NCBI GenBank assembly: GCA_018432315.1
Contig: JAHDLB010000018.1
Location: forward strand, 62,001 to 126,000
Reading direction: 5' to 3'
From: Anaerolineae bacterium
GTDB lineage: Bacteria; Chloroflexota; Anaerolineae; Aggregatilineales; Aggregatilineaceae
Length of the DNA stretch: 64,000 bases
How positions within the stretch are numbered: the stretch's first letter is position 1; every line of letters begins with the position of its first letter. Shown piece after piece: positions 1 through 64,000 of this stretch. The notes below the pieces were generated by a model. The model was not told where the DNA came from. It searched no databases and saw only the letters and a list, made by a program, of their open reading frames with translations. Made by a program: the position numbers and the translations under genes.

Positions 1-1
1 G

Positions 2-502
2 CAGCAGTTGCGGGGCGTATCGCGTTACGGGCACGTCGCGCAGGCGCCCCCCGCCACCGACGAACTGCTGGCCGATCCGCAGTTCTCGGATCACGTCAAA
101 GATGCGCTGCGCGACTACTGGGGCGGCCCCAGGCTCACGGACAGCGAGCTGTTGAAGCTCAATATCGTGTGGCGCGAAATGGAGGGGGCCAACGACAACA
201 ACCCGGTCCGGGCGCTACGCACCGTGCTGACCCAGGCCATCGAGAATCTGAAGCCCGAAGGCCAGCGCAGCCTGACCACGACAGAGTGGATTCTGTACAA
301 CATTCTCGAAATGCGTTTTCTCCAGGGTCGCAAGGTGCGCGATGTAGCGTTAAGATTGGCGATGAGCGAATCCGACCTGTACCGGAAGCAGCGTATTGCA
401 ATCGAAGAAGTAGCTCGCCAGATCGCCGAAATGGAACGGAACAGCACGTCGCCATCGCCGGCGTCATCCAATGGCGACATCGTGCACGCAGTCGAGCATT
501 AG
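2..502 (+). CDS. HTH (sigma-70 region 4-like) protein, C-terminal part
   Basis: The reading frame is open to the left edge, so this is probably the C-terminal part of a longer protein, although a TTG at position 8 could be a start (164 aa from there). The region around residues 95-140 contains an acidic/aromatic stretch (TEWILYNILEMRF) followed by a helix-turn-helix-like segment (VRDVALRLAMSESDLYRKQ) that reads like sigma-70 region 4 or a LuxR-type HTH. This arrangement is familiar from N-terminal or stand-alone regulatory modules in Chloroflexota, so a DNA-binding regulatory role is likely. The last 20 residues are low-complexity Ser/Pro and look unstructured. The target is unknown. The next gene begins 134 bases downstream and need not be co-transcribed. 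Confidence 0.55.
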   Translation, partial: QQLRGVSRYGHVAQAPPATDELLADPQFSDHVKDALRDYWGGPRLTDSELLKLNIVWREMEGANDNNPVRALRTVLTQAIENLKPEGQRSLTTTEWILYNILEMRFLQGRKVRDVALRLAMSESDLYRKQRIAIEEVARQIAEMERNSTSPSPASSNGDIVHAVEH

Positions 503-636
503 GGGGAATGGGAAGGAGGTGGTACAGACAGCATACGCTAACCAGAACGATCTCATGGGAGCACCTGTATCAATTTCTCTGATGAGGCAGAACCGGGTTT
601 ATTACAGGCACAATAGGTTGAGGAAGGCACAAGAAC

Positions 637-1614
637 ATGGGTACAGAGGTTCAACAACACGGCTCCTCCCCGCCTCTCCCGCCCGATGAAGGCTATTGGG
701 AAGCGCTGTTGCAGGAAGGGGAATACGCAGCCGAAAGCGACGGGCCTCAACAGAAGGACGCGCAATGGGACAAGCTGGGCGACAATCACAATTCGGGTTC
801 GCAGCCGGGCATTCCGACCGGGGCCCAGGCGGATTGGGAGCAGGTCCAGCAGGTTTTTGATGCTGATACCACGGTTGAGTTGCGAGTAATTGGGTATAAC
901 CGAGGGGGGTTATTGGTCGAGTGGAACAGCCTGAGAGGATTCATCCCGGCCAGCCAGCTTACCGAATCCCCGGCACCCAACGACAACCATTATCGACGCG
1001 AATCCCTGGCCTCATTCGTCGGCAAACTTCTGAAGCTTCGGGTCATCGAACTCGATCCCGTCCAGAATCGCCTGATCCTGTCCGAGCGCGCCGCCCAGGT
1101 CCAGCCGGGCACACGGGCCAACGTGTTGAACTCGATTGACGAGGGCGACACCTGTGAAGGGCAGGTCACCAATCTGTGCGACTTCGGCGTTTTCGTGGAC
1201 CTGGGGGGGCTTGAGGGGCTCATCCACATCAGCGAGCTGAGTTGGGGGCGCGTGGGCCATCCCAGTGATATCCTCGCGCGCGGCGATACGATCAGGGTCT
1301 ACGTCATGAGCGTCGACCAGGACGAAGGCCGAATCGCGCTCAGCTTGAAACGGCTCCACCCTGACCCGTGGCAAACCGTCGAACAGCGCTACGAAGTCGG
1401 GCAGATCGTGGAGGGGACGATCACCAACGTCGTGGACTTCGGCGCGTTCGCCTGCATCGAAGAAGGGCTTGAGGGGCTGATCCACGTGTCCGAGCTGGCC
1501 GAGGGTCACTTTCTGCATCCTCGCAACGTCGTCAGCGAGGGCGATGTCGTCCGGGCCCGCATTCTGAACATCGACGGGCAGGCCCGGCGGCTGGGTCTCA
1601 GTTTGCGGCGCTAG
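637..1614 (+). CDS. S1 domain RNA-binding protein (ribosomal protein S1-like)
   Basis: A 325-aa protein with three S1 OB-fold repeats. The first (about residues 75-145) is divergent. The second (about 165-235) and third (about 250-320) are canonical, with the G-x-V/I-x-x-x-x-x-F-G-A/V-F signature (NLCDFGVFVDL and NVVDFGAFACI), G-L-I-H-I/V-S-E-L and an S-L-K/R-R ending. It is shorter than the 4-6 repeat ribosomal S1 of proteobacteria and resembles the S1-like proteins of Gram-positive and Chloroflexota genomes, which bind single-stranded mRNA at the ribosome. The first ~70 residues are hydrophilic and probably disordered. ATG 637 is preceded by a gaggaagg Shine-Dalgarno. A strong terminator follows the stop, so the gene looks monocistronic. 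Confidence 0.85.
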   Translation: MGTEVQQHGSSPPLPPDEGYWEALLQEGEYAAESDGPQQKDAQWDKLGDNHNSGSQPGIPTGAQADWEQVQQVFDADTTVELRVIGYNRGGLLVEWNSLRGFIPASQLTESPAPNDNHYRRESLASFVGKLLKLRVIELDPVQNRLILSERAAQVQPGTRANVLNSIDEGDTCEGQVTNLCDFGVFVDLGGLEGLIHISELSWGRVGHPSDILARGDTIRVYVMSVDQDEGRIALSLKRLHPDPWQTVEQRYEVGQIVEGTITNVVDFGAFACIEEGLEGLIHVSELAEGHFLHPRNVVSEGDVVRARILNIDGQARRLGLSLRR

Positions 1615-1642
1615 CAGAGACAACCGGGCATGGGGGGCTGTG

Positions 1643-1680
1643 CGGCAAATCCTGGACGCTCAGGGTTTGCCGTCTTCTTT
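1643..1680 (+). terminator. Rho-independent terminator after the S1 gene
   Basis: CGGCAAA at 1643-1649 pairs with TTTGCCG at 1666-1672, extended inward by CCTG/CAGG, and is followed by TCTTCTTT. It closes the S1-protein transcript. Confidence 0.8.
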
Positions 1681-1741
1681 ACACCCAAAGCCGGCACAAT
1701 CTCTCATGGTTCTCTCACGCTCAGGCGAATCGCGGCGTTGA

Positions 1742-1747
1742 TATAAT
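1742..1747 (+). promoter_or_regulatory. Candidate -10 box for the ABC transporter operon
   Basis: A perfect TATAAT lies 43 bases before the ATG at 1790, just after the S1-gene terminator. No good -35 hexamer is seen at 16-18 bases upstream, so an activator or an alternative sigma factor may be needed, or the match may be chance. Confidence 0.4.
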
Positions 1748-1789
1748 CTCAGAGGTATCAGCGATACGACGAGACAAGACACAACGCCC

Positions 1790-2521
<732 letters not shown>

Positions 2522-2523
2522 CC

Positions 2524-5085
2524 ATGAATCCCGTGCTGATCCGCCTCACGCAGCGCTACATCAGCCGGCGGCGGCTCCAAAGCCTGCTGTTCGTGCTCGG
2601 CATTACTCTCGGCGTGGCCGTCGGCGTGGCGATCGATCTCGCCAATAGCTCGGCCAGCCGCGCGTTCGGTTTGAGCGTCAGCAGCGTGACCGGGCGGGCC
2701 ACGCACCAGATCGTGGGCACGTCGAGCGGCCTGCCCACCGACCTGTACCGGCGCATCCGTACGGAACTCGGCCTCCAGACCAGCGCCCCAGTGATCGACA
2801 GCGCCGCCCAGGCCGTCGATCTTGATGGCCGTTCGCTCCGGATTCTCGGCATCGATCCCTTTGCAGAGGCGCCGTTCCGCGATTACCTCTCGCCCCGGAA
2901 CGTCAGCGCCGAAACCCTCGCCGGGCTGTATGCCTTCATCGTCGAGCCCAACACAGCGCTGATCAGCACGGCCCTGGCCGAGCGCTACGACCTGCAACCC
3001 GGCGCTACGATCGCCCTGCGCACCAGGACGCTTCCCGAAGTCACGGTGCAGATCGCCGGTCTGTTGGCGCCCGACGACGCCCTCAGCCGCCAGGCGCTGG
3101 ACAACCTGCTCCTGGTGGACATCGCTACCGCCCAGGAAATCACCGGGACCCCGGGCTTTCTGTCCCGAATCGACCTCATCTTGCCGGAGGAATTCGACCT
3201 GTCGCGGATCGAGGCGATCCTGCCGCCGGGCGCGGCGCTTACCACGCCAGCCGACCAGCGCGACGCCCTCGACCAGATGACCGGTGCTTTCCGGCTGAAT
3301 CTGCAGGCGCTATCGCTGTTGGCGCTGCTGGTGGGTGAGTTCCTGATCTACAACACCGTCACGTTCAGCGTCGTGCAGCGCCGCCCCGTGATCGGCATCC
3401 TGCGCTCGCTGGGCACGACGCGCCGCCAGGTCTTTTTCCTGATCCTGAGCGAGACGATCATCCTCGGCGTGGTCGGGACCCTGCTGGGACTGCTCGCGGG
3501 CATCCTCCTCGGCCAGGGAACGGTGCGCCTGGTTTCCCAGACCATCAACGACCTCTACTTCCGCGTGAACGTCGAGAACGTCGCGATTCCCGGCATCTCG
3601 CTCGTCAAGGGAGCCGCAATCGGCATAGGCGCCAGCCTGCTCGCCGCGTTGATCCCGTCCTACGAAGCGACGCACACGCCCCCCGCGGGCACCATGCAGC
3701 GCTCCGGATTCGAACGGCAAACGCTCAGGCTCATCCCCTATGTCACCCTGGCCGCGCTGCTGTTCGTTGCGGGTGGGTTGGCGCTGCTGCAAATCAGCAG
3801 CATCACCCTGAGTTTTGCCGCCTTGTTCCTCGTATTGATCGGGTGCGCGCTGCTCACCCCGCTTGCCATGCTCACGACCATGCACCTGCTAATGCCCCTC
3901 ACCAACGGAATTTTCGGCGTGCTGGGGCGAATGGCGCCGCGCGCTGTTGTGCGCTCGATCAGCCGGACGGGAGTCGCGGTCGCCGCTTTGACGCTCGCCG
4001 TCAGCGTGATCGTCGGCGTCAGCGTCATGATCGGCAGTTTTCGCCAGACCGTCACCGATTGGCTGGATACGACGCTCGGCGCGGATATCTACATCTCGCC
4101 GTTCAACGACGATTCCGGTGATATCGCGGTTGACATCGACCCGGCCATCGCCAGCGATCTGCAAGCCATCCCCGGCGTCGAATGGGTTTCGACAGTGCGC
4201 TCGGTGACGGTGACCGCGCCCGACTATCCCGACCTGCCGCCGGTCAACCTCGTTGCGCCGGATACCGACGTGACGCACAGCGGACGCCGGTTCAAGTGGA
4301 ACGCCGCGCCGGGCGGCGACTACTGGGGGGCGCTGCTCGCCGGGGACGTTATCGTGAGCGAGCCGTTCGCGTACCGGCGGAACATCTCGCGCGAGAATAA
4401 CACGATCGTGCTGCTCACCGACCGGGGCGAGCAGTCGTTCATCGTCGCCGGAGTGTATTACGACTACACCACGGACCAGGGCAACGTCCTGATGCACGCC
4501 AGCATCTATCGCCGCTATTTCGACGACCCGTTCGTGTCGGCGATCGCGCTCGACGTCGCGCCAGGAGTCGATCCTCAGGCAATCTTGCAGACGCTCGAAA
4601 CTGACGCGCTGATCGGCACCGGGCTCCAGGCCCAGAGCAACCGGGCGCTCCGCGACAACGTCCTGACGATTTTCGATCGCACCTTCTCGATCACCGTGGC
4701 GCTGCGCCTGCTGGCAACGATCGTCGCCTTCATCGGCATCCTGAGCGCGCTCATGTCCCTCCAGCTCGAACACACGCGCCAGTACGGCATCATGCGCGCT
4801 AACGGCATGACACCGCGCCAGCTCCGCACCTTCACGCTCATCCAAACCGGCCTGATGGGGACAACCGCGGGGCTGCTCGCCTTGCCGGTGGGGTTGGTCC
4901 TCGCGCTGATCTTGATCGACGTGATCAACGTGCGCTCGTTCGGCTGGACAATGGACCTGACGCTGGCCCCCCAACCCTTTATCCAGGCGTTTGCGGTTGC
5001 GCTCGCGGCGGCGCTGGCCGCCGGGCTCTATCCGGCCTGGCGTTCGAGCCGTCACAGCGCCATTCAAGCTTTGAGGAGTGAATAA
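2524..5085 (+). CDS. ABC transporter permease, FtsX/MacB-like (two FtsX domains)
   Basis: An 853-aa inner-membrane permease. The frame is open upstream over the ATPase gene, but the ATG at 2524, two bases after the ATPase stop, gives a natural start ([17 protein letters not shown]) with a positive-inside first helix. One helix at about residues 18-38 is followed by a ~220-residue extracytoplasmic region, then three helices (FtsX domain 1). A second extracytoplasmic domain follows, then three C-terminal helices (FtsX domain 2), including [20 protein letters not shown], the conserved coupling motif. Duplicated FtsX permeases of this size pair with LolD-like ATPases in export or mechanotransmission. 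ATPase and permease form an operon. Confidence 0.88.
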
Positions 5086-5090
5086 ACCTT

Positions 5091-6029
5091 ATGCGCTTCC
5101 ATCATTCAGACCTTTTCAGTACGTACAGCATCGTGGCCCGCGATCCGGACACGGGCCAGTTCGGCGTCGCGGTGCAGACGCACCAGATGTGCGTGGGCAG
5201 CGTGGTCCCCTGGCTGCTGCCCGGCAAAGGGGCCTTTGCCACCCAGTCGCTGGCGAACATCCGCTTTGGACCCATGACGCTGGCGATGTTGCAGGAAGGC
5301 ATCCCGGCCCCGCACATCATCCGGGCGCTGGTCGCGTCCGACCCGGATGCCCACCGCCGCCAGATCGCCGTCGTCGATGCGAACGGCGAAGCCGCCGCCT
5401 GGACCGGGGACGGGTGCATCGCCCAGGCATCCCACCATGTCGGGCAGGGATACAGCGTGCAGGCCAACATGATGACGCATGACACCGTGGTTGCTGCGAT
5501 GGCGCGTGCATTCGAAAGCGCCACCGGCGACCTGGCACAGCGGATGCTGGCCGCCCTCGAGGCTGCCCAGGCCGAAGGTGGCGACATCCGGGGCATGCAA
5601 TCCGCCGCGCTAAAAGTCGTGCCGGGCGACGCCAGTAAACCAATCTGGGCCTCGGACTACGATCTGCGCGTTGACGAGCACGAAACGCCCGTCGCCGAAC
5701 TCGTCCGCCTCGTGCGCCTCGGCCATGCCCAGCAGATCGACAGCGACGGATACCGGCTGTTCGAAGATCACAGGCTGGACGAAGCTCTGGCGAAATGGGC
5801 CGAAGCGCGGCGCGTCGCTCCGGAGCTTGAGGAGCTTCCGTTCTGGCAGGCGATGGCCCTTGCCGAGACTCCGGAACACACCGACGCCGCTGTCGCCATT
5901 CTGAAGCCGGCCCTTGCCCACGACCCGCGCCGCGAGCACTGGATCGACCTGATCCGGCGGCTGGAAGCCTGCGGTCTGCTGGAGCGCGCCGGCGCCGCTG
6001 GCGAGTTGATCGCCGCCCTGGAGGCATGA
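5091..6029 (+). CDS. DUF1028 family protein (Ntn-hydrolase fold, predicted)
   Basis: A 312-aa protein. Residues 1 to about 210 match the DUF1028 family (TYSIVARDPDTGQFGVAVQTH, then KGAFATQS, ANMM and GGDIRGMQSAALKVV), which is predicted to adopt an Ntn-hydrolase fold. The substrate is unknown; some members are annotated as peptidoglycan-associated or as ornithine-linked amidohydrolase-like. The C-terminal ~100 residues are helical and TPR-like (LFEDHRLDEALAKWAEARRVAPEL), a fusion seen in this family. It begins five bases after the permease stop and its own stop overlaps the next ATG, so it sits in one operon with the ABC exporter and the CrtC-like protein. No signal peptide is visible. Confidence 0.8.
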   Translation: MRFHHSDLFSTYSIVARDPDTGQFGVAVQTHQMCVGSVVPWLLPGKGAFATQSLANIRFGPMTLAMLQEGIPAPHIIRALVASDPDAHRRQIAVVDANGEAAAWTGDGCIAQASHHVGQGYSVQANMMTHDTVVAAMARAFESATGDLAQRMLAALEAAQAEGGDIRGMQSAALKVVPGDASKPIWASDYDLRVDEHETPVAELVRLVRLGHAQQIDSDGYRLFEDHRLDEALAKWAEARRVAPELEELPFWQAMALAETPEHTDAAVAILKPALAHDPRREHWIDLIRRLEACGLLERAGAAGELIAALEA

Positions 6030-7195
6030 TGATCCGGCTCGTGGTCGTCGCCCTGCTCGTGGCTGTGGCGGTGCTCGGCGGCTATGCCGTGTTGAACTCC
6101 GGCCCGGAATCCGGCACGCCCGCCGCCCGCGCGGACCTGCTGCTGCCCATCGCTGCTGGCGATCTCTCAGGATTCCGGCGGGCAGTTGAGCCGTATGACT
6201 GGCGTTTCCCCGACGACCACGGGCCGCATCCCGAGTTCCAGACCGAATGGTGGTACTACACCGGCAATCTCGCCACCAGCACGGGCCGCCACTTTGGATA
6301 CCAGTTCACTGTATTTCGCCGCGCGGCCACGACCGAGCCACTCGCCTCGGACTCCGAATGGCGCACCAACCAGCTTTACATGGCGCACTTCACCATCACG
6401 GACGTCGAAGATGGCCGCTTCTACCAGGCGCAGCGCTTCAGCCGCGGCGCGGCAGGGCTGGCCGGCGCCACCGTCGATCCGCGCTATCGCGTCTGGCTCG
6501 AGGACTGGGAAGTAACCGCGCTCGACGATCAAGCCCGGCGCACCGCAATCACGGCTGCGTCGTCAGAAGCGCAGATCCGGCTGGAGCTGGAACAACTCAA
6601 GCCGCCTGCCTTGCAGGGCGATCGCGGCCTGAGCCCTAAGAGCGACGCCGCAGGTAATGCGAGCTACTACTATTCTCTATCCCGGCTTGCCACCCAGGGC
6701 ACCCTCACCATCCACGGAGAGACGTTCACCGTCTCCGGCGCCAGTTGGATGGATCACGAGTTCAGCACCAGCGCGCTATCAGCCGGCGCCCAGGGCTGGG
6801 ACTGGTTCGGTCTTCAGCTCGATGATCAACGCGAGCTAATGGTCGGCCAGATCCGGCTGGCGGACAGCGGGATCGAGCCCGCTTTCGGTGGCCTGCTGAT
6901 CGAGCCAGATGGCAGCACGCGCCCACTCGCCTCATCAGATTTCTCGATCGAGCCCACTGGCACGTGGACCAGCCCGCACACCGGGGCGACGTACCCCGCG
7001 GGCTGGACGATCACGGTCGACACCGGCGCGGAGTCCCAACTGATGCTCGTCGTCACCCCGCTGGTGCCCGATCAGGAGTTGATCGAAGGCGCGATCGTCT
7101 ACTGGGAAGGCGCCGTTCGCATCACGGGAGACGCCACCGGGTATGGCTACGCCGAACTGACAGGCTACGAAAGCGCAATGCGCCAACGATTTTGA
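6026..7195 (+). CDS. CrtC/AttH-like lipocalin-family secreted protein
   Basis: A 389-aa protein with an N-terminal hydrophobic segment (residues 2-22, signal anchor or signal peptide). The family-defining region begins at about residue 55 (PHPEFQTEWWYYTGNL, GYQFTVFRR). This is the hydroxyneurosporene hydratase (CrtC)/AttH superfamily, a double lipocalin-like fold. A conserved acid near SWMDHEFSTS and the Trp/Tyr-rich WDWFGLQLDD are present. Most non-phototroph members are predicted secreted hydrolases of unknown substrate; a carotenoid role is possible but nothing nearby makes carotenoids. The ATG overlaps the DUF1028 stop by four bases (ATGA), so translation is probably coupled. An adjacent in-frame ATG at 6029 is equally usable. 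Confidence 0.78.
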   Translation: MMIRLVVVALLVAVAVLGGYAVLNSGPESGTPAARADLLLPIAAGDLSGFRRAVEPYDWRFPDDHGPHPEFQTEWWYYTGNLATSTGRHFGYQFTVFRRAATTEPLASDSEWRTNQLYMAHFTITDVEDGRFYQAQRFSRGAAGLAGATVDPRYRVWLEDWEVTALDDQARRTAITAASSEAQIRLELEQLKPPALQGDRGLSPKSDAAGNASYYYSLSRLATQGTLTIHGETFTVSGASWMDHEFSTSALSAGAQGWDWFGLQLDDQRELMVGQIRLADSGIEPAFGGLLIEPDGSTRPLASSDFSIEPTGTWTSPHTGATYPAGWTITVDTGAESQLMLVVTPLVPDQELIEGAIVYWEGAVRITGDATGYGYAELTGYESAMRQRF

Positions 7196-7259
7196 CGCCG
7201 TCGACGGTTCGCGGAGGCTCATATCATGCAGCGCAGCGAACGCCGCGCCTTGTGCCAGC

Positions 7260-7700
7260 TCAGTTCGCCAGGCGCCGTCTGGCCTCGGCCTGGACGACCG
7301 ACACCATCCCCATCAGCCCCTGTCCCTTACCCATCGAGATGTCGTTCCCGAAGATCTTCAGCACGATGTCCGGCGCCACCTGGGCCACCTGCTCGACCGG
7401 GGCACCGGACAGCGTCTCATCGAGGATCACAGCCATCGCCATCGCCGAGAGCCCCTGCGGATTCTCGACGGCAAAGTAAAACTTGAGCGAATCGCCCGGC
7501 TGGTCTTCCGCCCACACATAAGCCTCCGACTCGCAGTACTGCACCCGGTGATCCTCGGGATACGGCGGAACGGCAATCCGCGAGGGCACCGGCTCGAAGC
7601 GATCGGCCAGCTCGATGAGAAGCTCGGCTCGTTCGCTGCGTGACGTCACGAAACTGAAGTCGGCCAACAACTCTTTCAGCCGCTCAGGTATTTCTGGCAT
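7260..7700 (-). CDS. SufE family Fe-S assembly protein
   Basis: A 146-aa protein. ATG 7700 is chosen over an upstream in-frame start because it has a GGGGAAA ribosome site and gives the usual SufE start (MPEIPERLKELLADFSFVTS). The sulfur-accepting Cys lies in RVQYCESEAYVW, matching the family pattern V-x-G-C-x-S-x-V-W but with Tyr where Gly is usual. SufE takes persulfide sulfur from a SufS-type cysteine desulfurase and passes it to the SufB scaffold. No suf cluster is next to it. It lies 22 bases downstream of a rhodanese, so the pair may act in sulfur relay. Length matches the ~140-residue family norm. Confidence 0.85.
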   Translation of the reverse strand: MPEIPERLKELLADFSFVTSRSERAELLIELADRFEPVPSRIAVPPYPEDHRVQYCESEAYVWAEDQPGDSLKFYFAVENPQGLSAMAMAVILDETLSGAPVEQVAQVAPDIVLKIFGNDISMGKGQGLMGMVSVVQAEARRRLAN

Positions 7701-7722
7701 TGTATTTTCCCCTAACCAACGG

Positions 7723-8586
7723 CTACCGCTCGATGGGCACATTCACCAGGTTGCCCCATTCGGTCCAGCTTCCATCATAGTTACGAACCTTCTCATATCC
7801 CAAGAGGTACCGCAGCACGAACCAGGTGTGGCTGCTCCGTTCGCCGATGCGGCAGTAAACGATCACGTCGTCGTCCGGCGAAAGCTCGTGCTCGTCTTCG
7901 TAGATTAGCCGCAGTTCCTCCGCCGGCTTGAAGGTGCCATCCTGCGGATTTACCGCCCTGCTCCACGGCACGTTACGCGCACCCGGAATATGCCCACCGC
8001 GCAAGGCGCCCTCGTTGGGATAATCTTCCATGTGCAGCCGCTCGCCGCTGAACTCCGCCGGGCTGCGCACATCGATGAGCGGGCGCCTGGCCTCCACGTG
8101 CTGCATCACATGGTCGCGAAAGGCGCGCACTACAGAATCATCCCGCTCCGGCGCGGTATAGCGCGTCCGGGGATAGGCTGGCATCTCCCGCGTCATGGGA
8201 CGCCCCTCCTGCACCCATTTCAACCGTCCGCCATCCATAATGCGGGCGTTGGTGTGCCCAAATAAGTGGAAAACCCACAACGCATAGGCCGCCCACCAGT
8301 TGTTCTTGTCACCGTAGAACACGCACAGCGTCTCCGGCGTGATGCCAATCCGCGAGGCGAGCGCCTCGAAGCCTTCCCGGTTCAGATAGTCGCGGCGCAG
8401 AGGATCGTTCAGGTCCGCCGTCCAATCCACCTCAACCGCCCCGGGAACGTGCCCGGAGGCATACAACAGCAAGTCTTCATCAGATTCGATGATCCGCACA
8501 TTCGGATCGTTCAAATGCTCGGCTACCCACTCCGTGGACACGAGCATCTCAGCATGCGCATAGCCACGTTCACTAATGTCGGTCAT
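7723..8586 (-). CDS. Sulfurtransferase (two-domain rhodanese)
   Basis: A 287-aa protein with two rhodanese domains. The inactive N-terminal domain spans about residues 15-130, with [20 protein letters not shown]. The catalytic C-terminal domain has active-site loop CRIGERS (the C-R-x-G-x-R-S/T form of thiosulfate sulfurtransferases; mercaptopyruvate enzymes carry C-G-S/T-G-V-T). It would move a sulfane sulfur from thiosulfate to an acceptor such as cyanide or a protein thiol. It precedes sufE in the same direction with a 22-base gap, so the two are probably one operon. ATG 8586 is preceded by GAGGAG in the leader. An AT-rich stretch with TATAAT on this strand (8636-8641) could be its -10 box. 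Confidence 0.88.
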
Positions 8587-8736
8587 GACGCTTCACTCCT
8601 CAGCAAAAATCGGTTCAGTGTCGCGGGATGTTAATATTATAGATCATCATCTACAAAATGCCCGCCGCACACAATCACCAACAGGTTGCCCCTGCTGGTA
8701 GTGGTGAACAATGGACTGATAGCGGCTGCTCAACTG

Positions 8737-8829
8737 CCCCCCATCCCCTGGCCCCTTCCCCCACGCCAGGCGGAGGGAAGGGGAAAACTTCCTTCCCCAC
8801 CTTGTGGGGGAAGGATTGAGGATGGGGGG
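8737..8829. repeat. Nested inverted-repeat intergenic element
   Basis: CCCCCCATCC (8737-8746) is the exact inverted complement of GGATGGGGGG (8820-8829). Inside, CCTTCCCCAC and GTGGGGGAAGG form a second arm pair around a three-base loop. It fills the only gene-free stretch longer than 300 bases in the window (8587-8946). Such pyrimidine-rich palindromes resemble dispersed, non-coding REP/MITE-like repeats; only one copy is seen here. Confidence 0.65.
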
Positions 8830-8881
8830 ACAAAACAGGCATCAGTCAAAACCTCGCCACTATCCCCCTGCTCACCCCGCC

Positions 8882-8910
8882 TTGCACACTCGGCATCCTG
8901 GCGGTATAGT
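8882..8910 (+). promoter_or_regulatory. Sigma-70-type promoter for the SRPBCC gene
   Basis: TTGCAC (8882-8887), a 17-base spacer and TATAGT (8905-8910). The predicted start near 8917 leaves a ~30-base leader before GTG 8947. Confidence 0.7.
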
Positions 8911-8946
8911 TCGATTCGTGAAATTCGGCGCTTGCAGGAGTCCACC

Positions 8947-9591
8947 GTGAACAAACAAAAACAAGCTTCAACGCCCGTTTCGGCTCTGCCCCTGCTGGTT
9001 GGGGGGGCGGCCTATTACCTGTTCCTGCGGCCTCAGATGAAAAAATGGGGGACCCGCCTGGGCGAGTCTCAGCGGCGGCTGCCCGGCGACGAGATCATCC
9101 CCAAGCCCAACCTCCAGATGACCCATGCCATCAACGTCGACGCCCCGCCCGAGGCCGTCTGGCCCTGGCTCAATCAGATGGGGCGCGAACGCACCGGGTA
9201 TTACGGGCTCGACACCCTTCTCAACCAGGGGATTCCAAGCGTGAATTTCCTCCGTAAGGATATCCCCGGCCCTGTCAGCGTCGATATGGCCCTCGATGGT
9301 GGGTATCACGTGATGGCTCTCGAAGAGAACCGGGAATTTCTGTTTGGCGCGTTTAACCTTCAGCCAGCTCCCGGCATCACTCTCGACGTCACGAGTCTCT
9401 ACCTGTTGGAGCGCCGCCGCGACGGCAGCACGCGGCTGCTGGTCCGGCATCGCGTCTTCACCTACGGGATGTTGGGCCCTGCGTTCAATCTGCTCTACGA
9501 AGCGCTGTACTTCGTTTTCATCTGGCAGCAGCTCAAACACCTGAAGCAGTACGCCGAGAGTATGGCTCACCTCAAGCCGCAACCGGCATGA
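8947..9591 (+). CDS. SRPBCC family protein
   Basis: A 214-aa protein. The frame is open further upstream through the repeat element, but GTG 8947 has GCAGGAG just before it and lies ~30 bases from a good promoter, so it is taken as the start. A short hydrophobic segment (residues ~12-28) precedes a START/Bet v1-like region with HAINVDAPPEAVWPWLNQMGRERTGYYG, the typical opening of SRPBCC ligand-binding proteins, and a C-terminal helix that could contact the membrane (YEALYFVFIWQQLKHLKQY). The family binds hydrophobic ligands; no substrate can be assigned. It looks monocistronic. Confidence 0.75.
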   Translation: MNKQKQASTPVSALPLLVGGAAYYLFLRPQMKKWGTRLGESQRRLPGDEIIPKPNLQMTHAINVDAPPEAVWPWLNQMGRERTGYYGLDTLLNQGIPSVNFLRKDIPGPVSVDMALDGGYHVMALEENREFLFGAFNLQPAPGITLDVTSLYLLERRRDGSTRLLVRHRVFTYGMLGPAFNLLYEALYFVFIWQQLKHLKQYAESMAHLKPQPA

Positions 9592-9665
9592 TCCGCGCAA
9601 CTTCTGGCCTATCCACACGTAATACATGGTGAGAACCGACTGCGAAAAAACGGAGAACAGAACCC

Positions 9666-9977
9666 GTGACTACACAAAAACGCCTCTACCGTTCGACTCA
9701 GGATCGCATGTTTGCTGGTGTATGCGGCGGTATTGCCGAGTATCTTGAGGTCGACCCGACCCTGGTGCGTCTGGTGTTCGTTGCGCTCAGCCTGATGGGC
9801 GGCCCCGGTTTGATCATCTACATCGTCATGATGTTGATCGTGCCTGAGGCCCCGCGCCAGACCTGGAAGGACAAAGCCAAGAACGTCCCGCCCGAGGACA
9901 GCATCGTACACTCGAGCATTCCCGTCCCGCCGGACGACTTTTCCACCGATTCAGACGTCCCCGACGACCAACCCTAG
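9666..9977 (+). CDS. PspC domain-containing protein
   Basis: A 103-aa protein with a clear PspC domain at residues 5-60 (KRLYRSTQDRMFAGVCGGIAEYL, then a hydrophobic helix LVFVALSLMGGPGLIIYIVMMLIV). The domain is found in envelope-stress proteins of the phage-shock system and as a stand-alone small membrane protein in many bacteria. Here the C-terminal ~40 residues are acidic and Pro-rich. The start is GTG 9666. No other phage-shock gene is nearby. An intrinsic terminator follows 15 bases after the stop. Confidence 0.85.
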   Translation: MTTQKRLYRSTQDRMFAGVCGGIAEYLEVDPTLVRLVFVALSLMGGPGLIIYIVMMLIVPEAPRQTWKDKAKNVPPEDSIVHSSIPVPPDDFSTDSDVPDDQP

Positions 9978-9991
9978 CGCAAGCAATCGCC

Positions 9992-10026
9992 ACGGGAGCA
10001 TCTCGACAGGTGCTCCCGTTTTCTTT
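9992..10026. terminator. Intrinsic terminator between pspC-like and MFS genes
   Basis: ACGGGAGCA (9992-10000) pairs with TGCTCCCGT (10011-10019), followed by TTTTCTTT. It terminates the plus-strand PspC gene; the converging MFS gene ends at 10025, inside it. Confidence 0.85.
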
Positions 10027-11401
10027 ACGAAGAATCGCCGGGCGCGCCCGCTACAGCGGCGCGGCGATCGTATTCGGCAGCCGCACGGCCCCGCATGGCT
10101 GTCGCTTGCCGTTGGATCCGGTCCAACCGTTCGCCGTGCAGCGGGTAGGCAACCAGCAGGCCGATACCCGCCACAATCGCGATCATGGGCAGCACTGCGG
10201 AGAATGTCCGGATCACCGTGATCACTGCCTCAGGCTGCATACCAGCCGCCAGGTCGGAATCGTATCCCGCCAGCGACAGCCCTTCGCCCAACACCAACCC
10301 GGCCACCGCCGGCGGAAACCGGAAGATGAAGCCGAGTATGCCGCGATACATCCCCTCCCGGCGCAGCCCCGTTCGCACATAATCGTCGTCCACCACTTCG
10401 GCAAAAAGCAGGTCGGGTCCCAACACTGTCCCCCCGATCGCAATGCCCAGCAGCCCCAGCGCAATGCCCACCACCATCGCACCCTCGGCGAATAAGAGCG
10501 GGATCGCGAACACTGCCGAAATTGCCATCGACACGGTCATCGACCGACGCGTTCCCCACCGCTTGATGACCGCCTGCCACCCCACCAGCGACAGGCCCGA
10601 CGCGACCAGCAGCATCCCCAGCAGGGTGCTGAGCTGTTCTTCGGGAATCTGGAGCACGATGTCTGCGTAAAACGGCATGATCGCCAGGATCACGGCCAGG
10701 ATGAAGCGCGTCGTGAAGTTGATCCCCAGCACGATCAGAAACGTCCGGTTGTTCGCCACCACCTGGATCTGCTCGCGCCAGGAAGTCTGTTGACCTGAAC
10801 GGGAAAAGGCCGGGTTCTCGCGAATGCCCACCAGCGACAGCAAGTACATCACCGCCGCCAACGAGCCCCACAGCACGGCCAGAGCGCTCCATCCCAACCG
10901 GCCATAAATCGTCGGCGTCAGCGCCACGGCCAGCCCGGTGCCCGCCACAAAGCCGATCAACTGGCGAATACTAGCCCCGCCAGCCCGCGCGACCGTATCC
11001 TCGTACATTTCGGGGAACAGCGCGTCCTGGTTGAGCGTGACGATCGACTGGAGCATGTCGTAGATGCTGATGATCACCAGGAAATAGACCATTAGCGCGA
11101 CCGTGTTCCCCTTCTCGAACGGGGGCAGCCACACGAGCGCGAACGCCACGGAGGTCGGTATCGCCAGCAGCGCGATGTAGAAGCGCCGCCTCCCCCACCG
11201 GGTGCTGGTCCGGTCCGAGAGCCACCCCGCCACCGGATCGTTCACCGCGTTCCAGAATCCGAAAGCGAACCAGCCCCGCCCCACCCATTGCGGAGAAACG
11301 CCCATCACCGTGGTATAGAAATACTGGACGAAGCTGTTGAACGTCCAGTAGGTCAGCAGCCCAGCCGAATTTCCAAACGAATACAGCACGGTCCGCCACA
11401 A
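10025..11401 (-). CDS. MFS transporter, glycoside-pentoside-hexuronide symporter-like
   Basis: A protein of about 458 aa with ~12 hydrophobic helices. The start YSFGNSAGLLTYWTFNSFVQYFYT, the motif WNAVNDPVAGWLSDRTSTRWGRRR between helices 2 and 3, and the overall layout match the GPH:cation symporter (MFS_2) family, which imports sugars or glycosides with Na+ or H+. The substrate is unknown. The start is uncertain: no in-frame ATG or GTG exists upstream of the first helix. TTG 11401 is the first standard codon, but GAGGGAGAG lies just upstream of an in-frame ATT/CTG pair at 11476-11471, which would add 24-25 residues. It ends inside the terminator shared with the PspC gene. Confidence 0.82.
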   Translation of the reverse strand: MWRTVLYSFGNSAGLLTYWTFNSFVQYFYTTVMGVSPQWVGRGWFAFGFWNAVNDPVAGWLSDRTSTRWGRRRFYIALLAIPTSVAFALVWLPPFEKGNTVALMVYFLVIISIYDMLQSIVTLNQDALFPEMYEDTVARAGGASIRQLIGFVAGTGLAVALTPTIYGRLGWSALAVLWGSLAAVMYLLSLVGIRENPAFSRSGQQTSWREQIQVVANNRTFLIVLGINFTTRFILAVILAIMPFYADIVLQIPEEQLSTLLGMLLVASGLSLVGWQAVIKRWGTRRSMTVSMAISAVFAIPLLFAEGAMVVGIALGLLGIAIGGTVLGPDLLFAEVVDDDYVRTGLRREGMYRGILGFIFRFPPAVAGLVLGEGLSLAGYDSDLAAGMQPEAVITVIRTFSAVLPMIAIVAGIGLLVAYPLHGERLDRIQRQATAMRGRAAAEYDRRAAVAGAPGDSS

Positions 11402-11494
11402 AGGCAGCCGCCCCGAGTTCGTCGGGGCGCTGTGGGATTCGACCTCGCGACCGGTTTCCGTTTGTCGCTCCAGAATGTTCTCTCCCTCAGCCCG

Positions 11495-13015
11495 TTAGTT
11501 GCGATTTCCTGCCCGGACCAGTTCCAGCGTCAACAGGTACGCGCCGCTGGTCGTGCCCGCTTCTCGCTCGTAGCGCGACGCGACCAGAATGTACATATCG
11601 TCGCGCGGAAGCTCGAAGTTGCGCAGCAGTGCGTCCTGGTTTTCGCCTTCGTCATCATCAAACGCGATCTGCTTGCGGGTGCTGTCGTACAAGGTCACCA
11701 GTGAATCCAGATCGCCGGACGCCCGCTCCATGCTGATCGAGATTATGTCGCCTTGCTGTCCAAAAAACACATATTCCTCGACCGGCTGCCCGGAGTCGAT
11801 CATCCCGCTCACCGTGGCGCCATACATGATCTCCAGCGCCCGCCCGCCCACGACGCCGGGCCGCCCGTTCAACTGGATCGCAAACTCACCCGCGGTCTGC
11901 CCCTCGCTTTCGCGGAAACGCGTCGCGATGACATGGTACGTCCCGGTCTCTGGAATGGTGAACGCCGCAATGCGAGCGTCACGCCCTCCGCCGCCGTTAT
12001 CGTCCTGCGCCAGCTCGACGAGGTTCGCGTCCGCCAGCTTGACGTATGGATCGAGATTGCCACCCTCAGCCCGCATCGTCAGCGTGATCACGTCGCCACG
12101 CTGAGCGTCGAAGCGATAATAGCGGTACGGTACGTCATCATCAATCGTCCCGTGCAGCGTCGCGCCATAGTCGATCAGGCGCGCTTCCTCGGGCCGCTTG
12201 CCCAATTCGTCCGGCGGCGTCCGCGCCAGTTCCAGGACGTAACTCCCTTCCGTATCACCGGCTTCGCGGCCAAAATGGGTCGCTACGATCAGGTAGATGC
12301 CCGAGTCCAGGACCGCGTAATTCCGGATCGCTGCGTCGAGCGTGCCCGCGGCCAGTTCATCATCATCGTTGGACACCAGCACCCGGCCATCCGGCGTCGC
12401 CAGGTCGAGGTGCGGGTCCAGATTGCCGGACGTGCGCCGCATGGTGATCGTGATCACGTCACCGCGCGCCGCCCGCACGAAGTAGAAGGCCAGCGGATTC
12501 TCGTGCGTGATGCGGCCCAGAACGCTGTCGCCATATCTCAGCGTCGTCGTTTCAGTCGCGCCCGTGCCCACCTGTTCCAGCAGAAGCTCGTAATCCCCTG
12601 CCGTGCTGCCGTGCTCCTGGCCGAAACGCGTGGCGATCACAAAATACCGCCCATCGGCAGGGATGCGCTTCGACGCAATCATCGCATCTGTCCCAGGGCC
12701 ATCGTCATCGCTCATCGCCAGGATCGCTCCCTGCTCGTCCGTCAACACCAGCAGGGGATCGAGATCGCCGCTCGCGCGCGACATGGTGATCGCAACGAGA
12801 ACGTCGCCTTGCGCGTCGAACGCATACACGTGCCGGAACGCGCCATCGTCGATCGTCCCGGTCACCGTCTCACCCATGCGCAGCGAGTCTGCCCCCTGAA
12901 AGGCCAGCGCGCTGCCCGCCGCCCACATGCAAAAGCTGGCCGCGCAGAAGAAAGCGAGGATCGTCCGGCAAAACACCATCGGGTTCAAGTGTCCCCACCC
13001 TGGCTGAGATGTCAC
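11495..13015 (-). CDS. Exported protein of four PPC repeats
   Basis: A 506-aa protein: signal peptide (hydrophobic core FCRTILAFFCAASFCMWAAG, cleavage near ALAFQ) followed by four tandem ~105-residue repeats. Each opens with YG(D/A/E)xVxGxID, continues with DVIxITMxRxxGxLDP and a DDD/DDN motif, and closes with Y-x-V/I-I-A-T/S-R-F. This is the bacterial pre-peptidase C-terminal (PPC) beta-sandwich, which is normally attached to secreted proteases and assists export or substrate binding; here there is no catalytic domain. Its GTG overlaps the stop of the upstream PPC protein (GTGA), so the two are translationally coupled. An internal ATG at 12979 is an alternative start. Confidence 0.82.
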   Translation of the reverse strand: MTSQPGWGHLNPMVFCRTILAFFCAASFCMWAAGSALAFQGADSLRMGETVTGTIDDGAFRHVYAFDAQGDVLVAITMSRASGDLDPLLVLTDEQGAILAMSDDDGPGTDAMIASKRIPADGRYFVIATRFGQEHGSTAGDYELLLEQVGTGATETTTLRYGDSVLGRITHENPLAFYFVRAARGDVITITMRRTSGNLDPHLDLATPDGRVLVSNDDDELAAGTLDAAIRNYAVLDSGIYLIVATHFGREAGDTEGSYVLELARTPPDELGKRPEEARLIDYGATLHGTIDDDVPYRYYRFDAQRGDVITLTMRAEGGNLDPYVKLADANLVELAQDDNGGGGRDARIAAFTIPETGTYHVIATRFRESEGQTAGEFAIQLNGRPGVVGGRALEIMYGATVSGMIDSGQPVEEYVFFGQQGDIISISMERASGDLDSLVTLYDSTRKQIAFDDDEGENQDALLRNFELPRDDMYILVASRYEREAGTTSGAYLLTLELVRAGNRN

Positions 13016-15705
13016 GGCTCGCGCGTCAGCGTGAGCGTGAATGCCCCCACCGTGCTCTCCTGGTCCAATCCATAGCGCGCCACGCCGATCAGGTACTTGC
13101 CCGATTGTGGCAGTACGATCCGGCTCAAACTGGCCTCGTAGGTGCCTCCCGTGGGGCTGTCGTCGTTGCTGGCGATCTGCAGCCAGCCATCACCCACCGA
13201 TTGGTACAGGTACAGGACCGAGTCCAGGTTGCCGCTTTCGTGCGCCACCGCGATCGTCACCGTATCGCCAGCCGTGCCATCGAACACGTAAAACAGCAGG
13301 TATTGGCTGTCTGTGATCTCGCCCGCGACGCTCTGCCCATACGCGATCGGGACGATCCCCGATCCGGCCGTTTCGACCGGCGCGCCGGGCAGGCGCTGCT
13401 CCAGGCTCAGCCGGAACGCGCCCGTCGTGGGTTCGGCGTCGTCACCCACGTAGCGCGACGCGATGATGACGTAGGTCCCGTCGGCGGGCAGTTCGACCGA
13501 GATCCGCGAATCGCGCACGATGCCCGGATCGATGTCGTCATTGGCATCGATCACCGTCCCATCTTCCGCCTGCAATTCCAGGTAGCAGTCCAGCGACGAA
13601 CCGGGTGTGGCCTCCATGAGGATCTGCACCTGGTCGCCAGCCACCCCTTCGAACCGGAACATTTGGCTGGACGTATCATCGTCGATCACCCCGTTCACGG
13701 TGTCGCCATAGCTCAGTTGTGAGGGCCCAACAGGCTCGCCGCCGGTTTCCACCGGCTCGATCTGCGTCTGGGTCAGCGCCAGTATATACCCGCCGCCCAG
13801 CGAACTCGCCGGGCCAAAGCGCGGGGCGAGCATGACCACATAATCGCCCGTCTGGGATATGATGATTCCCGTCAACTGCCCCGTGCTCGATACGACTTCC
13901 TCCAGGCTCGCATCCGCCAGGATCAGGACCGCATCGGTGCCCTCGTCGGTCGTCGCGGACAGGTCGACCAGCGATCCCGCCGACGCCGGGAAGTTGTACA
14001 GCGCCGCCACCGAGTCGAATGTGCCTTGTGCGGTTACGCCCGGCTCCAGCAGTGCCGGCGCCAGCAGGTCGATCGTGTCCGGTTCTTCCTCTGGCACAGC
14101 CTCCTCCACGCCTTCTTCTTCGGCGTCGCCGGTCGTCAGCGAGAGCTCATAGGGCCCTGCCGTCGTCCCGGCGTCCTGGTCGAAGCGCGTCGCCACAATC
14201 GCGTAGTATCCTGCTTTGGGCAGCGTGAATTCGATCAGCGAGTCGCGATTCTGGCCGTCTACGATGTCGTCGTTCTCGATGAGCGGGATGCGGCCATCGT
14301 CCAGCAGCACGAGAAGCGGATCGAGCCCGTTGGCCTCTTCCTTGTTCAAACTCGCCATCTCGATCCGGATCGCATCGCCGCCCGCCCCGCGGAAAACGTA
14401 CACGTCCATGTACCTGGCATCGTTCAACTCGCCCTCGACCGTGTCGCCATACGCGATCGACGGCAGCCCGGCGTAATCAGCCGGCATCACCGGCTCGGCT
14501 GGCTCTTCTTCATCCGGCAGCGGCGCCGCGTCGGACTGGAGTTCCAACACGAAGCTGCCGGTCGTCGTTCCCTGAGTCTGCCCGGCCCGCGTTGCGAGGA
14601 TCAGGTATTCGCCATCCGCGGGCAGGGTGAAGACGATCTGCGCATCCCCATTCTCGCCCCCGCTGTCGTTATCCTCGAACAGCAACTGGCTGTCAGCGTC
14701 CAGCAGATACAGGTAGCTGTTCAAGTCTCCCCCGGCCCGGCGCATCGTGATCGTGATCGTGTCGCCCGCCCTGCCGCTGAAACGGTACGTTATTCCCGGC
14801 GCATTCGAGTCAATGTTCCCATGCTCGGACTGCCCGTACACCATTTCCGGGTATTCGATGTCTTCCCCACCCGCGCCCGCCTGCTCGAAGGTGAAGCCGT
14901 ACTCCCCGCCGGCGTCCGTGGTGTCGGGCAGGGATGCGAACAGGAAGTAAACGCCTCCCGCCACGAGTGTGAATCGCAGCCCGGTCCCCGGTTCGGCGCG
15001 GGCTTGTTCGACGAAATCGGCATTCGTCAGCACGAACAGCGGCCAGAATCCCGCGAATTGATCCGGCGTCACGGACACCTGGTCGCCCGCCTCGCCCTCG
15101 AACCAGTACACCCTGAACGCGGCCTGTCGATCGAGCGAATCGTTGATGGTGGCCGGCGCTTCGATCGGCATCAGGCGCGTGGTCGCCCCCTGATCGCTGG
15201 GCGTCTCCGGGATTTCCTGAGTGGGTTCGGGCGTCTCGGCCCCCGGTTCCTCCGCCGGGCTTTCACCGACGGCGGCTGTCAGATTCAGGCTGAAGCTGCC
15301 ACCCGTTTCAGAGAACAACCCGCCCGCCTGCGTGGCCTGGATGCCGTAGCGCCCATCTGCCGGGATGACGAACGTCAGCCGGGCATTCGAGCCGCCGCCG
15401 CTGTTATCGTCGGTCGCCAGCGGCGTGCCGGAGGGATCGTTCAGCACGATGAACGGGTCGAGATCGCCTTCGGTCACGATCATCGTGATCGTGATGACGT
15501 CGTTCATGAGCGCATCGAACGCGTAAAATGCGCTGGGCTGGTCTCCCCCAAGTTGGCCGTCGACCGTCTGTCCGTAAACGAGCACAACGGGCTCGGTGTC
15601 CTGCCCTGGCGGCGCCGCCTGAGCCGGGATCACCGCTCCGGCCAACACAGCCGTCGCCAACATCACGACGGTCAGCCACCGGAAAACACGCGTGTGGTCA
15701 CTCAT
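13012..15705 (-). CDS. Exported protein of about seven PPC repeats
   Basis: An 897-aa protein. ATG 15705 is chosen because GGAGGAG lies just upstream and a signal peptide follows (VFRWLTVVMLATAVLAG, cleavage near PAQAA); the frame is open further upstream but without these signs. About seven PPC-like beta-sandwich repeats follow, several with YGxxVxG, GDxITITM, G-D-L-(D/N) and P-A-D-G-x-Y; the second and fifth are divergent. Acidic Pro/Glu-rich linkers (around residues 150-180, 390 and 525) join them. No enzyme domain is present, so a cell-surface or extracellular binding or structural role is inferred. It is the first gene of a two-gene operon with the four-repeat paralogue. Confidence 0.82.
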   Translation of the reverse strand: MSDHTRVFRWLTVVMLATAVLAGAVIPAQAAPPGQDTEPVVLVYGQTVDGQLGGDQPSAFYAFDALMNDVITITMIVTEGDLDPFIVLNDPSGTPLATDDNSGGGSNARLTFVIPADGRYGIQATQAGGLFSETGGSFSLNLTAAVGESPAEEPGAETPEPTQEIPETPSDQGATTRLMPIEAPATINDSLDRQAAFRVYWFEGEAGDQVSVTPDQFAGFWPLFVLTNADFVEQARAEPGTGLRFTLVAGGVYFLFASLPDTTDAGGEYGFTFEQAGAGGEDIEYPEMVYGQSEHGNIDSNAPGITYRFSGRAGDTITITMRRAGGDLNSYLYLLDADSQLLFEDNDSGGENGDAQIVFTLPADGEYLILATRAGQTQGTTTGSFVLELQSDAAPLPDEEEPAEPVMPADYAGLPSIAYGDTVEGELNDARYMDVYVFRGAGGDAIRIEMASLNKEEANGLDPLLVLLDDGRIPLIENDDIVDGQNRDSLIEFTLPKAGYYAIVATRFDQDAGTTAGPYELSLTTGDAEEEGVEEAVPEEEPDTIDLLAPALLEPGVTAQGTFDSVAALYNFPASAGSLVDLSATTDEGTDAVLILADASLEEVVSSTGQLTGIIISQTGDYVVMLAPRFGPASSLGGGYILALTQTQIEPVETGGEPVGPSQLSYGDTVNGVIDDDTSSQMFRFEGVAGDQVQILMEATPGSSLDCYLELQAEDGTVIDANDDIDPGIVRDSRISVELPADGTYVIIASRYVGDDAEPTTGAFRLSLEQRLPGAPVETAGSGIVPIAYGQSVAGEITDSQYLLFYVFDGTAGDTVTIAVAHESGNLDSVLYLYQSVGDGWLQIASNDDSPTGGTYEASLSRIVLPQSGKYLIGVARYGLDQESTVGAFTLTLTREP

Positions 15706-15748
15706 CTTGTTGACTCCTCCAGCACAAATCAGGGGGTACCTGATTGTG

Positions 15749-15777
15749 ATTGTACGGTAGGGCATACTGTGCCGCAA
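15749..15777 (-). promoter_or_regulatory. Promoter for the PPC-repeat operon
   Basis: On the minus strand TTGCGG (15777-15772), 17-base spacer, TACAAT (15754-15749). It lies 44 bases upstream of ATG 15705. Confidence 0.6.
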
Positions 15778-15841
15778 CCAGCGGATGGTGTATAGTTGGC
15801 GTGTGTTCGCCTTGAATCCTGACACCACCGCGGAGACACAA

Positions 15842-16534
15842 TTGGTTCTGCCCAATACAATTGCAGTCGATGGTCCAGCCGGCTCGGGCAAGAGCACGGT
15901 ATCGTTCGCCGTTGCACAGCGCATCGGGTATCTCTTCTTCGACACGGGCGCTTTCTATCGCGCCATCGCCCTCCTCGCGCTGGAGCAGCATGTTGACATG
16001 AACAACCCCGACGAGGTTGTCGCGCTCGCCCAGCGCGTGAATCTCGACATGACGCCCGATCTAAAAAACGACGGGCGCCAATGCACCATTCTGGCCGACG
16101 GGCGCGACATCACGCCACATATCCACGATCCGGAAGTTGACGCCCACGTGTCGGTGGTGGCCGCGATTCCCGGCGTCCGCAGAACTCTGCTCGACGTCCA
16201 GCGCGCTATCGCCCAGCGCGGGCAGATCATCATGGCGGGGCGCGACATCGGCACCATCGTCCTGCCCGATGCCGATCTCAAGCTGTTCATCGATGCCAGC
16301 CTCGAACAGCGCGCGCGGCGCCGGTACCAGCAGCGCCTCGACAAAGGCGAGCCCGCCGACCTGGCCTCCATTCGAGAGGGTCTCCAGGCGCGCGACACCC
16401 TGGACAGCGGGCGCGCGGTCGCCCCCCTGCTCCGTGCGCCGGACGCGATTTACGTGGACACCAGCGATCTCACGCTCGAGCAGAGCGTCGAGGCGGTATA
16501 CCGACTTATCATGGAATGGCGCCCGCCGCGATAG
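15842..16534 (+). CDS. cmk: Cytidylate kinase
   Basis: A 230-aa protein that phosphorylates CMP/dCMP with ATP in pyrimidine nucleotide synthesis. The P-loop is DGPAGSGKST (residues 10-19). DTGAFYRA forms part of the CMP site, and the GRDIGTIVLPDADLKLFIDA stretch and R-A-R-R-R-Y lid are all characteristic. TTG 15842 is taken as the start because GGAG precedes it by six bases and it gives the standard opening (VLPNTIAVDGP) and length. The ATG at 15785 would add 19 residues without a ribosome site, and a TATAGT at 15791-15796 inside that extension could be the -10 box. It is followed 38 bases later by comEC. Confidence 0.92.
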   Translation: MVLPNTIAVDGPAGSGKSTVSFAVAQRIGYLFFDTGAFYRAIALLALEQHVDMNNPDEVVALAQRVNLDMTPDLKNDGRQCTILADGRDITPHIHDPEVDAHVSVVAAIPGVRRTLLDVQRAIAQRGQIIMAGRDIGTIVLPDADLKLFIDASLEQRARRRYQQRLDKGEPADLASIREGLQARDTLDSGRAVAPLLRAPDAIYVDTSDLTLEQSVEAVYRLIMEWRPPR

Positions 16535-16572
16535 CGTCACCGGCGGCCCACTTGTCTTGAGGATGCAGGCTC

Positions 16573-17958
16573 ATGACGCTGCTCTACCTCGTGGCATCCT
16601 GGATAGCGGGAATCATTCTCGGCGCGTCCACCGACAGCCCAATCCCTGTCTGGATCGCGCTCGCCCTGGCCGCCTTCGTGGCTGCCTGGTGGGTCCGCCA
16701 GCGCCCGCGCCAAGCCGTCGCGCTGATCTGTGGCGGGCTCGCCTGCCTGGGCGTGGCGCGGTATGCCTGGGCAAGCCAGCCGCTGACGCCGGACGATATC
16801 GGCTATTACGCGGACTCTGGCTACGTCACTCTGACGGGCATCATCAGCCGCGATCCGGACGTGCGCAGCCAGCATGTGAATCTGCGCGTCGAGGTCGAAA
16901 CGCTCACCCGTGACGACGAGCCTATCGCGGTGCATGGCGCGGTACTGGTGCAGGCCCCGCGCTATGGAGACTATGCCTACGGCGACCGGGTACAGGTCAG
17001 CGGCGCGCTGTTGACCCCGCCGGAGTTCGACACGTTCTCGTACCGGGACTATCTGGCGCGGCAAAACATCCACGCCATGATCTCGAACGGCGCGGTCCAA
17101 CTCCAGGAGCGGGACCAGGGCCAACCCTGGTACGAGATCATCTACGCCATCAAGGAGCGCGCCCAACAGACGATCGACCGCCTGCTACCCAGCCCGCAAG
17201 CGCCCTTGTTGAGCGGCATTCTGATCGGCGTGGAAACCGCCATTCCCGACTCGATCCGCGAGGCGTTCAACCGCACCGGGACCACCCACATCATCGCCAT
17301 TTCCGGCGCCAACATCATCATCATTCTGCGCGTGTTGATGGGCCTGTTCACCCCGCTGGCGGGCCGCAGCCGCGCCGCCCTGTTCGCCGTGGCGAGCGTC
17401 GGCGCCTACGCGATCCTGGTGGGTGGCGATCCTGCCGTGGTGCGCGCGGCCATCATGGGCAGCCTGTCGCTCGTCGCGGCGCGCCTGGGCCGCCGGACGT
17501 ATGGCCTGACGACGCTCGCCTTTTCCGCCTGGCTAATGACGCTCTTGAACCCGATGGTGCTCTGGGATGTCGGATTCCAGTTGAGCGTAGCCGCCACGAC
17601 CGGGCTAGTTCTGTTCAGCCAGGATTTCGAGGACATCCTCGAGCGCGGGCTGCGCCGCGTCTTCGCCCCTTCGACGGCCCGGCAGGTGACCCAGTGGCTG
17701 TCCGAACCGGTCGCCGTCAGTCTGGCCGCGCAGATCACGACCACGCCGCTGATCCTGTTGTACTTCGGGCGGTTTTCCATCATCGGCCTCGTCGCCAACA
17801 TCGTCATCGTCCCGGTGCAGCCGTACATCATGACCGTGGGCTGGCTCGCCGTGCTCGTAGGGATGATCTGGACGCCCATCGGCCAGATCGTCGCGTGGGT
17901 TGTGTGGATTCCCCTCACCTATACGCTCGAAGTCGTGCGAGCGTTGGGTTCATTATGA
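16573..17958 (+). pseudogene. comEC: ComEC/Rec2 membrane channel part, ended by in-frame TGA
   Basis: The N-terminal two domains of ComEC: two short N-terminal helices, a soluble OB-fold (DUF4131, about residues 60-190), then the competence domain with many helices (GILIGVETAIPDSIREAFNRTGTTHIIAISGANI is diagnostic). ComEC moves single-stranded DNA across the inner membrane during natural transformation. The frame is stopped by TGA at 17956-17958, and the same frame continues directly with WASVQVALTGS, the usual ComEC follow-on (S-L-P-W-A-S-V in relatives). So either the gene is interrupted, the TGA is read through, or the protein is made in two pieces. It is recorded as a broken gene with that caveat; the membrane part itself shows no other damage. 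Confidence 0.75.
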
Positions 17959-18942
17959 TGGGCATCGGTTCAGGTCGCCCTCACCGGCTCCACTGCGGGA
18001 ATCGTCTATTCATGCTTGCTGCTCGCCATGCTTCTCAGAATCCAGCACCCCGACGATCGCGCCCATCTGGCCCGCCGCGTCCGCCAGCACCTCAGGCCGT
18101 CGCTGGTCATACTCGCCGGGAGCCTGGTCGCCGTCCTGGTGTGGGCCGTCGCGCTCACTCAGCCCGACGGAAAGCTCCACGTCTGGTTTCTGGATGTGGG
18201 GCACGGTCATGCCGTCCTGATCCGCACGCCAGACGGCGCGCATCTGCTGGTCGATGGCGGGGCGAATCCCACCCAACTTCGCCAGGCAATAGGCGACGCG
18301 ATGCCCTTCTGGAATCGCACGCTCGATTTGCTGATCGTCTCACAACCCACGCGCGCCGCCATCGGCAGTGTGCCCGAGCTGGCGCGGCATTATGACGTCC
18401 GGCTCGCGCTCTCTAACGGGCAGCCCGGCGAAAACCAGGAATATGCGGAGTTAGTCGAGATTCTGCGCGATCGGGGCGCGGAAATGGTCAGCGTGATAGC
18501 GGGCCACAAGATCGCCACCAGCGACGGCGTCACCATCGAGGTACTTCATCCGCAGGTGCCGCCCCAGCCAGACGACGACGTCGACACGGCTTCGCTGGCC
18601 GTCCGGCTCAGCTATGGCAGCACGTCGTTTCTGCTTGGCCCGAATCTGTCCCTGGAGGGCGAGCGCCAGATGATCGAGCGCGGCTGGTATCTCGGCAGCA
18701 CGGTGATCATGCTCCCATCCCACGGGGGGGCAAAAGAAAACAGCCTGCCATTCCTGCAGGCTGTTCGTCCCCAGGCCGCCGTTGCCCTGGTGGGTGCGGG
18801 AAACCGCGCCGGGTTACCCGATCGGGACGTCGCCGAGCGCGTCTTGAGCATGACGGGCCGGTCCCTTTTCCGCACCGACAGGCACGGCACGGTCGAGATG
18901 ATTACCGACGGCAGCACCCTTCAGATCTACACCGACCGCTGA
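17959..18942 (+). pseudogene. comEC: ComEC C-terminal part, degenerate metallo-beta-lactamase domain
   Basis: This continues the comEC frame after the TGA. The first in-frame start codons are TTG 18016 and ATG 18028, neither with a convincing ribosome site. After one hydrophobic helix comes the ComEC-type metallo-beta-lactamase domain (WFLDVGHGHAVLIRTPDG, VDGG). The usual metal motif T-H-P-D-x-D-H-I-G-G is replaced by SQPTRAAIGSV, so the metal-binding His/Asp residues are gone and nuclease activity is not expected. The rest of the domain is intact and continues to a normal end at TGA 18942, which suggests selection on the fold. It overlaps the converging ppk gene by 16 bases. Confidence 0.72.
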
Positions 18943-21071
18943 TCGCCGCTGCGCGCCTGCTCCATTGCCCAAATCTGGCAGTTCAGCGGCTCATCGCCGT
19001 CTTTGGGACGCAGGCGTTTGTAGCTGCCGTCCGCCTGCAGCTCGCGCGTCTTCAGGTTGTCCCGCATCTGCACCGCCAGGATTTCCTCCACAATGCGGGT
19101 TTTGATCTCGGGCGAATCCACCGGGAAGATCGTTTCCACCCGGCGATCCAGGTTGCGCGGCATCAAGTCGGCGCTGCCCATGTAGATCTCGTCGTCGCCG
19201 CCATTCGCAAAATAGTATATGCGAGAATGTTCCAGGTAGCGCCCCACGATGCTGGTCACCCGGATATTATCGCTGATGCCGGGAATGCCCGGACGCAGGC
19301 AGCAAATGCCGCGCACCAGCAGGTCGACCTTCACACCCGCCATCGACGCTTCGTACAGCCGCCGGATTAGCTTGGCATCGACCAACGCGTTCATCTTGAA
19401 GATCAGGTGCGCCTTGCGCCCCGCGTGCGCATGGGCGATCTCGCGCTGGATCAAGTCATCGAATTGATCGCGCAAGTATTCGGGAGCCACCATCAGGCGG
19501 TCATAGACCGCCGCGGGGGCATACCCGGTGAGCCGGTTGAACAGCTCGCTGGCGTCCGTTCCCAGGTCTTGTTGACTCGTCAGCAGGCCAATGTCGGTAT
19601 AGATGCGTGCCGTCGTCGCGTTGTAGTTGCCCGTGCTCAGGTGAATGTAGCGCCGCAGGCCGTCGTCCTCTTTGCGGATGACCAGGGCCACTTTGCAGTG
19701 TGTCTTCAACCCCAAAAGCCCGTAAACGACGTGCACGCCCTGCGCTTCCAGCTTGCGGGCCCAGACGATATTGTTCTCCTCGTCGAACCGCGCTTTGAGC
19801 TCGACCAGCACGGCAACCTGTTTCCCGTTTTCCTGCGCTTCGAGCAGTGCGTTGACGATGGGCGAGTTGATCCCCACCCGGTACAGCGTGACCTTGATCG
19901 CCAGCACCAACGGATCGTGTGCTGCGGTGCGGATGAATTCGATCACCGGCATGAACGAATCGTATGGATGGTGCAGCAGCACGTCCTGTCGCCGCAGCAC
20001 GGTGAAGATGTTCTCGCCCTGGCTGAACACCGCCGGGCGCTGTGGCACGAACGGGGCAAACTTCAGTCCGGGCATGTCGACGTCAGCCAGCTCGAAAAGC
20101 TGGGCCATGTTGAGCGGCCCGTTGAGCTTGTAGATATCAGACCGCTCGATGTTCAGATATCCCTTGAGCAGATCGAGCAGAAACTGCGGCATGTTCTTCT
20201 GCACGTCGAGGCGCACGACGCGGCCAAACCGGCGCTGGCGCACTCCTGCCTCGATCGTTTCCAGCAGGTCCGATGCCTCGTCTTCTTCGATTTCCATATC
20301 CGCATTTCGCGTCACACGAAAAGGATGCGCTTCCAGGATGCGCATGCCGGGGAACAACTTTTCCAGGTTGGCGGCGACGATCTCCTCGAGGAAGACGAAC
20401 ACCTTGCGCTTGCTCATCCGCTTGCCCAGGTATTTCTGAACCATCTCGTGTACGGGCACAATACGCGGCAGCGCCTGGGGAACCTTGACGCGCGCGAAAC
20501 GCTGCTGCTGGTTCTCGTCCACCATCAGGACCGCGAGATTCAGGCTCAAATTCGAGATGTGCGGAAACGGGCGCCCCGGGTCCACCGCCAGCGGCGTCAG
20601 GACGGGGAAGATCTCATTCTCGAAAAACAGTTGCAGCGCCTCCTGCCGGTCTTCCGGCAGATCCGCGTAGCTCGCGATGAACAGGTTGTGCTTGTTCAGC
20701 TTGGGGACAATGTCATCCCAAAAACATCCATACTGCAGTTCCAGCATGGGCAGCAGCCGCTTTCGGATCGCCGCCAACTGCTGGGCAGGAGTCAGCCCAT
20801 CCGCGGGAGTTTCGACGACCCCAGCGGCCACCTGCTCGCGCAGCCCGGAAACCCGGATCATGAAAAACTCGTCGAGGTTGTTGGCGAAGATCGCCAGAAA
20901 CTTCACGCGCTCCAACAGCGGCAGCGAATCATCGAGCGCCTCTTCCAACACGCGGTAATTGAACTCCAACATGCTCAACTCGCGGTTGATGAACAAACGC
21001 GGATCGCGGAGATCAACCATTTCGCTCCCGATGTCAGTGAGATCGGGCAGGATCTTGTTTTTCTCAACCAT
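18927..21071 (-). CDS. ppk1: Polyphosphate kinase 1
   Basis: A 714-aa enzyme making polyphosphate reversibly from ATP. The PPK1 N-terminal domain (DLRDPRLFINRELSMLEFNYRVLEEA), the middle domain (HHPYDSFMPVIEFIRTAAHDP) and the two phospholipase-D-like C-terminal domains are in order. The autophosphorylated His lies in GLKTHCKVALVIR; HLSTGNYN and GSADLMPRNLDRRVE complete the active site. ATG 21071 has TGAGGG upstream and gives MVEKNKIL; 46 further in-frame codons exist upstream but run into the DnaB-like promoter region. A TATACT on the minus strand (21119-21114) may be its -10 box. Its 3' end overlaps comEC by 16 bases. Confidence 0.95.
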   Translation of the reverse strand: MVEKNKILPDLTDIGSEMVDLRDPRLFINRELSMLEFNYRVLEEALDDSLPLLERVKFLAIFANNLDEFFMIRVSGLREQVAAGVVETPADGLTPAQQLAAIRKRLLPMLELQYGCFWDDIVPKLNKHNLFIASYADLPEDRQEALQLFFENEIFPVLTPLAVDPGRPFPHISNLSLNLAVLMVDENQQQRFARVKVPQALPRIVPVHEMVQKYLGKRMSKRKVFVFLEEIVAANLEKLFPGMRILEAHPFRVTRNADMEIEEDEASDLLETIEAGVRQRRFGRVVRLDVQKNMPQFLLDLLKGYLNIERSDIYKLNGPLNMAQLFELADVDMPGLKFAPFVPQRPAVFSQGENIFTVLRRQDVLLHHPYDSFMPVIEFIRTAAHDPLVLAIKVTLYRVGINSPIVNALLEAQENGKQVAVLVELKARFDEENNIVWARKLEAQGVHVVYGLLGLKTHCKVALVIRKEDDGLRRYIHLSTGNYNATTARIYTDIGLLTSQQDLGTDASELFNRLTGYAPAAVYDRLMVAPEYLRDQFDDLIQREIAHAHAGRKAHLIFKMNALVDAKLIRRLYEASMAGVKVDLLVRGICCLRPGIPGISDNIRVTSIVGRYLEHSRIYYFANGGDDEIYMGSADLMPRNLDRRVETIFPVDSPEIKTRIVEEILAVQMRDNLKTRELQADGSYKRLRPKDGDEPLNCQIWAMEQARSGDQRSV

Positions 21072-21172
21072 GGCCCTCAGCCGGTTTGGGATTTTAAGCT
21101 CAGTGTTGTCTGGAGTATAGCACAATCTCAACACGGGACGGAACTCAGCAGCCCGCCCCCATCCCGCCGCTA

Positions 21173-21201
21173 TTGCGCTTCTTTTCCTAAGCCAGTAGAA
21201 T
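21173..21201 (+). promoter_or_regulatory. Promoter for the DnaB-like gene
   Basis: TTGCGC (21173-21178), exactly 17 bases, TAGAAT (21196-21201), 38 bases before ATG 21240. It is divergent from ppk. Confidence 0.65.
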
Positions 21202-21239
21202 TCGACCAAATCGATCGACCATTAAGGGAAGAACATCGT

Positions 21240-22430
21240 ATGGCAACGCGACGCTTCCATGACGATATGACCGACCGGCCCACCCCCGGATCGCAGCCGC
21301 CCGATTCGCCCCAACCGGATGACGAGCGGAATGATCCTCCCATGGAGGAGGCCCGGCAGCGTGTCATGCCGCGTGGACGCAACAACCGCAATGCGGCCCA
21401 CATGCCCCGCACTCTCTCCCAGGTCATGAACGAAGCCAACGATATGGTCGTGCGCGGCGACCTGACCGAATACGTCCCGCTGCCCACCGGTTTCGATCCG
21501 TTGGACGGGATGATCGGTGGCGGGCTTCGGAAAACCGAGCTGGTCCTCCTTGGTGGCGCCCAGGGCATCGGAAAAACGATCGCCACCTTGCAGATCGCAC
21601 GCAACATCGCCATGCGCAGCGGCCAGTTCGCCTTTTACCTGTCCTACGAGCATACCGAGACGCACCTGATGAACCGGCTGCTCTGCCTGGAGAGCATCAA
21701 CCCACCGGAAGTGGATCTCAAGCAGGGCGTCCGCCTCAAAGACCTGTACGACACGATCATTGCCGAGCGCGCCAAGAGCACGCTGCGCGGTGGCGACGGG
21801 GGCGGCTCGCTGCAAACGATCCTGCGCGAGAATCCCAAAACGGCGATGGCCCTGGCGCGCATGAATCGCTATGCCGACCGGCTGATTCTGGTCAAGGCCA
21901 GCCCCGCCGTGACGACGCTGCGCGCCATCCGCGAGATGACCAGCCGCCTGTGTGATGCCACCGGCGGCAACGTGACCGTGCTCGTGGACTACCTCCAGAA
22001 AGTTGCCATCCACCCCGAACGCGCCACCGACGAGGCGGAAAAAGTGACGATCGTGGTCGAGGGACTCAAAGACATCGCGCTCGCGCTGGGGGTGCCGGTG
22101 TGGGCCATCGTCGCCGCCGACCGTGAAGGGCTCAAAGCCAACCGGCTGCATCTCTTCCACCTGCGCGGCAGTTCCGCGCTAGATTACGAGTGCGACATCG
22201 CCGTGATCATGAACAACAAGTATCACATCCTGTCCAAAGAGCACGTCGCCTTCAACCCGTATCAAGCGCGCCAATATCGCGATTGGGTGGTGTTCACCGT
22301 CGAGAAGAACCGCGCCGGGCGGGCCATGCAGGATATGGAATTTCAACTCCACGCGCCCTATTTCGCGTTCGACCCGCGGGGGCAGCGGGTCCAGCAGCAG
22401 CTCATCGACGATAAGATCATCGAGTCGTAA
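21240..22430 (+). CDS. DnaB-type RecA-fold ATPase without N-terminal helicase domain
   Basis: A 396-aa protein. Residues ~1-65 are charged and Pro-rich (disordered). From ~75 it matches the C-terminal ATPase domain of replicative DNA helicases: L-P-T-G-F-x-P-L-D-G-M-I-G-G-G, Walker A GGAQGIGKT, a Walker B region VTVLVDYLQKV, then LRGSSALDYECDIAVIM and a C-terminal FTVEKNRAGRAMQ like the DnaB V-x-K-N-R-x-G finger. The primase-interacting N-terminal domain of DnaB is missing, and the usual A-L-S-Q motif reads AIVAADREG. It may be an accessory or RadA/KaiC-like ATPase rather than the main replicative helicase. The long open frame upstream of ATG 21240 is antisense to ppk and not coding. It is single-gene, with its own promoter and terminator. 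Confidence 0.82.
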   Translation: MATRRFHDDMTDRPTPGSQPPDSPQPDDERNDPPMEEARQRVMPRGRNNRNAAHMPRTLSQVMNEANDMVVRGDLTEYVPLPTGFDPLDGMIGGGLRKTELVLLGGAQGIGKTIATLQIARNIAMRSGQFAFYLSYEHTETHLMNRLLCLESINPPEVDLKQGVRLKDLYDTIIAERAKSTLRGGDGGGSLQTILRENPKTAMALARMNRYADRLILVKASPAVTTLRAIREMTSRLCDATGGNVTVLVDYLQKVAIHPERATDEAEKVTIVVEGLKDIALALGVPVWAIVAADREGLKANRLHLFHLRGSSALDYECDIAVIMNNKYHILSKEHVAFNPYQARQYRDWVVFTVEKNRAGRAMQDMEFQLHAPYFAFDPRGQRVQQQLIDDKIIES

Positions 22431-22448
22431 CGCCTTTCCCCGCGATCA

Positions 22449-22476
22449 AAAAACGCCGGTCGTCGCCGGCGTTTTT
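22449..22476. terminator. Bidirectional terminator between DnaB-like gene and lipA
   Basis: AAAAACGCCGG (22449-22459) and CCGGCGTTTTT (22466-22476) form a perfect 11-bp stem with a six-base loop and T-runs on both strands, between two converging genes. Confidence 0.9.
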
Positions 22477-22493
22477 CCGTGCATGCGCTGTGC

Positions 22494-23438
22494 CTACCCC
22501 TCGCGCACGTGGATGTAATTCAGCTTGGAGAGCTGGCGCACCTGCTGCTCGGCGTGATAGCTGCTGCGCACCAGCGGGCCGGACTCGACCCACTTGAACC
22601 CCAGCTCCAGGCCAATCCGCTTCAGCTCGGCAAACTCGTCCGGCGTATAGTAGCGGTCGATTGCCATGTGCTTCTTGCTCGGCTGGAGATACTGCCCGAT
22701 CGTCAGAATGTCCACGCCCCAACTCGCCAGGTCGTGCATGACCTCGACAACCTCGTCGAACGTTTCGCCCAGCCCCACCATGATCCCGCTCTTGGTGAGC
22801 ACCAAGGGATCCATCGCCTTGGCGTTGCGCAGAGTCGCTTCGGCCCACTCATACTTATCCTGGGGCTGCACCTGCTTGAACAGGCGCGGCACCGTCTCGA
22901 CATTGTGATTGAGGATTTCCGGCTGCGCGTCCATGACGATCTTGAGCGCCTCCGGTTTGCCCTTGAAGTCGGGAATCAGCACTTCGATGCTGCAACCCGG
23001 CTGAACCTGGCGAATCCGCCGGATGACCATCGCGAAGATCGGCGCGCCGCCGTCGGGCCGTTCGTCCCGATTCACGCTGGTGATCACCACGTGCCGCAGG
23101 TTCATCGCCTTGACCGACTGCGCGATGCGATTGGGTTCTTGCCAGTCCAGCGGCGACGGGCGCCCCGTTTTGATGTCGCAGAAACGGCACGAGCGTGTGC
23201 ACGTATCGCCCATCATCAGGAACGTCGCGGTGCCGTTGCCCCAGCACTCGCCAATGTTCGGGCACATCGCCTCTTCGCACACTGTATGCAGCGCCTTGCC
23301 CCGCATCAGGGTGCGCACCATCTCATACGTCTCGCCGCTTGGCGCACGTACCTTGATCCACTCCGGGCGCCGCTTCGGGCGTTCGGACGCAACCTCGTTG
23401 TTGGTTTGAATCGCGTCGGCCTTGATTATGTCAGCCAC
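22494..23438 (-). CDS. lipA: Lipoyl synthase
   Basis: A 314-aa radical-SAM enzyme that inserts two sulfurs into protein-bound octanoyl groups. The auxiliary cluster motif is [12 protein letters not shown] and the radical-SAM motif is CTRSCRFC, followed by DIKTGRP; the C-terminal R-S-S-Y motif ([12 protein letters not shown]) is present. GTG 23438 is chosen because GGAG stands nine bases upstream and the extra in-frame codons to ATG 23492 have no site. The octanoyltransferase lipB is not adjacent. The gap to mobA holds three TTATAGCG repeats. Confidence 0.94.
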
Positions 23439-23479
23439 GAAATCGCTCCATTGGTTTATACGTGAATTCACTGTCCAGA

Positions 23480-23538
23480 TTATAGCGTGCATCCCGATCG
23501 AACGTCCACGTTTCGATGTTATAGCGCCGGTTATAGCG
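23480..23538. repeat. Three TTATAGCG repeats between lipA and mobA
   Basis: TTATAGCG occurs at 23480-23487, 23519-23526 and 23531-23538, in the divergent promoter region of lipA and mobA. It could be a regulator-binding array; no known box is recognised. Confidence 0.4.
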
Positions 23539-23574
23539 CACTTGGGCTATACTCTACTCAGAAAGGACAGGGCC

Positions 23575-24207
23575 ATGTTGGATTTCACAGTTGCGATCGT
23601 GGCGGGCGGCAAAAGCTCGCGGATGGGGACGGACAAATCGTTTGTGCCTTTGTTGGGCAAACCCATGATCGAACACGTTCTGGAGCGCGTCACGGACCTG
23701 GGCCAACGCGCGACCATCGTGATCACCAACCAGCCGGAGAGCTACACCTATCTCGGCCTGCCCATCTACGAAGACGTGATCCGCGATAAGGGAGCGCTCG
23801 GCGGAATCTACTCGGCGCTCGCCTACAGCGAAACCGGGCACACGCTGGCGCTCGCCTGCGATATGCCGTTCCTCAACCCGGACCTGCTGCGCTATATGGT
23901 GGCGCTCAACGACCGCGAGCATGGCGGGCCGTATGACGTCATCGTGCCGCGTGCCGAGGGACACCCGCAAGGGTTGCACGCCCTGTACAGCAAGAACTGC
24001 CTGGAACCGATACGCGAGCGGATCGACCAGGATCGCTTGAAAGTCATTGGTTTCTATGATCAGGTTCGCACCCGCTATATCGACCCGCCCGAATATGCCC
24101 GGCTCGACCCGCATGGGCTGTCGTTCCACAACGTCAACACGCCTGACGAGCGGGCGCATACCGCCGCCATGATGCGCGGCGACCTGCCACCCTCACCCCC
24201 CACCTAA
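23575..24207 (+). CDS. mobA: Molybdenum cofactor guanylyltransferase (MobA-like)
   Basis: A 210-aa nucleotidyltransferase. The N-terminal signature VAIVAGGKSSRMGTDKSFVPLLGKPMIEHV is that of MobA, which joins GTP to molybdopterin to make MGD. DMPFLNPDLL and the conserved N-V-N-T-P-D/E near the C-terminus (NVNTPDE) also fit. The start is ATG 23575 with AAAGGA upstream; the 51 in-frame codons before it are unlikely to be translated. The product is needed by bis-MGD enzymes such as the formate dehydrogenase at the right edge. No other moco gene is adjacent. It overlaps the converging O-antigen-ligase gene by four bases. Confidence 0.87.
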   Translation: MLDFTVAIVAGGKSSRMGTDKSFVPLLGKPMIEHVLERVTDLGQRATIVITNQPESYTYLGLPIYEDVIRDKGALGGIYSALAYSETGHTLALACDMPFLNPDLLRYMVALNDREHGGPYDVIVPRAEGHPQGLHALYSKNCLEPIRERIDQDRLKVIGFYDQVRTRYIDPPEYARLDPHGLSFHNVNTPDERAHTAAMMRGDLPPSPPT

Positions 24208-26489
24208 GGCTCGGCGCGTAGCAGCCCCACCAGCAGCGGATCGGGTCCCAACACGACGACCTGGGGCAGCAAAGCGCCCTTGACCTTCAGGCTCAGAAAC
24301 TGCAAATTCGCCACGTCCTGCCCGTAATACAGTGGGTGCCCGGTATCATCCGGCCACAGGCGCGCGCGCGCCTCCGAGCGTTTCTCGGCCCAGGCCGTTT
24401 CGTCGCCTTCGGCCCGCGCCAGTTCCGCCTCCACCGCGTCGATCCACGCCCAATCGAGATCGGCATGGGCCAGCACGCGTGCCGCCGCCAAATAGTCGCG
24501 TGCAGTGTCTACCTCCCCGGCCTGGACGTAAAGCCACGCGATCAGGCTGTACGGCCCCGGCTGGGACGGATCGCGCTCGATCATCCCTTCCAGGGTGCGC
24601 ACCCCCGCGTGCAGATCGCCCGCCTGCAAGTGCCGCTCGGCTTCTGCATATGGCGAAAGCGCCGCCCCGTGCCGCGATCGCACGCGCCGCCGCAGCGCGG
24701 TCTCCTCCCAGAAACTCGCTTCGCCCCACGCCGGGTTGACCGCCAAAGCCCGCTCGAATGCCAGTTCAGCCTCGTCATGGCGTCCCAGCAGCTCGGTATA
24801 TCTGCCCAGATTGACCCACATCTCCGGCATCTCCGGCGCGTAGGTAACCGCCGCGCGCATCGCCTCGACGGCAGCATCGCGATCGCCGCCCTGCCATTGC
24901 AGCGCAGCCAGGTTGGCCCACCACACGGCATGGGGGCGTTCCAGCGCCAGCGCGCGCTGGTAAGCGCGGATGCCGGGTTGGAGAAACGCCTCTTCGCCGT
25001 TCGCGGCGGCCAGCCCGCACGCATATCCGTACTCAGCCCAGTACAGCGGGTTGCCCGGCTCGCGATCGGTCGCGCGCTCCAGCCGTTGAATCGCCTCGTC
25101 ATAGTGGCCGAGCACCAACAGACGCTCTCCCGCCACGTATGTCTCGTAGGTGGACTGCGTCCACCACCCCGCTCCCAGAATAATCCCCCAAGCACCCGCC
25201 AGTCCCAGAAAAGCGCCAGCGCGCTGCCGGCGTGAGACCGGGCGAGTATCGTGCAACTCGAAAACGGAAGTCCACAGCGCAAGATACAGCAGCATCACTG
25301 CCGGCACGATCATCGGCATGTCGAACAGGCCATGCACGCCAAACGCGACCAGCGACGCGATCCCCGCCGCGGCCCGGGCGCGTTTCTCCCCTGGCGCTCG
25401 CCGCGCGCGCCACGCCAACAACCCCGCGGTTGCAGCCAGGGCCCCCAGCCCAGGCAGCCCAAACTCAGCCGCCACGTTCAAGTACAGGTCGTGTGCGTGA
25501 GCATGGGGTTGTTCCGGCGGGATCGACCGTTCCTCGGCCTGCGCCAGCCCAAACGTAAACGGTCCCGTGCCGGTCCACGGGTGCTCGCGAAAAGCGCGCC
25601 ACGCGATCCGGTAATACTCGAGGCGAGCGCCGGTCTCGCGTCGGGGCGTGTCGAACGCGTCCGATGTCCACAGCAGCACCCCGCCCCCCACCAGCGCGAC
25701 CATCACCAACCCGGCCACAACGCGCATGTGCGGCGCGAGCCGGCCATCGCGCAGCCGGGCGAGTGCATCACCGCGCCAGGCCAGCCCCAGCCCCAGGGCA
25801 CCTACACCCGCGCCCGCCGCCAACCACGCCCCGCGTGAATACGTCAGCAGCAGCACCCCCGCCGCCAGCGCGCACCACAGCGCCGCAAAAATGCGATCCA
25901 CCCGGCGCGGCGCCCAGTGGACCCGGATCAGCCCGAACGGCAGCAGTCCGGCCAACACGCTCCCTAGCGCGTTAGGGTTGCCCAACGTGCCCGGCGGGCG
26001 CGGCGGCACGAACGCCACTTCGACGGCGTCGAGCGCTGTCCATGCGACCAGCCACGGTACAACCTGGATGATCGCCAACAGCATCGCCGGCGCCACCGCC
26101 ACCAACGCCCCGTTGATGATCCAGCGCCCGGCCATCCCCCTGCCGCGGAGATCGAGCAACACCAGCCACACCCCCGCGTACAGCGCGCCGAACCATGCCC
26201 CGGTCCACGTTCGGGTCGAGTCGTTGTGCAGCACGCTGTTGGCATACGCCGCTGCCCACAGCGCCACGATGAACCACGCCGCAGGATGCAGCGCGCGATC
26301 GCGAGGCCGCCGCCACACGGCGATCAGCCAGCCCGCGACGGCAGCCGTCACCAGCGCGAGGGAAAAGCGGCGAATGTCGGGAGTCACGATTCCGTTCAGC
26401 GGGCCGCCGATCGTGAGCACATAGGTCACGATGAGCAGCGCCACAGCGCGCCCGGCGAACTCGCGAAACGTGCCGGGTTGTGAGGACAT
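24204..26489 (-). CDS. O-antigen ligase-family membrane protein with C-terminal TPRs
   Basis: A 761-aa protein: about 12 hydrophobic helices (residues ~10-430) of the Wzy/WaaL (O-antigen ligase) family, with the diagnostic EHPWTGTGPFTFGLA and PHAHAHDLYLNVAAEFGLPG segment. A ~330-residue soluble part with several TPRs follows (GHYDEAIQRLERATDREP, LGRHDEAELAFERALAVNP). Such proteins polymerise or transfer glycans to a carrier or protein outside the membrane; bacterial O-linking PglL-like enzymes often end in TPRs. ATG 26489 is four bases after the comM stop, so it is co-transcribed with comM. The frame's further upstream codons lie within comM. Confidence 0.82.
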   Translation of the reverse strand: MSSQPGTFREFAGRAVALLIVTYVLTIGGPLNGIVTPDIRRFSLALVTAAVAGWLIAVWRRPRDRALHPAAWFIVALWAAAYANSVLHNDSTRTWTGAWFGALYAGVWLVLLDLRGRGMAGRWIINGALVAVAPAMLLAIIQVVPWLVAWTALDAVEVAFVPPRPPGTLGNPNALGSVLAGLLPFGLIRVHWAPRRVDRIFAALWCALAAGVLLLTYSRGAWLAAGAGVGALGLGLAWRGDALARLRDGRLAPHMRVVAGLVMVALVGGGVLLWTSDAFDTPRRETGARLEYYRIAWRAFREHPWTGTGPFTFGLAQAEERSIPPEQPHAHAHDLYLNVAAEFGLPGLGALAATAGLLAWRARRAPGEKRARAAAGIASLVAFGVHGLFDMPMIVPAVMLLYLALWTSVFELHDTRPVSRRQRAGAFLGLAGAWGIILGAGWWTQSTYETYVAGERLLVLGHYDEAIQRLERATDREPGNPLYWAEYGYACGLAAANGEEAFLQPGIRAYQRALALERPHAVWWANLAALQWQGGDRDAAVEAMRAAVTYAPEMPEMWVNLGRYTELLGRHDEAELAFERALAVNPAWGEASFWEETALRRRVRSRHGAALSPYAEAERHLQAGDLHAGVRTLEGMIERDPSQPGPYSLIAWLYVQAGEVDTARDYLAAARVLAHADLDWAWIDAVEAELARAEGDETAWAEKRSEARARLWPDDTGHPLYYGQDVANLQFLSLKVKGALLPQVVVLGPDPLLVGLLRAEP

Positions 26490-26493
26490 CGGC

Positions 26494-28029
26494 TCAGTAC
26501 AAAAGCTTGCGAGGGCGATACTGAATTGCCTCCGCCAGGTGGGGGACTTCAATCGTGTCGCTGTCCGCCAGGTCGGCAATCGTCCGCCCCAGCTTGAGGA
26601 TGCGGTGATAGGCGCGCGCGCTCAGTTGCATCTGGCGCAGAGTCGTGTTCAGCAACTGCTGCCCCGCTGGCGCAGGCTGGCAGAACCGCCGGATTTCGCT
26701 GGGGCCCATATCAGCGTTCGACTGCAACCGGGCCTCGCCCCGGAACCGGTGCCGCTGGCGATCGCGTGCGGCTTCGACTCGCTCTCGGATGACGGCGGAT
26801 GGCTCGGCGCGCCGGTCATCGGTCAGCTTGTCGTAGTTCACGCGCGGCACTTCGATGTGGATGTCGATCCGGTCCATCAGCGGGCCGGACAACCGCTGTT
26901 GGTAGCGGCGAATCGTGGCCGGAGAGCACGTGCACTCGCGCACCGGGTCGCCGAAGTAACCACACGGACACGGGTTCATCGCCGCCACCAGCATGAAATT
27001 CGCCGGGAAAGAGAGCGCGACTCGCGCCCGGCTGATGGTCACGACCTTGTCTTCGATCGGCTGGCGCAGCACTTCCAGCGTGTGCTGGCCGAACTCCAGA
27101 ATTTCGTCGGCAAAGAGTATTCCGCGGTGCGCGAGCGATGCCTCGCCGGGCCGGGGCCACGAGCCGCCGCCAATCAACCCGGCCTCGCTCACCGTATGGT
27201 GCGGCGATCGAAACGGGCGCACGCGAATGAGCGGTTTGTCCGCCGGCAAGAGGTCCGCCACCGAGTAGATTCGCGTGACCTCCAGTGCCTCCTCGAGCGA
27301 CATGGTCGGCAATATCCCCGGCAGCGCGCGCGCCAGCAGCGTCTTCCCTACTCCGGGAGGGCCCACCATCAGCACGTTATGGCTCCCCGCCGCGGCAACT
27401 TCGAGCGCGCGCTTGACGTGCTCCTGCCCCTTCACGTCCGCGAAATCCGTCAGGCCGTCCAGGTCCGGCGGGATGCTGGTATCCAGTTCGCCCCGCACAT
27501 AAGCCGGAATGGGTTGGAGGTCGTACAGGTGCTCGACGAGATGGCCCAGCGAGCGAACCGGGATCACGTCGATATCCGGGACGAGCGCCGCCTGCGGTGC
27601 ATCCTCCTCAGGGACGTACACGACCTCGAACCCTTCCTGCCGCGCGGAGTGTGCGATCGGCAGGATGCCCCCCACGTGACGCACGCTTCCGTCCAGCGAC
27701 AGTTCGCCCACGAAGATGGCGCCTACCAGCCGCTCCAACGGGGCCTGGTCCGTCGAAGCGAGCACGCCAATCGCCATCGGCAGATCATACGCCGGCCCCT
27801 CTTTGCGCAGGTTAGCCGGCGCCAGGTTCACCGTATAGCGTTTGCTCGGGAACTGCAGCCCGCTGTTTCGAATAGCGGCGCGCACGCGCTCACGACTCTC
27901 TTGCACGGCGGCATCGGGCAGCCCAACGACGGTGAACGCAGGCATACCGTGCGGATTGTAATCGACCTCAACCTGGATGATTTCCCCATCCAACCCAACA
28001 ACCGCGCACGAATAGATGGTAGATAGCAT
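26494..28029 (-). CDS. comM: YifB/ComM family Mg-chelatase-like AAA ATPase
   Basis: A 511-aa protein of the ComM family, a helicase that extends heteroduplex during natural transformation in proteobacteria. The N-terminal Lon-protease-like fold comes first (YSCAVVGLDGEIIQVEVD, GLPDAAVQESRERVRAA). The Mg-chelatase AAA+ domain follows with Walker A GPPGVGKT, Walker B ILFADEILEF and sensor MNPCPCGYFGD, then a C-terminal chelatase helical domain. Cys pairs in PCPCGYFGDPVRECTCSP are family-typical. It is interesting beside the broken comEC 9 kb away. The gene is second in a run M1 peptidase - comM - O-antigen ligase on the minus strand. Confidence 0.9.
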   Translation of the reverse strand: MLSTIYSCAVVGLDGEIIQVEVDYNPHGMPAFTVVGLPDAAVQESRERVRAAIRNSGLQFPSKRYTVNLAPANLRKEGPAYDLPMAIGVLASTDQAPLERLVGAIFVGELSLDGSVRHVGGILPIAHSARQEGFEVVYVPEEDAPQAALVPDIDVIPVRSLGHLVEHLYDLQPIPAYVRGELDTSIPPDLDGLTDFADVKGQEHVKRALEVAAAGSHNVLMVGPPGVGKTLLARALPGILPTMSLEEALEVTRIYSVADLLPADKPLIRVRPFRSPHHTVSEAGLIGGGSWPRPGEASLAHRGILFADEILEFGQHTLEVLRQPIEDKVVTISRARVALSFPANFMLVAAMNPCPCGYFGDPVRECTCSPATIRRYQQRLSGPLMDRIDIHIEVPRVNYDKLTDDRRAEPSAVIRERVEAARDRQRHRFRGEARLQSNADMGPSEIRRFCQPAPAGQQLLNTTLRQMQLSARAYHRILKLGRTIADLADSDTIEVPHLAEAIQYRPRKLLY

Positions 28030-28110
28030 GACCGGTCACTCGCCTGGTGAGCATATTAGCAGGACGCACTCGGTGATCCTAACACGGGTTTATCCGAAGG
28101 AAAAGCCGCG

Positions 28111-29679
28111 CTATGGAATCGACTCCGGGCGGAGCAGCACGTTTTCCCGGCGCAAGAAATGCGCGCGGGTTTCGCGCGTCGCGTCGAGCTGCTCCGCGCG
28201 CAGCAGCCCCCAGAAGTCCGACGGACCGGCCACCTCGCCGCGCATCTGCTGCGCGTAGGCTTGCAGCCATTCCAGGAATGCCTCGTCGCCCAGGTCTCCT
28301 CGCAGCGCGTCCATCATCTGCGCCCCCCTCAAGTACACCGCGTTGATGTATTCGCGCACGCCCTGGTAGTCGTAGACTGCCGTGTCGACGTACCCTTGCG
28401 GCCCGTACGCTCGCACCCGAAACTCCCACCACCAGTCCTGGTATTCGGGATACACGTGCTCGAAGAACAGGGCCTCGCTGTACATCGCCAGCGCTTCATC
28501 CAGGTACGGGAAATTGCCCTGGTCGTTGCCCACCTGGGCGTACCACCACTGGTGGGAGACCTCATGCGCGGTGATGATCGTGAGCCAATCGTTGGGAATG
28601 CCCTGCCACGTGCGGAACCAGTCGCCGCTCACAAAAACCAGCCCGCTGAATTCCATCCCGTCGGGAAAATCGCCCTCCACGACTACCAGCCGCGAATACG
28701 GGTACGGTCCGTACAACTCCTCGAACAAGGTCACTGCGGTCGCCGCGGTCTCGAGCGCGTGGCGCGGAATGCTCAGCGGTGACTGCGCCGATTCAGGGAG
28801 ATAATACAGATCGACCTTGACTTCGGACGCCGTAACTGTGCCCAGGGTCAGAAAGCTGCTGGACACCGACAGCGCCATCTCGCGTCCGCCGTCCAACTCG
28901 AAGCGCCAGGTATGATTGTCCACGCGTGTCACGTCGCCCGGCCCGGCCACGCGCAGGCCGTCCTCCGCCCCGGTGACCGATAACTCGACCGTGAAATCCG
29001 CCTGGCGCAGCACGAAATGCTCCCCAACGGAATGGAACGGGGGCGAAATCCAGCCCGTGTCAGGGTTGAACGCGGCCACCAGGGGAAACCACATCCCCAA
29101 ATTGACCTGTCGCCCGCTGTAGCCCAGGTAACCCAAGTGCCCCCAGCGATAGCCGCTCCGAATCGATGGGATCGTCAGGTCGAAGTCAAGGAGCAGCGTC
29201 ACGGACTCGTTCGGGGCCAGTGCTTGCGGCAGCCGGATCGACAGGCGCGCCCCGTCCAGCGTGTAATCCTCAATCGATGCTCCCTTGCCGGTGGCGACGC
29301 GCTGCAGCGAAAACACGCCTGGGTCCCGGTTCGCGTCGACGTTCATCACCAGCTCACCCAGGTCTGTCCCGGTCGTGTTCCAGAACGTGACGCGCTGCTC
29401 GACGCGGGCCGTCTTACCCGGCCAATCCAGGGCAGCCGTGATGTCATACGCCACGCTCGACGACGGCACCGGCTCCCCTTCGGGAACTTCAGCGGGCGAT
29501 GGGCTGGGCGTCGGCCCCGTTTCGGTTGACCGGTGCGTTGCCAGCGTGTCCGCCTGGGCGGACGGAGATGCCGTCGCCGCCGGTGTGGCGGAGTGAATCT
29601 CGGGCGACATCTGGGCATCCGGTGCACACGCACCGAGCAGCACGAGCGCCCCTGCGATACAGAGCAATTTGACTAACAT
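28111..29679 (-). CDS. M1 family metallopeptidase lipoprotein
   Basis: A 522-aa zinc aminopeptidase-like protein. The lipobox LVLLGAC at residues ~14-20 predicts a lipid-anchored extracellular enzyme, followed by a Thr/Ser/Pro linker. The M1 catalytic motif HEVSHQWW with downstream Glu in LDEALAMYSE is intact. The exopeptidase motif G-x-M-E-N is replaced by GMEFSG, as in many M1 relatives. ATG 29679 is chosen because GAGGGTGAGG sits seven to eight bases before it; ATG 29697 would add six residues with no ribosome site. The longer open frame crosses the divergent rplU leader and is not coding. It is probably the first gene of the comM operon. Confidence 0.85.
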   Translation of the reverse strand: MLVKLLCIAGALVLLGACAPDAQMSPEIHSATPAATASPSAQADTLATHRSTETGPTPSPSPAEVPEGEPVPSSSVAYDITAALDWPGKTARVEQRVTFWNTTGTDLGELVMNVDANRDPGVFSLQRVATGKGASIEDYTLDGARLSIRLPQALAPNESVTLLLDFDLTIPSIRSGYRWGHLGYLGYSGRQVNLGMWFPLVAAFNPDTGWISPPFHSVGEHFVLRQADFTVELSVTGAEDGLRVAGPGDVTRVDNHTWRFELDGGREMALSVSSSFLTLGTVTASEVKVDLYYLPESAQSPLSIPRHALETAATAVTLFEELYGPYPYSRLVVVEGDFPDGMEFSGLVFVSGDWFRTWQGIPNDWLTIITAHEVSHQWWYAQVGNDQGNFPYLDEALAMYSEALFFEHVYPEYQDWWWEFRVRAYGPQGYVDTAVYDYQGVREYINAVYLRGAQMMDALRGDLGDEAFLEWLQAYAQQMRGEVAGPSDFWGLLRAEQLDATRETRAHFLRRENVLLRPESIP

Positions 29680-29738
29680 CACGATCCTCACCCTCATAAC
29701 AGCGCCAGGATCATACTCCACACGGCCCATAACCGCCA

Positions 29739-29767
29739 TTGACTGTGCCCCCCCGTCCCGGTATAAT
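29739..29767 (+). promoter_or_regulatory. Near-consensus promoter for rplU-rpmA-rpmE
   Basis: TTGACT (29739-29744), exactly 17 bases, TATAAT (29762-29767). It is one of the best sigma-70 matches in the window and fits highly expressed ribosomal genes. Confidence 0.85.
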
Positions 29768-29780
29768 ACTCCCCCGATGT

Positions 29781-29859
29781 CCTGGCAGCGGCCAGGGCTT
29801 ACGACTTTGAATACCAATTTTCCCCGCTGAGACGTTCCCCCCAGGACTGTTACCAGCGG
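29781..29859 (+). promoter_or_regulatory. Structured 5' leader of rplU (candidate L21 autoregulatory element)
   Basis: About 110 bases lie between the predicted transcription start (~29774) and ATG 29887. CCTGGC (29781-29786) pairs with GCCAGG (29791-29796), and CCGCTG (29824-29829) pairs with CAGCGG (29854-29859), with a GGAG ribosome site nearer the ATG. Ribosomal protein operons are commonly autoregulated through such leaders; whether this one binds L21 is inference. Confidence 0.45.
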
Positions 29860-29886
29860 CGGCAAAGTGAAGATTGGAGACACACG

Positions 29887-30204
29887 ATGTATGCAATAGT
29901 ACGTACTGGCGGTCGCCAGTTTCGGGCCGAGCCCGGTCGGACTATCGACGTGGAACGGCTCCCCTTCGACGAAGGCGAAACCGTCGAATTGACCGATGTG
30001 CTGCTGGTTGCACCTGACGATGGTGAACCTGTGATCGGTCGCCCCACGGTAGAGGGCGCGGTCATCAAGGCGACCGTCGTCAAGCAAGCGCGCCAGCGCA
30101 AGGTCTTCGTCTGGAAATACAAGCCCAAAGAGCGGTATCGCCGCCGTCGAGGACACCGCCAGTATTTCACACGACTCCACATCGACAGCATCTCGGGCGT
30201 ATAG
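29887..30204 (+). CDS. rplU: 50S ribosomal protein L21
   Basis: A 105-aa ribosomal protein of the large subunit, matching L21 throughout: [17 protein letters not shown] at the start, the basic [16 protein letters not shown] near the end and TRLHIDSI. Length and order (L21 then L27) are conserved in bacteria. It is the first gene of the operon with rpmA and probably rpmE, driven by the strong promoter at 29739. Confidence 0.97.
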
Positions 30205-30233
30205 GACGTTTCTATTTAGAGGAGTACAGAGAC

Positions 30234-30515
30234 ATGGCGCACAAAAAAGGTGGCGGATCGAGTCGGAACGGTCGCGACAGCCAGAGTAAGCGCCTGGGCG
30301 TGAAGCGCTTCGGCGGCGAACACGTCATTCCTGGCAACATCATCCTTCGCCAGCGCGGGACGAAGTTCCACCCCGGCCAGAATGTGGGGATGGGACGTGA
30401 TTACACGATCTTCGCCAAGACCGAAGGCTACGTTGTCTTCGAAGCATTTGCTCGCGGGCGCAAGCGCGTGAGTGTATATCCCGAACTGCCGAAAGCAGAC
30501 GCCGCCCAGGCGTGA
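30234..30515 (+). CDS. rpmA: 50S ribosomal protein L27
   Basis: A 93-aa large-subunit protein. It begins [20 protein letters not shown], the canonical L27 N-terminus that reaches the peptidyl-transferase centre, with no cleavable extension as in Firmicutes, and contains [11 protein letters not shown] and [16 protein letters not shown] precedes the ATG. It is separated from rplU by 29 bases. Confidence 0.97.
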
Positions 30516-30605
30516 GCCCGGCTGCAACACAGAATCTCGTCAGCCCACTACACCGCTACGCATACCCCACCGGGGAACCGTGGCCGGAAAGGTTGAGAAC
30601 ACAAC

Positions 30606-31073
30606 ATGCGTGAAGACATTCACCCCAAATGGTATCCCGAAGCCGTGGTCATTTGCGCGTGCGGCAATACCTGGACCGTTGGCTCGACGGTGCCCGAAAT
30701 TCGCACCGACGTGTGCTCGAACTGCCATCCGTTCTTCACGGGTGAGCAGCGTATCGTCGACACCGAGGGCCAGGTCGATCGCTTCATGAAGCGTCTGCGC
30801 GTGCGCGATCAGATCATCGCCGAGACCGATGCCCGCGACCAGGCCCACCTGTCGCCGGACGTGCCGATTGCCGAGCTGGGCCTCGACAAGCGGTACACCA
30901 ACATCTTCATCGAGAACGGCATCGAGGTCATTGGCGACCTGCTGGCTCGCTGGGATGAAGGCGGCGACCAGGCCATTTTGGACATCTCCGGAATCGGGCG
31001 CAAAGTGTTGGCCGACACCAAGAAGCTGCTGCGCGCGCGGGGCTACGACATCCCCGAGTACGAAGAAGCCTAA
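30606..31073 (+). CDS. rpmE: Ribosomal protein L31 fused to an alpha-CTD-like domain
   Basis: A 155-aa protein, about twice the usual L31 length. Residues 1-70 are zinc-type L31: [15 protein letters not shown], Cys17, Cys19, Cys37 and Cys40, and CHPFFTG. Residues ~85-150 form a helix-hairpin-helix-rich module with [19 protein letters not shown] and [18 protein letters not shown], closely resembling the C-terminal domain of RNA polymerase alpha (I-x-x-L-x-L-S-V-R-x-x-N-x-L and I-x-x-L-G-x-K-S-L-x-E-I). No frameshift or assembly junction is visible, so the fusion looks genuine. The role of the extra domain (nucleic-acid binding, transcription-translation contact) is inference. Confidence 0.88.
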
Positions 31074-31099
31074 CCGGCAGGTTGACACCAGCAACGACG

Positions 31100-31141
31100 A
31101 AGGGCAGGCGTGCACCATCGACCACCTGCCCTTTCTGCTTT
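31100..31141 (+). terminator. Terminator after rpmE
   Basis: AAGGGCAGG (31100-31108) pairs with CCTGCCCTT (31125-31133), followed by TCTGCTTT. It separates the ribosomal operon from tdk. Confidence 0.75.
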
Positions 31142-31173
31142 GAAATGGCGCGTGCCACGCGGGGGACCTAACC

Positions 31174-31758
31174 ATGAAACATCACACGGGACAGATCGAA
31201 GTCATTTGCGGCAGCATGTTCAGCGGAAAAACGGAAGAGTTGATCCGGCGCGTGCGCCGTGCGAGCATCGCCCGGCAGAAGATTCAGGTTTTCAAGCCGG
31301 ACATCGACGACCGTTTCGCCACCGAACGAGTCACCTCGCACAATGGGCTGGATTTCGAAGCCATCCCGGTCAAGGATTCAGCGGCATTGTTGTCACGGGT
31401 CGAGCGGGATACCACCGTCGTCGCCATCGACGAAGCGCAGTTTTTCGACCCCGGTATCGTGCGCGTGACGAATCATCTGGCGGATAACGGCGTGCGGGTC
31501 ATCATTGCCGGGCTGGACATGAACTTCCGCGGCGAGCCGTTCGGCCCCATGCCGGCCCTGCTTTGCCGCGCGGACGAGGTTCAGAAACTGCACGCGATCT
31601 GCATGGTGTGTGGTGAGGACGCCAGCCGCACTCAGCGCCTGGTCAACGGCCAGCCCGCCCGCTACGACGATCCGATCATCCTCGTGGGCGCATCCGAGGC
31701 GTACGAGGCACGCTGCCGCGAGCATCACAGCGTGCCGGGCCTGGACGATTCGGTTTAG
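31174..31758 (+). CDS. tdk: Thymidine kinase
   Basis: A 194-aa type II thymidine kinase, which phosphorylates thymidine with ATP in salvage. P-loop [11 protein letters not shown] (residues ~11-21), AIDEAQFFD Walker B with catalytic Glu, the [13 protein letters not shown] motif and the Cys-rich zinc elements ([19 protein letters not shown]-terminal RCREHH) are intact. Length fits the family. It follows a terminator and is probably transcribed alone; the next gene converges. Confidence 0.95.
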
Positions 31759-31785
31759 GCGACCGGGCCGGCCCCTGCCCCAAAC

Positions 31786-32634
31786 TCACTCGACCCAATC
31801 GCGCGCGTAGAACGCCAGATAGCGCTCCATGCGCGGCTCCCAGTACGTTTTGTCGTGCCGCCCCGGTTCGATCGTGTACTCGTGCGCGATATCTCCCTCA
31901 ACCAGTACGCGGTGGATCGCGCGCACCTGCTCGACCATCGGATCGCCTTCCGCACAGTCGAGCGCGATGCGCGGCTGCCGCTCAGGGGTCAGGCGGCGCG
32001 CCACGTCGGCGGGATTGCGCTCGGCGATGCTCTCCGGCTCCACGCCAAAAATCCAGGGCGGTCCGCCGTAGTCGGGCGGCCCTGTGAACAACGCCGGGCT
32101 GTGAATGCCAACCGCGCCGAACGCCTCTGGCGAGTGGAAGGCGTGCACTGCGGCCCCCGCGCCGCCCATCGAAATCCCGCCAATGGCCCGCCCGGCCCGA
32201 TCGATTCGCACCGCGTAGCGGTCTTCCACAAGGGGAATCACGTCGTCGCGGAGATACGTCCCGTAGTTGCCGTATTGGTCCAGGGCATCGCGAAAGAACT
32301 CGCTGTCAAACTGGACTACCTGGGACCAGTCGTGTCCTGGCGGGTCGGCAGCGTCGATGAAAAAGCTCTTGCCACCGGTGGGCAGCGCAATCACCATCGG
32401 CGGCAGAGTACCATCGACCACGCCACGCCACAGGTGCAGGTGCATGTTCAGCTTGTCCGTGATGTAGCGCGGGCTGAGTCCCCACGGATGCAGGAAATAC
32501 AGGACGGGATACGGGCCCGCCTCCGGTGCGTATTCGGGCGGAAGAATCACCTTCAGGGCCATCTGGCGCCCCAGCGCCGGGCTGTGCAGCACGACGTCGT
32601 CGATGCTGCCGCGTCGTTCCCTCGAAGAAGTCAC
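31786..32634 (-). CDS. Esterase-family alpha/beta hydrolase
   Basis: A 282-aa protein of the esterase D/mycolyltransferase-like family: LHSPALGRQMALKVILPPEY and YPVLYFLHPWG (oxyanion strand), nucleophile elbow GISMGG (Ser near residue 150) and a His in the last part (PGRHDKTYWEPRM). Asp/Glu between them can complete the triad. No signal peptide is present, so it is cytoplasmic. The substrate is unknown; relatives cleave acetyl or feruloyl esters and S-formylglutathione. The start is GTG 32634. It lies 37 bases downstream of the CPBP protease gene and is probably co-transcribed. Confidence 0.82.
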   Translation of the reverse strand: MTSSRERRGSIDDVVLHSPALGRQMALKVILPPEYAPEAGPYPVLYFLHPWGLSPRYITDKLNMHLHLWRGVVDGTLPPMVIALPTGGKSFFIDAADPPGHDWSQVVQFDSEFFRDALDQYGNYGTYLRDDVIPLVEDRYAVRIDRAGRAIGGISMGGAGAAVHAFHSPEAFGAVGIHSPALFTGPPDYGGPPWIFGVEPESIAERNPADVARRLTPERQPRIALDCAEGDPMVEQVRAIHRVLVEGDIAHEYTIEPGRHDKTYWEPRMERYLAFYARDWVE

Positions 32635-32671
32635 GCGTGTTTGCTCGCTCAGAACCAGCTACCCTTTCGCG

Positions 32672-34018
32672 CTACGTGACGACGCCCAGCCACCACAGAA
32701 TGCCGTCCTCGGCAATCGCCACAGACAAAGCCAGTGGGATGAAATTGTAAAAGAAATGCGTGAGAATCGCCGCCGTGGTGCCGTACCGGGTCCGGATCCA
32801 TCCGAACGCGACCGCCACCACCAGGATGATCAGCGTCGCCGGGGTCAGCGTGTACTGGGCGTGTGTCAGGGCGAAAACCACCGCCGTCGGCCAGAACCCA
32901 ATGATCGGCTGCAGCGCGCCCCGAAAAGCGATTTCTTCCGAGACAGCCGCCGACACCGCCAGCAAAAACGCGATCCCCAGGCTGCCTACGCTCTCCGACA
33001 GGGCTTCGGATGCCTTCGTCTGCTCCTCGTACGTCTCTTCCGAGACGACGCCCATCCACAGCATCGACACGATGGCGACGAATATCAGCAGCGCAATCGT
33101 CGCGCCGAAGGCCACCGCGATCGTCTCGACGCTGATGCCCGTCAGCCCCAGCCGGTCCAACGTCTGCGGGAGCGTCCGGCGGATGCCCAGCCCGACTCCC
33201 AGCACAGGGATGACCAGCAGGGGGAGCGAATTCAGCAGCAAGTCCCAGGCGGTCAGTTCGCCCGAAAAACTCTCGGCCACGCCTTCCAACCCGCCGCCGA
33301 GGACGAAATTGATGAACTGCACGCCCAGCAGGTAAATGCAGAACACGATCGCAACCACATGCACGGTCGAGCCCGGATTGAATCCGCGCAGCCCGGTCCC
33401 CGGCCCCGCAGCCGCAAGCCAACGTTGCGGTGCGGCGGCGCGGCTCTCGTCCTGTGCGGGACGCGGCACGGCGATGTCGTCAGTGGTGTAGTAGTTCAGC
33501 ATTTGGGGAAACAACGGCGTCCCGTCCGGGCGCCCGCCCAACGGCGGACTATCGGGCGCCGGGGTGTGCGTTTCGGCCACGCGCGGCAGCTCGCCATCCA
33601 CCGCGCGTGAAGCGGGCAGCAAAGCGGCCAGCCTCTCGCGCACGCCCGGCAACAGGACGGCGGTTGCCAGCCCGCCAACGATCACCGACAACACCAGGCC
33701 GGCCACCGCCTCGGCCTTGCCGGGCGCGGCCAGATCATCTCCCTCGGACACCGGAGTGAACGCCAGCACAACCTGCATCACGCCGTACAACATCACGATC
33801 ATGGCGTTGATGAGCGCCAGAGCGCCCAACACGCTGCTTCGCATCGCCGAACGCCTATCGCGATCCGCGATATTGGCAGCGACGACGATCGCGCTGAGCG
33901 CAGCCACCGCAACGGTGGTCAATATGACGTCTTCGAGGGACAAATCAGGCTCCAGGATATGAGGCGCGTGCCGGAAAAAATCATCCAGATTATAGAGAGC
34001 AACCCGTGTTTGGGCCAC
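32672..34018 (-). CDS. CPBP family intramembrane metalloprotease
   Basis: A 448-aa membrane protein. Three N-terminal helices (residues ~25-130) and a polar Pro-rich loop precede the C-terminal ~230 residues with the CPBP (CAAX protease/bacteriocin-processing) signature: EEIAFRG (motif 1, two catalytic Glu), ALTHAQYT (motif 2 His) and THFFYNF (motif 3 His and Asn). These Abi-domain enzymes cleave peptides in the membrane; in bacteria they process or protect against peptides or regulate envelope stress. The substrate is unknown. The start is GTG 34018, divergent from the LCP gene. Confidence 0.85.
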   Translation of the reverse strand: MAQTRVALYNLDDFFRHAPHILEPDLSLEDVILTTVAVAALSAIVVAANIADRDRRSAMRSSVLGALALINAMIVMLYGVMQVVLAFTPVSEGDDLAAPGKAEAVAGLVLSVIVGGLATAVLLPGVRERLAALLPASRAVDGELPRVAETHTPAPDSPPLGGRPDGTPLFPQMLNYYTTDDIAVPRPAQDESRAAAPQRWLAAAGPGTGLRGFNPGSTVHVVAIVFCIYLLGVQFINFVLGGGLEGVAESFSGELTAWDLLLNSLPLLVIPVLGVGLGIRRTLPQTLDRLGLTGISVETIAVAFGATIALLIFVAIVSMLWMGVVSEETYEEQTKASEALSESVGSLGIAFLLAVSAAVSEEIAFRGALQPIIGFWPTAVVFALTHAQYTLTPATLIILVVAVAFGWIRTRYGTTAAILTHFFYNFIPLALSVAIAEDGILWWLGVVT

Positions 34019-34107
34019 TCTCCCCCGACGCCTGCCTTACGTGCCCTTGTCAACCGCGCCGCGACAGGGCACAATACGCCGGTCTGTCCATATCCGCCGA
34101 GGTCAGC

Positions 34108-35052
34108 TTGCAGCAACCCACATACCAGAACACACCACGTCTGTACACGTCCCTGCCAACAGCCTACCACCACCGGCGCTGGCGACGGCGTCGCCTGGGG
34201 TGCTTACTGGGGTGCGCCCTGATGATCCTGGCCCCGCTGGGCTGTATCAGCGCGTTCCTGCTGGGTTACGTCCTGTTCCCGCCTGCCCCGCTCGACGTGG
34301 TCATCCTGGGGGTAGACGCGCGTCCAGGCCAGGGATATCTCACCCGCACCGATAGCATCATGGTGCTCAACATCACGCCTGGACGCGCAGAAGTGAGCCT
34401 GCTCTCCATCCCGCGCGACGTGTTCATCAACGTGCCCGGCTATGGCGAGCAGCGTATCAATACGATCAATGTGTTGGGCGAGCAGGATAATCCCGGCTCA
34501 GGAGGCCCGGCACTGGTCAAAGCCAGCCTGCACGAGAGCTTTGGTATTTCGGTCGAGCGTTATGTACGGTTGGACTTCGACGGATTCGTCGCGCTTATCG
34601 ATGCTCTGGGCGGGGTCGAGATCGATGTCCCCAAGCATATCGTCGACTACGAATACCCGACGCCTCAAGGCGGCACGATCACGATCGAGTTTCAGCCGGG
34701 CCGCCAGAAGATGGACGGCGAGCGAGCGCTACAGTACGCGCGAACGCGCCACCAAGACGACGACTATCGTCGCGCGGAGCGCCAGCAGCAGGTGGTTGAT
34801 GCGGTCGCCAAAAAACTGGCCGATCCGCGCAGCGTTGTGCGCTGGCCCCAGGTGTTGGCCGCCATCTGGTCGAACACGGATACCGATCTGACGGCTTGGG
34901 ATATCGCCAAATCGATGCCCGCTGTCCTGGTCGGGTGGCCCAGCCGGGAAGCACGCGTCATCGACCGCCCGGACCTGGTCGGCACCAACGCGGGCTATGC
35001 CGTGCCCAACTACGACCAGCTCAGGCCGTGGATCGAAGACCGTTTTGACTGA
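34108..35052 (+). CDS. LytR-CpsA-Psr (LCP) family cell-envelope glycopolymer transferase
   Basis: A protein of about 314 aa. A basic N-terminus and one transmembrane helix (CLLGCALMILAPLGCISAFLLGY) are followed by the extracytoplasmic LCP domain: GVDARPGQGYLTRTDSIMVLNI, SIPRDVFI (conserved Arg-Asp), INTIN, and ALQYARTRHQDDDYRRAERQQQV. LCP enzymes transfer polyprenyl-phosphate-linked polymers to the wall or another acceptor. The frame opens at 34006, but that would overlap the divergent protease gene; TTG 34108 with GAGG five bases before it is chosen. The stop abuts the converging hypothetical gene. Confidence 0.85.
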   Translation: MQQPTYQNTPRLYTSLPTAYHHRRWRRRRLGCLLGCALMILAPLGCISAFLLGYVLFPPAPLDVVILGVDARPGQGYLTRTDSIMVLNITPGRAEVSLLSIPRDVFINVPGYGEQRINTINVLGEQDNPGSGGPALVKASLHESFGISVERYVRLDFDGFVALIDALGGVEIDVPKHIVDYEYPTPQGGTITIEFQPGRQKMDGERALQYARTRHQDDDYRRAERQQQVVDAVAKKLADPRSVVRWPQVLAAIWSNTDTDLTAWDIAKSMPAVLVGWPSREARVIDRPDLVGTNAGYAVPNYDQLRPWIEDRFD

Positions 35053-35484
35053 TTAACGGCCCTGCCCGTCCAGTTCAGCCACCAGCCGTTGATAGGCGCC
35101 TTCCCATACGCTCGAACTGCGGGTAAATTTCGTGATCTTAATGTCTGCGAAGTATCCGAACAAATCCGCCATGATGCCCGGCAGCGTTTCCCACGCCTCG
35201 GTTCGGATCATGGTTTCCAGGCTGGCGATTGCCTTCCCCGTCCACATCCAGCGCTGGCGAAGTTGTTCCGCCTTGATCCAGTAATCCCGTTTTTCCCAGG
35301 CCAGCGCCGAAGCCTCGATCCCATCGTCGATCTCGCGCAGGCAGTACACCAGCAGCGCCGCCATGTCCTTTGCTTCGTCGTCGAGCGCGGCCTTCTGGCT
35401 CAGGTGCCGCAGAAGCTCGGCGGAAGTCCGCATCATCTGGTTGCGGATTTTGCCGGGATTGTTCGTATTCACCACACGACTCAT
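35053..35484 (-). CDS. Conserved helical hypothetical protein
   Basis: A 143-aa, mostly alpha-helical soluble protein with no recognised motif. It has a long run of Leu/Ala-rich helices (MMRTSAELLRHLSQKAALDD, AKDMAALLVYCLREIDDGIE) and a Trp-rich middle (AWEKRDYWIKAEQLRQRWMW). ATG 35484 is preferred over GTG 35493, for which GGAG lies too close. A promoter with a perfect TTGACA stands 80 bases upstream. It ends directly against the LCP gene. I do not recognise the family; four-helix-bundle-type small proteins of this kind are common in Chloroflexota. Confidence 0.6.
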   Translation of the reverse strand: MSRVVNTNNPGKIRNQMMRTSAELLRHLSQKAALDDEAKDMAALLVYCLREIDDGIEASALAWEKRDYWIKAEQLRQRWMWTGKAIASLETMIRTEAWETLPGIMADLFGYFADIKITKFTRSSSVWEGAYQRLVAELDGQGR

Positions 35485-35560
35485 GCGTCTCACAACTCCG
35501 TCTTGGCACGAAACACATCGCGGGGCCAGAGGCTGACCCCGATCACATCCACGATTTCAA

Positions 35561-35589
35561 ACATTACTGGCAGATGCATGGCTTGTCAA
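35561..35589 (-). promoter_or_regulatory. Promoter for the helical hypothetical protein
   Basis: On the minus strand TTGACA (35589-35584), 17 bases, TAATGT (35566-35561). A GGGG-CAG/CTG-CCCC hairpin (35522-35540) lies in the leader. Confidence 0.5.
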
Positions 35590-35625
35590 GCGCGGATCGG
35601 ATTGGCAGCGACGAACGGTGGGCGA

Positions 35626-36729
35626 TCACCCTTCGGGAGGGGCCAGCGGCAGCGACAGATCGACTTCGTACAGAAAATCGTCCTGCCCGCGCAGCGTCAG
35701 ACTCCCTTGCTGGCGCTCGGCCAGCAGGCTCGCCACGTACATCTGCATGCGATGCAGTTGTGGCCGCCCGGTTTCGCTCAGGTCGCGCGGCTGCATAATC
35801 TGGAACAGCACGGCGACATCCGCCTGGCTCAGACCGGGCGCGGCGTGTGTGAAAACGATGTGCGCGTTTTTGTCGTCGTACGAGAGCTTGATTTTGATCA
35901 CGTCGTCCGGCGGGCTCTCGGCCAGTGCGAACTCGGTGAGGATTGTGAGGATTTTGTGCAGCGCAGCCGACGAAATTCGGGTCATCGGGTCGTCCGCCGA
36001 GCCGTTGAGATACTCCAGCCGCTGAGCCGGAAAGCGATGCAGCGCATCCGACAGCCAGTGTTTGACGAACCGGTCCAGGTAAACCGGCTCCATTTCGAAG
36101 CTTTGCAGATCGGCCTCGAGAAACATGATGTCCAGCGCGATCTGCGTGTACCGGCTCAGATCGTTGGCATTCTTGATGATGTGCCCCAAAAATTCTTTCT
36201 GCTCGTCGTCCGACAGAGTTTGCCGGTTGTGATACAACAGCTCGCCAAAGCCCAGGATCGTGCTCAGTGGGGTGCGCAGATCATGCGAGATCATGCTCAG
36301 AAACGACTGCTTGGCAAGCTCGACCTGTCCTTCCTGCCCCACCGCTTCGCGAAAGACCGTGACGGTCCCGCTCAGTTTGCCATCCTGCATGAGCGGCATC
36401 TGCTCCCAACTGATCCACCGGGCGGGGTGCTGCTGAATGCGCAGTGTGCCCCATTTCTTGTGATTGGGCGGTTCGCTGGCGGTCAGGATGGCGCGAAGCT
36501 CCGGCGAGGTGATGCGAGTCTGCTGAAGGAGCTGCTCTATTGACTTGGGGATTGCAGACAACTGCAACAGTTGTCTTACGCGCGGATTCACCAGCAGGAT
36601 GGTGCCCGTTTCACCCGCTACGAGCAGCCCCTCATTCGATGAATCCAGCCAGGCTTCGAGCGCCAACTGCTGCACAGCGTCCATAATTCCAATGTCGTCC
36701 ACCAAAGTGCGCCATTTCTGCCATAACAT
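35626..36729 (-). CDS. PAS-HisKA sensor kinase with degenerate ATPase domain
   Basis: A 367-aa cytoplasmic protein without membrane helices. A PAS domain (residues ~25-125, EAWLDSSNEGLLVAGETGTILLVNP) is followed by a good HisKA dimerisation motif with the phospho-acceptor His (SMISHDLRTPLSTILGFGELL). The C-terminal ~150 residues occupy the HATPase position, but the N box (N-x-x-x-N), the D-x-G-x-G box and the G2 glycines are lost: the segments read LTEFALAES, FTHAAPGLSQADVAVLFQ and GRPQLHRMQMYVASL. So it could be phosphorylated by a partner or act as a signalling scaffold rather than an active kinase. No response regulator is adjacent. Confidence 0.78.
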   Translation of the reverse strand: MLWQKWRTLVDDIGIMDAVQQLALEAWLDSSNEGLLVAGETGTILLVNPRVRQLLQLSAIPKSIEQLLQQTRITSPELRAILTASEPPNHKKWGTLRIQQHPARWISWEQMPLMQDGKLSGTVTVFREAVGQEGQVELAKQSFLSMISHDLRTPLSTILGFGELLYHNRQTLSDDEQKEFLGHIIKNANDLSRYTQIALDIMFLEADLQSFEMEPVYLDRFVKHWLSDALHRFPAQRLEYLNGSADDPMTRISSAALHKILTILTEFALAESPPDDVIKIKLSYDDKNAHIVFTHAAPGLSQADVAVLFQIMQPRDLSETGRPQLHRMQMYVASLLAERQQGSLTLRGQDDFLYEVDLSLPLAPPEG

Positions 36730-36869
36730 TAGTTCAGGACGTCAAAGTTTGCAATAAAAAAATAATATAATAAGCCATTTCGACAGTCCCCAAAGCGACG
36801 GGACGACCGCTAGGATACTCCCTGTGTTTATGCTATCATCTGTGTGATATGCTGAAAATTGGACACGTC

Positions 36870-37550
36870 ATGACCGAGCTTTTCCTGATTCGACACGCGA
36901 TCAATGACTGGGTGAAGACGGGCCGGCTGGCCGGCTGGACCCCCGGCGTTCACCTGAACCCGGACGGGCAGGCCCAGGCGCGCGCGCTTGGCGAGCGTCT
37001 GGCAACTGTGCCGCTGGCGGCCATCTATTCCAGCCCGCTCGAGCGGACGATTGAAACGGCCCAGGCCATCGCGGCCCACCACCCCACCTTGACCGTCCAG
37101 CCGCTGGACGACATCGGTGAGGTGCGTTACGGACAATGGCAGGGTGCCAAGCTGAGCGCGCTGCGCCGCCAAAAGCTGTGGCACACCGTTCAGATGTATC
37201 CCAGCCGGGCGCACTTCCCCAGCGGCGAAGCCATCCGGCAGGCCCAGGCCCGCGCCGTGAATGCGCTCGAAAACCTGGTGACGCGTCACCCCGGCCAACG
37301 CGTGGCGATCGTCTCCCATAGCGACGTCATCAAGCTGATCGTGGCCCACTACCTGGGCGCGCACATCGATCTCTTCCAGCGCATCGAGATCTCACCCGCC
37401 TCGATCAGCATCGTCCGGTTGGGGTCGGATCGCCCGTACATTACGTGCCTCAACGACACGAGTTTTCTGCCGGTTCGCCGGGCCGAGCCGCCCCCATCCG
37501 GCTTGTGGCACCGGGCGCGGCGGACCGTGCTCGACCGTTTGACACGCTAA
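36870..37550 (+). CDS. Histidine phosphatase (MSMEG_4193-like phosphomutase)
   Basis: A protein of about 226 aa in the phosphoglycerate-mutase-like superfamily. The LIRHA motif has the catalytic His, followed by R-x-x-A-x-x-x-A-x-x-L-A (RALGERLATVPLAAIYSSPLERTIETAQAI) and the second His in VSHSDVIKLIVAHYLG. ATG 36870 gives the usual start; ATG 36849 would add seven residues and sits next to a TATCAT box that may be the -10. In mycobacteria and streptomycetes this subfamily lies next to DUF3090 and SCO1664 genes, and here the same order recurs. The substrate is unknown. Confidence 0.82.
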   Translation: MTELFLIRHAINDWVKTGRLAGWTPGVHLNPDGQAQARALGERLATVPLAAIYSSPLERTIETAQAIAAHHPTLTVQPLDDIGEVRYGQWQGAKLSALRRQKLWHTVQMYPSRAHFPSGEAIRQAQARAVNALENLVTRHPGQRVAIVSHSDVIKLIVAHYLGAHIDLFQRIEISPASISIVRLGSDRPYITCLNDTSFLPVRRAEPPPSGLWHRARRTVLDRLTR

Positions 37551-37585
37551 CCGTTGCAGTCTGTCTTCCGAAGGAATGTGAACGT

Positions 37586-38089
37586 ATGTCGCCTAAGGAA
37601 ATTGAACTCGATCCCGTCGATTTCGTGACCGTGGGTACCGTCGGCCCCAAGGGCCGTCGGCTGTTTCATTTGCAAGCCGGTGCGGGCAGCCAGTTGATCA
37701 CGCTGATCGTAGAAAAAGAACAGGCCCGCGCGCTCTCGGAAGCAGTGACCGAAATGCTCGACGACCTGAACAAGAAATATCCCCAACTGCCCGAATCCGA
37801 GGTGACGCTGTCGAAGTGGAACATGTCCCTGCGCGATCCGCTGGATCCGCTGTTTCGCGTCGCCCAGATGGGTCTGGGATACGACGAGGAACGAAACCTG
37901 ATCGTGCTGGTCGCGCAGGAATTGGTCGCCGAGGACGAAGAGGCCGGCCTCGATCCCGATCCGCAGATCGTGCGGATGTGGGCCACCCGCGAGCAGATGC
38001 GCGCCCTCAGCGAACACGCGCAGCAGATCGTCAAGCAGGGCCGCGCCGATCCAAAGAGCAACGGTCATCTGATTTATTACTGGACGTGA
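37586..38089 (+). CDS. DUF3090 family protein
   Basis: A 167-aa protein of the DUF3090 family: LDPVDFVTVGTVGPKGRRLFHLQA at the start, TLIVEKEQARALSEAV, and C-terminal MWATREQMRALSEHA, GRADPKSNGHLIYYW. Relatives are found in Actinobacteria and Chloroflexota beside SCO1664 and phosphomutase genes; the function is unknown. ATG 37586 is preferred, with GAAGGAA upstream; the frame runs a further 47 codons into the preceding gene. Its TGA overlaps the next ATG by one base (TGATG), so the two are translationally coupled. The C-terminal G-x-L-I-Y-Y-W ending is family-typical. Confidence 0.85.
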   Translation: MSPKEIELDPVDFVTVGTVGPKGRRLFHLQAGAGSQLITLIVEKEQARALSEAVTEMLDDLNKKYPQLPESEVTLSKWNMSLRDPLDPLFRVAQMGLGYDEERNLIVLVAQELVAEDEEAGLDPDPQIVRMWATREQMRALSEHAQQIVKQGRADPKSNGHLIYYWT

Positions 38090-38883
38090 TGAGCGACCAA
38101 TCGCCCCATTCCCCGCAGTCCGATCCGCGCCCCGACGAGTCGCGCGGATCGCCCTCTGCCGCGATTGACATGGCGCGCGCTGAGCGCCTGCTCTCCGAAG
38201 GCGATATCGAGGATGTGCAGGGGATTATGCGGTGGGGCTCGAACTACGCGGCGCTGGTCACGATCCGCGAAGCGGAGCTGGCGGCTACGGCCGTCTACAA
38301 GCCCCAGCGCGGCGAGCGCCCGCTGTGGGATTTTCCGGACGGCACCCTGTGCTACCGCGAAGTCGTGGCGTATATCATCTCCGAGGCGCTGGAATGGCAC
38401 CTCGTCCCGCCCACCGTGCTCCGGGTGGGCCCCCACGGCCTCGGCTCGCTCCAGTTGTTCATCGACCACGATCCTGAAATCAACTACTTCTCGCTTGACG
38501 ACCAGTTCGTGCCCCAGCTCCAACGCTTCGTGATCTTCGACGATCTGATCAACAATGCCGATCGCAAAGGGGGACACCTGCTGCTCGACGCGCGCGGCAA
38601 GCTGTGGGGCATCGACCACGGGCTGGCGCTGAACGCCATGCCCAAGCTCCGCACCGTCATCTGGGAGTTTGCCGGGCACCCGATCCCGCACGACCTGCTG
38701 GCGCCCGTTCAGAAGCTACTCGACCAGCTCGCCACGCCGTCCAGCGATCTGCGGACCCGCATCGACCTCCTGATCGCACGGGAAGAAGTCGACGCGCTAC
38801 AGAAACGGGCGAACCACCTACTGGACTGCCGCCAGTTCCCACAGCCCGGCCCCGGCCCTAATTATCCGTGGCCGCCTGTCTGA
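38089..38883 (+). CDS. SCO1664 family protein (kinase-like fold)
   Basis: A 264-aa protein of the SCO1664 family. After a Ser/Pro-rich N-terminus it has SNYAALVTIREAELAATAVYKPQRGERPLWDFPDGTLCYREVVAY, a pattern like the nucleotide-binding lobe of phosphatidylinositol/protein-kinase-like folds with the Lys of AVYKPQRGERP. The middle has VIFDDLINNADRKGGHLLLD, resembling the H-x-D-x-x-x-x-N catalytic loop of such kinases with N-x-D-R-K-G, and WGIDHGLALN, like the D-F-G/I-D-H-G metal motif. The family is uncharacterised. It overlaps DUF3090 by one base and is the third gene of the trio with the phosphomutase. Confidence 0.8.
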   Translation: MSDQSPHSPQSDPRPDESRGSPSAAIDMARAERLLSEGDIEDVQGIMRWGSNYAALVTIREAELAATAVYKPQRGERPLWDFPDGTLCYREVVAYIISEALEWHLVPPTVLRVGPHGLGSLQLFIDHDPEINYFSLDDQFVPQLQRFVIFDDLINNADRKGGHLLLDARGKLWGIDHGLALNAMPKLRTVIWEFAGHPIPHDLLAPVQKLLDQLATPSSDLRTRIDLLIAREEVDALQKRANHLLDCRQFPQPGPGPNYPWPPV

Positions 38884-38953
38884 ACCGATCGCTGGGTCTG
38901 CCAGTGATTCATGTGAGCCTCTGTTTCACTCTCTCCTGGATAAAGGAGCTACC

Positions 38954-39889
38954 ATGATTGACGAAGTCACCGCACGCGTTCGCCAAAACGTCAAACGGGT
39001 GATCGTGGGCAAGGACGACGTCATCGACCTCATGATGGTCGCCGTGCTCAGCGAGGGGCACATCCTGCTCGAAGATGTCCCTGGCACCGGAAAGACGACG
39101 TTGGCAAAAGCCGTCGCGGCGTCGCTTGGCTGTACGTTCCGCCGCATCCAGTTCACGCCCGACCTGCTGCCCAGTGACGTGACGGGCATCAACTATTTCA
39201 ACCAGAAGACGCAAACCTTTGAGTTTCGCCCTGGGCCCATTCTCAGCCAAGTGGTGCTCGCCGACGAGATCAATCGCGCCACGCCCCGCACGCAGAGCGC
39301 CCTGCTCGAAGGCATGCAGGAACGCCAGATGACGATCGACGGTGAGACGCACCGCCTGCCCCGCCCCTTCCTGGTCCTGGCGACGCAAAACCCTATCGAG
39401 CTGGAAGGGACCTTTCCCCTGCCCGAGGCACAGCTCGACCGTTTTCTGATGCGCGTCGCGCTCGGCTATCCGTCCGAGGAAGAGGAAAATCACATCCTGC
39501 AGCGCTTCCGCCTCGACGATCCGCTGGACGACCTGCAACCGGTAACCGATCCGGGAACCGTCACCGACCTGATCCGGCAGGTTCGCGAGATCCACGTCGC
39601 CGAAGCGGTCCAGAATTACGTGGTCAGTGTCATTCGCAGCACCCGCACCCACGACGAGATCGATCTGGGCGCCAGCCCACGGGCCGCGCTGGCACTGTAT
39701 CGCACCGCCCAGGCCAGGGCCGCCGTCAACGGGCAGGACTATGTGCTGCCGGACGACGTCAAGTTCCTGGCGCCCTACGTCCTCACGCACCGCATCCAGA
39801 TCAACCCACAGACCCGGCTGCGCGGTCGGCGGCCCGAGGACGTCGTGATCGATCTGGTCGACACGGTGCCGGTGCCGGTCGAGCATTGA
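38954..39889 (+). CDS. MoxR family AAA+ ATPase
   Basis: A 311-aa MoxR ATPase: Walker A EDVPGTGKTTLAKA (residues ~42-55), Walker B QVVLADEINRATPRTQSALLEGM, sensor 1 in LATQNPIELEGTFPLPEAQLDRF, sensor 2 region GASPRAALALYRTAQARA. MoxR proteins act as chaperones that activate or assemble a partner, usually a von Willebrand A or DUF58 protein in the same operon. Here DUF58 and DUF4129 genes follow at once. ATAAAGGAG precedes the ATG. It is well conserved and intact. Confidence 0.95.
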   Translation: MIDEVTARVRQNVKRVIVGKDDVIDLMMVAVLSEGHILLEDVPGTGKTTLAKAVAASLGCTFRRIQFTPDLLPSDVTGINYFNQKTQTFEFRPGPILSQVVLADEINRATPRTQSALLEGMQERQMTIDGETHRLPRPFLVLATQNPIELEGTFPLPEAQLDRFLMRVALGYPSEEEENHILQRFRLDDPLDDLQPVTDPGTVTDLIRQVREIHVAEAVQNYVVSVIRSTRTHDEIDLGASPRAALALYRTAQARAAVNGQDYVLPDDVKFLAPYVLTHRIQINPQTRLRGRRPEDVVIDLVDTVPVPVEH

Positions 39890-39902
39890 CGGGAGCGTTG
39901 GC

Positions 39903-41321
39903 ATGGGGTTCTTCGACTTCGAGAGCGCCGAACGGGCGGAACTGAGCACGCAGCCCATCCAAGGGCGTGGCGATACGCTGCGGGCGCTGCTCGATCACCG
40001 GTGGCTGAACTTCGCGGTTATCATTTTCTTCATCGCCGTCATCGGCCAGATCACCGAGTTGCTCGCCGTCGTCGCCTTCATGCTGATCATCGTGTTCGTG
40101 GCCTGGCTGTGGAGCCGCAGCTCACTGCGCGGCCTCGTCTACGTGCGCCGGTTCCCCTATCGCCGCTTCTTCCCCGACGAGCAGTTCGACATCCAGATCA
40201 CGGTCGAGAACCGCAAGCTGCTGCCGATCTCCTGGCTTCAGGTCGAGGACGAATGGCCGGTCCACATCGGCCCGGCAAATGACAGCGCCATCCCGATCTC
40301 GGAAGACGATCCGGACCAGGGATACCTGATCAACACCTACTCGCTGCGCTGGTACGAGCGCATCCGCCGCCACGTCACGCTCGAAACCCGCCAGCGTGGC
40401 GTGTTCCAGATCGGCCCGGCGCACCTGCTCTCCGGCGATCCGTTCAGCCTGTTCGATCGCAAAATCAAGCTGGAGGATCGCCACGAAGTCGTGGTCGTCT
40501 ACCCGCGCATCAAGTCGCTGCCAGAGCTGGGCCTTCCGCTCAAAGACCCGTTCGGCGACCACCGGGTTCAGCGCCGCCTGTTCGAGGATCCCAACCGGAC
40601 GATGGGCATCCGCGACTACGCGCCGCACGACAGTTTTCGCCACGTCCACTGGAAGGCCACCGCCCACACCGGCGCGCTGAAAACGCGCGTCTACGAGCCG
40701 ACGCGGAGCCTGCGTACCGTGCTGTGCCTGAACGTCGCCACCTTCGAGCGCTACTGGCGCGGCGTCTGGCCCGCCATGCTCGAATACGAGATGGAGGTGG
40801 CCGCCTCGCTCGCCAGTTGGGGCCTCGCTAACGGGCACTCCGTCGGCATGATCGCCAACGGCACGCTCGCCCACGCCGACCAGCCCTTTCGCATCCCTCC
40901 GGGGCGCAACGCGGATCAACTGACGAATATCCTGCAAGCCCTGGCCGCGGTAAGCTATTTCGTCAGTTCCAATTTCGACCGGTTCTTGATCGAGGAAAGC
41001 CCGCGCCTGCCCTGGGGCGCCACGCTGGTGCTGATCACCCCGTTCATGAACGAGGCCATCGCTGCGACGATTCTCCGCCTGCGCGACAGCGGTCGCCGGC
41101 TGGTCCTGATCGGGCTGGGCAAGCAGGAGCCGCCGCCCATCCCCGGCGTGCTGACCTACCACCTCCCCATCGCTGGTGACGAGCCACAGCTCCCCGATCC
41201 CGATGACGCCGGGACCGGCGAAGCCGAACTTCCCGAGAACCTGACACCCCGCCAGCGGTACCTGCTGCGCCGCGCCAGAGAGGAGGCCGCCCATGCAGCC
41301 GAGTCCGGTGATCCGGCGTAA
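39903..41321 (+). CDS. DUF58 domain-containing membrane protein
   Basis: A 472-aa protein with two adjacent helices (residues ~38-72), then a beta-rich segment and the DUF58 domain: the G-D-P-F-x-L-F-x-x-R-x-K motif (SGDPFSLFDRKIKL), YPRIKSLPE and the near-invariant GIRDYAPHDSFRHVHWKATA. DUF58 proteins are partners of MoxR ATPases and often bind metal through a vWA-like MIDAS. It sits 13 bases after moxR and overlaps the next gene by 29 bases, in one operon. The C-terminus is Pro/acidic. Confidence 0.92.
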   Translation: MGFFDFESAERAELSTQPIQGRGDTLRALLDHRWLNFAVIIFFIAVIGQITELLAVVAFMLIIVFVAWLWSRSSLRGLVYVRRFPYRRFFPDEQFDIQITVENRKLLPISWLQVEDEWPVHIGPANDSAIPISEDDPDQGYLINTYSLRWYERIRRHVTLETRQRGVFQIGPAHLLSGDPFSLFDRKIKLEDRHEVVVVYPRIKSLPELGLPLKDPFGDHRVQRRLFEDPNRTMGIRDYAPHDSFRHVHWKATAHTGALKTRVYEPTRSLRTVLCLNVATFERYWRGVWPAMLEYEMEVAASLASWGLANGHSVGMIANGTLAHADQPFRIPPGRNADQLTNILQALAAVSYFVSSNFDRFLIEESPRLPWGATLVLITPFMNEAIAATILRLRDSGRRLVLIGLGKQEPPPIPGVLTYHLPIAGDEPQLPDPDDAGTGEAELPENLTPRQRYLLRRAREEAAHAAESGDPA

Positions 41322-42753
41322 GGCGCGGCCCATCAACTGGCGCCAGGAATACCTGCACCTGGCCGTGATCGCCATGACCGCCTGCTGGATGGCCGGATGG
41401 GTCGCGCTCACGCTGCGCTGGTTCATGGACATCAGCCTCGCGACCGCGCTGGGCATCACCGCGGCTCACCTGCTCGCCAGCATGGCCTTTGTCCGAATCG
41501 CCATGCACCGATCCATTTCCAGCCGCCTCACGTTCGCCGGCGCGCTCGTCCTCATGTGGCTGGCCGCGGGCCTGACCGCGCTGCTGATGCCCTCCCTGGC
41601 CCGAGCTTACGGCGGCGAGGACCCGCTGACCCTCGCCAACCTCTTCCGGATCGACGAACAGCAGCAGGTCCCCGCCGGGCCGCTGATCGTGATCTGGATC
41701 ATGCTTCTGTGGTGGCGGGGTTACCAGCTAGGGGTCGCCTACATGACGCTCGTGCGGGCGAGCTTTGGCCTGCGCCTGGGGATTCTTTCCTTCCTGCTGG
41801 TGTCGCTGTTTGCCGGGCGTTCGCTGCGTGCCGACCTTCTCGCGCTCGTGCCGTTTTTCTTCTTCTTCGGCCTGCTGGGGTCCAGCCTGGCACGCGCCGA
41901 CAGCCTTTCCCTGGACCGTGCGCGCCGGGTCACGACATTTGGCCGAGGGTGGATGGTGTCGCTGTTCCTGCTGACAGTCGCTGTGACAGTCATTGGGTAT
42001 ACCGCGGCCCTGACCCTCACCGGCATGGAAACCGGCCACCTCGCCAAGACCCTCGCCGACCTGGGCAGAGGCGCGATCCTGCTCCTGTTCGTGATCGCGT
42101 CGCCGGTCCTCTATGCAGTCCAGGCCGGCTACGATTTCATCGCGTCCATCCTGCCGGAGAGCACACGCGGGGAGACGGTCGAAGTCGTCACCGGGCATGG
42201 TTCAGGCGGCGGAATCAACGCCCCCTGGCTGTCGGACATCTTCGGGATGCTGACCAACGCCTTCCTGATCGCCATCGGCGCGCTCATCGTCGGCGCGCTG
42301 CTGGCGTTCGTCTGGTTTCTGCTGGTCGCCCGCAGCGAGCGCAAGAACCAGGACGACCTGGAAGAACGTGAATCCCTGGGAACGGGCGAGGTCGTCGGCG
42401 GCTTGCGCCAGAGCCTGCGCGACGGCTGGCGGCGGCTGGCGGATGCCCTGCGCCTGTTCCGGCAGTTCGGCCTGGGCCAGGACCTCTTCGCCGCGCTGAC
42501 CATCCGGCGGATTTACCTGCGCATGGAAAAACTGGCCGGCGCGCGGGGATTTCCACGTGGGCTGGCCGAAACGCCGTATGAATACCGGCAGGCTCTCTAC
42601 CAGGCATTTCCCGGCTGTGGCGAGGATATCCAGCGCATCACCGCCGCCTACATCGCCGTTCGCTATGGCGACGTCCCCGAAAGCGCCGGCGAGTTGGAAA
42701 CCGTTCGCGCGGCCTGGGAGCGCGTTCACGCCGCCCCGGAACCCTCGCCATAA
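41293..42753 (+). CDS. DUF4129 domain membrane protein of MoxR operon
   Basis: A 486-aa protein with about eight hydrophobic helices (residues ~20-370), usually seen in the membrane component of MoxR-DUF58 operons. It has a C-terminal DUF4129 segment (ETPYEYRQALYQAFPGCGEDIQRITAAYIAVRYG). In other genomes the membrane protein carries an extracytoplasmic transglutaminase domain; no Cys-His-Asp transglutaminase triad is evident here. The start ATG lies within the end of the DUF58 gene (29-base overlap). A hairpin without a long T-run follows the stop. Confidence 0.8.
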   Translation: MQPSPVIRRKARPINWRQEYLHLAVIAMTACWMAGWVALTLRWFMDISLATALGITAAHLLASMAFVRIAMHRSISSRLTFAGALVLMWLAAGLTALLMPSLARAYGGEDPLTLANLFRIDEQQQVPAGPLIVIWIMLLWWRGYQLGVAYMTLVRASFGLRLGILSFLLVSLFAGRSLRADLLALVPFFFFFGLLGSSLARADSLSLDRARRVTTFGRGWMVSLFLLTVAVTVIGYTAALTLTGMETGHLAKTLADLGRGAILLLFVIASPVLYAVQAGYDFIASILPESTRGETVEVVTGHGSGGGINAPWLSDIFGMLTNAFLIAIGALIVGALLAFVWFLLVARSERKNQDDLEERESLGTGEVVGGLRQSLRDGWRRLADALRLFRQFGLGQDLFAALTIRRIYLRMEKLAGARGFPRGLAETPYEYRQALYQAFPGCGEDIQRITAAYIAVRYGDVPESAGELETVRAAWERVHAAPEPSP

Positions 42754-42767
42754 TCGCGCCAAACGAA

Positions 42768-42794
42768 AGGGACACCCTGCTGCAGGATGTCCCT
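42768..42794. terminator. Hairpin between converging DUF4129 and TPR genes
   Basis: AGGGACA (42768-42774) pairs with TGTCCCT (42788-42794) with CCTG/CAGG inside. It has no strong T-run, so it is a terminator-like element of moderate quality. Confidence 0.5.
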
Positions 42795-42818
42795 CAATGA
42801 TCCGGCTGCGCGGCAGGC

Positions 42819-45239
42819 TTACGGCACGCGCGGCGCCAGCCCTGCCTGTGGCGTTGCGCTCGGCGTTGGCTCCACCGGTGCCGGCGTCGGAGTCGGTGTT
42901 GGCGTTGCACTGGCCGGAACAGCGGTTGGCGAAGGCTCGCCGCCATCCTCCGGCTCCTCGGGTTCTGGCTCGTCAGCCGGCAGCGCCTCTTCGCCAAGCT
43001 CCTCGACGACCTGCTGGGCGATATCGACCACGCGGCGCTCGAATGCGTCGTCGACGAAGGGATAGCCGTACCGCGTGTGCCACAGCATCACCCACTCGAA
43101 CTCGTTCAGCGCCGGGACCGGTTCGGCCAGCTCGGCCAGCAGCAGCCCGCGGAAATAGTGATCGACTGCCCGCTGCCGGATGGCGAGCGCCTGGTCGATA
43201 TCGTTCAGCGCCAGGCGCAGTTCGAGATCGCGCTCGTCGTCGTCCAACGACCGGTTGCGCATGGTCAGCCAGTAGCGCGCCTGCCCGCGATACGAGTACG
43301 CGTCGGCGCGCTGTGCGTCCGACGCCAGCGCCGTGATCAGCGCGTCGTCCAACTCCGCGAACATGTCGCGGTAATCGCACGACAGCTCGTCGGGATAAAA
43401 CGTGCACAACTCGACGAGGGCCCTGGCCTTCAGGAGCCGGTACGACGCCTTCTCCGGCTCGTCGACCAACAGTTGCTCCACGCGATTCAGTCCGCTGGCA
43501 TACTCGCCCAGCCGGAAATCGATCTCGGCCAGGGTGAGATTCACGGCAGAATCCACCGCGTGATCGCCGCTCGGCACGACACGCCGCAAGTCCGCACGTG
43601 CATCCAACAATCGCCCCTGCCGGTAGAACAGATCGCCCCGGATGCGGTACGCCTCCTGCACCACGTCCGCCGCCTCGTTCGACAGATCGGCCTGCGCCGT
43701 CAGAATGTGGTTCAGAGCTGTCTCCGCCATCCGGTAGTTGCCCTCACCCACCCGCGCGCGTGCCAGCAGCAGGTATCCCAGTGGATCGCCGGGATAGTAC
43801 AGCAGCAGTGTTTGCGCGCTCAGCACGGCAAGTCCATACCGCGCCTGCCGGGACTCCTCGTCGCCCGGCGATTGCTCGGCCAACATCAGGGTCGTCCTGG
43901 CCTGCAATTGGAGCGCCATCTGGGATGCCGGCTCGACATACAGCGCCTGCCGGATGACATCCAGCGCGGTATTCGCCTGCCCGTTTGCCAGCTCGATCTC
44001 CGCCAACATGATCAGCAGGTTGACATCCCCCGGTGACTCGGTCAGCGCGGCATTGATCGTGCTCCACGCGGTGGCGATCTGCCCCTGGGCCAGCTCGACG
44101 CGCGCCTTGGTCACGCTCGCGGGCACGAGCTTGGGATCGGCGGCCAGGGCGCGGCTGCTCCAACTGAGCGCGCTGTTCAGCTTGCCGCCCCCCTGCAAAT
44201 AGGACACGTGCGCCAGCCCCGCAAAAATCAGCGGCGAGTCCTGGCACGAGCTAAACCGCGCGTTCGGCGGCTGGTACGCCAGCGCCTCGGTGAGAATGCG
44301 CTCGGCCCTGTTGAGATCTGCCGGGTTACCTTTCTCCGCGTGACTCAGGGCCTCGTAATACACGACTGCCGGATAGCAGTGGTCGCCCGACAGGACGTGT
44401 TCGGCTTCCAACGTCCCCACTGCCAGATCGTACTCGCCCACCGAATAGTAGTTCACAGCGTCTTGAATCGCGTTGGCAACTGCAGCATCGACGCGCGGGT
44501 AGATCGCCGTCGGGCGAAACTCGAACGCGCTCCCCGCAGCAACGCCACGCGGCAAGCCCGCCGGAGTGCTCGTCAGGATCGCTGCAACTTCGAGCGGCAG
44601 AGGGGTCGGCGTTGCGCCGCCGGGTGTCGGCGTCAGGGTCAGCGTCGGGGTTGCGCTCGGCACGCGGGTCGCCAGGGCCGCCACCTCGGTGCCATCGTCG
44701 CCATCCAGCACGCCCAGCGCGGCCAGCAGCACCACCAGGCCGATCACGGCTCCCACCACCACGACCGCCACCGTGGCGTAGGTCGCCCGGCGCAGACGCT
44801 CCGCGCCGCCCTCGCCATACCGCCGCCGTCGTTTTGGCGCCCAGGTGATATTCAAAGCATCCGGCGGCTCGGAGGAATGGCGCCGCAGGATATCGTCGAG
44901 CGCCGGCTGCAATCGCGTGAACTTATCCTCGGCCAGGACCGGAATGCTGCCTGCCGTCTCCGCGCCACCCTCCTGGACGGGCGCGCCTACCTCGACCCCT
45001 AACGCCCGCAGCCCCTTGATAGCGTGCTCGTTGTTGGGATTCAAGGCCAGCAGTTGCTTGAGGCAAAACCGGCGCTCTTTATTATCCCGTGCCACGCTGC
45101 TCAACCACAGCCACGCGGTTTCGTTCTCCGGATCGAGCTGGATCGCGCGCTGAAGCAATTCTCGAGCAGCTTCGGGCTGGCTATTCCGCGCCGCGGCAAT
45201 ACCTTGTTGCAGGAGCTGTTTCGCGTGTTCTTGCGCCAT
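42819..45239 (-). CDS. Membrane-anchored TPR protein, TPRs on both sides of the membrane
   Basis: An 806-aa protein. Residues ~1-85 carry two TPRs (EAARELLQRAIQLDPENETAWLWL) that lie in the cytoplasm. A single helix (VAVVVVGAVIGLVVLLAALGV, about 157-178) follows, then a Thr/Pro-rich linker (TPTLTLTPTPGG), and residues ~250-730 contain many extracytoplasmic TPR-like helical pairs. The last ~70 residues are again acidic and Pro/Thr-rich. The order of solute-like features suggests a scaffold for envelope protein complexes; no enzymatic motif is seen. A candidate promoter (TTGTGA, 18 bases, TACAAT) lies in the divergent region upstream, shared with thpR. Confidence 0.78.
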   Translation of the reverse strand: MAQEHAKQLLQQGIAAARNSQPEAARELLQRAIQLDPENETAWLWLSSVARDNKERRFCLKQLLALNPNNEHAIKGLRALGVEVGAPVQEGGAETAGSIPVLAEDKFTRLQPALDDILRRHSSEPPDALNITWAPKRRRRYGEGGAERLRRATYATVAVVVVGAVIGLVVLLAALGVLDGDDGTEVAALATRVPSATPTLTLTPTPGGATPTPLPLEVAAILTSTPAGLPRGVAAGSAFEFRPTAIYPRVDAAVANAIQDAVNYYSVGEYDLAVGTLEAEHVLSGDHCYPAVVYYEALSHAEKGNPADLNRAERILTEALAYQPPNARFSSCQDSPLIFAGLAHVSYLQGGGKLNSALSWSSRALAADPKLVPASVTKARVELAQGQIATAWSTINAALTESPGDVNLLIMLAEIELANGQANTALDVIRQALYVEPASQMALQLQARTTLMLAEQSPGDEESRQARYGLAVLSAQTLLLYYPGDPLGYLLLARARVGEGNYRMAETALNHILTAQADLSNEAADVVQEAYRIRGDLFYRQGRLLDARADLRRVVPSGDHAVDSAVNLTLAEIDFRLGEYASGLNRVEQLLVDEPEKASYRLLKARALVELCTFYPDELSCDYRDMFAELDDALITALASDAQRADAYSYRGQARYWLTMRNRSLDDDERDLELRLALNDIDQALAIRQRAVDHYFRGLLLAELAEPVPALNEFEWVMLWHTRYGYPFVDDAFERRVVDIAQQVVEELGEEALPADEPEPEEPEDGGEPSPTAVPASATPTPTPTPAPVEPTPSATPQAGLAPRVP

Positions 45240-45324
45240 AAATAATCAACCCTGGGCTATGATCGGACCATGGGCTCATTGTACAACAACATTGTCTTCA
45301 CTCACAATTCATCATATGATCCAG

Positions 45325-45353
45325 GCGACAGGGGTACGCCCCTGCGTTATACT
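45325..45353 (+). promoter_or_regulatory. Promoter for thpR with palindrome between -35 and -10
   Basis: GCGACA (45325-45330), 17 bases, TATACT (45348-45353). CAGGGGTACGCCCCTG (45329-45344) is a perfect inverted repeat inside the spacer, as in an operator. Confidence 0.5.
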
Positions 45354-45401
45354 CGTGAGCGGATATTCTGACAATTCTTTGATGTTTTGGATAGGACACA
45401 C

Positions 45402-46001
45402 ATGACAGAGACATGGCGACTTTTCATCGCGCTCGAGCTGCCGTCCGAGGTCAAGGATGGGTTGGAAGCGATCCGGGCCCGGCTGGTCCGCCAGGCCCCG
45501 CCGCGCACCGTCCGCTGGGTTCAGCCGGACAGCATTCACCTCACGCTCAAATTCCTGGGCGATGTCCCGGTCGCGCGGCGCGACGAGCTTCAGGCCGCGC
45601 TCCAGGCGGCGGTGGTCAACCACGCACCGTTCCCGGTCACGGCGGGGGGCCTGGGCTGCTTCCCGAACGCCCGGCGACCGCGCGTCGTATGGGTGGGCAT
45701 TCGCGAAGACGCCGGCGCGCTCGAGGCGCTGCGTGATTCGGTCGAGCAACACGTCGCACCATTGGGATTCCCCACGGAGAACAGGCCGTTCACCCCTCAT
45801 TTGACGCTGGGTCGCGTCAACCGCGACGCCAGCCGGTCCGACGTTCAGAAGCTGGGCGGCCTCATCTCGGCCACCGCGCTCGGCGATCTGCACACCTGGC
45901 CGGTGACTGCCATCAGTTTGATGCGCAGCGAATTGAAGCCCACCGGCGCCGTGTATACGGCGTTGTATCACGCCGCGCTCCGCTCTCGCTCTGATGTCTA
46001 G
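45402..46001 (+). CDS. thpR: RNA 2',3'-cyclic phosphodiesterase
   Basis: A 199-aa 2H-phosphoesterase. Both His-x-Thr-x motifs are present: HLTLKFLG and HLTLGRV, with LFIALELP at the start. ThpR opens 2',3'-cyclic phosphates in RNA and can ligate tRNA halves in vitro. ATG 45402 is preferred over ATG 45387 as it gives the usual MTETWRLFIALE and a GGATAGGA site upstream. It is followed by rsfS on the same strand (44-59 bases, depending on the rsfS start), and may be co-transcribed with it. Confidence 0.9.
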   Translation: MTETWRLFIALELPSEVKDGLEAIRARLVRQAPPRTVRWVQPDSIHLTLKFLGDVPVARRDELQAALQAAVVNHAPFPVTAGGLGCFPNARRPRVVWVGIREDAGALEALRDSVEQHVAPLGFPTENRPFTPHLTLGRVNRDASRSDVQKLGGLISATALGDLHTWPVTAISLMRSELKPTGAVYTALYHAALRSRSDV

Positions 46002-46045
46002 TTCTGAAGGCTGTGCTACAATCAGGATCACAATCTGTTCAAGAG

Positions 46046-46408
46046 ATGGAGGTAAGACCGCTGGAACCTATAGAATTGGCCCGGATCATCGTGGATCTGG
46101 CATCGGACAAAAAAGGTGAAAACGTCGTCTTGATGGATATGCGCCAGGTGTCGCCAATCACCGATTTTTTCATCATCGTGAGCGGCACCAGCGACCGGCA
46201 GCTAAAAGCCATCATCGAGCACATCGCAGATGAACTCAAGAAAACGCACGACATCCGTCCCTGGCGCACTGAAGGGGCCGCGTCCGGGGGATGGGTGTTG
46301 ATCGACTATGGCGATGTCGTCGTTCACGCGTTTCTCCCCGAAAAACGAGGGTACTACGATCTCGAAGGTCTTTGGCGCGAAGCCCCGGTGATGGTCCGTA
46401 TCCAATAG
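46046..46408 (+). CDS. rsfS: Ribosome silencing factor RsfS
   Basis: A protein of ~115-120 aa of the Iojap/RsfS family, which binds L14 and blocks subunit joining when nutrients are scarce. EPIELARIIVDLASDKKGENVVLMDM, TDFFIIVSGTSDRQLKAI, WVLIDYGDVVVHAFLPEKRGYYDLEGLW are all typical. The start is debatable. ATG 46046 is the nearest conventional codon, but a perfect GGAGGT at 46048-46053 lies inside that reading and points to CTG 46061, seven bases on, which would give the family's usual (L/M)EPIELA start. Confidence 0.9.
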   Translation: MEVRPLEPIELARIIVDLASDKKGENVVLMDMRQVSPITDFFIIVSGTSDRQLKAIIEHIADELKKTHDIRPWRTEGAASGGWVLIDYGDVVVHAFLPEKRGYYDLEGLWREAPVMVRIQ

Positions 46409-46430
46409 CGGCCTGCCCTGGAATCAAGAA

Positions 46431-46465
46431 CGCGAGACGCCCAACCGGGTGCCTCGCGCATTTTG
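46431..46465 (+). terminator. Terminator after rsfS
   Basis: CGCGAG plus CGCCC (46431-46442) pair with GGGTGC plus CTCGCG, then ATTTTGTTCT. It is a fair intrinsic terminator, close to the converging ndk end. Confidence 0.65.
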
Positions 46466-46494
46466 TTCTCGCTGTTCGATGGATTGCCCACGCT

Positions 46495-46944
46495 TTACTC
46501 GAATATCCATCGCTCGGTGTCGCGCTGCCAGCTTAGCAGCTCGCCCGGCGCGAAGAACAGGCTCACCTCGCGCTCGGCGCTCTCCGGCTTGTCCGAGCCA
46601 TGGACCAGGTTGCGGCCCGTTTCCATCCCCAGGTCACCACGAATGGTCCCCGGCGCCGCGACGATGGGATTGGTCTTGCCAATCGTGCCGCGCGCCGCCT
46701 CGATAGCCTCGTTGCCCTCCAGCACCATTACGATAACCGGCGCCGACGTGATATACGCCAGCAGAGATTCGTAGAAGTCCTTCCCCACGTGCTCCGCATA
46801 GTGCTTCTCGGCCAGCTCGCGGCTGATCTGCATGAACTTCATCCCCACGATCCGCAGGCCACGAGCCTCGAAGCGGCGGATAATCTCGCCGGCCAGCCCT
46901 CGCTGCATCGCATCGGGTTTGATAATGATGAGTGTCCGTTCCAC
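46495..46944 (-). CDS. ndk: Nucleoside diphosphate kinase
   Basis: A 149-aa enzyme that interconverts nucleoside di- and triphosphates. ERTLIIIKPDAMQRG, the active-site His in GRNLVHGSDKPESAEREV and the ending LFFAPGELLSW fit exactly. The length is normal. It converges with rsfS; upstream lies a strong hairpin and the acidic Trp-motif gene. Confidence 0.96.
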   Translation of the reverse strand: MERTLIIIKPDAMQRGLAGEIIRRFEARGLRIVGMKFMQISRELAEKHYAEHVGKDFYESLLAYITSAPVIVMVLEGNEAIEAARGTIGKTNPIVAAPGTIRGDLGMETGRNLVHGSDKPESAEREVSLFFAPGELLSWQRDTERWIFE

Positions 46945-46980
46945 AAGTCCTCCTGATCATCTACTCAACGGCACAATGAG

Positions 46981-47007
46981 TGGGCCGGATCGGTATGACC
47001 CGGCCCA
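46981..47007 (-). terminator. Terminator-like hairpin after the acidic Trp-motif gene
   Basis: TGGGCCGG (46981-46988) pairs with CCGGCCCA (47000-47007), eight bp perfect with an 11-base loop. The downstream T-run is weak. Confidence 0.55.
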
Positions 47008-47040
47008 CAGGCACGTCTCTTCAATCGGCTCTATGGGCGT

Positions 47041-49479
47041 CTAGAGCAGATCGAGGGCGCTGCGATACGCGTCGAGCGCATCCTGCAGCTTCCCTTGCTG
47101 CATGTAGGTGTCACCCAACAGCCGGCGCACACGCGGCGTTTGGGGATGCTCGTCGACCAGCCGGACCAGGTCGTTCGATACGTCCTCCAGCAACTGCGCG
47201 TTATCGACCAGGGCTTCGTACTGGTCCATGCTCGGCGTCAGCTCCCGGTTGGCGTACAGGGCGCGCGCCAGCCCCAGCCGGTTGGCGAAATCGTTCGGGT
47301 CCTCCTCCAGACGCCTCCGGTACGAGTCGAACAGCTCGGTCGGCGGGATCGAGTCGGCGGCCCGCGCCATCACATCCGGGCTTGGCTCGACCGGCGTCTC
47401 GCGCGCCGCCTGATCCGCGAACTCCGGCAGGTCGGGCGCTGGCTCCCACTCGATCTCCTCGTCCACCGGCTCCTGGCTCATCTCGGCCAACCACGCCGGA
47501 ACTTCGGCGGGCTCCGCCTCGGCCTCTGCCTGGATCGGCTCGGTCAGCCACGCCGGGACATCCTCTTCCGGCGCTTGTTCGGGTTCCTGGTCGTCCATCG
47601 TGAGCCAATCCGGCATATCGACCGGCACCGCCTCGACGAACGCCTCTTCGGCTTCGCTCGCCGTCGCCTCGACCTGGGCAACGGCCTGGGCGTACCACTC
47701 CGGCTCCGAATCATCCTGAGCCAATCGCCGGTCATATTCGGCATCCAGCGCCTCGGCCAGGTCGTCCGGCTCTTCGGGGACGAAATCCCCGCTCAAGAAC
47801 GCTTCCAGCTCGGACTCGGGAACCGACGCATCCTCAAGCTCGAAATCTTCGATAACGCCCTGGTCGAGCAGTTCCTCGAGATCGGCCACATCCAGGGATG
47901 CCGCCTCCTCTTCGATGGCGTCCTCATCGAGCAGGGAGTCACTCCGCATTTCCGCCAGCCACGGCGGCAGTTCGGCGGGCTCAGCCGGTTCAAGCTCGTC
48001 GGCCAGCTCGGCCATGGCTTCTTCTTCGCTGCGCCGCGCTTCGGCCAGTTTGGCCGCCTGCCGTTTGAGCCAGGCCAGCTCTTGCTCACCCGTGAGCTGA
48101 CCGTGCGCCTGCGCGTACGCGATCTCTTCGTCGGTCATGTCCCCCAACGGGTCCTCGACGGGAGTCGCCACCGCTGGCGCTTCGGCGGCGGCAAAGTCCC
48201 CCGCCCCACCTTCGACGGTCAGCACCGACGCGACATCCGCGTCGGGTTCGGTGACCAGATCCGACAACCACGAGAGCGATTCATCCATCATACCCAGCTC
48301 GCCGAGCGCTTCGATCTCCTCGCGTTCGGGCTGCCCTTCCGCTTCCTCAGCGGCCCCGGCATCCAGGTCAATCTCCTCGTCGCGTGACAGCAGTTCGAAC
48401 GGTGAATACTCGACATAGCCGGGCTCATCGACCACCGTGTCTTCCGGCAGTTCGGGGATTTCCAGGTCCGCCGCCGTGGTCAGCTCTTCGATCTTCGCGC
48501 CCTGTCGCTTCGCCAGCGTTTCGAGCCAGGCCATCGGATCCGCCCCGGCGAGAACCGCCATGTCATCTTCGACGTCGGGCTGTCCGGCCAGCCCAGCCTG
48601 CACGGCGTCTTCGGGTCGCGGCTCCAGGTCGACATCGGCCTCCGCCGCCCACGTCTCTTCCGGCGGTTCGCTGTCGAAAGGCGTCGCGCTTTCTACCGGC
48701 TGGTCATCACCGGCTTCGGCCTGCAGCTCGCCCAGCGGAAACGCCTCACCTGCCCCGGCGTCCTGCGGTTCGGCCAGGTCGGCCAGCCACGCCTCGGCAT
48801 CTTCTTCATCGGCCACAATCGACCCAAGATCGTCTTCGAATTCATCTTCCTCGCCCAGCAGCGAGCCGAGATCGAATTCCTCGGACGATTCCAGGTCAGC
48901 CCAGCTCACCGCCGGCGCGGGCTCGCCAGCGTCCGCGACTTCCTCATCCCAGCCCGGAACGGCTTCCGCTTCGTCGAACTGCTCCGGTTCGAACGCGGGC
49001 TGTTCGTCCGCTGGCCCCTCCACCGCGTCGAATTCCTCGAAGAACCGGTCGTCGCCCAGTTCGGCCATTTCCGCCAGTTCGTCAACCGTGCCAGGGACGT
49101 CCTCACCCGTCTGAACGGACAGCGTATCCAACCACTGCATCGGGTCGGACGCGCCTTCAGACACGGCCTCGAACTCGTCGGATACACTCTCCACTTCCGG
49201 TTCGATCTCGTCCTCGAACGCCTCGACTTCCTCGATCTCCTCACGCGAATCAGCGGCCTGTTCCACGGGCTTTTCGCTGATGGAATACGGTACGTATCCC
49301 GGCTCGTCGATCACGGCATTTTCCGGAATCGGGATGTCGAGATCGGCGTCCGTCAGGAATTCATCCTCTTTGGCACCCTGGCGTTTGGCGAGGCTTTCGA
49401 GCCAGGCCATCTGCTCTTCAAGGGACATATTCTCAAAGTCGGGGAATTCGTCGCCCGGAGTATCTGGGGGCGGTACCAT
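47041..49479 (-). CDS. Acidic Trp-motif repeat protein with C-terminal TPRs
   Basis: An 812-aa, very acidic, mostly disordered protein. About a dozen short Trp-centred motifs are scattered through it (MAWLESLAK, MQWLDTLS, EAWLADLA, LSWLSDLV, PPWLAEMR, MPDWLTMD, VPAWLAEM). A ~45-residue segment is duplicated: AWLESLAKRQGAK...DEPGYVPYS near residues 24-70 and AWLETLAKRQGAK...DEPGYVEYS near 319-365. Residues ~710-812 hold TPRs (ARALYANRELTPSMDQYEAL, LLGDTYMQQGKLQDALDAYRSALDLL). It lies 52 bases downstream of a bigger relative and forms an operon with it. The function is unknown; a binding scaffold is inferred. No membrane or secretion signal is seen. Confidence 0.85.
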   Translation of the reverse strand: MVPPPDTPGDEFPDFENMSLEEQMAWLESLAKRQGAKEDEFLTDADLDIPIPENAVIDEPGYVPYSISEKPVEQAADSREEIEEVEAFEDEIEPEVESVSDEFEAVSEGASDPMQWLDTLSVQTGEDVPGTVDELAEMAELGDDRFFEEFDAVEGPADEQPAFEPEQFDEAEAVPGWDEEVADAGEPAPAVSWADLESSEEFDLGSLLGEEDEFEDDLGSIVADEEDAEAWLADLAEPQDAGAGEAFPLGELQAEAGDDQPVESATPFDSEPPEETWAAEADVDLEPRPEDAVQAGLAGQPDVEDDMAVLAGADPMAWLETLAKRQGAKIEELTTAADLEIPELPEDTVVDEPGYVEYSPFELLSRDEEIDLDAGAAEEAEGQPEREEIEALGELGMMDESLSWLSDLVTEPDADVASVLTVEGGAGDFAAAEAPAVATPVEDPLGDMTDEEIAYAQAHGQLTGEQELAWLKRQAAKLAEARRSEEEAMAELADELEPAEPAELPPWLAEMRSDSLLDEDAIEEEAASLDVADLEELLDQGVIEDFELEDASVPESELEAFLSGDFVPEEPDDLAEALDAEYDRRLAQDDSEPEWYAQAVAQVEATASEAEEAFVEAVPVDMPDWLTMDDQEPEQAPEEDVPAWLTEPIQAEAEAEPAEVPAWLAEMSQEPVDEEIEWEPAPDLPEFADQAARETPVEPSPDVMARAADSIPPTELFDSYRRRLEEDPNDFANRLGLARALYANRELTPSMDQYEALVDNAQLLEDVSNDLVRLVDEHPQTPRVRRLLGDTYMQQGKLQDALDAYRSALDLL

Positions 49480-49531
49480 GCTGCTTCCTCCTCAGGTGCC
49501 AGTTGACGGCAAGACGTTGCGCTTGGCGCAC

Positions 49532-52500
49532 CTATTCGGTGCTTTCGTCGTCCTCTTCCACCACATCCCGCAGCCATTCCGGCATTTCCGATGCCCGATT
49601 CTGGGGCGCCGGCTGCGGCGAGGCCAGATCGCTTTCTTTCGGTCGGCGCAGCCAGGCGGGTGGTTGGTCCTCGAACGAAAAATCGACCGGGGCATCCTCG
49701 TCCAGCCCGGACTCGGCAGCCTGATCCTCAACCTCGTAGGCGGCCATCTCGCTGCCGGATTCAACACCATTAGTATGGGCCAGATCATCCGGTTGTGCAA
49801 ACTCATCGAGCGCTGGTTCTGGCTCGTCCAGACCTTCTTCAGTTTCGGGCGTGTCGCTGATTTCCATCAGCCAATCCGGCGTTGTGCTGGGCTGCAGCAC
49901 GCCGGTTTCTTCGGCAGTCTGGCTGTACGGCTCCGCCTCGTCGAGCAGCATATCATCCAGTTTATCCGCTTCCGACGAGGTGATTGCCATCAGCCACTCC
50001 GGCATGACCCCTTCCTCTGCTTCAGGCTCCTCATCGAGCGATGCCAGCACGTCCTCCTCTTCGCCGGATTCGTCTTCTTCGAGCGCGCCATACTCCGCAT
50101 CCTCGAAATCGAGATCGGCCAGGCTCTCGACGACGCGCTGGGGCTCGTCAGGCTGTGGCTCCACCGGTTCCCCGGAGAGCTCGTCCCAGGCTTCAGCGTC
50201 CGACTCCCCCGCGAGATCGTCATCCGGCAGATCCTCCCCGGTGAAGGCCATCATCCAGTCGGGAAGCTCGTCGGGCTGCAAAACGCCGGTATCGCCCGCG
50301 GACCCATAGCCCGTGTCTTCTTCGTCCGTTTCAAGCGCAAACGAGTCGAACGCCTCGCTGCCCGTATCCTCGATCTCGCTCACACCGGGCGCTTCGATCG
50401 GCTCGACATCGGCCAGCCAGGCTGGATCGGCGGTTTCTGGCGAGGGAATGGGCAGCGCGTCTTCGTCATCCTCACCGAACGGGAACTCGTCCACCTCGCT
50501 ATTGGCGGGCGTATCGTCAACCGGCGCGTAATCTGCCGCTTCCGGTTGACTCTCCGTCTCCTCAAGCTCAGCGGGCCAGGTCTCGGCCTCTTCGTCCGCG
50601 AAGATCTCCTGCTCGGCGGGCTCATCAGCTATGGGCGGGTAACTCGCCGCTTCCGGCTGGCTCTCGGCCTCGTCAAACTCGGCGGGCCAAGGCGCGGCCT
50701 CTTCGCCGGTGGCAATCTCTGGCTCCGCAGCCTCAACTTCCGTCAAATCCGGTTGGTCGTCCTGCCAATCGAACGCCTCAGCCGGTTGTTCCGCCTCATG
50801 GCTTTCCTCGACCTCTGGCGCCACATCGCTTTCGGCACGCTCCAACGCAAACGACCCGAGCCAGTCATCATCAGCCGATCCGGACTCTGTTTCCAGCCAG
50901 CCCAGGTCCTCCGGCGCAGCCTCGCTGCCGCCATCTTCCGCCTCGGCAGCATCGTGCTCGCCGAACGTAGCGAGCCAGTCCCCATCTGGCCGGGACACAT
51001 CGGGGACGTCGTCTTGCGGCGCGGGAGCGAAGAAATCGTACTCCGGCTCCGTCATCCAATCCGGCGACGGCTCCGCGCTGGCAGCCGGTGCCTCGTCGGC
51101 CACTTCGCGGCCCATCAGCTCGTCGAGATCCAGATCGGGCGGGGGCATCGATGCCCGCCGCAGCGCGTCGAGGTCTACCGCCCCCTCAGCATCGGAATCA
51201 GCCGCGTCCTCGGTGAACGCGTCGTCCGCTGCCCCATCACGTTCCGGCGATTCGTCGCCCAGCGCAGACCACCAATCCGGCTCGGTTTCGGCCTGTGCGG
51301 CTGGGGCATCTGCCTCTTCCGGCTCCTGTTCGATAACGCCGGGCCACGCTTCAGCACCATCATCCGCTTCTTCCGGTGCCGGTTCTGTTTCCTCCGGCAT
51401 GGCATCCTCCACCGCGGGCTCCCCGGCCTCGTCGACCGGCGCGAGCCATTCCGGCGCCGCCGGTTCGACCTCACCCGCTGGCTCGGCATCGTCTTCAGCC
51501 AGGTCGGTATCCTCAATCTCAGACAGGTAACCGGCGAATCCACGCGCCACGTCATCGTCGGTCACCGCATCTGCTGGAGTGGGTTCGTCCTCCGCCATCC
51601 AGGTTGCGACGTCCTCCTCGCCGGCTTCGAGCGTCAGCAGGCCATCGTCGCTGGCCTCGCGCAGCGAATCGAGCCAATCCTCGTCGCTGTCGCCCTGCGC
51701 TTCGCCGGGCGCCTGTTCGGCAGCGTCGAAGATGGACTCGGGGAGTTCCTCCGATGGCAGTTCCTGGGCCATCCAGTCCGGCACATCCGCATCAGGCGCG
51801 GCTTCCGAGGCGGCATCCAGCGCCGCCAGCCAGTCATCCGCGCTCGCATCATCGCCGGTGCCTGCGGCGGGCTCCTCTCCAAACGCCATGCCGCCGGTTT
51901 CCGGCCCGGTGTGCTCGTCGTCCACCAGCCAGTCCGGAACGAGCGCTTCCGGAGCCGGTTCGTCGCTGCCCGCGTCTTCCAGGGGCGGCAACGCATCGTC
52001 AGCGAGCGCTCCCTGCTCCGCCTCGATGGCCCAATCTGGCAGCGCGTCAGCCGGCGTCCCGGTGGGCTGGCTCTCGCCCAAGTCCCCGGACTCGCTCGTG
52101 TCGTCTTCGCCCAACAGCCAATCGGCGGCCAGCGCATCGAGATCGTCCTCGGACGGGGAAGGATAGTCCGCGTCACCGTGCGCCATGTCACCGGGCTGCC
52201 CGAGCCAGTCATCTGCCGGCGGCGTTTGCTCGTCCGGCTGGAGCCCAGCCATTTCGGCGAACCAATCCGGAACGTCGTCATCCTGCCCGGCATCGTCGGG
52301 CTTCTCGCCCTGCTCCGCCGCCTGCCAGTCTGGCTGAACCGGCGGCATTTCCTGTTCCGTCCCTGCGCCAAGATTCATCCCGCCAAACCAGTCGGGCACG
52401 TCGGAATCCGCGGCGCCCAGCCAATCACCCGGCTCGTCGCTATCATACGACATGCCGAAAATGGCGTCGGTGTCGATCTTATCCGGGCCGGAGGACGTTT

Positions 52501-53419
52501 CCGGCTCGTCGATGTCCATATCCGACGGCGCCAGGAACAGGTCCTCCATCGCGGCGCTCTCGCCAAAATCGTCCAGGTCGTGAACCCAGGACGGAGTCTC
52601 GGCGGACAGCTCGGCGGTGGCTTTGGCGCTGTAATCCAGCCGGGCCAACCGCTTCGGGTCCGGCACGTCGGCGTCAGGCTCGATCAGGCGCGCCGCTTCA
52701 TATGGGTCGAGCGCTTCCAGCCGGTCGAGGAACTTCTGCGCATCGGTCGGGCGTTCGTATTCCAGCCACAGGCTCGCCATGATCGAATTCGCGGCGATGC
52801 TGTTCGGCACCTTCTTGAGAACCTGGGCCGCCGCTTCACCCGCTTCGACCGGGTGCCCGCTCTCCCACAGAATCTCGGCGAGCAAAACCTGCAGGTCAAT
52901 TCGTTGGGGATCCTGCTCGATCGCGGCCCGCAGCTCGATCAACGCTTGCTCGTACAGGTTGTTGTTGGCAAACTGGCGGGCCAGCCCGCTCCGCGTCAGC
53001 TGGATTTTTTCGGGAACGTGATCCTCGCCATCCCGCCGCGCGTACAGGTCGCGCAGTGCATCCTGCAATACGGCATTTCCGGGCAGTTGCTCGTAGGCCC
53101 GTTCGAGGTGCCAGATGGCGCGGTCGAGATCGTCCTCGTGCTCGCGAATCTCGCTCAGTCCCAGGTGCGTGATGTGATCGTTCGGCAAGACGCTCAAGAC
53201 ACGCAGAAAGACTTCTGCCGCCTCGTCGAAATACTCCTGTATGCCCTCGTTTTGGCCCTTTTGGAGAAGCGCCTTGCCCAGCAGCCGGTACGTCTCCACG
53301 TTATGAGGAAAGTGCTGCAAAATGTAGCGACAATGGCTCACGACCTCTGTCGGAGATTCGTTCTCCAACATCATGTCGAGCTCATCCAGGTATTCCCGCA
53401 GAGATACCGTTTCGGCCAT
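49532..53419 (-). CDS. Giant acidic protein: N-terminal TPRs and ~25 P-D-W-L motifs
   Basis: A 1295-aa protein. Residues ~1-250 are TPRs (EVVSHCRYILQHFPHNVETYRLLGKALL, DDLDRAIWHLERAYEQLPGN, NNLYEQALIELRAAIEQDPQ). From ~278 to the end it is strongly acidic and disordered, with ~25 motifs of the type P/D/E-D/E-W-L/M/F-x-x-hydrophobic: TPSWVHDL, VPDWFGGM, VPDWFAEM, ADDWLAAL, VPDWMAQE, DEDWLDSL, SPDWMTEP, LPDWMMAF, MPEWLMAI, TPDWLMEI, MPEWLRDV. They are spaced irregularly, 15-70 residues apart. Codon use and composition match the neighbours. A good promoter lies just upstream; the smaller relative follows 52 bases on. The function is unknown. Confidence 0.85.
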   Translation of the reverse strand: MAETVSLREYLDELDMMLENESPTEVVSHCRYILQHFPHNVETYRLLGKALLQKGQNEGIQEYFDEAAEVFLRVLSVLPNDHITHLGLSEIREHEDDLDRAIWHLERAYEQLPGNAVLQDALRDLYARRDGEDHVPEKIQLTRSGLARQFANNNLYEQALIELRAAIEQDPQRIDLQVLLAEILWESGHPVEAGEAAAQVLKKVPNSIAANSIMASLWLEYERPTDAQKFLDRLEALDPYEAARLIEPDADVPDPKRLARLDYSAKATAELSAETPSWVHDLDDFGESAAMEDLFLAPSDMDIDEPETSSGPDKIDTDAIFGMSYDSDEPGDWLGAADSDVPDWFGGMNLGAGTEQEMPPVQPDWQAAEQGEKPDDAGQDDDVPDWFAEMAGLQPDEQTPPADDWLGQPGDMAHGDADYPSPSEDDLDALAADWLLGEDDTSESGDLGESQPTGTPADALPDWAIEAEQGALADDALPPLEDAGSDEPAPEALVPDWLVDDEHTGPETGGMAFGEEPAAGTGDDASADDWLAALDAASEAAPDADVPDWMAQELPSEELPESIFDAAEQAPGEAQGDSDEDWLDSLREASDDGLLTLEAGEEDVATWMAEDEPTPADAVTDDDVARGFAGYLSEIEDTDLAEDDAEPAGEVEPAAPEWLAPVDEAGEPAVEDAMPEETEPAPEEADDGAEAWPGVIEQEPEEADAPAAQAETEPDWWSALGDESPERDGAADDAFTEDAADSDAEGAVDLDALRRASMPPPDLDLDELMGREVADEAPAASAEPSPDWMTEPEYDFFAPAPQDDVPDVSRPDGDWLATFGEHDAAEAEDGGSEAAPEDLGWLETESGSADDDWLGSFALERAESDVAPEVEESHEAEQPAEAFDWQDDQPDLTEVEAAEPEIATGEEAAPWPAEFDEAESQPEAASYPPIADEPAEQEIFADEEAETWPAELEETESQPEAADYAPVDDTPANSEVDEFPFGEDDEDALPIPSPETADPAWLADVEPIEAPGVSEIEDTGSEAFDSFALETDEEDTGYGSAGDTGVLQPDELPDWMMAFTGEDLPDDDLAGESDAEAWDELSGEPVEPQPDEPQRVVESLADLDFEDAEYGALEEDESGEEEDVLASLDEEPEAEEGVMPEWLMAITSSEADKLDDMLLDEAEPYSQTAEETGVLQPSTTPDWLMEISDTPETEEGLDEPEPALDEFAQPDDLAHTNGVESGSEMAAYEVEDQAAESGLDEDAPVDFSFEDQPPAWLRRPKESDLASPQPAPQNRASEMPEWLRDVVEEDDESTE

Positions 53420-53469
53420 GGTGCAACTCGCTTCCCGAGGACTACTCGCCTAGCTCCGAGATTTTCCTC

Positions 53470-53498
53470 ATTATGCATTGCCAGAAATAAAAGCGCAA
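53470..53498 (-). promoter_or_regulatory. Promoter for the acidic Trp-motif operon
   Basis: On the minus strand TTGCGC (53498-53493), 17 bases, CATAAT (53475-53470), about 50 bases before ATG 53419. Confidence 0.6.
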
Positions 53499-53515
53499 GA
53501 TAACAGGATTTTGCA

Positions 53516-54547
53516 TTAAGATAATTGATGAAGTTGCTTAAGACGAGCGATGAGCGCGTCTACCGGGCGCGAGATTTCGCGGGCCGGGCCGACCGGGTCG
53601 ACGGCTGTCGGATCGCCCGTCAGCGCGCGGGCAACGTTCGCCCATCCGTGGCTGAGCACCTGGAGATTGTAGCCGCCTTCCAGCACGCATATGATCCGCC
53701 CCTTGCACACCCGCCCGGCCAACGCGTACAGCGACCGTGTCAGCCGGTCGTATCCACTCAGCGTCAGCCGCAGGTTCGCCAGTGGGTCTGCCCAGTGAGC
53801 ATCGAAACCCGCCGAAACCAGGATCAACGCCGGCTTGAAGCGTTCCGCCGCGGGAATCACGACCTGGTTGAACACGTCGAAGAAACCGGCATCGCCGGTA
53901 CCGGGCGCCAATGGGATATTCAGGGTGAGCCTCTCGCCCCGCCCCGCGCCGATCTCCCTGATATCGCCCGTGCCAGGGTACAGGGGCGATTGGTGTGTCG
54001 AGATGTAGTACACGCTGGGATCGCTGTAGAAGATATCCTGCGTGCCGTTACCATGATGGACGTCGTAATCGACGATCAGCACGCGCCGCACCCCATACTG
54101 TCGCTGAGCGTACCGCGCGGCAATCGCCACGTTGTTCAGCAGGCAAAACCCCATGGCCTCGTCACGCGTAGCGTGATGCCCCGGCGGGCGCACCGCAGCC
54201 AGCCCGTTGGTCGCCTGCCTTCCCATGACGGCGTCCACGACGCGCAGCACAGCGCCCGCCGCCAGGACCGCGATCGCATACGAATCGGGCAGCACGTAGG
54301 TATCCGGGCCGAACATGGTGGGCGTCCCGATCTCGGCGACCCTGCTCAGCCGTTTGAGATGCCCCGGATCGTGCACAGCCAGCAAATCGTCCTCGGTCGC
54401 CGGCGCCACGTCCACCGGCAGCAACCGCTCGCGGAGGCCGTCCGCAGTGAGGCGCTCCTCGACAGCCGCCAACCGTCCGGCGTGCTCGGGATGATCGGCC
54501 AGCGTGTGTCCGGCAAAACGCGCGTCAGTTACATAAGCTGTTTTCAT
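53516..54547 (-). CDS. Histone deacetylase-family (AcuC-like) protein
   Basis: A 343-aa zinc deacetylase of the class I/II HDAC superfamily, which in bacteria includes AcuC, polyamine and N-acetyl-metabolite deacetylases. Active-site parts are complete: RPPGHHA (two His), DYDVHHGNGTQ (Asp, His metal ligands), GFDAHWADPLA (Asp) and EGGYN (Tyr region). The GFDAHWADPLANLRLT form is like the plant HDA/bacterial aminohydrolase branch. The substrate is unknown; lysine deacetylation of acetyl-CoA synthetase is one possibility. A hairpin lies upstream between it and hppA. Confidence 0.9.
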   Translation of the reverse strand: MKTAYVTDARFAGHTLADHPEHAGRLAAVEERLTADGLRERLLPVDVAPATEDDLLAVHDPGHLKRLSRVAEIGTPTMFGPDTYVLPDSYAIAVLAAGAVLRVVDAVMGRQATNGLAAVRPPGHHATRDEAMGFCLLNNVAIAARYAQRQYGVRRVLIVDYDVHHGNGTQDIFYSDPSVYYISTHQSPLYPGTGDIREIGAGRGERLTLNIPLAPGTGDAGFFDVFNQVVIPAAERFKPALILVSAGFDAHWADPLANLRLTLSGYDRLTRSLYALAGRVCKGRIICVLEGGYNLQVLSHGWANVARALTGDPTAVDPVGPAREISRPVDALIARLKQLHQLS

Positions 54548-54581
54548 GGTCGGTCATTTCCTGGACCATAGCCTGAATCTT

Positions 54582-54625
54582 AAGGGCGATCCACCAGACG
54601 CCGGTTGGCGCGGCAGATCGCCCTT
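54582..54625. terminator. Hairpin between hppA and HDAC-like gene
   Basis: AAGGGCGATC (54582-54591) pairs perfectly with GATCGCCCTT (54616-54625), ten bp, with GC-rich inner sequence. It follows the hppA stop. No long T-run is present. Confidence 0.55.
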
Positions 54626-54700
54626 CACTACCTTATCCGGTGATGAAGCTCACACCCGGTTCGCAGCCCTCTCGTGCGACCGGCGCGTGACGATCGAGCA

Positions 54701-57148
54701 TCAGTCGCCCGTTGCCGGAACATCCGCGATGCGCTCGATGGCTTCGCTCTCGCCCATCTCGATTTGCCGGTCGCTGCGGCGTACCGACCACAAGATCAGG
54801 CCCACCGACACCACTACGCCGATGATCACCCCGATGCCGTACCCCTCGTACTGGACCACAATCGGTGCCACGATCAGCGCCACCAGGTTCATGACCTTGA
54901 TCATCGGGTTCAGCGCCGGACCAGCCGTATCCTTGAGCGGATCGCCAACCGTATCGCCCACCACGCTGGCTTTGTGGTTTTCGCTACCTTTGCCGCCGAA
55001 GTGACCGTCTTCGACGTACTTCTTCGCGTTATCCCACGCGCCGCCCGCATTCGACATGAACACGGCGAGAAGCTGCCCCACCGCGATCACACCGACGAGA
55101 AAGCCGCCCAATGCCTGTTCTTTCAGGAGCAGGCCAACGGCTATCGGGGCCAACACGGCGATCAACCCGAGCGGGATCAGCTCGATCTGCGCCGACTGTG
55201 TCGAGATCGTCACAGCCTGGGCGTAGTCCGGCGTCTTCGTCCCGTTGGCAATCTCCGGAATGCGAAGCTGGCGACGAACCTCGGCCATGATCAAACCAGC
55301 CGCGCGATTCACAGCTTTGATCAGCAGGCCGCTGAACAGCAGCGGCAGCGAACCGCCGATCAACAGGCCAACGAACACGACCGGGTCGGCCAGGTTGATG
55401 ACTTCCTCAAAGGGCTTACCTTCGGGCCACACACGCTTGATGTCGGTGAAGAAGCTGCCGAACAGCGACACCGCCGCGATCACTGCCGAGCCAATCGCCA
55501 CGCCCTTGGTGATGGCCTTGGTGGTGTTGCCCGCGGCGTCCAGGTCGGCCATGATCTGGCGCGCTTCCGGCCCCATGCCGGCCAGCTCACCGATGCCGTT
55601 CGCGTTGTCCGAAATCGGACCGAACGTATCCATGCTCACGTTGTTGCCCGTGTGCGACAGCATCCCCACGCCGATCAGCGACACGCCGAACAGAATGTAG
55701 CTGTAGCGGTGCACGTCCGGCACTTCGTGACAGCTCACCACGAACAGCGCCAAAACCATGATCCACAGCGCCTGGAAGAAACCTTCCACCAGGTGCCCTT
55801 TCATCTGGCCGCGCACGATCTGGATGACCGACAATGCCACACCGGCCAGCACCACGATGAGTTCGTACTCATCGGGGAAGTCGAAGCTGTACACGACGAT
55901 CGAAGCCGTGAGGCTCGCCACAATCACGAACAGCGCCCACACGCTGGACAGGTACCCCAACGAAAGACCTTCCAGAATGACCGACGCGGGGCCAAACCGG
56001 GTTGAGGCCGAGATCGTCTGGACGCGGCTGCTTTTCGCGCTGGTTGCGTACGACGTCAGTGGGTTGAAGGCCACTGCCAGCGCCACACCAACCGCCACCA
56101 GCGTCGCCAGCGAAAGCTGACCGGCGTACAGCCACGCGACGAGGAACGTCGAGATAATCGTGATACCGCTGGAGACTTCGTAACTCTTGTACATCGCCTC
56201 TTCGGCATCGTCCACGCGCCACAACGACACGGCATAAGTCCCAACGATCGAGCTAATTACGCCGATGCCGCGCACAAGCAGCGGCAGCACAATCCAATAC
56301 AACTCACCGTTGATCGCGGTCAGCGCCAGGCCGAGGATCAGGCTCGACACAATCGTGACCTCGTACGATTCGAAGATGTCCGCGGCCATACCCGCGCAGT
56401 CGCCCACGTTGTCGCCCACGAGATCGGCAATCACGGCAGCGTTGCGCGGATCGTCCTCTTCCATGCCGGCCTCGACCTTACCCACCAGGTCGGCGCCAAC
56501 ATCGGCAGCCTTGGTATAGATGCCACCACCCACACGCATGAACAGCGCCAGCAGCGTTCCACCGAAACCAAAGCCCAACAACACATCGGGTGAAGCCTTA
56601 CCGAAGATAATGAAGATGAGCGTGCCGCCCAGCAGCCCCAGGCCGTCGGTCAGCATTCCCGTGATCGTCCCGGAACGGTAGGCGATTTTCAGGGCTTCCT
56701 GGTACCCCCCCCGCTCGGCAGCGGCAGCGACACGGACATTCCCCTGAACGGCCATATTCATGCCGAAGAAACCGACCATGGCCGAGAAAGAGGACCCCAT
56801 GACGAATGCCAGTGCGCGCGCCAACGCGATGACGATCCGCGCCGTATCCTTGTCGTGGTCGAAGAACTCGTTCGCCTCGGGCGTCGGCTCGACCACGAAC
56901 ACGCTCAGGAACATGGCGATGGTCAGCACCGCGATCAGCACGGCGACCGTCTTCAACTGCGTGCGAAGATAGGCATTCGCGCCATCACGAATGTAGCCCC
57001 AAATGCGCTGCATCTCCTTCGTGCCCTTGTCGGCGGCCATGATGTAATTGCGCAGCCATAAGGCGTATCCCAAGGCCAGGCCCGCGGTTGCCAGCACGAT
57101 GAAGACCATTACTTCTTCGTAAGTCTTCACGTTCTCCATTTGAAACAT
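54701..57148 (-). CDS. hppA: Membrane proton-pumping pyrophosphatase, K+-independent type
   Basis: An 815-aa protein with ~16 hydrophobic helices that pumps ions while hydrolysing PPi. Catalytic motifs are GGGIYTKAADVGADLVGKVEAG and DDPRNAAVIADLVGDNVGDCAGMAAD, and the last acidic block VGDTVGDPLKDTAGPALNPMIK. The residue pair that decides potassium need is GNTTKAITKG: Lys and Thr mark the K+-independent H+ pump class (Ala in the K+-dependent one). AGGAGGGG precedes ATG 57148. A weak promoter (TTGCCC, 18 bases, TAAAAT) lies in the ~180-base leader upstream. It is single-gene. Confidence 0.95.
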   Translation of the reverse strand: MFQMENVKTYEEVMVFIVLATAGLALGYALWLRNYIMAADKGTKEMQRIWGYIRDGANAYLRTQLKTVAVLIAVLTIAMFLSVFVVEPTPEANEFFDHDKDTARIVIALARALAFVMGSSFSAMVGFFGMNMAVQGNVRVAAAAERGGYQEALKIAYRSGTITGMLTDGLGLLGGTLIFIIFGKASPDVLLGFGFGGTLLALFMRVGGGIYTKAADVGADLVGKVEAGMEEDDPRNAAVIADLVGDNVGDCAGMAADIFESYEVTIVSSLILGLALTAINGELYWIVLPLLVRGIGVISSIVGTYAVSLWRVDDAEEAMYKSYEVSSGITIISTFLVAWLYAGQLSLATLVAVGVALAVAFNPLTSYATSAKSSRVQTISASTRFGPASVILEGLSLGYLSSVWALFVIVASLTASIVVYSFDFPDEYELIVVLAGVALSVIQIVRGQMKGHLVEGFFQALWIMVLALFVVSCHEVPDVHRYSYILFGVSLIGVGMLSHTGNNVSMDTFGPISDNANGIGELAGMGPEARQIMADLDAAGNTTKAITKGVAIGSAVIAAVSLFGSFFTDIKRVWPEGKPFEEVINLADPVVFVGLLIGGSLPLLFSGLLIKAVNRAAGLIMAEVRRQLRIPEIANGTKTPDYAQAVTISTQSAQIELIPLGLIAVLAPIAVGLLLKEQALGGFLVGVIAVGQLLAVFMSNAGGAWDNAKKYVEDGHFGGKGSENHKASVVGDTVGDPLKDTAGPALNPMIKVMNLVALIVAPIVVQYEGYGIGVIIGVVVSVGLILWSVRRSDRQIEMGESEAIERIADVPATGD

Positions 57149-57328
57149 GATGAAAAGTACCCCTCCTAAAATGGGCAGCGCCCAAAACGCGATGCATCAG
57201 TGGCTTTCAGAGCTCACAAACTCGAATTTGCGGGTCTGAACAGCGAACAGACAACAGGGCGAATTTTACCGCGATTAGGCACAACGGGGCAAAACATTGT
57301 TTTCAAATTGACGTGTTCTCAATGCGAT

Positions 57329-58333
57329 CTATTCGAACAACCGGGCGATCTCGTCGCGCGCGGGCCGGGCCAGCGCGCCACGCCGCACGTCCACCACGCC
57401 CGCGCCCTGCCCGGCCACACGCCCCAGGACGTGCACGGCAATCCCCGCCTGTTCGAGTGCCCGCCGGCTCTGCTCCGCATGATCCGCCTGCACGGTCAGC
57501 AGCAAAGCCCCGGACGCGATCGCCCCTGCCGGGTCGAGGCCCAGTGTCTCGCAGATCGCCTTGCCTTCCGGCAGCCAGAGGGGATGATCGCCGCTCAAAT
57601 CGACTTCCAGGCGGCAGCCGCTGGCCTCTGATAGCTCCCACAGCCCGGTTAGCACTCCGCCTTCCGTCGGATCGTGCATGCTGGTCACGCCACCCGCCGC
57701 CACGGCCACCTGCGCATCGCGCACCACGCTGATCCCCGGATCGTGCAACAAACCCGCACAGCGATCGATCTCCTCAGCGGAGAAAAACGGCAGGAGCGCC
57801 TCGCGCTTTTCGCGCGCCAGGATCGCGGTTGCTTCGAGGGGTGCCCCTTTGGTGAGCATGATCACGTCGCCCGGCTGGGCGCCGCCGGTGCGAATGAGGC
57901 GATCCTTCGCCACCTCGCCCAACATGCTGCCCACCACGATCGGGCGATCGATGCCGTAGGTGATCTCGGTATGCCCGCCGACCACAGCGACGTTCAGCGA
58001 GCGGCACGCCGCTGCGATCTGCTCGAAGATCGACCGGACCAGTGCCGTCGTCGCGTGCGCTTCCGGCAGCAGCAGGGTCGCCATGAACCACAGCGACGTC
58101 GCGCCGGTCGTCGCGATGTCGTTCGCGTTGATGTGCACGGCGTACCATCCGATTTCATCCGTCGCAAATGTGATCGGATCGATCTTCGCCACCAGGTACC
58201 GGTCCGGCATGTCGATGACCGCCGCGTCTTCACCCACGCTCGGCCCCAGCACGACGCGCGGCCCGCCCGGCAGCAGCGCCATCAGGTCCGCGAGGGGCTC
58301 AGGGGGCAGTTTTCCAACAGGAAGCCGGGTCAT
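57329..58333 (-). CDS. AIR synthase-family (HypE/SelD/ThiL-like) protein
   Basis: A 334-aa ATP-binding protein of the AIR synthase/PurM superfamily: SVGEDAAVIDM (phosphate loop), KIDPITFATDEIGWYAVHINANDIATTGA (typical D-x-I-x-x-x-x-D-D/E-x-G...N-D), GGHTEITYGID and MHDPTEGGVLTGLWELSEASG, the last like HypE. No HypE C-terminal Cys (…PRIC) is present; the C-terminus is …ARDEIARLFE. So it is not carbamoyl transferase HypE; a role in Fdh or hydrogenase maturation is only inferred from context. ATG 58333 has GGAGGG before it, directly after the leader terminator. It may be expressed from fdhD readthrough and from the promoter at 58532. Confidence 0.85.
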   Translation of the reverse strand: MTRLPVGKLPPEPLADLMALLPGGPRVVLGPSVGEDAAVIDMPDRYLVAKIDPITFATDEIGWYAVHINANDIATTGATSLWFMATLLLPEAHATTALVRSIFEQIAAACRSLNVAVVGGHTEITYGIDRPIVVGSMLGEVAKDRLIRTGGAQPGDVIMLTKGAPLEATAILAREKREALLPFFSAEEIDRCAGLLHDPGISVVRDAQVAVAAGGVTSMHDPTEGGVLTGLWELSEASGCRLEVDLSGDHPLWLPEGKAICETLGLDPAGAIASGALLLTVQADHAEQSRRALEQAGIAVHVLGRVAGQGAGVVDVRRGALARPARDEIARLFE

Positions 58334-58351
58334 GGTTTTCCCTCCAAAAGC

Positions 58352-58378
58352 AAGGTCCCCGAGCGAGTCGGGGACCTT
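58352..58378 (-). terminator. Terminator/attenuator in the leader of the AIR synthase gene
   Basis: AAGGTCCCCGA and TCGGGGACCTT form a perfect 11-bp stem with a five-base loop; on the minus strand GCTTTT follows, then the GGAGGG ribosome site. It lies between the leader ORF and ATG 58333, so it is an attenuator candidate. Confidence 0.75.
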
Positions 58379-58386
58379 CCGTTGTG

Positions 58387-58433
58387 GGCGCCGTGACACC
58401 TTATAGACAACCAAGGAGGGGTGTCACAGCGCC
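58387..58433 (-). promoter_or_regulatory. 14-bp leader hairpin covering the end of the leader ORF
   Basis: On the minus strand GGCGCTGTGACACC (58433-58420) pairs with GGTGTCACGGCGCC (58400-58387), 14 of 14 pairs with one G-U. The loop contains CCTCCTT, complementary to the leader ORF's own AAGGAGG. Confidence 0.6.
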
Positions 58434-58457
58434 GATTTTGGTACTACAATCATTCAT
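58401..58457 (-). CDS. 18-aa leader ORF with perfect Shine-Dalgarno
   Basis: ATG 58457 to TAA 58401 encodes an 18-residue peptide (MNDCSTKIGAVTPLLGCL) with Cys at positions 4 and 17. AAGGAGG (58472-58466) stands eight bases upstream, a complete match to anti-SD. It is too short to identify by homology. Context (promoter, hairpins, terminator, gene) suggests a leader peptide or a small-protein gene. The stop codon falls in the loop side of the 14-bp hairpin, so ribosome position could switch the structure. Translation is inferred only from the SD. Confidence 0.5.
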   Translation of the reverse strand: MNDCSTKIGAVTPLLGCL

Positions 58458-58466
58458 CGACACCAC

Positions 58467-58497
58467 CTCCTTCTGTTTGGGATGGCAAGAGAAGGAG
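58467..58497 (-). promoter_or_regulatory. Hairpin that can sequester the leader-ORF ribosome site
   Basis: On the minus strand CTCCTTCT (58497-58490) is perfectly complementary to AGAAGGAG (58474-58467), which contains most of the SD of the 18-aa ORF. The loop is 15 bases. Confidence 0.55.
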
Positions 58498-58531
58498 CGC
58501 TGGTCAGTTGGGTTCCGACCAACTTAGATAG

Positions 58532-58560
58532 ATTATGTCATAGTCAAGCAGGTATGTCAA
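58532..58560 (-). promoter_or_regulatory. Near-consensus promoter inside the fdhD stop, for leader and AIR synthase gene
   Basis: On the minus strand TTGACA (58560-58555), exactly 17 bases, CATAAT (58537-58532). It overlaps the end of fdhD. It is followed by a ~190-base leader. Confidence 0.75.
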
Positions 58561-59378
58561 TCATTTTGATCATCCAGCCCTAACCGCTCTGCATGCGTGT
58601 ACACCCGCATGCTCCCCTGCCGGACGTAGCCCACCACGCACATATTCCACGCCTCCGCCAGCCCCACGCTGATGCTCGTCGGTGCCGTGCGGCTCGCCAC
58701 AATCGGAATGCCCATCTGCCGCGCCTTCGAGAGCATCTCCGAGCTGATGCGCCCGCTCGTCACCAGCAGCCGGTCGCGCATGTCCACGCCCGCTCGCATC
58801 GCCTTGCCGGCCAGCTTGTCAATCGTGTTGTGACGCCCCACATCCTCCGCGCAGAACAACACGGCCTGCTGGCTCGCCAGCACGGACGTATGAACCCCGC
58901 GCACGCGCTTGTACAGCGTCGCCGCCTGGTTGAGATCGGCCATCCGGTCCAGGATCACCTGCGGCATGATCGCCATCGACGACTCGATCGGCACCTGCGT
59001 TTCCGCCAGGTTCCGAAAGCTGATCCCCCCGCCGCAGCCGGACGTCAGGACCATCCGGCGGGGCGCATTGAAGTCGCGGCGGGTCAGGAACACGTCGATG
59101 GTCGTCTCGTTCGCGTTAGGGCGAATCAGGCCGATCTCGTCGATGCTGGCGATCACCCCTTCGTTGAACAGGAACCCGACAACGAGATCCTCCTGGTCGA
59201 GCGGGCTGCACATCAGCGTCGCCAGGTCTTGCCCGTTCACGTAGATGCTCACGAACGTTTCAGCGATCACCCCCCCATCGACCCGCTCAGGGCTCCCCGC
59301 CTTGATCGTCCAGTAGGCATACGGGATCGCCCCGGACTCGCGGATCGTGTCGTCAGTGCACAGCGTCTGGTCGGCCAT
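58557..59378 (-). CDS. fdhD: Formate dehydrogenase accessory sulfurtransferase FdhD
   Basis: A 273-aa protein that passes sulfur from a cysteine desulfurase to the bis-MGD cofactor of formate dehydrogenase. ETFVSIYVNGQDLATLMCSP, DLVVGFLFNEGVI, VLFCAEDVGRHNTIDKLAG and SRTAPTSISVGLAEAWNM are all family motifs. The active-site Cys loop is SGCGGG, with one Cys where E. coli has C-x-x-C. It starts seven bases after the Fe-S subunit's stop, within the same operon. Confidence 0.94.
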   Translation of the reverse strand: MADQTLCTDDTIRESGAIPYAYWTIKAGSPERVDGGVIAETFVSIYVNGQDLATLMCSPLDQEDLVVGFLFNEGVIASIDEIGLIRPNANETTIDVFLTRRDFNAPRRMVLTSGCGGGISFRNLAETQVPIESSMAIMPQVILDRMADLNQAATLYKRVRGVHTSVLASQQAVLFCAEDVGRHNTIDKLAGKAMRAGVDMRDRLLVTSGRISSEMLSKARQMGIPIVASRTAPTSISVGLAEAWNMCVVGYVRQGSMRVYTHAERLGLDDQND

Positions 59379-59384
59379 CGAGCT

Positions 59385-60104
59385 TCAGTCGCCGTTCGCG
59401 CGGCGTGGCGCTTTTCTCTCGCGCCGGGTCCCTTCGCGGATCTGGTCCCACGACCACCCCTGCTCCAGCCCCCATTCGATCTTGGGTTTCAGGGCGCCGG
59501 TCGGGCACACGCCCACACACTGCCCGCAAAAGACGCACGACGATCCCGGCAGCGGCACATCGAAGGCCGTCGAGATCTGCGTGTGGAACCCCCGCTCGCT
59601 GAACGTCAGCGCGAACGTGTACTGGGCATCTTCGGCGCACACCTGGACGCAGCGCCAGCATAACACACACTGGCTGTAGTCGCGCACGTAGAAGGGGTTG
59701 TCGTCCCGCACTGGCGCCGTCCGCCGCTCCGCGCCGGGGAACCGCTCTCGGTCGGCCTGGTACTCGTCTAGCAGGCTTTGGATTTCCGGCGCTTGGCCGA
59801 GGTCGACTGCCGAATGCAGCATTTCGAGGATGGTCCGCCGGCTGCGCTCCACGCGCGCGCTGCGCGTGCTAACCTGGGTTCCGTTTTGACACGTCGCAAC
59901 GCAGGCCGGTTGTAACAGTCTTCCCTCGTCCACATCGACCACGCACACCCGGCACAACCCGTTGGCGGTAGTCGCCTCGTGGTAGCAAATGACCGGAATA
60001 TCGATCCCGATCGATTTCGCGGCATCCAGAATCGTCGTGCCCTCCGGCACGGTTACCTCGTGCCCATCGATCATCAACGTTACAGTCGCGTTTTCGTCAC
60101 CCAT
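59385..60104 (-). CDS. Fe-S subunit of NAD-linked formate dehydrogenase (NuoG N-terminus-like)
   Basis: A 239-aa protein. Residues ~8-80 are a [2Fe-2S] ferredoxin fold of the NuoG/HoxU type ([15 protein letters not shown], then ACVATC). After a helical linker ([15 protein letters not shown]) come two [4Fe-4S] motifs, [11 protein letters not shown] and [16 protein letters not shown]. It would carry electrons from FdhA to the NuoEF-like subunit. It is located between NuoEF and fdhD on the minus strand, with 44 and 6 base gaps. Confidence 0.92.
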
Positions 60105-60148
60105 AAATTCTTGTCCCCAATCCCTGTCGGCAAAAACCGTTACGCTCG

Positions 60149-61858
60149 CTAATCCGAATCGAACAACTCAGGCCATTTGTCCATCGCGCTGAGCACCGCC
60201 ATCGCCGCCGTCTGCCCCAGGCCGCACAGCGACGCCACCGTCATCGTCTGCCCGATGTCCTGCAGCCGCAGGCGGTCGCCGGGCAGCGGCGCATCCGCCC
60301 GGTTGAGGATCTCCATCTGGCGCTGCGTGCCCAGTTGGCAGGGATAGCACTTGCCGCAACTCTCGTGCTCGAAGAACGCGCCCAGCCGCCGCAGCACGTC
60401 GCGCATATCCACCGTGTCGTTGAACACCATGATCGCGCCCGACCCCAGCGTCGCGCCGATCGATCGCAGGTCCTCGAACGTGATCGGCACGTCGATCTCA
60501 TTCGGCGTCAGAAACGTCCCCGCCGCCCCGCCGTGCAGCACGGCCCGAAGCGTGCCCCGGACGCCCTTGCATTGCTCGTCCAGCAGCGCCCGCAGCGACA
60601 TCCCAAACGGGATCTCGTAGACGCCGGGCCGGTTCACGTGCCCGCTGACGGATACGAGCTTGGTGCCGGTGCTGTGCTGACTCCCCCACTGCCGGAACCA
60701 GTCCGCCCCGTGCCGGATCACACCGGGCACGACGCACAGCGTTTCGACGTTGTTGACGACCGTCGGCTTGTTGAACAGCCCGTGCGTCGTGGGATACGGG
60801 GGCTTGATGCGGGGGAATCCGCGCTTGCCCTCGATCGCCTCGAACAGCGCGGTTTCTTCGCCGCAGATGTACGCCCCTGCCCCGCGCCGGATCTTGATCC
60901 GGCAGGTGAACGCGTGGCCCATGACACGCTCGCCCAGGAAACCCGCCGCGGTTGCGTCATCGATCGCCCGCTGCAAGATCGCCGTTGCTTCCGGGTACTC
61001 GCCGCGAACGAACAGGTAGCACTGCTCGGCGCCGATCGCGTACGCGCTCAGGGCCATGCCTTCCAGCAGCAAGTGCGGGCGCGTCTCCATCAAAACCCGG
61101 TCTTTGAAGGTTCCCGGCTCGCTCTCGTCCGCGTTGCACACCACGTAACGCGGCTGCCCCGGCGCGCCGCGCGTGAATCGCCACTTGCGCCCTGTGGGGA
61201 ACGCAGCCCCACCGCGCCCAACCAACCCGGACTCTTCCACTGTTTCGATGACGCGCTCCGGTGTCATGTGCTCCAGGGCATGGCGCAGAGCGGCATAATC
61301 GCCATATTCGGCGAGCGTCTGGGGGCGGTGGGGCTGCGTTCCCTGCAGGAAAACCTCTTTTACCCCATCGACTGCTGCTGTTCTCGGTTTATGACTATGC
61401 GAAGCCAACTCGCCCGGACTGTGGACCGGCGCGACCGAATGCTCCCCGTTTCCCCGCTGGCTGACGAGCGCTGCCGGGGCGTGATCGCACAGCCCCAGGC
61501 ACGTCGTCTCCCGCACCGTGTACCGGCCATCCGGCGTGGTCTGTCCCGGCGCGATGCCCAACTCGTCGCACGTCGCCCGGATCAGGTCATCAGCCCCGGC
61601 AAGGCCGCATGACGGGCTGGTGCACACGTGGATCACCGTCTCGCCCTGCGGCTGTTCGCTGAACAGCGAATAGAAGCCGATCACGCCGTAGATGTCGGCC
61701 ACCGGCACGCGCAGCGTCGTCGAGATCTGGCGCGCCGCCTCGGGAGAAATGTGCCCAAATGCCGTCTGGACATCCCATAAAGCGGGCAGCAGCACATCCC
61801 GCCGCCGGCCTTCGTACTGCCGCAGGACATCGTCCAATGAAACAATTTGTTTTTCCAT
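60149..61858 (-). CDS. NuoE-NuoF fusion, NAD-binding subunit of formate dehydrogenase
   Basis: A 569-aa fusion. Residues ~1-150 are NuoE-like with a [2Fe-2S] site (C-x4-C in CTSPSCG and C-x3-C in CLGLC). The rest is NuoF-like: FMN/NADH site [40 protein letters not shown], and the [4Fe-4S] motif [11 protein letters not shown] plus a later Cys in SLCGLGQTA. Related fusions are the beta subunit of soluble NAD-dependent formate dehydrogenase. ATG 61858 has AGGAAGG upstream; 24 more in-frame codons lie before it. It is divergent from fdhA. Confidence 0.93.
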
Positions 61859-61932
61859 CAAGGAGCCTTCCTGACCCAGCGTTTGTTCAGGTGACGCCCA
61901 TCCCGCGATGGACGATTTTCTTGAAGTCAAAC

Positions 61933-61951
61933 TATAATATATATCATTATC
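61933..61951. promoter_or_regulatory. AT-rich divergent promoter/operator between fdh subunits
   Basis: TATAAT at 61933-61938 on the plus strand is followed by an inverted repeat ATAAT-N7-ATTAT (61935-61951). It is the most AT-rich stretch in the neighbourhood. It may bind a regulator of both fdhA and the NuoEF operon. Confidence 0.5.
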
Positions 61952-61977
61952 TCAAATTTTTACGGAGAAAGCCCAGC

Positions 61978-64000
61978 ATGACAACTCCGCCTCCCCTCGC
62001 GCCCGATCGCACCGTGCGCACGACCTGCCCGTACTGCGGCGTGGGATGCCAGATGGATCTGCACATCAAAGACGACACGATTTTTCGCGTCGGCGCCCCC
62101 TTCGACACCGCGCCCAATTACGGCAACCTGTGCGTCAAGGGCCGCTTCGGCACCGACTTCACGACCCACCCCCGCCGTCTGAAGACTCCCCTGATCCGCA
62201 CGGGCGGCCCCGGCGAATTCCGCGAGGCCACCTGGGACGAGGCGCTGTCGTTGGTCAGCGCGCAACTCAGCCGGATCGTGCGCGATCACGACGGTGATGC
62301 CATCGCCACTTACGCCTGTGCCAAAGCCACCAACGAAGACAACTACGTGTTTCAGAAGTGGGTTCGGTCGGTGCTGCACACCAACAACATCGACCACTGC
62401 GCACGGCTGTGTCACGCGGGCAGCGTCACCGGCCTCCAGCTCGCCATCGGCTCCAGCGCGATGAGCAACAGCATCGCCGAAATGGAACACCTCGACACGT
62501 TCATCGTGACAGGCAGTAACACGACCGAAACCCACCCGGTGATCAGCCTCTTCTTGAAAAAAGCTGTCCGGCAAAACGGCGCAAAACTCATCGTCGTCGA
62601 TCCGCGCCAGATCGAGCTGACCGACTTCGCCACGCTGTGGCTGCGCCAGAATCCCGGCACCGACGTGGCCGTCTATCAGGCGATGGCCCACGTCATCGTG
62701 ACCGAGGAACTCTACGACGAGACCTTCGTCGGGGCGCGAACCGAGGGTTTCGCCGAATACGCGCAGTCGCTGGCATCGTTCACTCCCGAATGGGCCGAAC
62801 AGGTCAGCGGCGTTCCCGCCAATGACATCCGCCAGGCCGCCCGCATGTACGCGACGGCCAACAGCGCGGCCATCTACTGGGGCATGGGCATCAGCCAGAG
62901 CACGCACGGCACCGACAACGCGCTGGCCCTGGTCAACCTCGCCCTTCTGACGGGGCACATTGGGCGGCCCGGCACCGGGCTGAATCCGCTCCGCGGCCAG
63001 AACAACGTGCAGGGCTGTTCGGACAGCGGCGGACTGCCCAACGTCTACACCGCGTACCAGCGCGTCGACGATCCGGCGGTGCGCGCCCGGTTCGAGCAGG
63101 CGTGGCACACGCCACTGTCGCCCGACCCGGGCCTGACCGTCACCGAGATGATGGACGCCGCCCTCACCGGCAAGATCCGCGCGATGGTCATCCTCGGTGA
63201 GGATCCGCTGATGAGCGAGCCCAACATCGACCACGCCCGCCACGCTCTCGAAGCGCTGGACTTCATGGTGTGCATCGATATCCTGCCCAACCGCACCACC
63301 GATTACGCGCACGTCATCCTGCCCGCCGCCAGTTTTGCCGAGAAAGACGGCACCTTCACCAACAGCGACCGGCGCGTCCAGCGGGTGCGCCAAGCGCTGC
63401 CGCTGGTCGGGCAGTCCCGCCTGGACTGGGCGATCGTTTGCGACCTTGCCCGCCGGATGGAAGCCGAACTTGGCATCGAACATAGCGCCGGGTTCGACTA
63501 TCCCGACGCCGAAGCAATCTGGGAGGAAATGCGCCGCGTCACGCCCGATTTCTACGGGATCACGTATGCGCGCCTCGACCGGGAAAGCGGCGTTCACTGG
63601 CCCTGCCCCGCGCCCGATCACCCTGGCACGCCGTACCTGTTCGCCGACGATTTTCCACGTGGCAAAGGCAAATTCTGGGCGCTGGAGTACGGCACCGAGA
63701 GCGAGCTGCCCGACGACGAATACCCGTATCACCTCACGACGGGGCGCGTGCTGTTTCACTGGCATGGCGGCGCCCTCACCCGGCGCTCGAAGCTCGACGA
63801 CATCTTCCCCGAGCCCGTGCTCGAAATCCATCCCGACGACGCCCGCACCCTGGACGTCAGCACCGGCGACTGGATCGAGGCCGTTTCGCGCCGGGGCCGA
63901 ATCGTCTGCCGCGCCCTGGTGACGGGGCGCTCGCCTGCCGGGACGGTCTTCCTCCCGTTCCACTTTGCCGAGGCGGCGGCCAACCTGCTCACCTGGGAAA
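61978..64000 (+). CDS. fdhA: Formate dehydrogenase catalytic subunit FdhA (right end missing)
   Basis: An open frame of 674 codons runs from ATG 61978 (GGAG 11 bases before) off the right edge. The [4Fe-4S] motif is Cys17, Cys20, Cys24 and Cys52 (TCPYCGVGC...NLCVKG). The molybdenum ligand is Cys145 (HCARLCHAGSVTGL, the R-V/L-C/U-H motif), so it is not a selenoprotein. HNTNNIDHCAR-like and GSNTTETHPV, LRGQNNVQGCSDSGGLPN and GEDPLMSEPN are typical of the bis-MGD FdhF/FdhA family. It would oxidise formate to CO2 or reduce CO2. The frame contains no stops or shifts. Confidence 0.95.
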   Translation, partial: MTTPPPLAPDRTVRTTCPYCGVGCQMDLHIKDDTIFRVGAPFDTAPNYGNLCVKGRFGTDFTTHPRRLKTPLIRTGGPGEFREATWDEALSLVSAQLSRIVRDHDGDAIATYACAKATNEDNYVFQKWVRSVLHTNNIDHCARLCHAGSVTGLQLAIGSSAMSNSIAEMEHLDTFIVTGSNTTETHPVISLFLKKAVRQNGAKLIVVDPRQIELTDFATLWLRQNPGTDVAVYQAMAHVIVTEELYDETFVGARTEGFAEYAQSLASFTPEWAEQVSGVPANDIRQAARMYATANSAAIYWGMGISQSTHGTDNALALVNLALLTGHIGRPGTGLNPLRGQNNVQGCSDSGGLPNVYTAYQRVDDPAVRARFEQAWHTPLSPDPGLTVTEMMDAALTGKIRAMVILGEDPLMSEPNIDHARHALEALDFMVCIDILPNRTTDYAHVILPAASFAEKDGTFTNSDRRVQRVRQALPLVGQSRLDWAIVCDLARRMEAELGIEHSAGFDYPDAEAIWEEMRRVTPDFYGITYARLDRESGVHWPCPAPDHPGTPYLFADDFPRGKGKFWALEYGTESELPDDEYPYHLTTGRVLFHWHGGALTRRSKLDDIFPEPVLEIHPDDARTLDVSTGDWIEAVSRRGRIVCRALVTGRSPAGTVFLPFHFAEAAANLLTWE

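Follow-up and report, generated by a model that had tools for sequence, protein, structure and literature searches.

The gene pair and its folded regions

The window, that is, the whole stretch of 64,000 nucleotides analysed here, contains two adjacent genes, as had been described in the initial annotation; both lie on the minus strand and a gap of 52 bp separates them. Gene A (49532..53419, an ORF of 1295 aa) is the N-terminal half of a split scaffold protein, with a homologue in 137 of the 151 sampled genomes of the order, and gene B (47041..49479, an ORF of 812 aa) is the C-terminal half, with a match in 115 of the 151. Both products are highly acidic (net charge -334 for A and -206 for B), their low-complexity sequence having a high content of D, E, P and A, and no hydrophobic N-terminal segment was seen by eye in either. 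The acidic part was not matched by any Pfam, NCBIfam or PADLOC family, TPR-type models being the only ones identified. A Chloroflexi-directed literature search, covering open-licence PubMed Central, found no prior description of this scaffold protein.

The N-terminal TPR solenoid of A (residues 1-265, 52625..53419, minus strand) comprises about 7 repeats and was identified by Pfam TPR_19 (E 4e-13) and by alignment A1. The C-terminal TPR domain of B (residues 715-812, 47044..47337, minus strand) was identified by a TPR model, by alignment A2 and by a pLDDT mostly of 95-98, its best TPR model (E 7e-5) falling short of that model's curated cut-off. The tandem helix-turn-helix repeats match TPR models, as members of the TPR superfamily do, and homologue alignments and AlphaFold agree on the two TPR positions first proposed. 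In the AlphaFold model of a fused homologue (L087) the N-terminal TPR domain has a pLDDT mostly of 92-98 and both ends are above 90 while the middle is mostly below 50; the N-terminal end has about 7 repeats and the C-terminal end 2-3, and the ~730 residues between them have nearly all a low pLDDT. A search of solved structures by sequence and by fold returned generic TPR solenoids only and no specific relative. Binding of the Trp motifs by the TPRs, a possibility raised at the outset, was not supported, no motif being docked confidently in AlphaFold monomer models, which are a weak test.

The remaining sequence had been called mostly disordered, which holds for the acidic tail of A (residues 266-1295, 49535..52624, minus strand), predicted to be disordered, but not for B residues ~445-527 (47899..48147, minus strand), an extra folded helical piece within the acidic region predicted with confidence (pLDDT blocks mostly 74-95). 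A sequence search of solved structures with B residues 440-612 gave no relative. The duplicated unit of B is real, residues 13-66 aligning to residues 301-359 with a local score of 162, where shuffled sequence reached at most 54. Copy 1 (49282..49443, minus strand; ~55 residues, MAWLESLAKRQGA ... DEPGYVPYS) contains a predicted helix at residues 20-33 (pLDDT ~81-86) and copy 2 (48403..48579, minus strand), located by the local alignment, one at residues 315-325. The DEPGYV string has no other exact coding match in the same genome.

The tryptophan motif array

The tail of A contains 31 Trp, 22 of them with a hydrophobic residue next. With the strict pattern [PDE].?W[LMF] 19 motifs were counted in A and 5 in B, and with the loose one (W followed by L, M, F, I, V or Y) 23 and 11, so that dozens are indeed present, about 24-34, and the previous figure of about 37 is somewhat high. 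The form found here is [DE]-x-P-D-W-L-x-x-[hydrophobic]. P-x-W-hydrophobic occurs 13 times in A against a mean of 0.47 in 1000 shuffles (maximum 3), and 5 times in B against a mean of 0.25 (maximum 3). Among 76 proteins, 68 beat all 1000 shuffles for motif count and 8 do not.

The array has no fixed period, as noted before, and its spacing can be called regular only in the sense of being more even than random. In the 74 proteins having at least 8 motifs the median spacing is ~40 aa, the coefficient of variation lying under the random mean in 70 and reaching p<=0.05 in 38; for the proteins of the window the evenness gave p=0.16 (A) and p=0.02 (B).

Conservation was determined with W masked before aligning, using 10 same-family homologues. 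A Trp followed by a hydrophobic residue was retained in 74/146 aligned cells of A and 91/102 of B, a Trp without one in 4/64 and 7/29, and other residues in 28% and 43%. Motif tryptophans are thus kept under masking and other tryptophans are not, so the composition effect that the initial annotation had envisaged for unconserved Trp positions is not what was found. Mid-tail positions of A turn over among homologues. The first motif, W278 of A (52586..52588, minus strand), directly after the TPR domain, is invariant in 30/30 aligned homologues (W277 in alignment A1, which begins at residue 2). The multivalent scaffold proposed earlier is supported by this conserved array of motifs along an acidic chain of low model confidence.

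Split and fused forms in Chloroflexota

Together A and B make up a single scaffold protein, encoded by a gene that has been split in this Chloroflexota order. Elsewhere in the class and phylum the protein is a single chain formed by the N-terminal TPRs, an acidic motif-rich region and the C-terminal TPRs, usually encoded beside ndk. These fused homologues contain the A1 and A2 domains in one chain and, within the class, the motif array too, and in the tree the fused state lies outside the order. The TPR positions do not represent two separate designs; they mark both termini of one ancestral protein. In other lineages of the phylum the motif letters are swapped, PFSL or MEPFD standing for PDWL, the layout being kept and the PF-form array being comparable to the W-form one. 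The acidic low-complexity region ranges from several hundred to about 1700 residues among the Chloroflexota proteins.

Of the 39 A-type proteins 30 are in alignment A1, and of the 39 C-terminal domains from the order 31 are in A2; A3 was built from 27 selected sequences and A4 from 35 of 37 B proteins (without L091B and L092B). The protein sets leave out L080, whose frames are interrupted, and L100, where the contig stops within A, and the tree leaves out L134, L135, L136, L139 and L143, the frames of L134 and L135 running to the contig end.

Gene neighbourhood

The next downstream gene is ndk, encoding nucleoside diphosphate kinase (46495..46944, minus strand, Pfam NDK 1.7e-55). It follows the scaffold in the same direction in 43 of 59 loci, and in 16 of 20 class/phylum loci. 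Convergent with it is rsfS (46013..46408, plus strand, Pfam RsfS 4e-33), a neighbour in some loci that is not proposed as a member of the system.

In other lineages a Roadblock/LC7 (MglB-type) gene, assigned with Pfam, is found 15-285 bp downstream of the scaffold gene and before ndk in all 8 of the hand-picked non-class loci with downstream sequence. Within the draw of 400 genomes described below, a same-strand Roadblock gene lies at most 7.5 kb downstream in 41 of the 56 non-class genomes for which the two positions are listed. None was found at the scaffold locus in the fetched loci of the window's own order and class, so the operon argument is limited to other lineages. Inspection by eye of the recurrent neighbour clusters revealed no gene for pili or division. 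One locus (L139) carries, further downstream, an ORF that by eye is RodA/FtsW-like.

Co-occurrence with Roadblock proteins and a small GTPase

The scaffold is genomically coupled to Roadblock/LC7 proteins phylum-wide and to a single MglA-type small GTPase inside the class. In 400 genomes an A1 match (E<=1e-15) was identified in 137 of the 145 Roadblock-positive and in 52 of the 255 Roadblock-negative ones, 11 of the latter still having a match at E<=1e-30, these and the following counts being confounded by shared ancestry. Of the 53 genomes of the class, Roadblock and GTPase profile A5 occur in the identical 32; at E<=1e-70 A1 is present in 31 of these and in 0 of the other 21. Class genome G205 contains Roadblock and GTPase with a weak A1 match. 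One family of the class has all three in 2 of its 9 genomes and none in the other 7. Outside the class, 70 of 111 Roadblock-positive genomes have no GTPase match at 1e-40, and a different GTPase would have to take its place in them. The genome of the window contains four Roadblock matches and one such GTPase (L260; Ras 7.8e-9, ATP_bind_1 2.7e-18), whose gene adjoins a DUF4388 gene.

Proposed function and alternatives

The initial annotation suggested a cytoplasmic assembly platform; the Roadblock/GTPase context, which it missed, points to a more specific role. By analogy, there is an even chance that the protein serves a Ras-like GTPase/Roadblock switch as its effector or multivalent scaffold, in the manner of SgmX of Myxococcus. 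The active GTPase would be read by one TPR head, by the same analogy the C-terminal one, now on B; the motif array would cluster a partner in many copies, the simplest candidate being the Roadblock protein or a client machine, and the other TPR head would tie the cluster to a target. The outcome would be a local hub that assembles according to the state of the GTPase, A and B being in the split form two subunits of one hub. Against the switch stands the fact that ndk, possibly a housekeeping gene, is the neighbour found most constantly.

SgmX of M. xanthus is described as a protein of 1,060 aa that has TPRs at either end of a middle without matches and binds MglA-GTP (PMC7519303) and, later, as containing 14 TPRs (PMC11580455); the GAP of its Ras-like GTPase is a Roadblock protein (PMC9481161). 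The Chloroflexota scaffold resembles it in being cytoplasmic, with TPRs at both termini and an unmatched middle, a likeness of general TPR architecture only. It differs in having fewer repeats (~7 and 2-3 in L087) than the denser SgmX solenoid (PMC11580455), in its acidic aromatic motif array, of which the consulted parts of PMC7519303 and PMC11580455 make no mention for SgmX, and in that it can be split over two genes. As in the MglA/MglB and conservon (CvnB/CvnD) modules, a Ras-like GTPase and Roadblock/LC7 proteins are found in the same genomes. Chloroflexi are reported to possess MglA of groups 1 and 5, with PATAN-domain genes occasionally nearby (PMC4316618); neither TPR nor tetratricopeptide appears in the main text of that paper, and the scaffold is an additional component.

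A broader and more doubtful proposal is that of a phylum-wide, undescribed organiser: a two-headed TPR protein whose long acidic chain carries tens of aromatic 'stickers' might form a multivalent hub under the Ras-like GTPase/Roadblock switch, serving as a polarity or filament-organising centre, with a sticker alphabet rewritten between W-L and PF-S-L by lineage, its architecture and operon partner being kept and the hub being split into two co-encoded subunits in one order. If true, a multivalent-scaffold component would be added to bacterial small-GTPase switches outside myxobacteria, in a large and poorly studied phylum, and the role of MglA/MglB-type proteins in Chloroflexota would become testable. 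The W-to-F swap under a constant layout would be a natural experiment on the co-evolution of short linear motifs and their readers in bacteria, and a function lead would be gained for a gene as widespread in its order as A.

Self-assembly into a condensate, the aromatic-acidic motifs fitting the protein's own TPR grooves (those of A or of B), the chains cross-linking and the GTPase link being incidental, is considered unlikely. Array and TPRs do occur within one pair or chain, the invariant Trp motif comes right after the N-terminal TPRs, and there is a precedent in the TPR of kinesin light chain, described as binding W-acidic and Y-acidic peptides. The scaffold motifs share with these ligands an aromatic residue in acidic context, although that system is eukaryotic. 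Kinesin light chain cargoes carry a few motifs each, against tens in the scaffold. Besides the lack of confident docking in the weak monomer test, the motifs change from W to F between lineages with the TPRs retained, so that self-binding would require a matched change of the groove.

Less probable again is that the protein is an adaptor to a membrane machine, such as that of type IV pili, division or gliding, and acts through a partner outside the GTPase switch, its motifs bringing in a client that is an ATPase or an envelope protein. In favour, SgmX is described as a stimulator of type IV pili that influences where PilB localises (PMC7519303), and the genome of the window encodes, near a REC-Roadblock protein, a second acidic Trp-motif protein with a hydrophobic C-terminal segment; against this reading, the recurrent neighbour clusters showed no such gene by eye, and the L139 ORF comes from one locus only.

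The position of ndk would suit a scaffold for nucleotide or translation enzymes, in which NDK marks the pathway and is organised with other enzymes. This is improbable: NDK is a housekeeping gene, so the linkage may reflect gene order alone, a Roadblock gene lies between scaffold and ndk in other lineages, and the near-universal ndk cannot give the co-occurrence signal seen with Roadblock.

Finally, chance formation of PDW-like strings by drift of acidic proline-rich low-complexity sequence, favoured by the D, E, P and A content, the mid-tail turnover of A and the eight proteins not exceeding all shuffles, is very improbable, being largely refuted by the W-masked alignment and opposed by the other 68 proteins and by a comparable array in PF form.

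Motif-rich frames elsewhere in the genome

In the genome of the window, the DNA pattern for P-[DE]-W plus a codon with middle T gave 202 matches, the first 100 of which were located and inspected, against 117 for the reversed control. Among 1281 ORFs of at least 150 aa (~0.6 Mb, some stretches overlapping), 5 contain at least 3 loose motifs. Besides A and B these are an acidic repeat protein (L228:13167-14381) and two weakly acidic frames, which by eye look like non-genes. The second Trp-motif protein of this genome, near the REC-Roadblock protein, also has an N-terminal repeat.

Genes A and B as halves of one protein

Gene A (53419-49532, minus strand, 1295 aa) begins with a TPR solenoid and gene B (49479-47041, minus strand, 812 aa) ends with one, as the initial annotation had described this adjacent pair. 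The gap between them is 52 bp and the net charges of the products are -334 and -206. The next gene after B is ndk (46944-46495, minus), which lies downstream of the scaffold genes, in the same direction, in 43 of 59 loci and is a more constant neighbour than the Roadblock gene described below.

Among 151 genomes of the order Aggregatilineales, matches to A were identified in 137 and to B in 115. Forty loci of the order were hand-picked for long or otherwise suitable contigs: A and B are adjacent and co-directional in 36 and form a single chain in two (L087 and L088), the others being L080, with interrupted frames, and L100, where the contig ends inside A. Outside the order the N-TPR profile matches single long chains, and 18 of 20 hand-picked loci of the class Anaerolineae and the phylum Chloroflexota present one frame with the N-terminal domain of A at the start and the C-terminal domain of B at the end; in the remaining two, L134 and L135, the frame is open to the end of the contig and no C-terminal domain was seen. 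In the AlphaFold model of the fused L087 protein (1083 aa) the TPR ends (about 1-265 and 997-1083) are confident, whereas most of the middle stays under 50 and a single module helix (548-561) reaches about 76. A maximum-likelihood tree built on 54 N-TPR domains has fused proteins outside the order, and two events are required to account for the split state (either two fissions or a fission and a re-fusion, in family f3). Judged from the fused homologues and the tree, A and B are the split halves of one protein, which explains why A carries its TPRs N-terminally and B C-terminally.

By its relatives the host genome belongs to Chloroflexota, class Anaerolineae. Among the records listed for the A domain profile, 78 of 80 carry titles naming Chloroflexota or taxa within it. 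Loci L170 and L197 carry the scaffold protein under the titles Bacteroidetes bacterium and Pleurocapsa minor, and are probably mislabelled or mixed genome bins.

The Trp motif array

The count of P-x-W-hydrophobic strings exceeded all 1000 shuffles in 68 of 76 tails (39 of A and 37 of B, shuffled 1000 times each), the exceptions being L061B, L062B, L067B, L070B, L074B, L091B, L092A and L092B. Aligned on the 1161 Trps in the tails of A, the sequences give an approximate consensus of [DE]-x-P-D-W-L-x-[ED]-[MIL]. Among 10 homologues of the same family Trp is conserved more than any other tail residue, being kept in 69% of aligned cells for A and 80% for B. Since aligners favour W-W columns, W was masked before alignment; Trps followed by L/M/F/I/V/Y were then kept in 74 of 146 cells in A and 91 of 102 in B, against 4 of 64 and 7 of 29 for other Trps and 28% and 43% for all remaining residues. 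The motif positions are conserved in homologues, as the initial reading of the array required; in A conservation is concentrated in the motifs at either end of the array, and the middle ones turn over. The Trp motifs of A and B are real.

The array of about 37 motifs first described stands, although not its number, which ranges from 24 (strict) to 34 (W-hydrophobic) by definition. The absence of a fixed period was likewise confirmed, yet most homologues space their motifs more evenly than expected at random. The duplicated unit reported in B is confirmed and recurs in other B proteins, its W-L-E-S-L-A core (loose pattern) being found in 0-7 copies per protein among 37 B proteins. No confident docking of motifs on TPRs was identified in AlphaFold monomer models.

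In other lineages the motif differs. In the acidic region of L135-L140 and L143 the W-L array is missing (W motifs number 0-1) and PF-[SDTNR]-[LFWPM] strings take its place, with 8, 13, 31, 11, 26, 12 and 6 copies in L135, L136, L137, L138, L139, L140 and L143, respectively (shuffle means 0.15-0.81, maximum of 500 shuffles 2-4 each). L142 presents an EEPDWMKQ form with 12 W motifs against a shuffle mean of 0.39, and L141 has three, equal to its shuffle maximum. The acidic bias is retained in all nine loci L135-L143 (D+E 14-28%, K+R 3-7%).

Association with Roadblock/LC7 and an MglA-type GTPase

A Roadblock/LC7 (MglB-type) gene lies between the scaffold gene and ndk in all eight non-class loci with downstream sequence (L136-L143), starting 15-285 bp past the scaffold gene. 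Pfam E values were 2e-16, 2e-15, 3e-14 and 7e-6 in L140, L141, L142 and L143, and the genes of L136-L139 were called via similarity to L140. No Roadblock gene was found at the locus in the order or class loci covered; those of the window's own genome are sited elsewhere. Among the matches listed for the 56 non-class genomes in which both scaffold and Roadblock could be placed, Roadblock followed the scaffold on the same strand by no more than 7.5 kb in 41, was on other contigs in 14 and was far away in one; for G437 the listed places miss an adjacent Roadblock gene seen in its locus L138.

Co-occurrence was counted in 400 phylum genomes, which are related, so that observations are not independent; the counts ignore kinship, and Fisher p-values are disregarded for that reason. 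The N-TPR profile matched at E<=1e-15 in 137 of 145 Roadblock-positive genomes versus 52 of 255 negative ones, and at 1e-30 in 116 versus 11, these 11 showing that matches persist without Roadblock in several lineages.

The MglA-type GTPase profile matched 75 of the 400 genomes at 1e-40. In the 53 class genomes it was identified in exactly the 32 with Roadblock; the N-TPR profile reached E<=1e-70 in 31 of these and in none of the 21 lacking both, where its matches are weaker. In family f12 two of nine genomes contain scaffold, Roadblock and GTPase and seven contain none of the three. Outside the class all 41 GTPase-positive genomes are Roadblock-positive, and 70 of 111 Roadblock-positive genomes lack this GTPase type. 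The own-genome GTPase (L260) matches ATP_bind_1, Arf and Ras, and directly follows a DUF4388 gene (L260:482-1438, contig C50); by start of sequence such a gene also precedes the GTPase in L252, L253, L258 and L262, the Pfam assignment covering L260 and L253.

In six class genomes without Roadblock and GTPase (G286 and G531 of f14; G302, G453, G474 and G498 of f10) the matches resembling the N-TPR domain sit in open frames that are far shorter, at 309-545 aa, as though motif tail and switch had disappeared together.

Comparison with SgmX

No description of the Chloroflexota scaffold was found in open-licence PubMed Central papers. Its nearest functional precedent is SgmX of Myxococcus xanthus, a cytoplasmic protein of 1,060 aa with TPRs at both ends and an unmatched middle, which binds MglA-GTP and stimulates type IV pili, MglB being the GAP of the system (PMC7519303). 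MglB is a Roadblock protein (PMC9481161, on MglB/RomY). The likeness is one of general TPR architecture. A later paper gives SgmX 14 TPRs in all, the C-terminal three assigned to MglA (PMC11580455); the Chloroflexota scaffold differs from this 14-repeat layout, and membership of the SgmX family is therefore not claimed. MglA groups 1 and 5 are reported in Chloroflexi with PATAN neighbours (PMC4316618), and the main text of that paper does not mention TPRs. By analogy with SgmX, the C-terminal TPR would be the part that recognises the GTPase, with the motif array gathering partners into clusters. Against this reading stand the greater constancy of ndk as a neighbour, the location of the own-genome Roadblock genes away from the locus, the lack of confident motif docking in the monomer models and the 11 genomes with N-TPR matches at 1e-30 but no Roadblock.

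Other proteins of the genome and the window

A 404-aa protein of the same genome (L228:13167-14381; C41:103166-104377) has repeats at its N-terminus and a hydrophobic segment at its C-terminus; the acidic region between them contains several [DE]DW[LVF] strings, a hint that the Trp motif might serve as a code common to several proteins. It is located two genes away from a REC-Roadblock protein (L228:9911-11056) and has relatives in the order; those that match most of its length belong mainly to families f1 and f8. A 1044-aa protein of this genome (L107:5503-8637, contig C24) combines domains in an unusual way: it has a receiver domain, its long acidic linker contains a single APEWL motif, and its C-terminal part matches an IS200-like transposase model at E 2e-4, slightly short of the cut-off.

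In the window, a 1407-codon open frame (49280-53503, plus) antisense to A and the start of B is not supported as a gene and probably arises as a by-product of base composition. A further TPR protein (42819-45239, minus, 806 aa) is found near A and B in many same-family loci; it includes a hydrophobic segment and a stretch rich in Pro and Thr, and its N-terminal repeat is widespread in the sampled genomes. Upstream of A (53516-58414, minus) are a histone-deacetylase-fold gene, an H+-pyrophosphatase and a selD-like gene, in an order conserved in many same-family loci.

What the first reader, a model, noticed from the sequence alone, without database searches (positions are those of the whole stretch)
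58333..58560. Leader with SD-sequestering hairpin, 18-codon ORF, 14-bp hairpin and terminator ahead of an AIR-synthase gene
Reading the minus strand from the end of fdhD there is a near-consensus promoter (TTGACA-N17-CATAAT). Then comes CTCCTTCT, which can pair with the AGAAGGAG part of a perfect SD, and an 18-codon ORF with two Cys. A 14-bp stem follows whose loop holds CCTCCTT, another perfect complement of the SD. Last come an 11-bp terminator with GCTTTT, the ribosome site and the ATG of the AIR-synthase gene. Two competing anti-SD segments plus an attenuator look like a switch (leader peptide, small-molecule or Moco/Fe-S response). No known riboswitch class is claimed. Its position inside the formate dehydrogenase locus suggests a link to its maturation.
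Basis: partly seen in the sequence, partly recalled or inferred. Interest (0 to 1): 0.72.

Follow-up and report, generated by a model that had tools for sequence, protein, structure and literature searches.

The report
Conserved switch-like small RNA-peptide gene
The "leader" in front of this enzyme gene is really a tiny stand-alone gene, one copy per genome in many Chloroflexota and apparently also in cyanobacteria, whose RNA can fold in two competing ways that hide or expose the start of its own short peptide; what it does for the cell is unknown.

Summary
Promoter, perfect ribosome site, 18-codon ORF, 14-bp stem and terminator form a compact unit that is conserved far beyond this locus. Covariance models find one copy in 16/18 genomes of the window's family and 239/396 of its class (Anaerolineae, Chloroflexota). 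They also find weaker matches in other Chloroflexota classes, Cyanobacteria and two Armatimonadota. All 13 stem pairs show compensatory changes. The ORF (mostly 14-20 codons, stop just before the 3' arm) keeps its frame in 72/77 members. SD, ORF interior and 3' arm are three mutually exclusive pairing partners. The downstream gene varies (AIR-synthase-like, hppA, or unrelated and often convergent), so this is a stand-alone gene, not a leader specific to AIR synthase or formate dehydrogenase. The upstream CTCCTTCT anti-SD is not conserved. No Rfam family matches. The cyanobacterial form is very probably ncl0160, reported as a conserved sRNA with a 23-25-aa ORF and no known function. I infer that the RNA switches its own translation: SD hidden while the RNA is nascent, released or re-gated by the 3' arm. 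The downstream output is unknown. New variant of a known kind; interest 0.75.

The parts
58532..58560 (-). sigma-70-type promoter TTGACA-N17-CATAAT; start of transcription expected near 58525 (inferred)
   Evidence: family: 39/81 members score 11/12 against 0 in shuffles
58501..58522 (-). 5' hairpin TTGGTCGGAACCCAACTGACCA, not conserved in the family
58490..58497 (-). CTCCTTCT, upstream anti-SD; found only in part of the close relatives
58477..58488 (-). TTGCCATCCCAA, conserved GC[CT]ATC motif upstream of the SD, role unknown
   Evidence: 73/81 members
58459..58472 (-). segment 1: extended SD AAGGAGGTGGTGTC
58401..58457 (-). 18-codon ORF MNDCSTKIGAVTPLLGCL*; stop codon directly before segment 3
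   Evidence: ORF with the same stop position throughout the family; frame kept in 72/77
58413..58425 (-). segment 2 as anti-SD: GACACCCCTCCTT, complementary to segment 1
58420..58433 (-). segment 2 as 5' arm of the 14-bp stem
   Evidence: 13/13 modelled pairs with two-sided changes
58387..58400 (-). segment 3: 3' arm of the 14-bp stem, GGTGTCACGGCGCC
58346..58378 (-). intrinsic terminator, 11-bp stem then GCTTTT
   Evidence: terminator-like in 75/80 members against 5/80 shuffled
57329..58333 (-). downstream AIR-synthase-related (HypE/ThiL/SelD-like) gene, probably reached only by readthrough; not part of the unit in most genomes

Best explanation
It is a stand-alone, single-copy chromosomal small gene: promoter, about 180-nt transcript, intrinsic terminator. 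It encodes a peptide of about 14-20 residues and carries a three-segment RNA switch. Segment 1 (SD, in cyanobacteria also the start codon), segment 2 (inside the ORF) and segment 3 (just after the stop codon) pair as 1:2 or 2:3. Proposed working: in nascent or idle RNA segment 2 hides the SD; completion of segment 3 lets 2:3 form and releases the SD, at least in part; ribosomes in the ORF, and above all a ribosome ending at the stop codon, open both helices again, so the RNA structure reports whether the unit is being translated. Shown: conservation, single copy, covariation, frame conservation, independence of the neighbours. Inferred: transcription and translation in vivo, the order of folding, the switching itself. 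Unknown: whether the output is the peptide, the RNA acting in trans, or readthrough into a co-directional neighbour, as in this window. The cyanobacterial relative is very probably the sRNA ncl0160.
For: Conserved in 16/18 genomes of the window's family at E<1e-23 and, with a second model, one copy in 239/396 genomes of the class at E<=1e-3. Stem 2:3: 94.5% of cells paired, all 13 pairs with two-sided changes, covariation score 0.522 vs 0.205 shuffled and at most 0.112 when slid. Pairing 1:2: 85% paired, 53 two-sided cells vs 21.8, score 0.256 vs 0.194; the duplex beats at least 95 of 100 shuffles in 73/81 members. Without segment 3 the SD core is closed (median open probability 0.01), with it 0.17. 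ORF with stop next to segment 3 in nearly all members; distance from ATG to segment 2 is 28, 31, 34, 37 or 40 in 72/77. Own promoter and terminator. Neighbours vary. Cyanobacterial form with the same anatomy and 12 pairs with two-sided changes.
Against: No expression data for Chloroflexota were available, so transcription, translation and switching are inferred. Pairing 1:2 is held partly by the fixed SD: its count of pairs with two-sided changes (4) is no better than shuffles. Even with segment 3 the SD stays mostly closed in the computed ensembles. AIR synthase is directly downstream and co-directional in 20-21 of 68 loci, more often than a random neighbour would be, so a cis role there remains possible. 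E-values of the models are rough, and the alignments lean towards the modelled stem. Homology with the cyanobacterial RNA rests on model E-values of 8e-8 or weaker plus shared anatomy.
Confidence: 0.68

Rival explanations
1. A cis-acting attenuator leader of the AIR-synthase/hppA operon: leader-peptide translation decides between termination and readthrough.
For: The AIR-synthase ATG lies 13 nt after the terminator tail with no promoter-like site between; AIR synthase follows in 21/68 loci and hppA in 6 more.
Against: Neither gene follows in 41/68 loci, and 26 of those have a convergent neighbour; downstream genes include Pfk, HNH, SurE, L,D-transpeptidase. Terminator sequences vary freely, and no conserved segment that could pair with them was seen. 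hppA in the six genomes lies 100-300 nt further down, behind a promoter-like site of its own.
Confidence: 0.12
2. A trans-acting sRNA: the hairpin loop shows an anti-SD sequence (CCUCC/CACCUCC) that binds ribosome sites of other mRNAs, or the extended SD binds 30S subunits as a decoy; the ORF only gates which face is exposed.
For: Segment 2 (GCAUCACCUCC) resembles the 16S rRNA tail GGAUCACCUCC (general knowledge) and lies in or beside the loop of the 2:3 stem in most members. Stand-alone and single copy.
Against: The same bases are explained by pairing with the own SD; no target was tested; the ORF frame is conserved beyond what a bare sRNA needs.
Confidence: 0.25
3. The peptide is the product and the RNA structure only tunes its synthesis.
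For: Frame-preserving length changes; conserved residues D-S-S near the start and AV[AT]; conserved 23-residue peptide in cyanobacteria.
Against: The residues kept in the ORF interior coincide with bases held by two RNA helices; codon position 3 is not freer than 1 and 2; peptide C-termini vary and lengths range from 14 to 22.
Confidence: 0.2
4. Chance pairing around an ordinary promoter and terminator.
For: Extended SDs and GC-rich hairpins are common (general knowledge).
Against: Covariation, single copy, hundreds of genomes.
Confidence: 0.01

Closest known systems
ncl0160 (cyanobacterial sRNA; Mitschke et al. 2011 as cited in PMC4734099)
   Same: Stand-alone conserved transcript with a 23-25-codon ORF behind a ribosome site, mostly ATG start, TAA/TAG stops, in 83 of 89 cyanobacteria (PMC4734099). 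The cyanobacterial matches of my model have 23-24 codons, ATG and TAA/TAG/TGA stops, one per genome.
   Different: Chloroflexota members have shorter ORFs and other peptide ends. No switch, no Chloroflexota relative and no function is given in the text of that paper that I read.
Type I toxin mRNAs with metastable SD-hiding structures (Helicobacter pylori example, PMC6733600)
   Same: Short ORF whose SD is hidden in nascent RNA by alternative pairings.
   Different: Peptides here are not membrane-like (e.g. MDSSIKPSAVASLLK), no antisense antitoxin was looked for or seen, single copy and chromosomal.
Leader-peptide attenuators (trp/erm type; general knowledge)
   Same: Short ORF overlapping mutually exclusive helices, then a terminator.
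   Different: No fixed downstream gene and no conserved pairing seen that competes with the terminator.
Dual-function sRNAs and actuatons (e.g. VcdRP, PMC8672173; actuatons of Synechocystis, PMC5386190)
   Same: Stand-alone sRNA-size transcript with an ORF; in this window readthrough may also make a protein mRNA, as in an actuaton.
   Different: The three-segment pairing between SD, ORF interior and post-stop segment is, to my knowledge, not described for them.

Membership tests
ncl0160 (cyanobacterial sRNA with peptide) | stand-alone transcription unit with an ORF behind a strong ribosome site, one copy per genome | tested here: met
   by sequence only:
ncl0160 (cyanobacterial sRNA with peptide) | peptide of 23-25 residues | tested here: not met
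   Chloroflexota members 14-22 residues; the cyanobacterial matches 23-24. So the Chloroflexota units are filed as related, not as ncl0160 itself.
ncl0160 (cyanobacterial sRNA with peptide) | sequence identity with the published ncl0160 | not testable with these tools
   The sequence is in supplements that were not available
Known Rfam family (riboswitch, leader, sRNA) | score above gathering threshold | tested here: not met
   window and 32 related loci from two phyla, no match to the unit
Transcription attenuator of the downstream gene | conserved downstream gene | tested here: not met
Transcription attenuator of the downstream gene | antiterminator that pairs with the terminator | tested here: inconclusive
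   terminator bases vary freely and no conserved partner was seen by eye; not tested by a dedicated search
Type I toxin mRNA | hydrophobic membrane peptide | tested here: not met
   peptides are short and polar to mixed, judged by eye
Type I toxin mRNA | antisense RNA antitoxin | not tested
   no expression data
tmRNA | tRNA-like domain found by ARAGORN | tested here: not met
   none in the window

The most novel reading that the evidence does not exclude
An ancient RNA-peptide gene shared by Chloroflexota, Cyanobacteria and some Armatimonadota that senses its own translation (SD, ORF interior and post-stop arm as three exclusive partners) and passes that state on in trans, for example by showing an anti-SD sequence: a stand-alone reporter of ribosome availability with no described counterpart.
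Probability: 0.3. Interest if true: 0.92.

Novelty: new variant of a known kind. Interest (0 to 1): 0.75.

Why it matters
A single-copy chromosomal RNA gene found in most Anaerolineae genomes sampled, and apparently across phyla, is missing from Rfam and has no function assigned. Its structure gives a concrete, testable switch: three exclusive segments tied to ribosome position. If it senses translation it would be a general regulator in two large phyla. At the least it links an unexplained cyanobacterial sRNA (ncl0160) to a deep family and gives covariation with which to design mutants in tractable cyanobacteria.

Tried and rejected
Rfam at gathering and permissive thresholds: only noise. Second copy in the own genome: none (second match E 0.66). 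AIR-synthase-specific or hppA-specific leader: rejected by neighbours. Link to fdhD: 6/68 loci only. Upstream CTCCTTCT as a conserved part: rejected. Other phyla: Planctomycetota control 6/99 at E<=0.01, none under 1e-3, those inspected not real; Nitrospinota and a first Armatimonadota match not real on inspection; two Armatimonadota loci look real. Phages and plasmids: none for two exact patterns in viral contigs and one cyanobacterial query in plasmids. Antisense 16S rRNA tail as origin of the SD: members read GGTGATGCC, not GGTGATCC. The 16S tail of the own genome could not be read: pattern absent from this assembly.

Full report
Observation. Rfam has no family that fits. The flanking genes are fdhD upstream and an AIR-synthase-related gene downstream, below the cut-off of every named relative (HypE, ThiL, SelD), followed by the membrane pyrophosphatase gene hppA (named from its sequence).

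First relatives. Upstream of the same AIR-synthase gene in related Chloroflexota genomes the unit is strikingly conserved. Promoter, GCCATC motif, AAGGAGGTGGTGTC, an 18-codon ORF (for example MHDSSTMRSAVTPLLLVK), the GTGACACCCCTCCTT segment, a stop codon directly before GGTGTCACAGCGC, and a terminator of changing sequence all recur. Two more distant relatives show coordinated changes in all three segments: GGTGC / GCACC / GGTGC where the window has GGTGTC / GACACC / GGTGTC.

Distribution. A covariance model from 12 sequences finds the unit in 16 of 18 genomes of the window's family at E<1e-23, including six genomes without the AIR-synthase gene; there it stands before hppA. A second model from 26 sequences finds one copy in 239 of 396 genomes of the class. 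A third model from 79 diverse members gives 138 of 400 genomes of the phylum at E<=0.01 (113 of them at E<=1e-3 by my count of the table; the model was trained on some of these). In Cyanobacteria it gives 66 of 146, best 8e-8, nearly always one each. In Planctomycetota, used as control, it gives 6 of 99 and none below 1e-3. In Armatimonadota 10 of 121 match, of which L268 and L270 look real on inspection. In the window's own order the other families mostly lack a recognisable copy.

A stand-alone gene. In 68 loci AIR synthase follows in 21, hppA in 6, and neither in 41. In 26 of those 41 the next gene is convergent (genes called by longest ORF, so orientation is approximate). Named downstream genes include phosphofructokinase, HNH endonuclease, short-chain dehydrogenase, ornithine cyclodeaminase, L,D-transpeptidase and SurE. 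A promoter scoring 11 of 12 lies in front of 39 of 81 members (0 in shuffles), and a terminator-like hairpin within 60 nt after 75 of 80 (5 of 80 shuffled). So the unit carries its own promoter and terminator. In this window the AIR-synthase ATG lies 13 nt behind the terminator tail, so that gene may be fed by readthrough, the arrangement called an actuaton in Synechocystis (PMC5386190; the reading of that term is from general knowledge). fdhD is upstream in only 6 of 68 loci, so the formate-dehydrogenase link is not supported.

RNA structure. On 79 distinct sequences the 14-bp stem (13 modelled pairs) has two-sided compensatory changes at every pair: 94.5% of cells paired, covariation score 0.522 against 0.205 shuffled and at most 0.112 for slid partners. 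The alignment was made with this stem in the model, which favours it, but the many pair types cannot come from that alone. Pairing of the SD with the ORF interior (1:2) is weaker by this measure because the SD itself cannot vary: 85.3% paired, 53 two-sided cells against 21.8, score 0.256 against 0.194, while the number of pairs with two-sided changes equals the shuffles. The informative column is A-U (46) changing to G-C (22) in GGTG[A/G]TG. The SD:segment-2 duplex has a median of -23.3 kcal/mol and beats at least 95 of 100 shuffles in 73 of 81 members. The 2:3 hairpin has a median of -29.5. The SD core is closed without segment 3 (median open probability 0.01) and a little more open with it (0.17).

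The ORF. Nearly all of 81 members have a start codon 7-12 nt after GGAGG and a stop codon just before or within a few bases of the 3' arm, a few with a longer insert between the two; L206 is broken and L203 reads best from GTG. The distance from ATG to a fixed base in segment 2 is 28, 31, 34, 37 or 40 in 72 of 77, that is, length changes by threes. D-S-S, written AGT-AGT even in GC-rich genomes, and AV[AT][SP] are the kept residues. Because the interior codons also lie in two helices, codon-position entropies do not show a free third position, so selection on the peptide itself is likely but not proved.

Cyanobacteria. The matches have an ORF of 23-24 codons (such as MIESSKSMGHQVAVSRLCAGAVL) behind AGGAGGTGATGCCCATG. 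CATGGGT in the ORF can pair with GCCCATG, hiding the start codon, or its GGGTC with GACCC after the stop. A long stem between ORF and post-stop segment has 12 pairs with two-sided changes in 17 sequences. Neighbours vary there too, and Rfam has nothing. PMC4734099 describes ncl0160, a transcribed sRNA with homologs in 83 of 89 cyanobacteria and a 23-25-residue ORF behind a ribosome site, function not stated; no other paper in the library names it. I take the cyanobacterial matches to be ncl0160 from these features; the sequence itself could not be compared.

Mechanism. Shown: a conserved stand-alone unit, a covarying stem, a conserved frame, and complementarity of segment 2 to two partners. 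Inferred: during transcription segment 2 closes the SD; completion of segment 3 competes segment 2 away; a ribosome on the ORF disrupts 1:2 and 2:3 in turn, and one at the stop codon covers the base of segment 3, so the fold reads out translation. The output is open: peptide, RNA in trans through its anti-SD loop, or local readthrough. Confidence in the stand-alone conserved gene is about 0.95, in self-gated translation about 0.6, and in any one output below 0.3.

Verdict.

Noticed in passing
window 57149-57330 (-), and L123-L128: Conserved promoter-like CGCGGTAAAAT...GTTGTCT in front of hppA in the window's family, suggesting that hppA has a promoter of its own.
   Followed up: partly
window 57329-58333 (-): AIR-synthase-related protein (AIRS + AIRS_C) below the cut-offs of HypE, ThiL, SelD and PurM models: an unassigned subfamily of the PurM superfamily found across Chloroflexota, Armatimonadota, Rokubacteria and others.
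   Followed up: no
window 58477-58488 (-), family-wide: GC[CT]ATC motif upstream of the SD in 73/81 members without a known partner.
   Followed up: partly
L252 and L255, near base 1518 on the + strand: In two ~2-Mb cyanobacterial genomes the model hits the same SD context before a hydrophobic 23-codon ORF (MKISITEKALLLILLITIMLELF in one); related gene or chance is open.
   Followed up: no
L184, L186, L193 (element at 1501-1629): Some members carry an extra small hairpin of 20-30 nt inserted between stop codon and 3' arm.
   Followed up: no
L206 (508-605): ORF of this member is broken after 9 codons while the RNA segments are intact; sequencing error or loss of the peptide.
   Followed up: no
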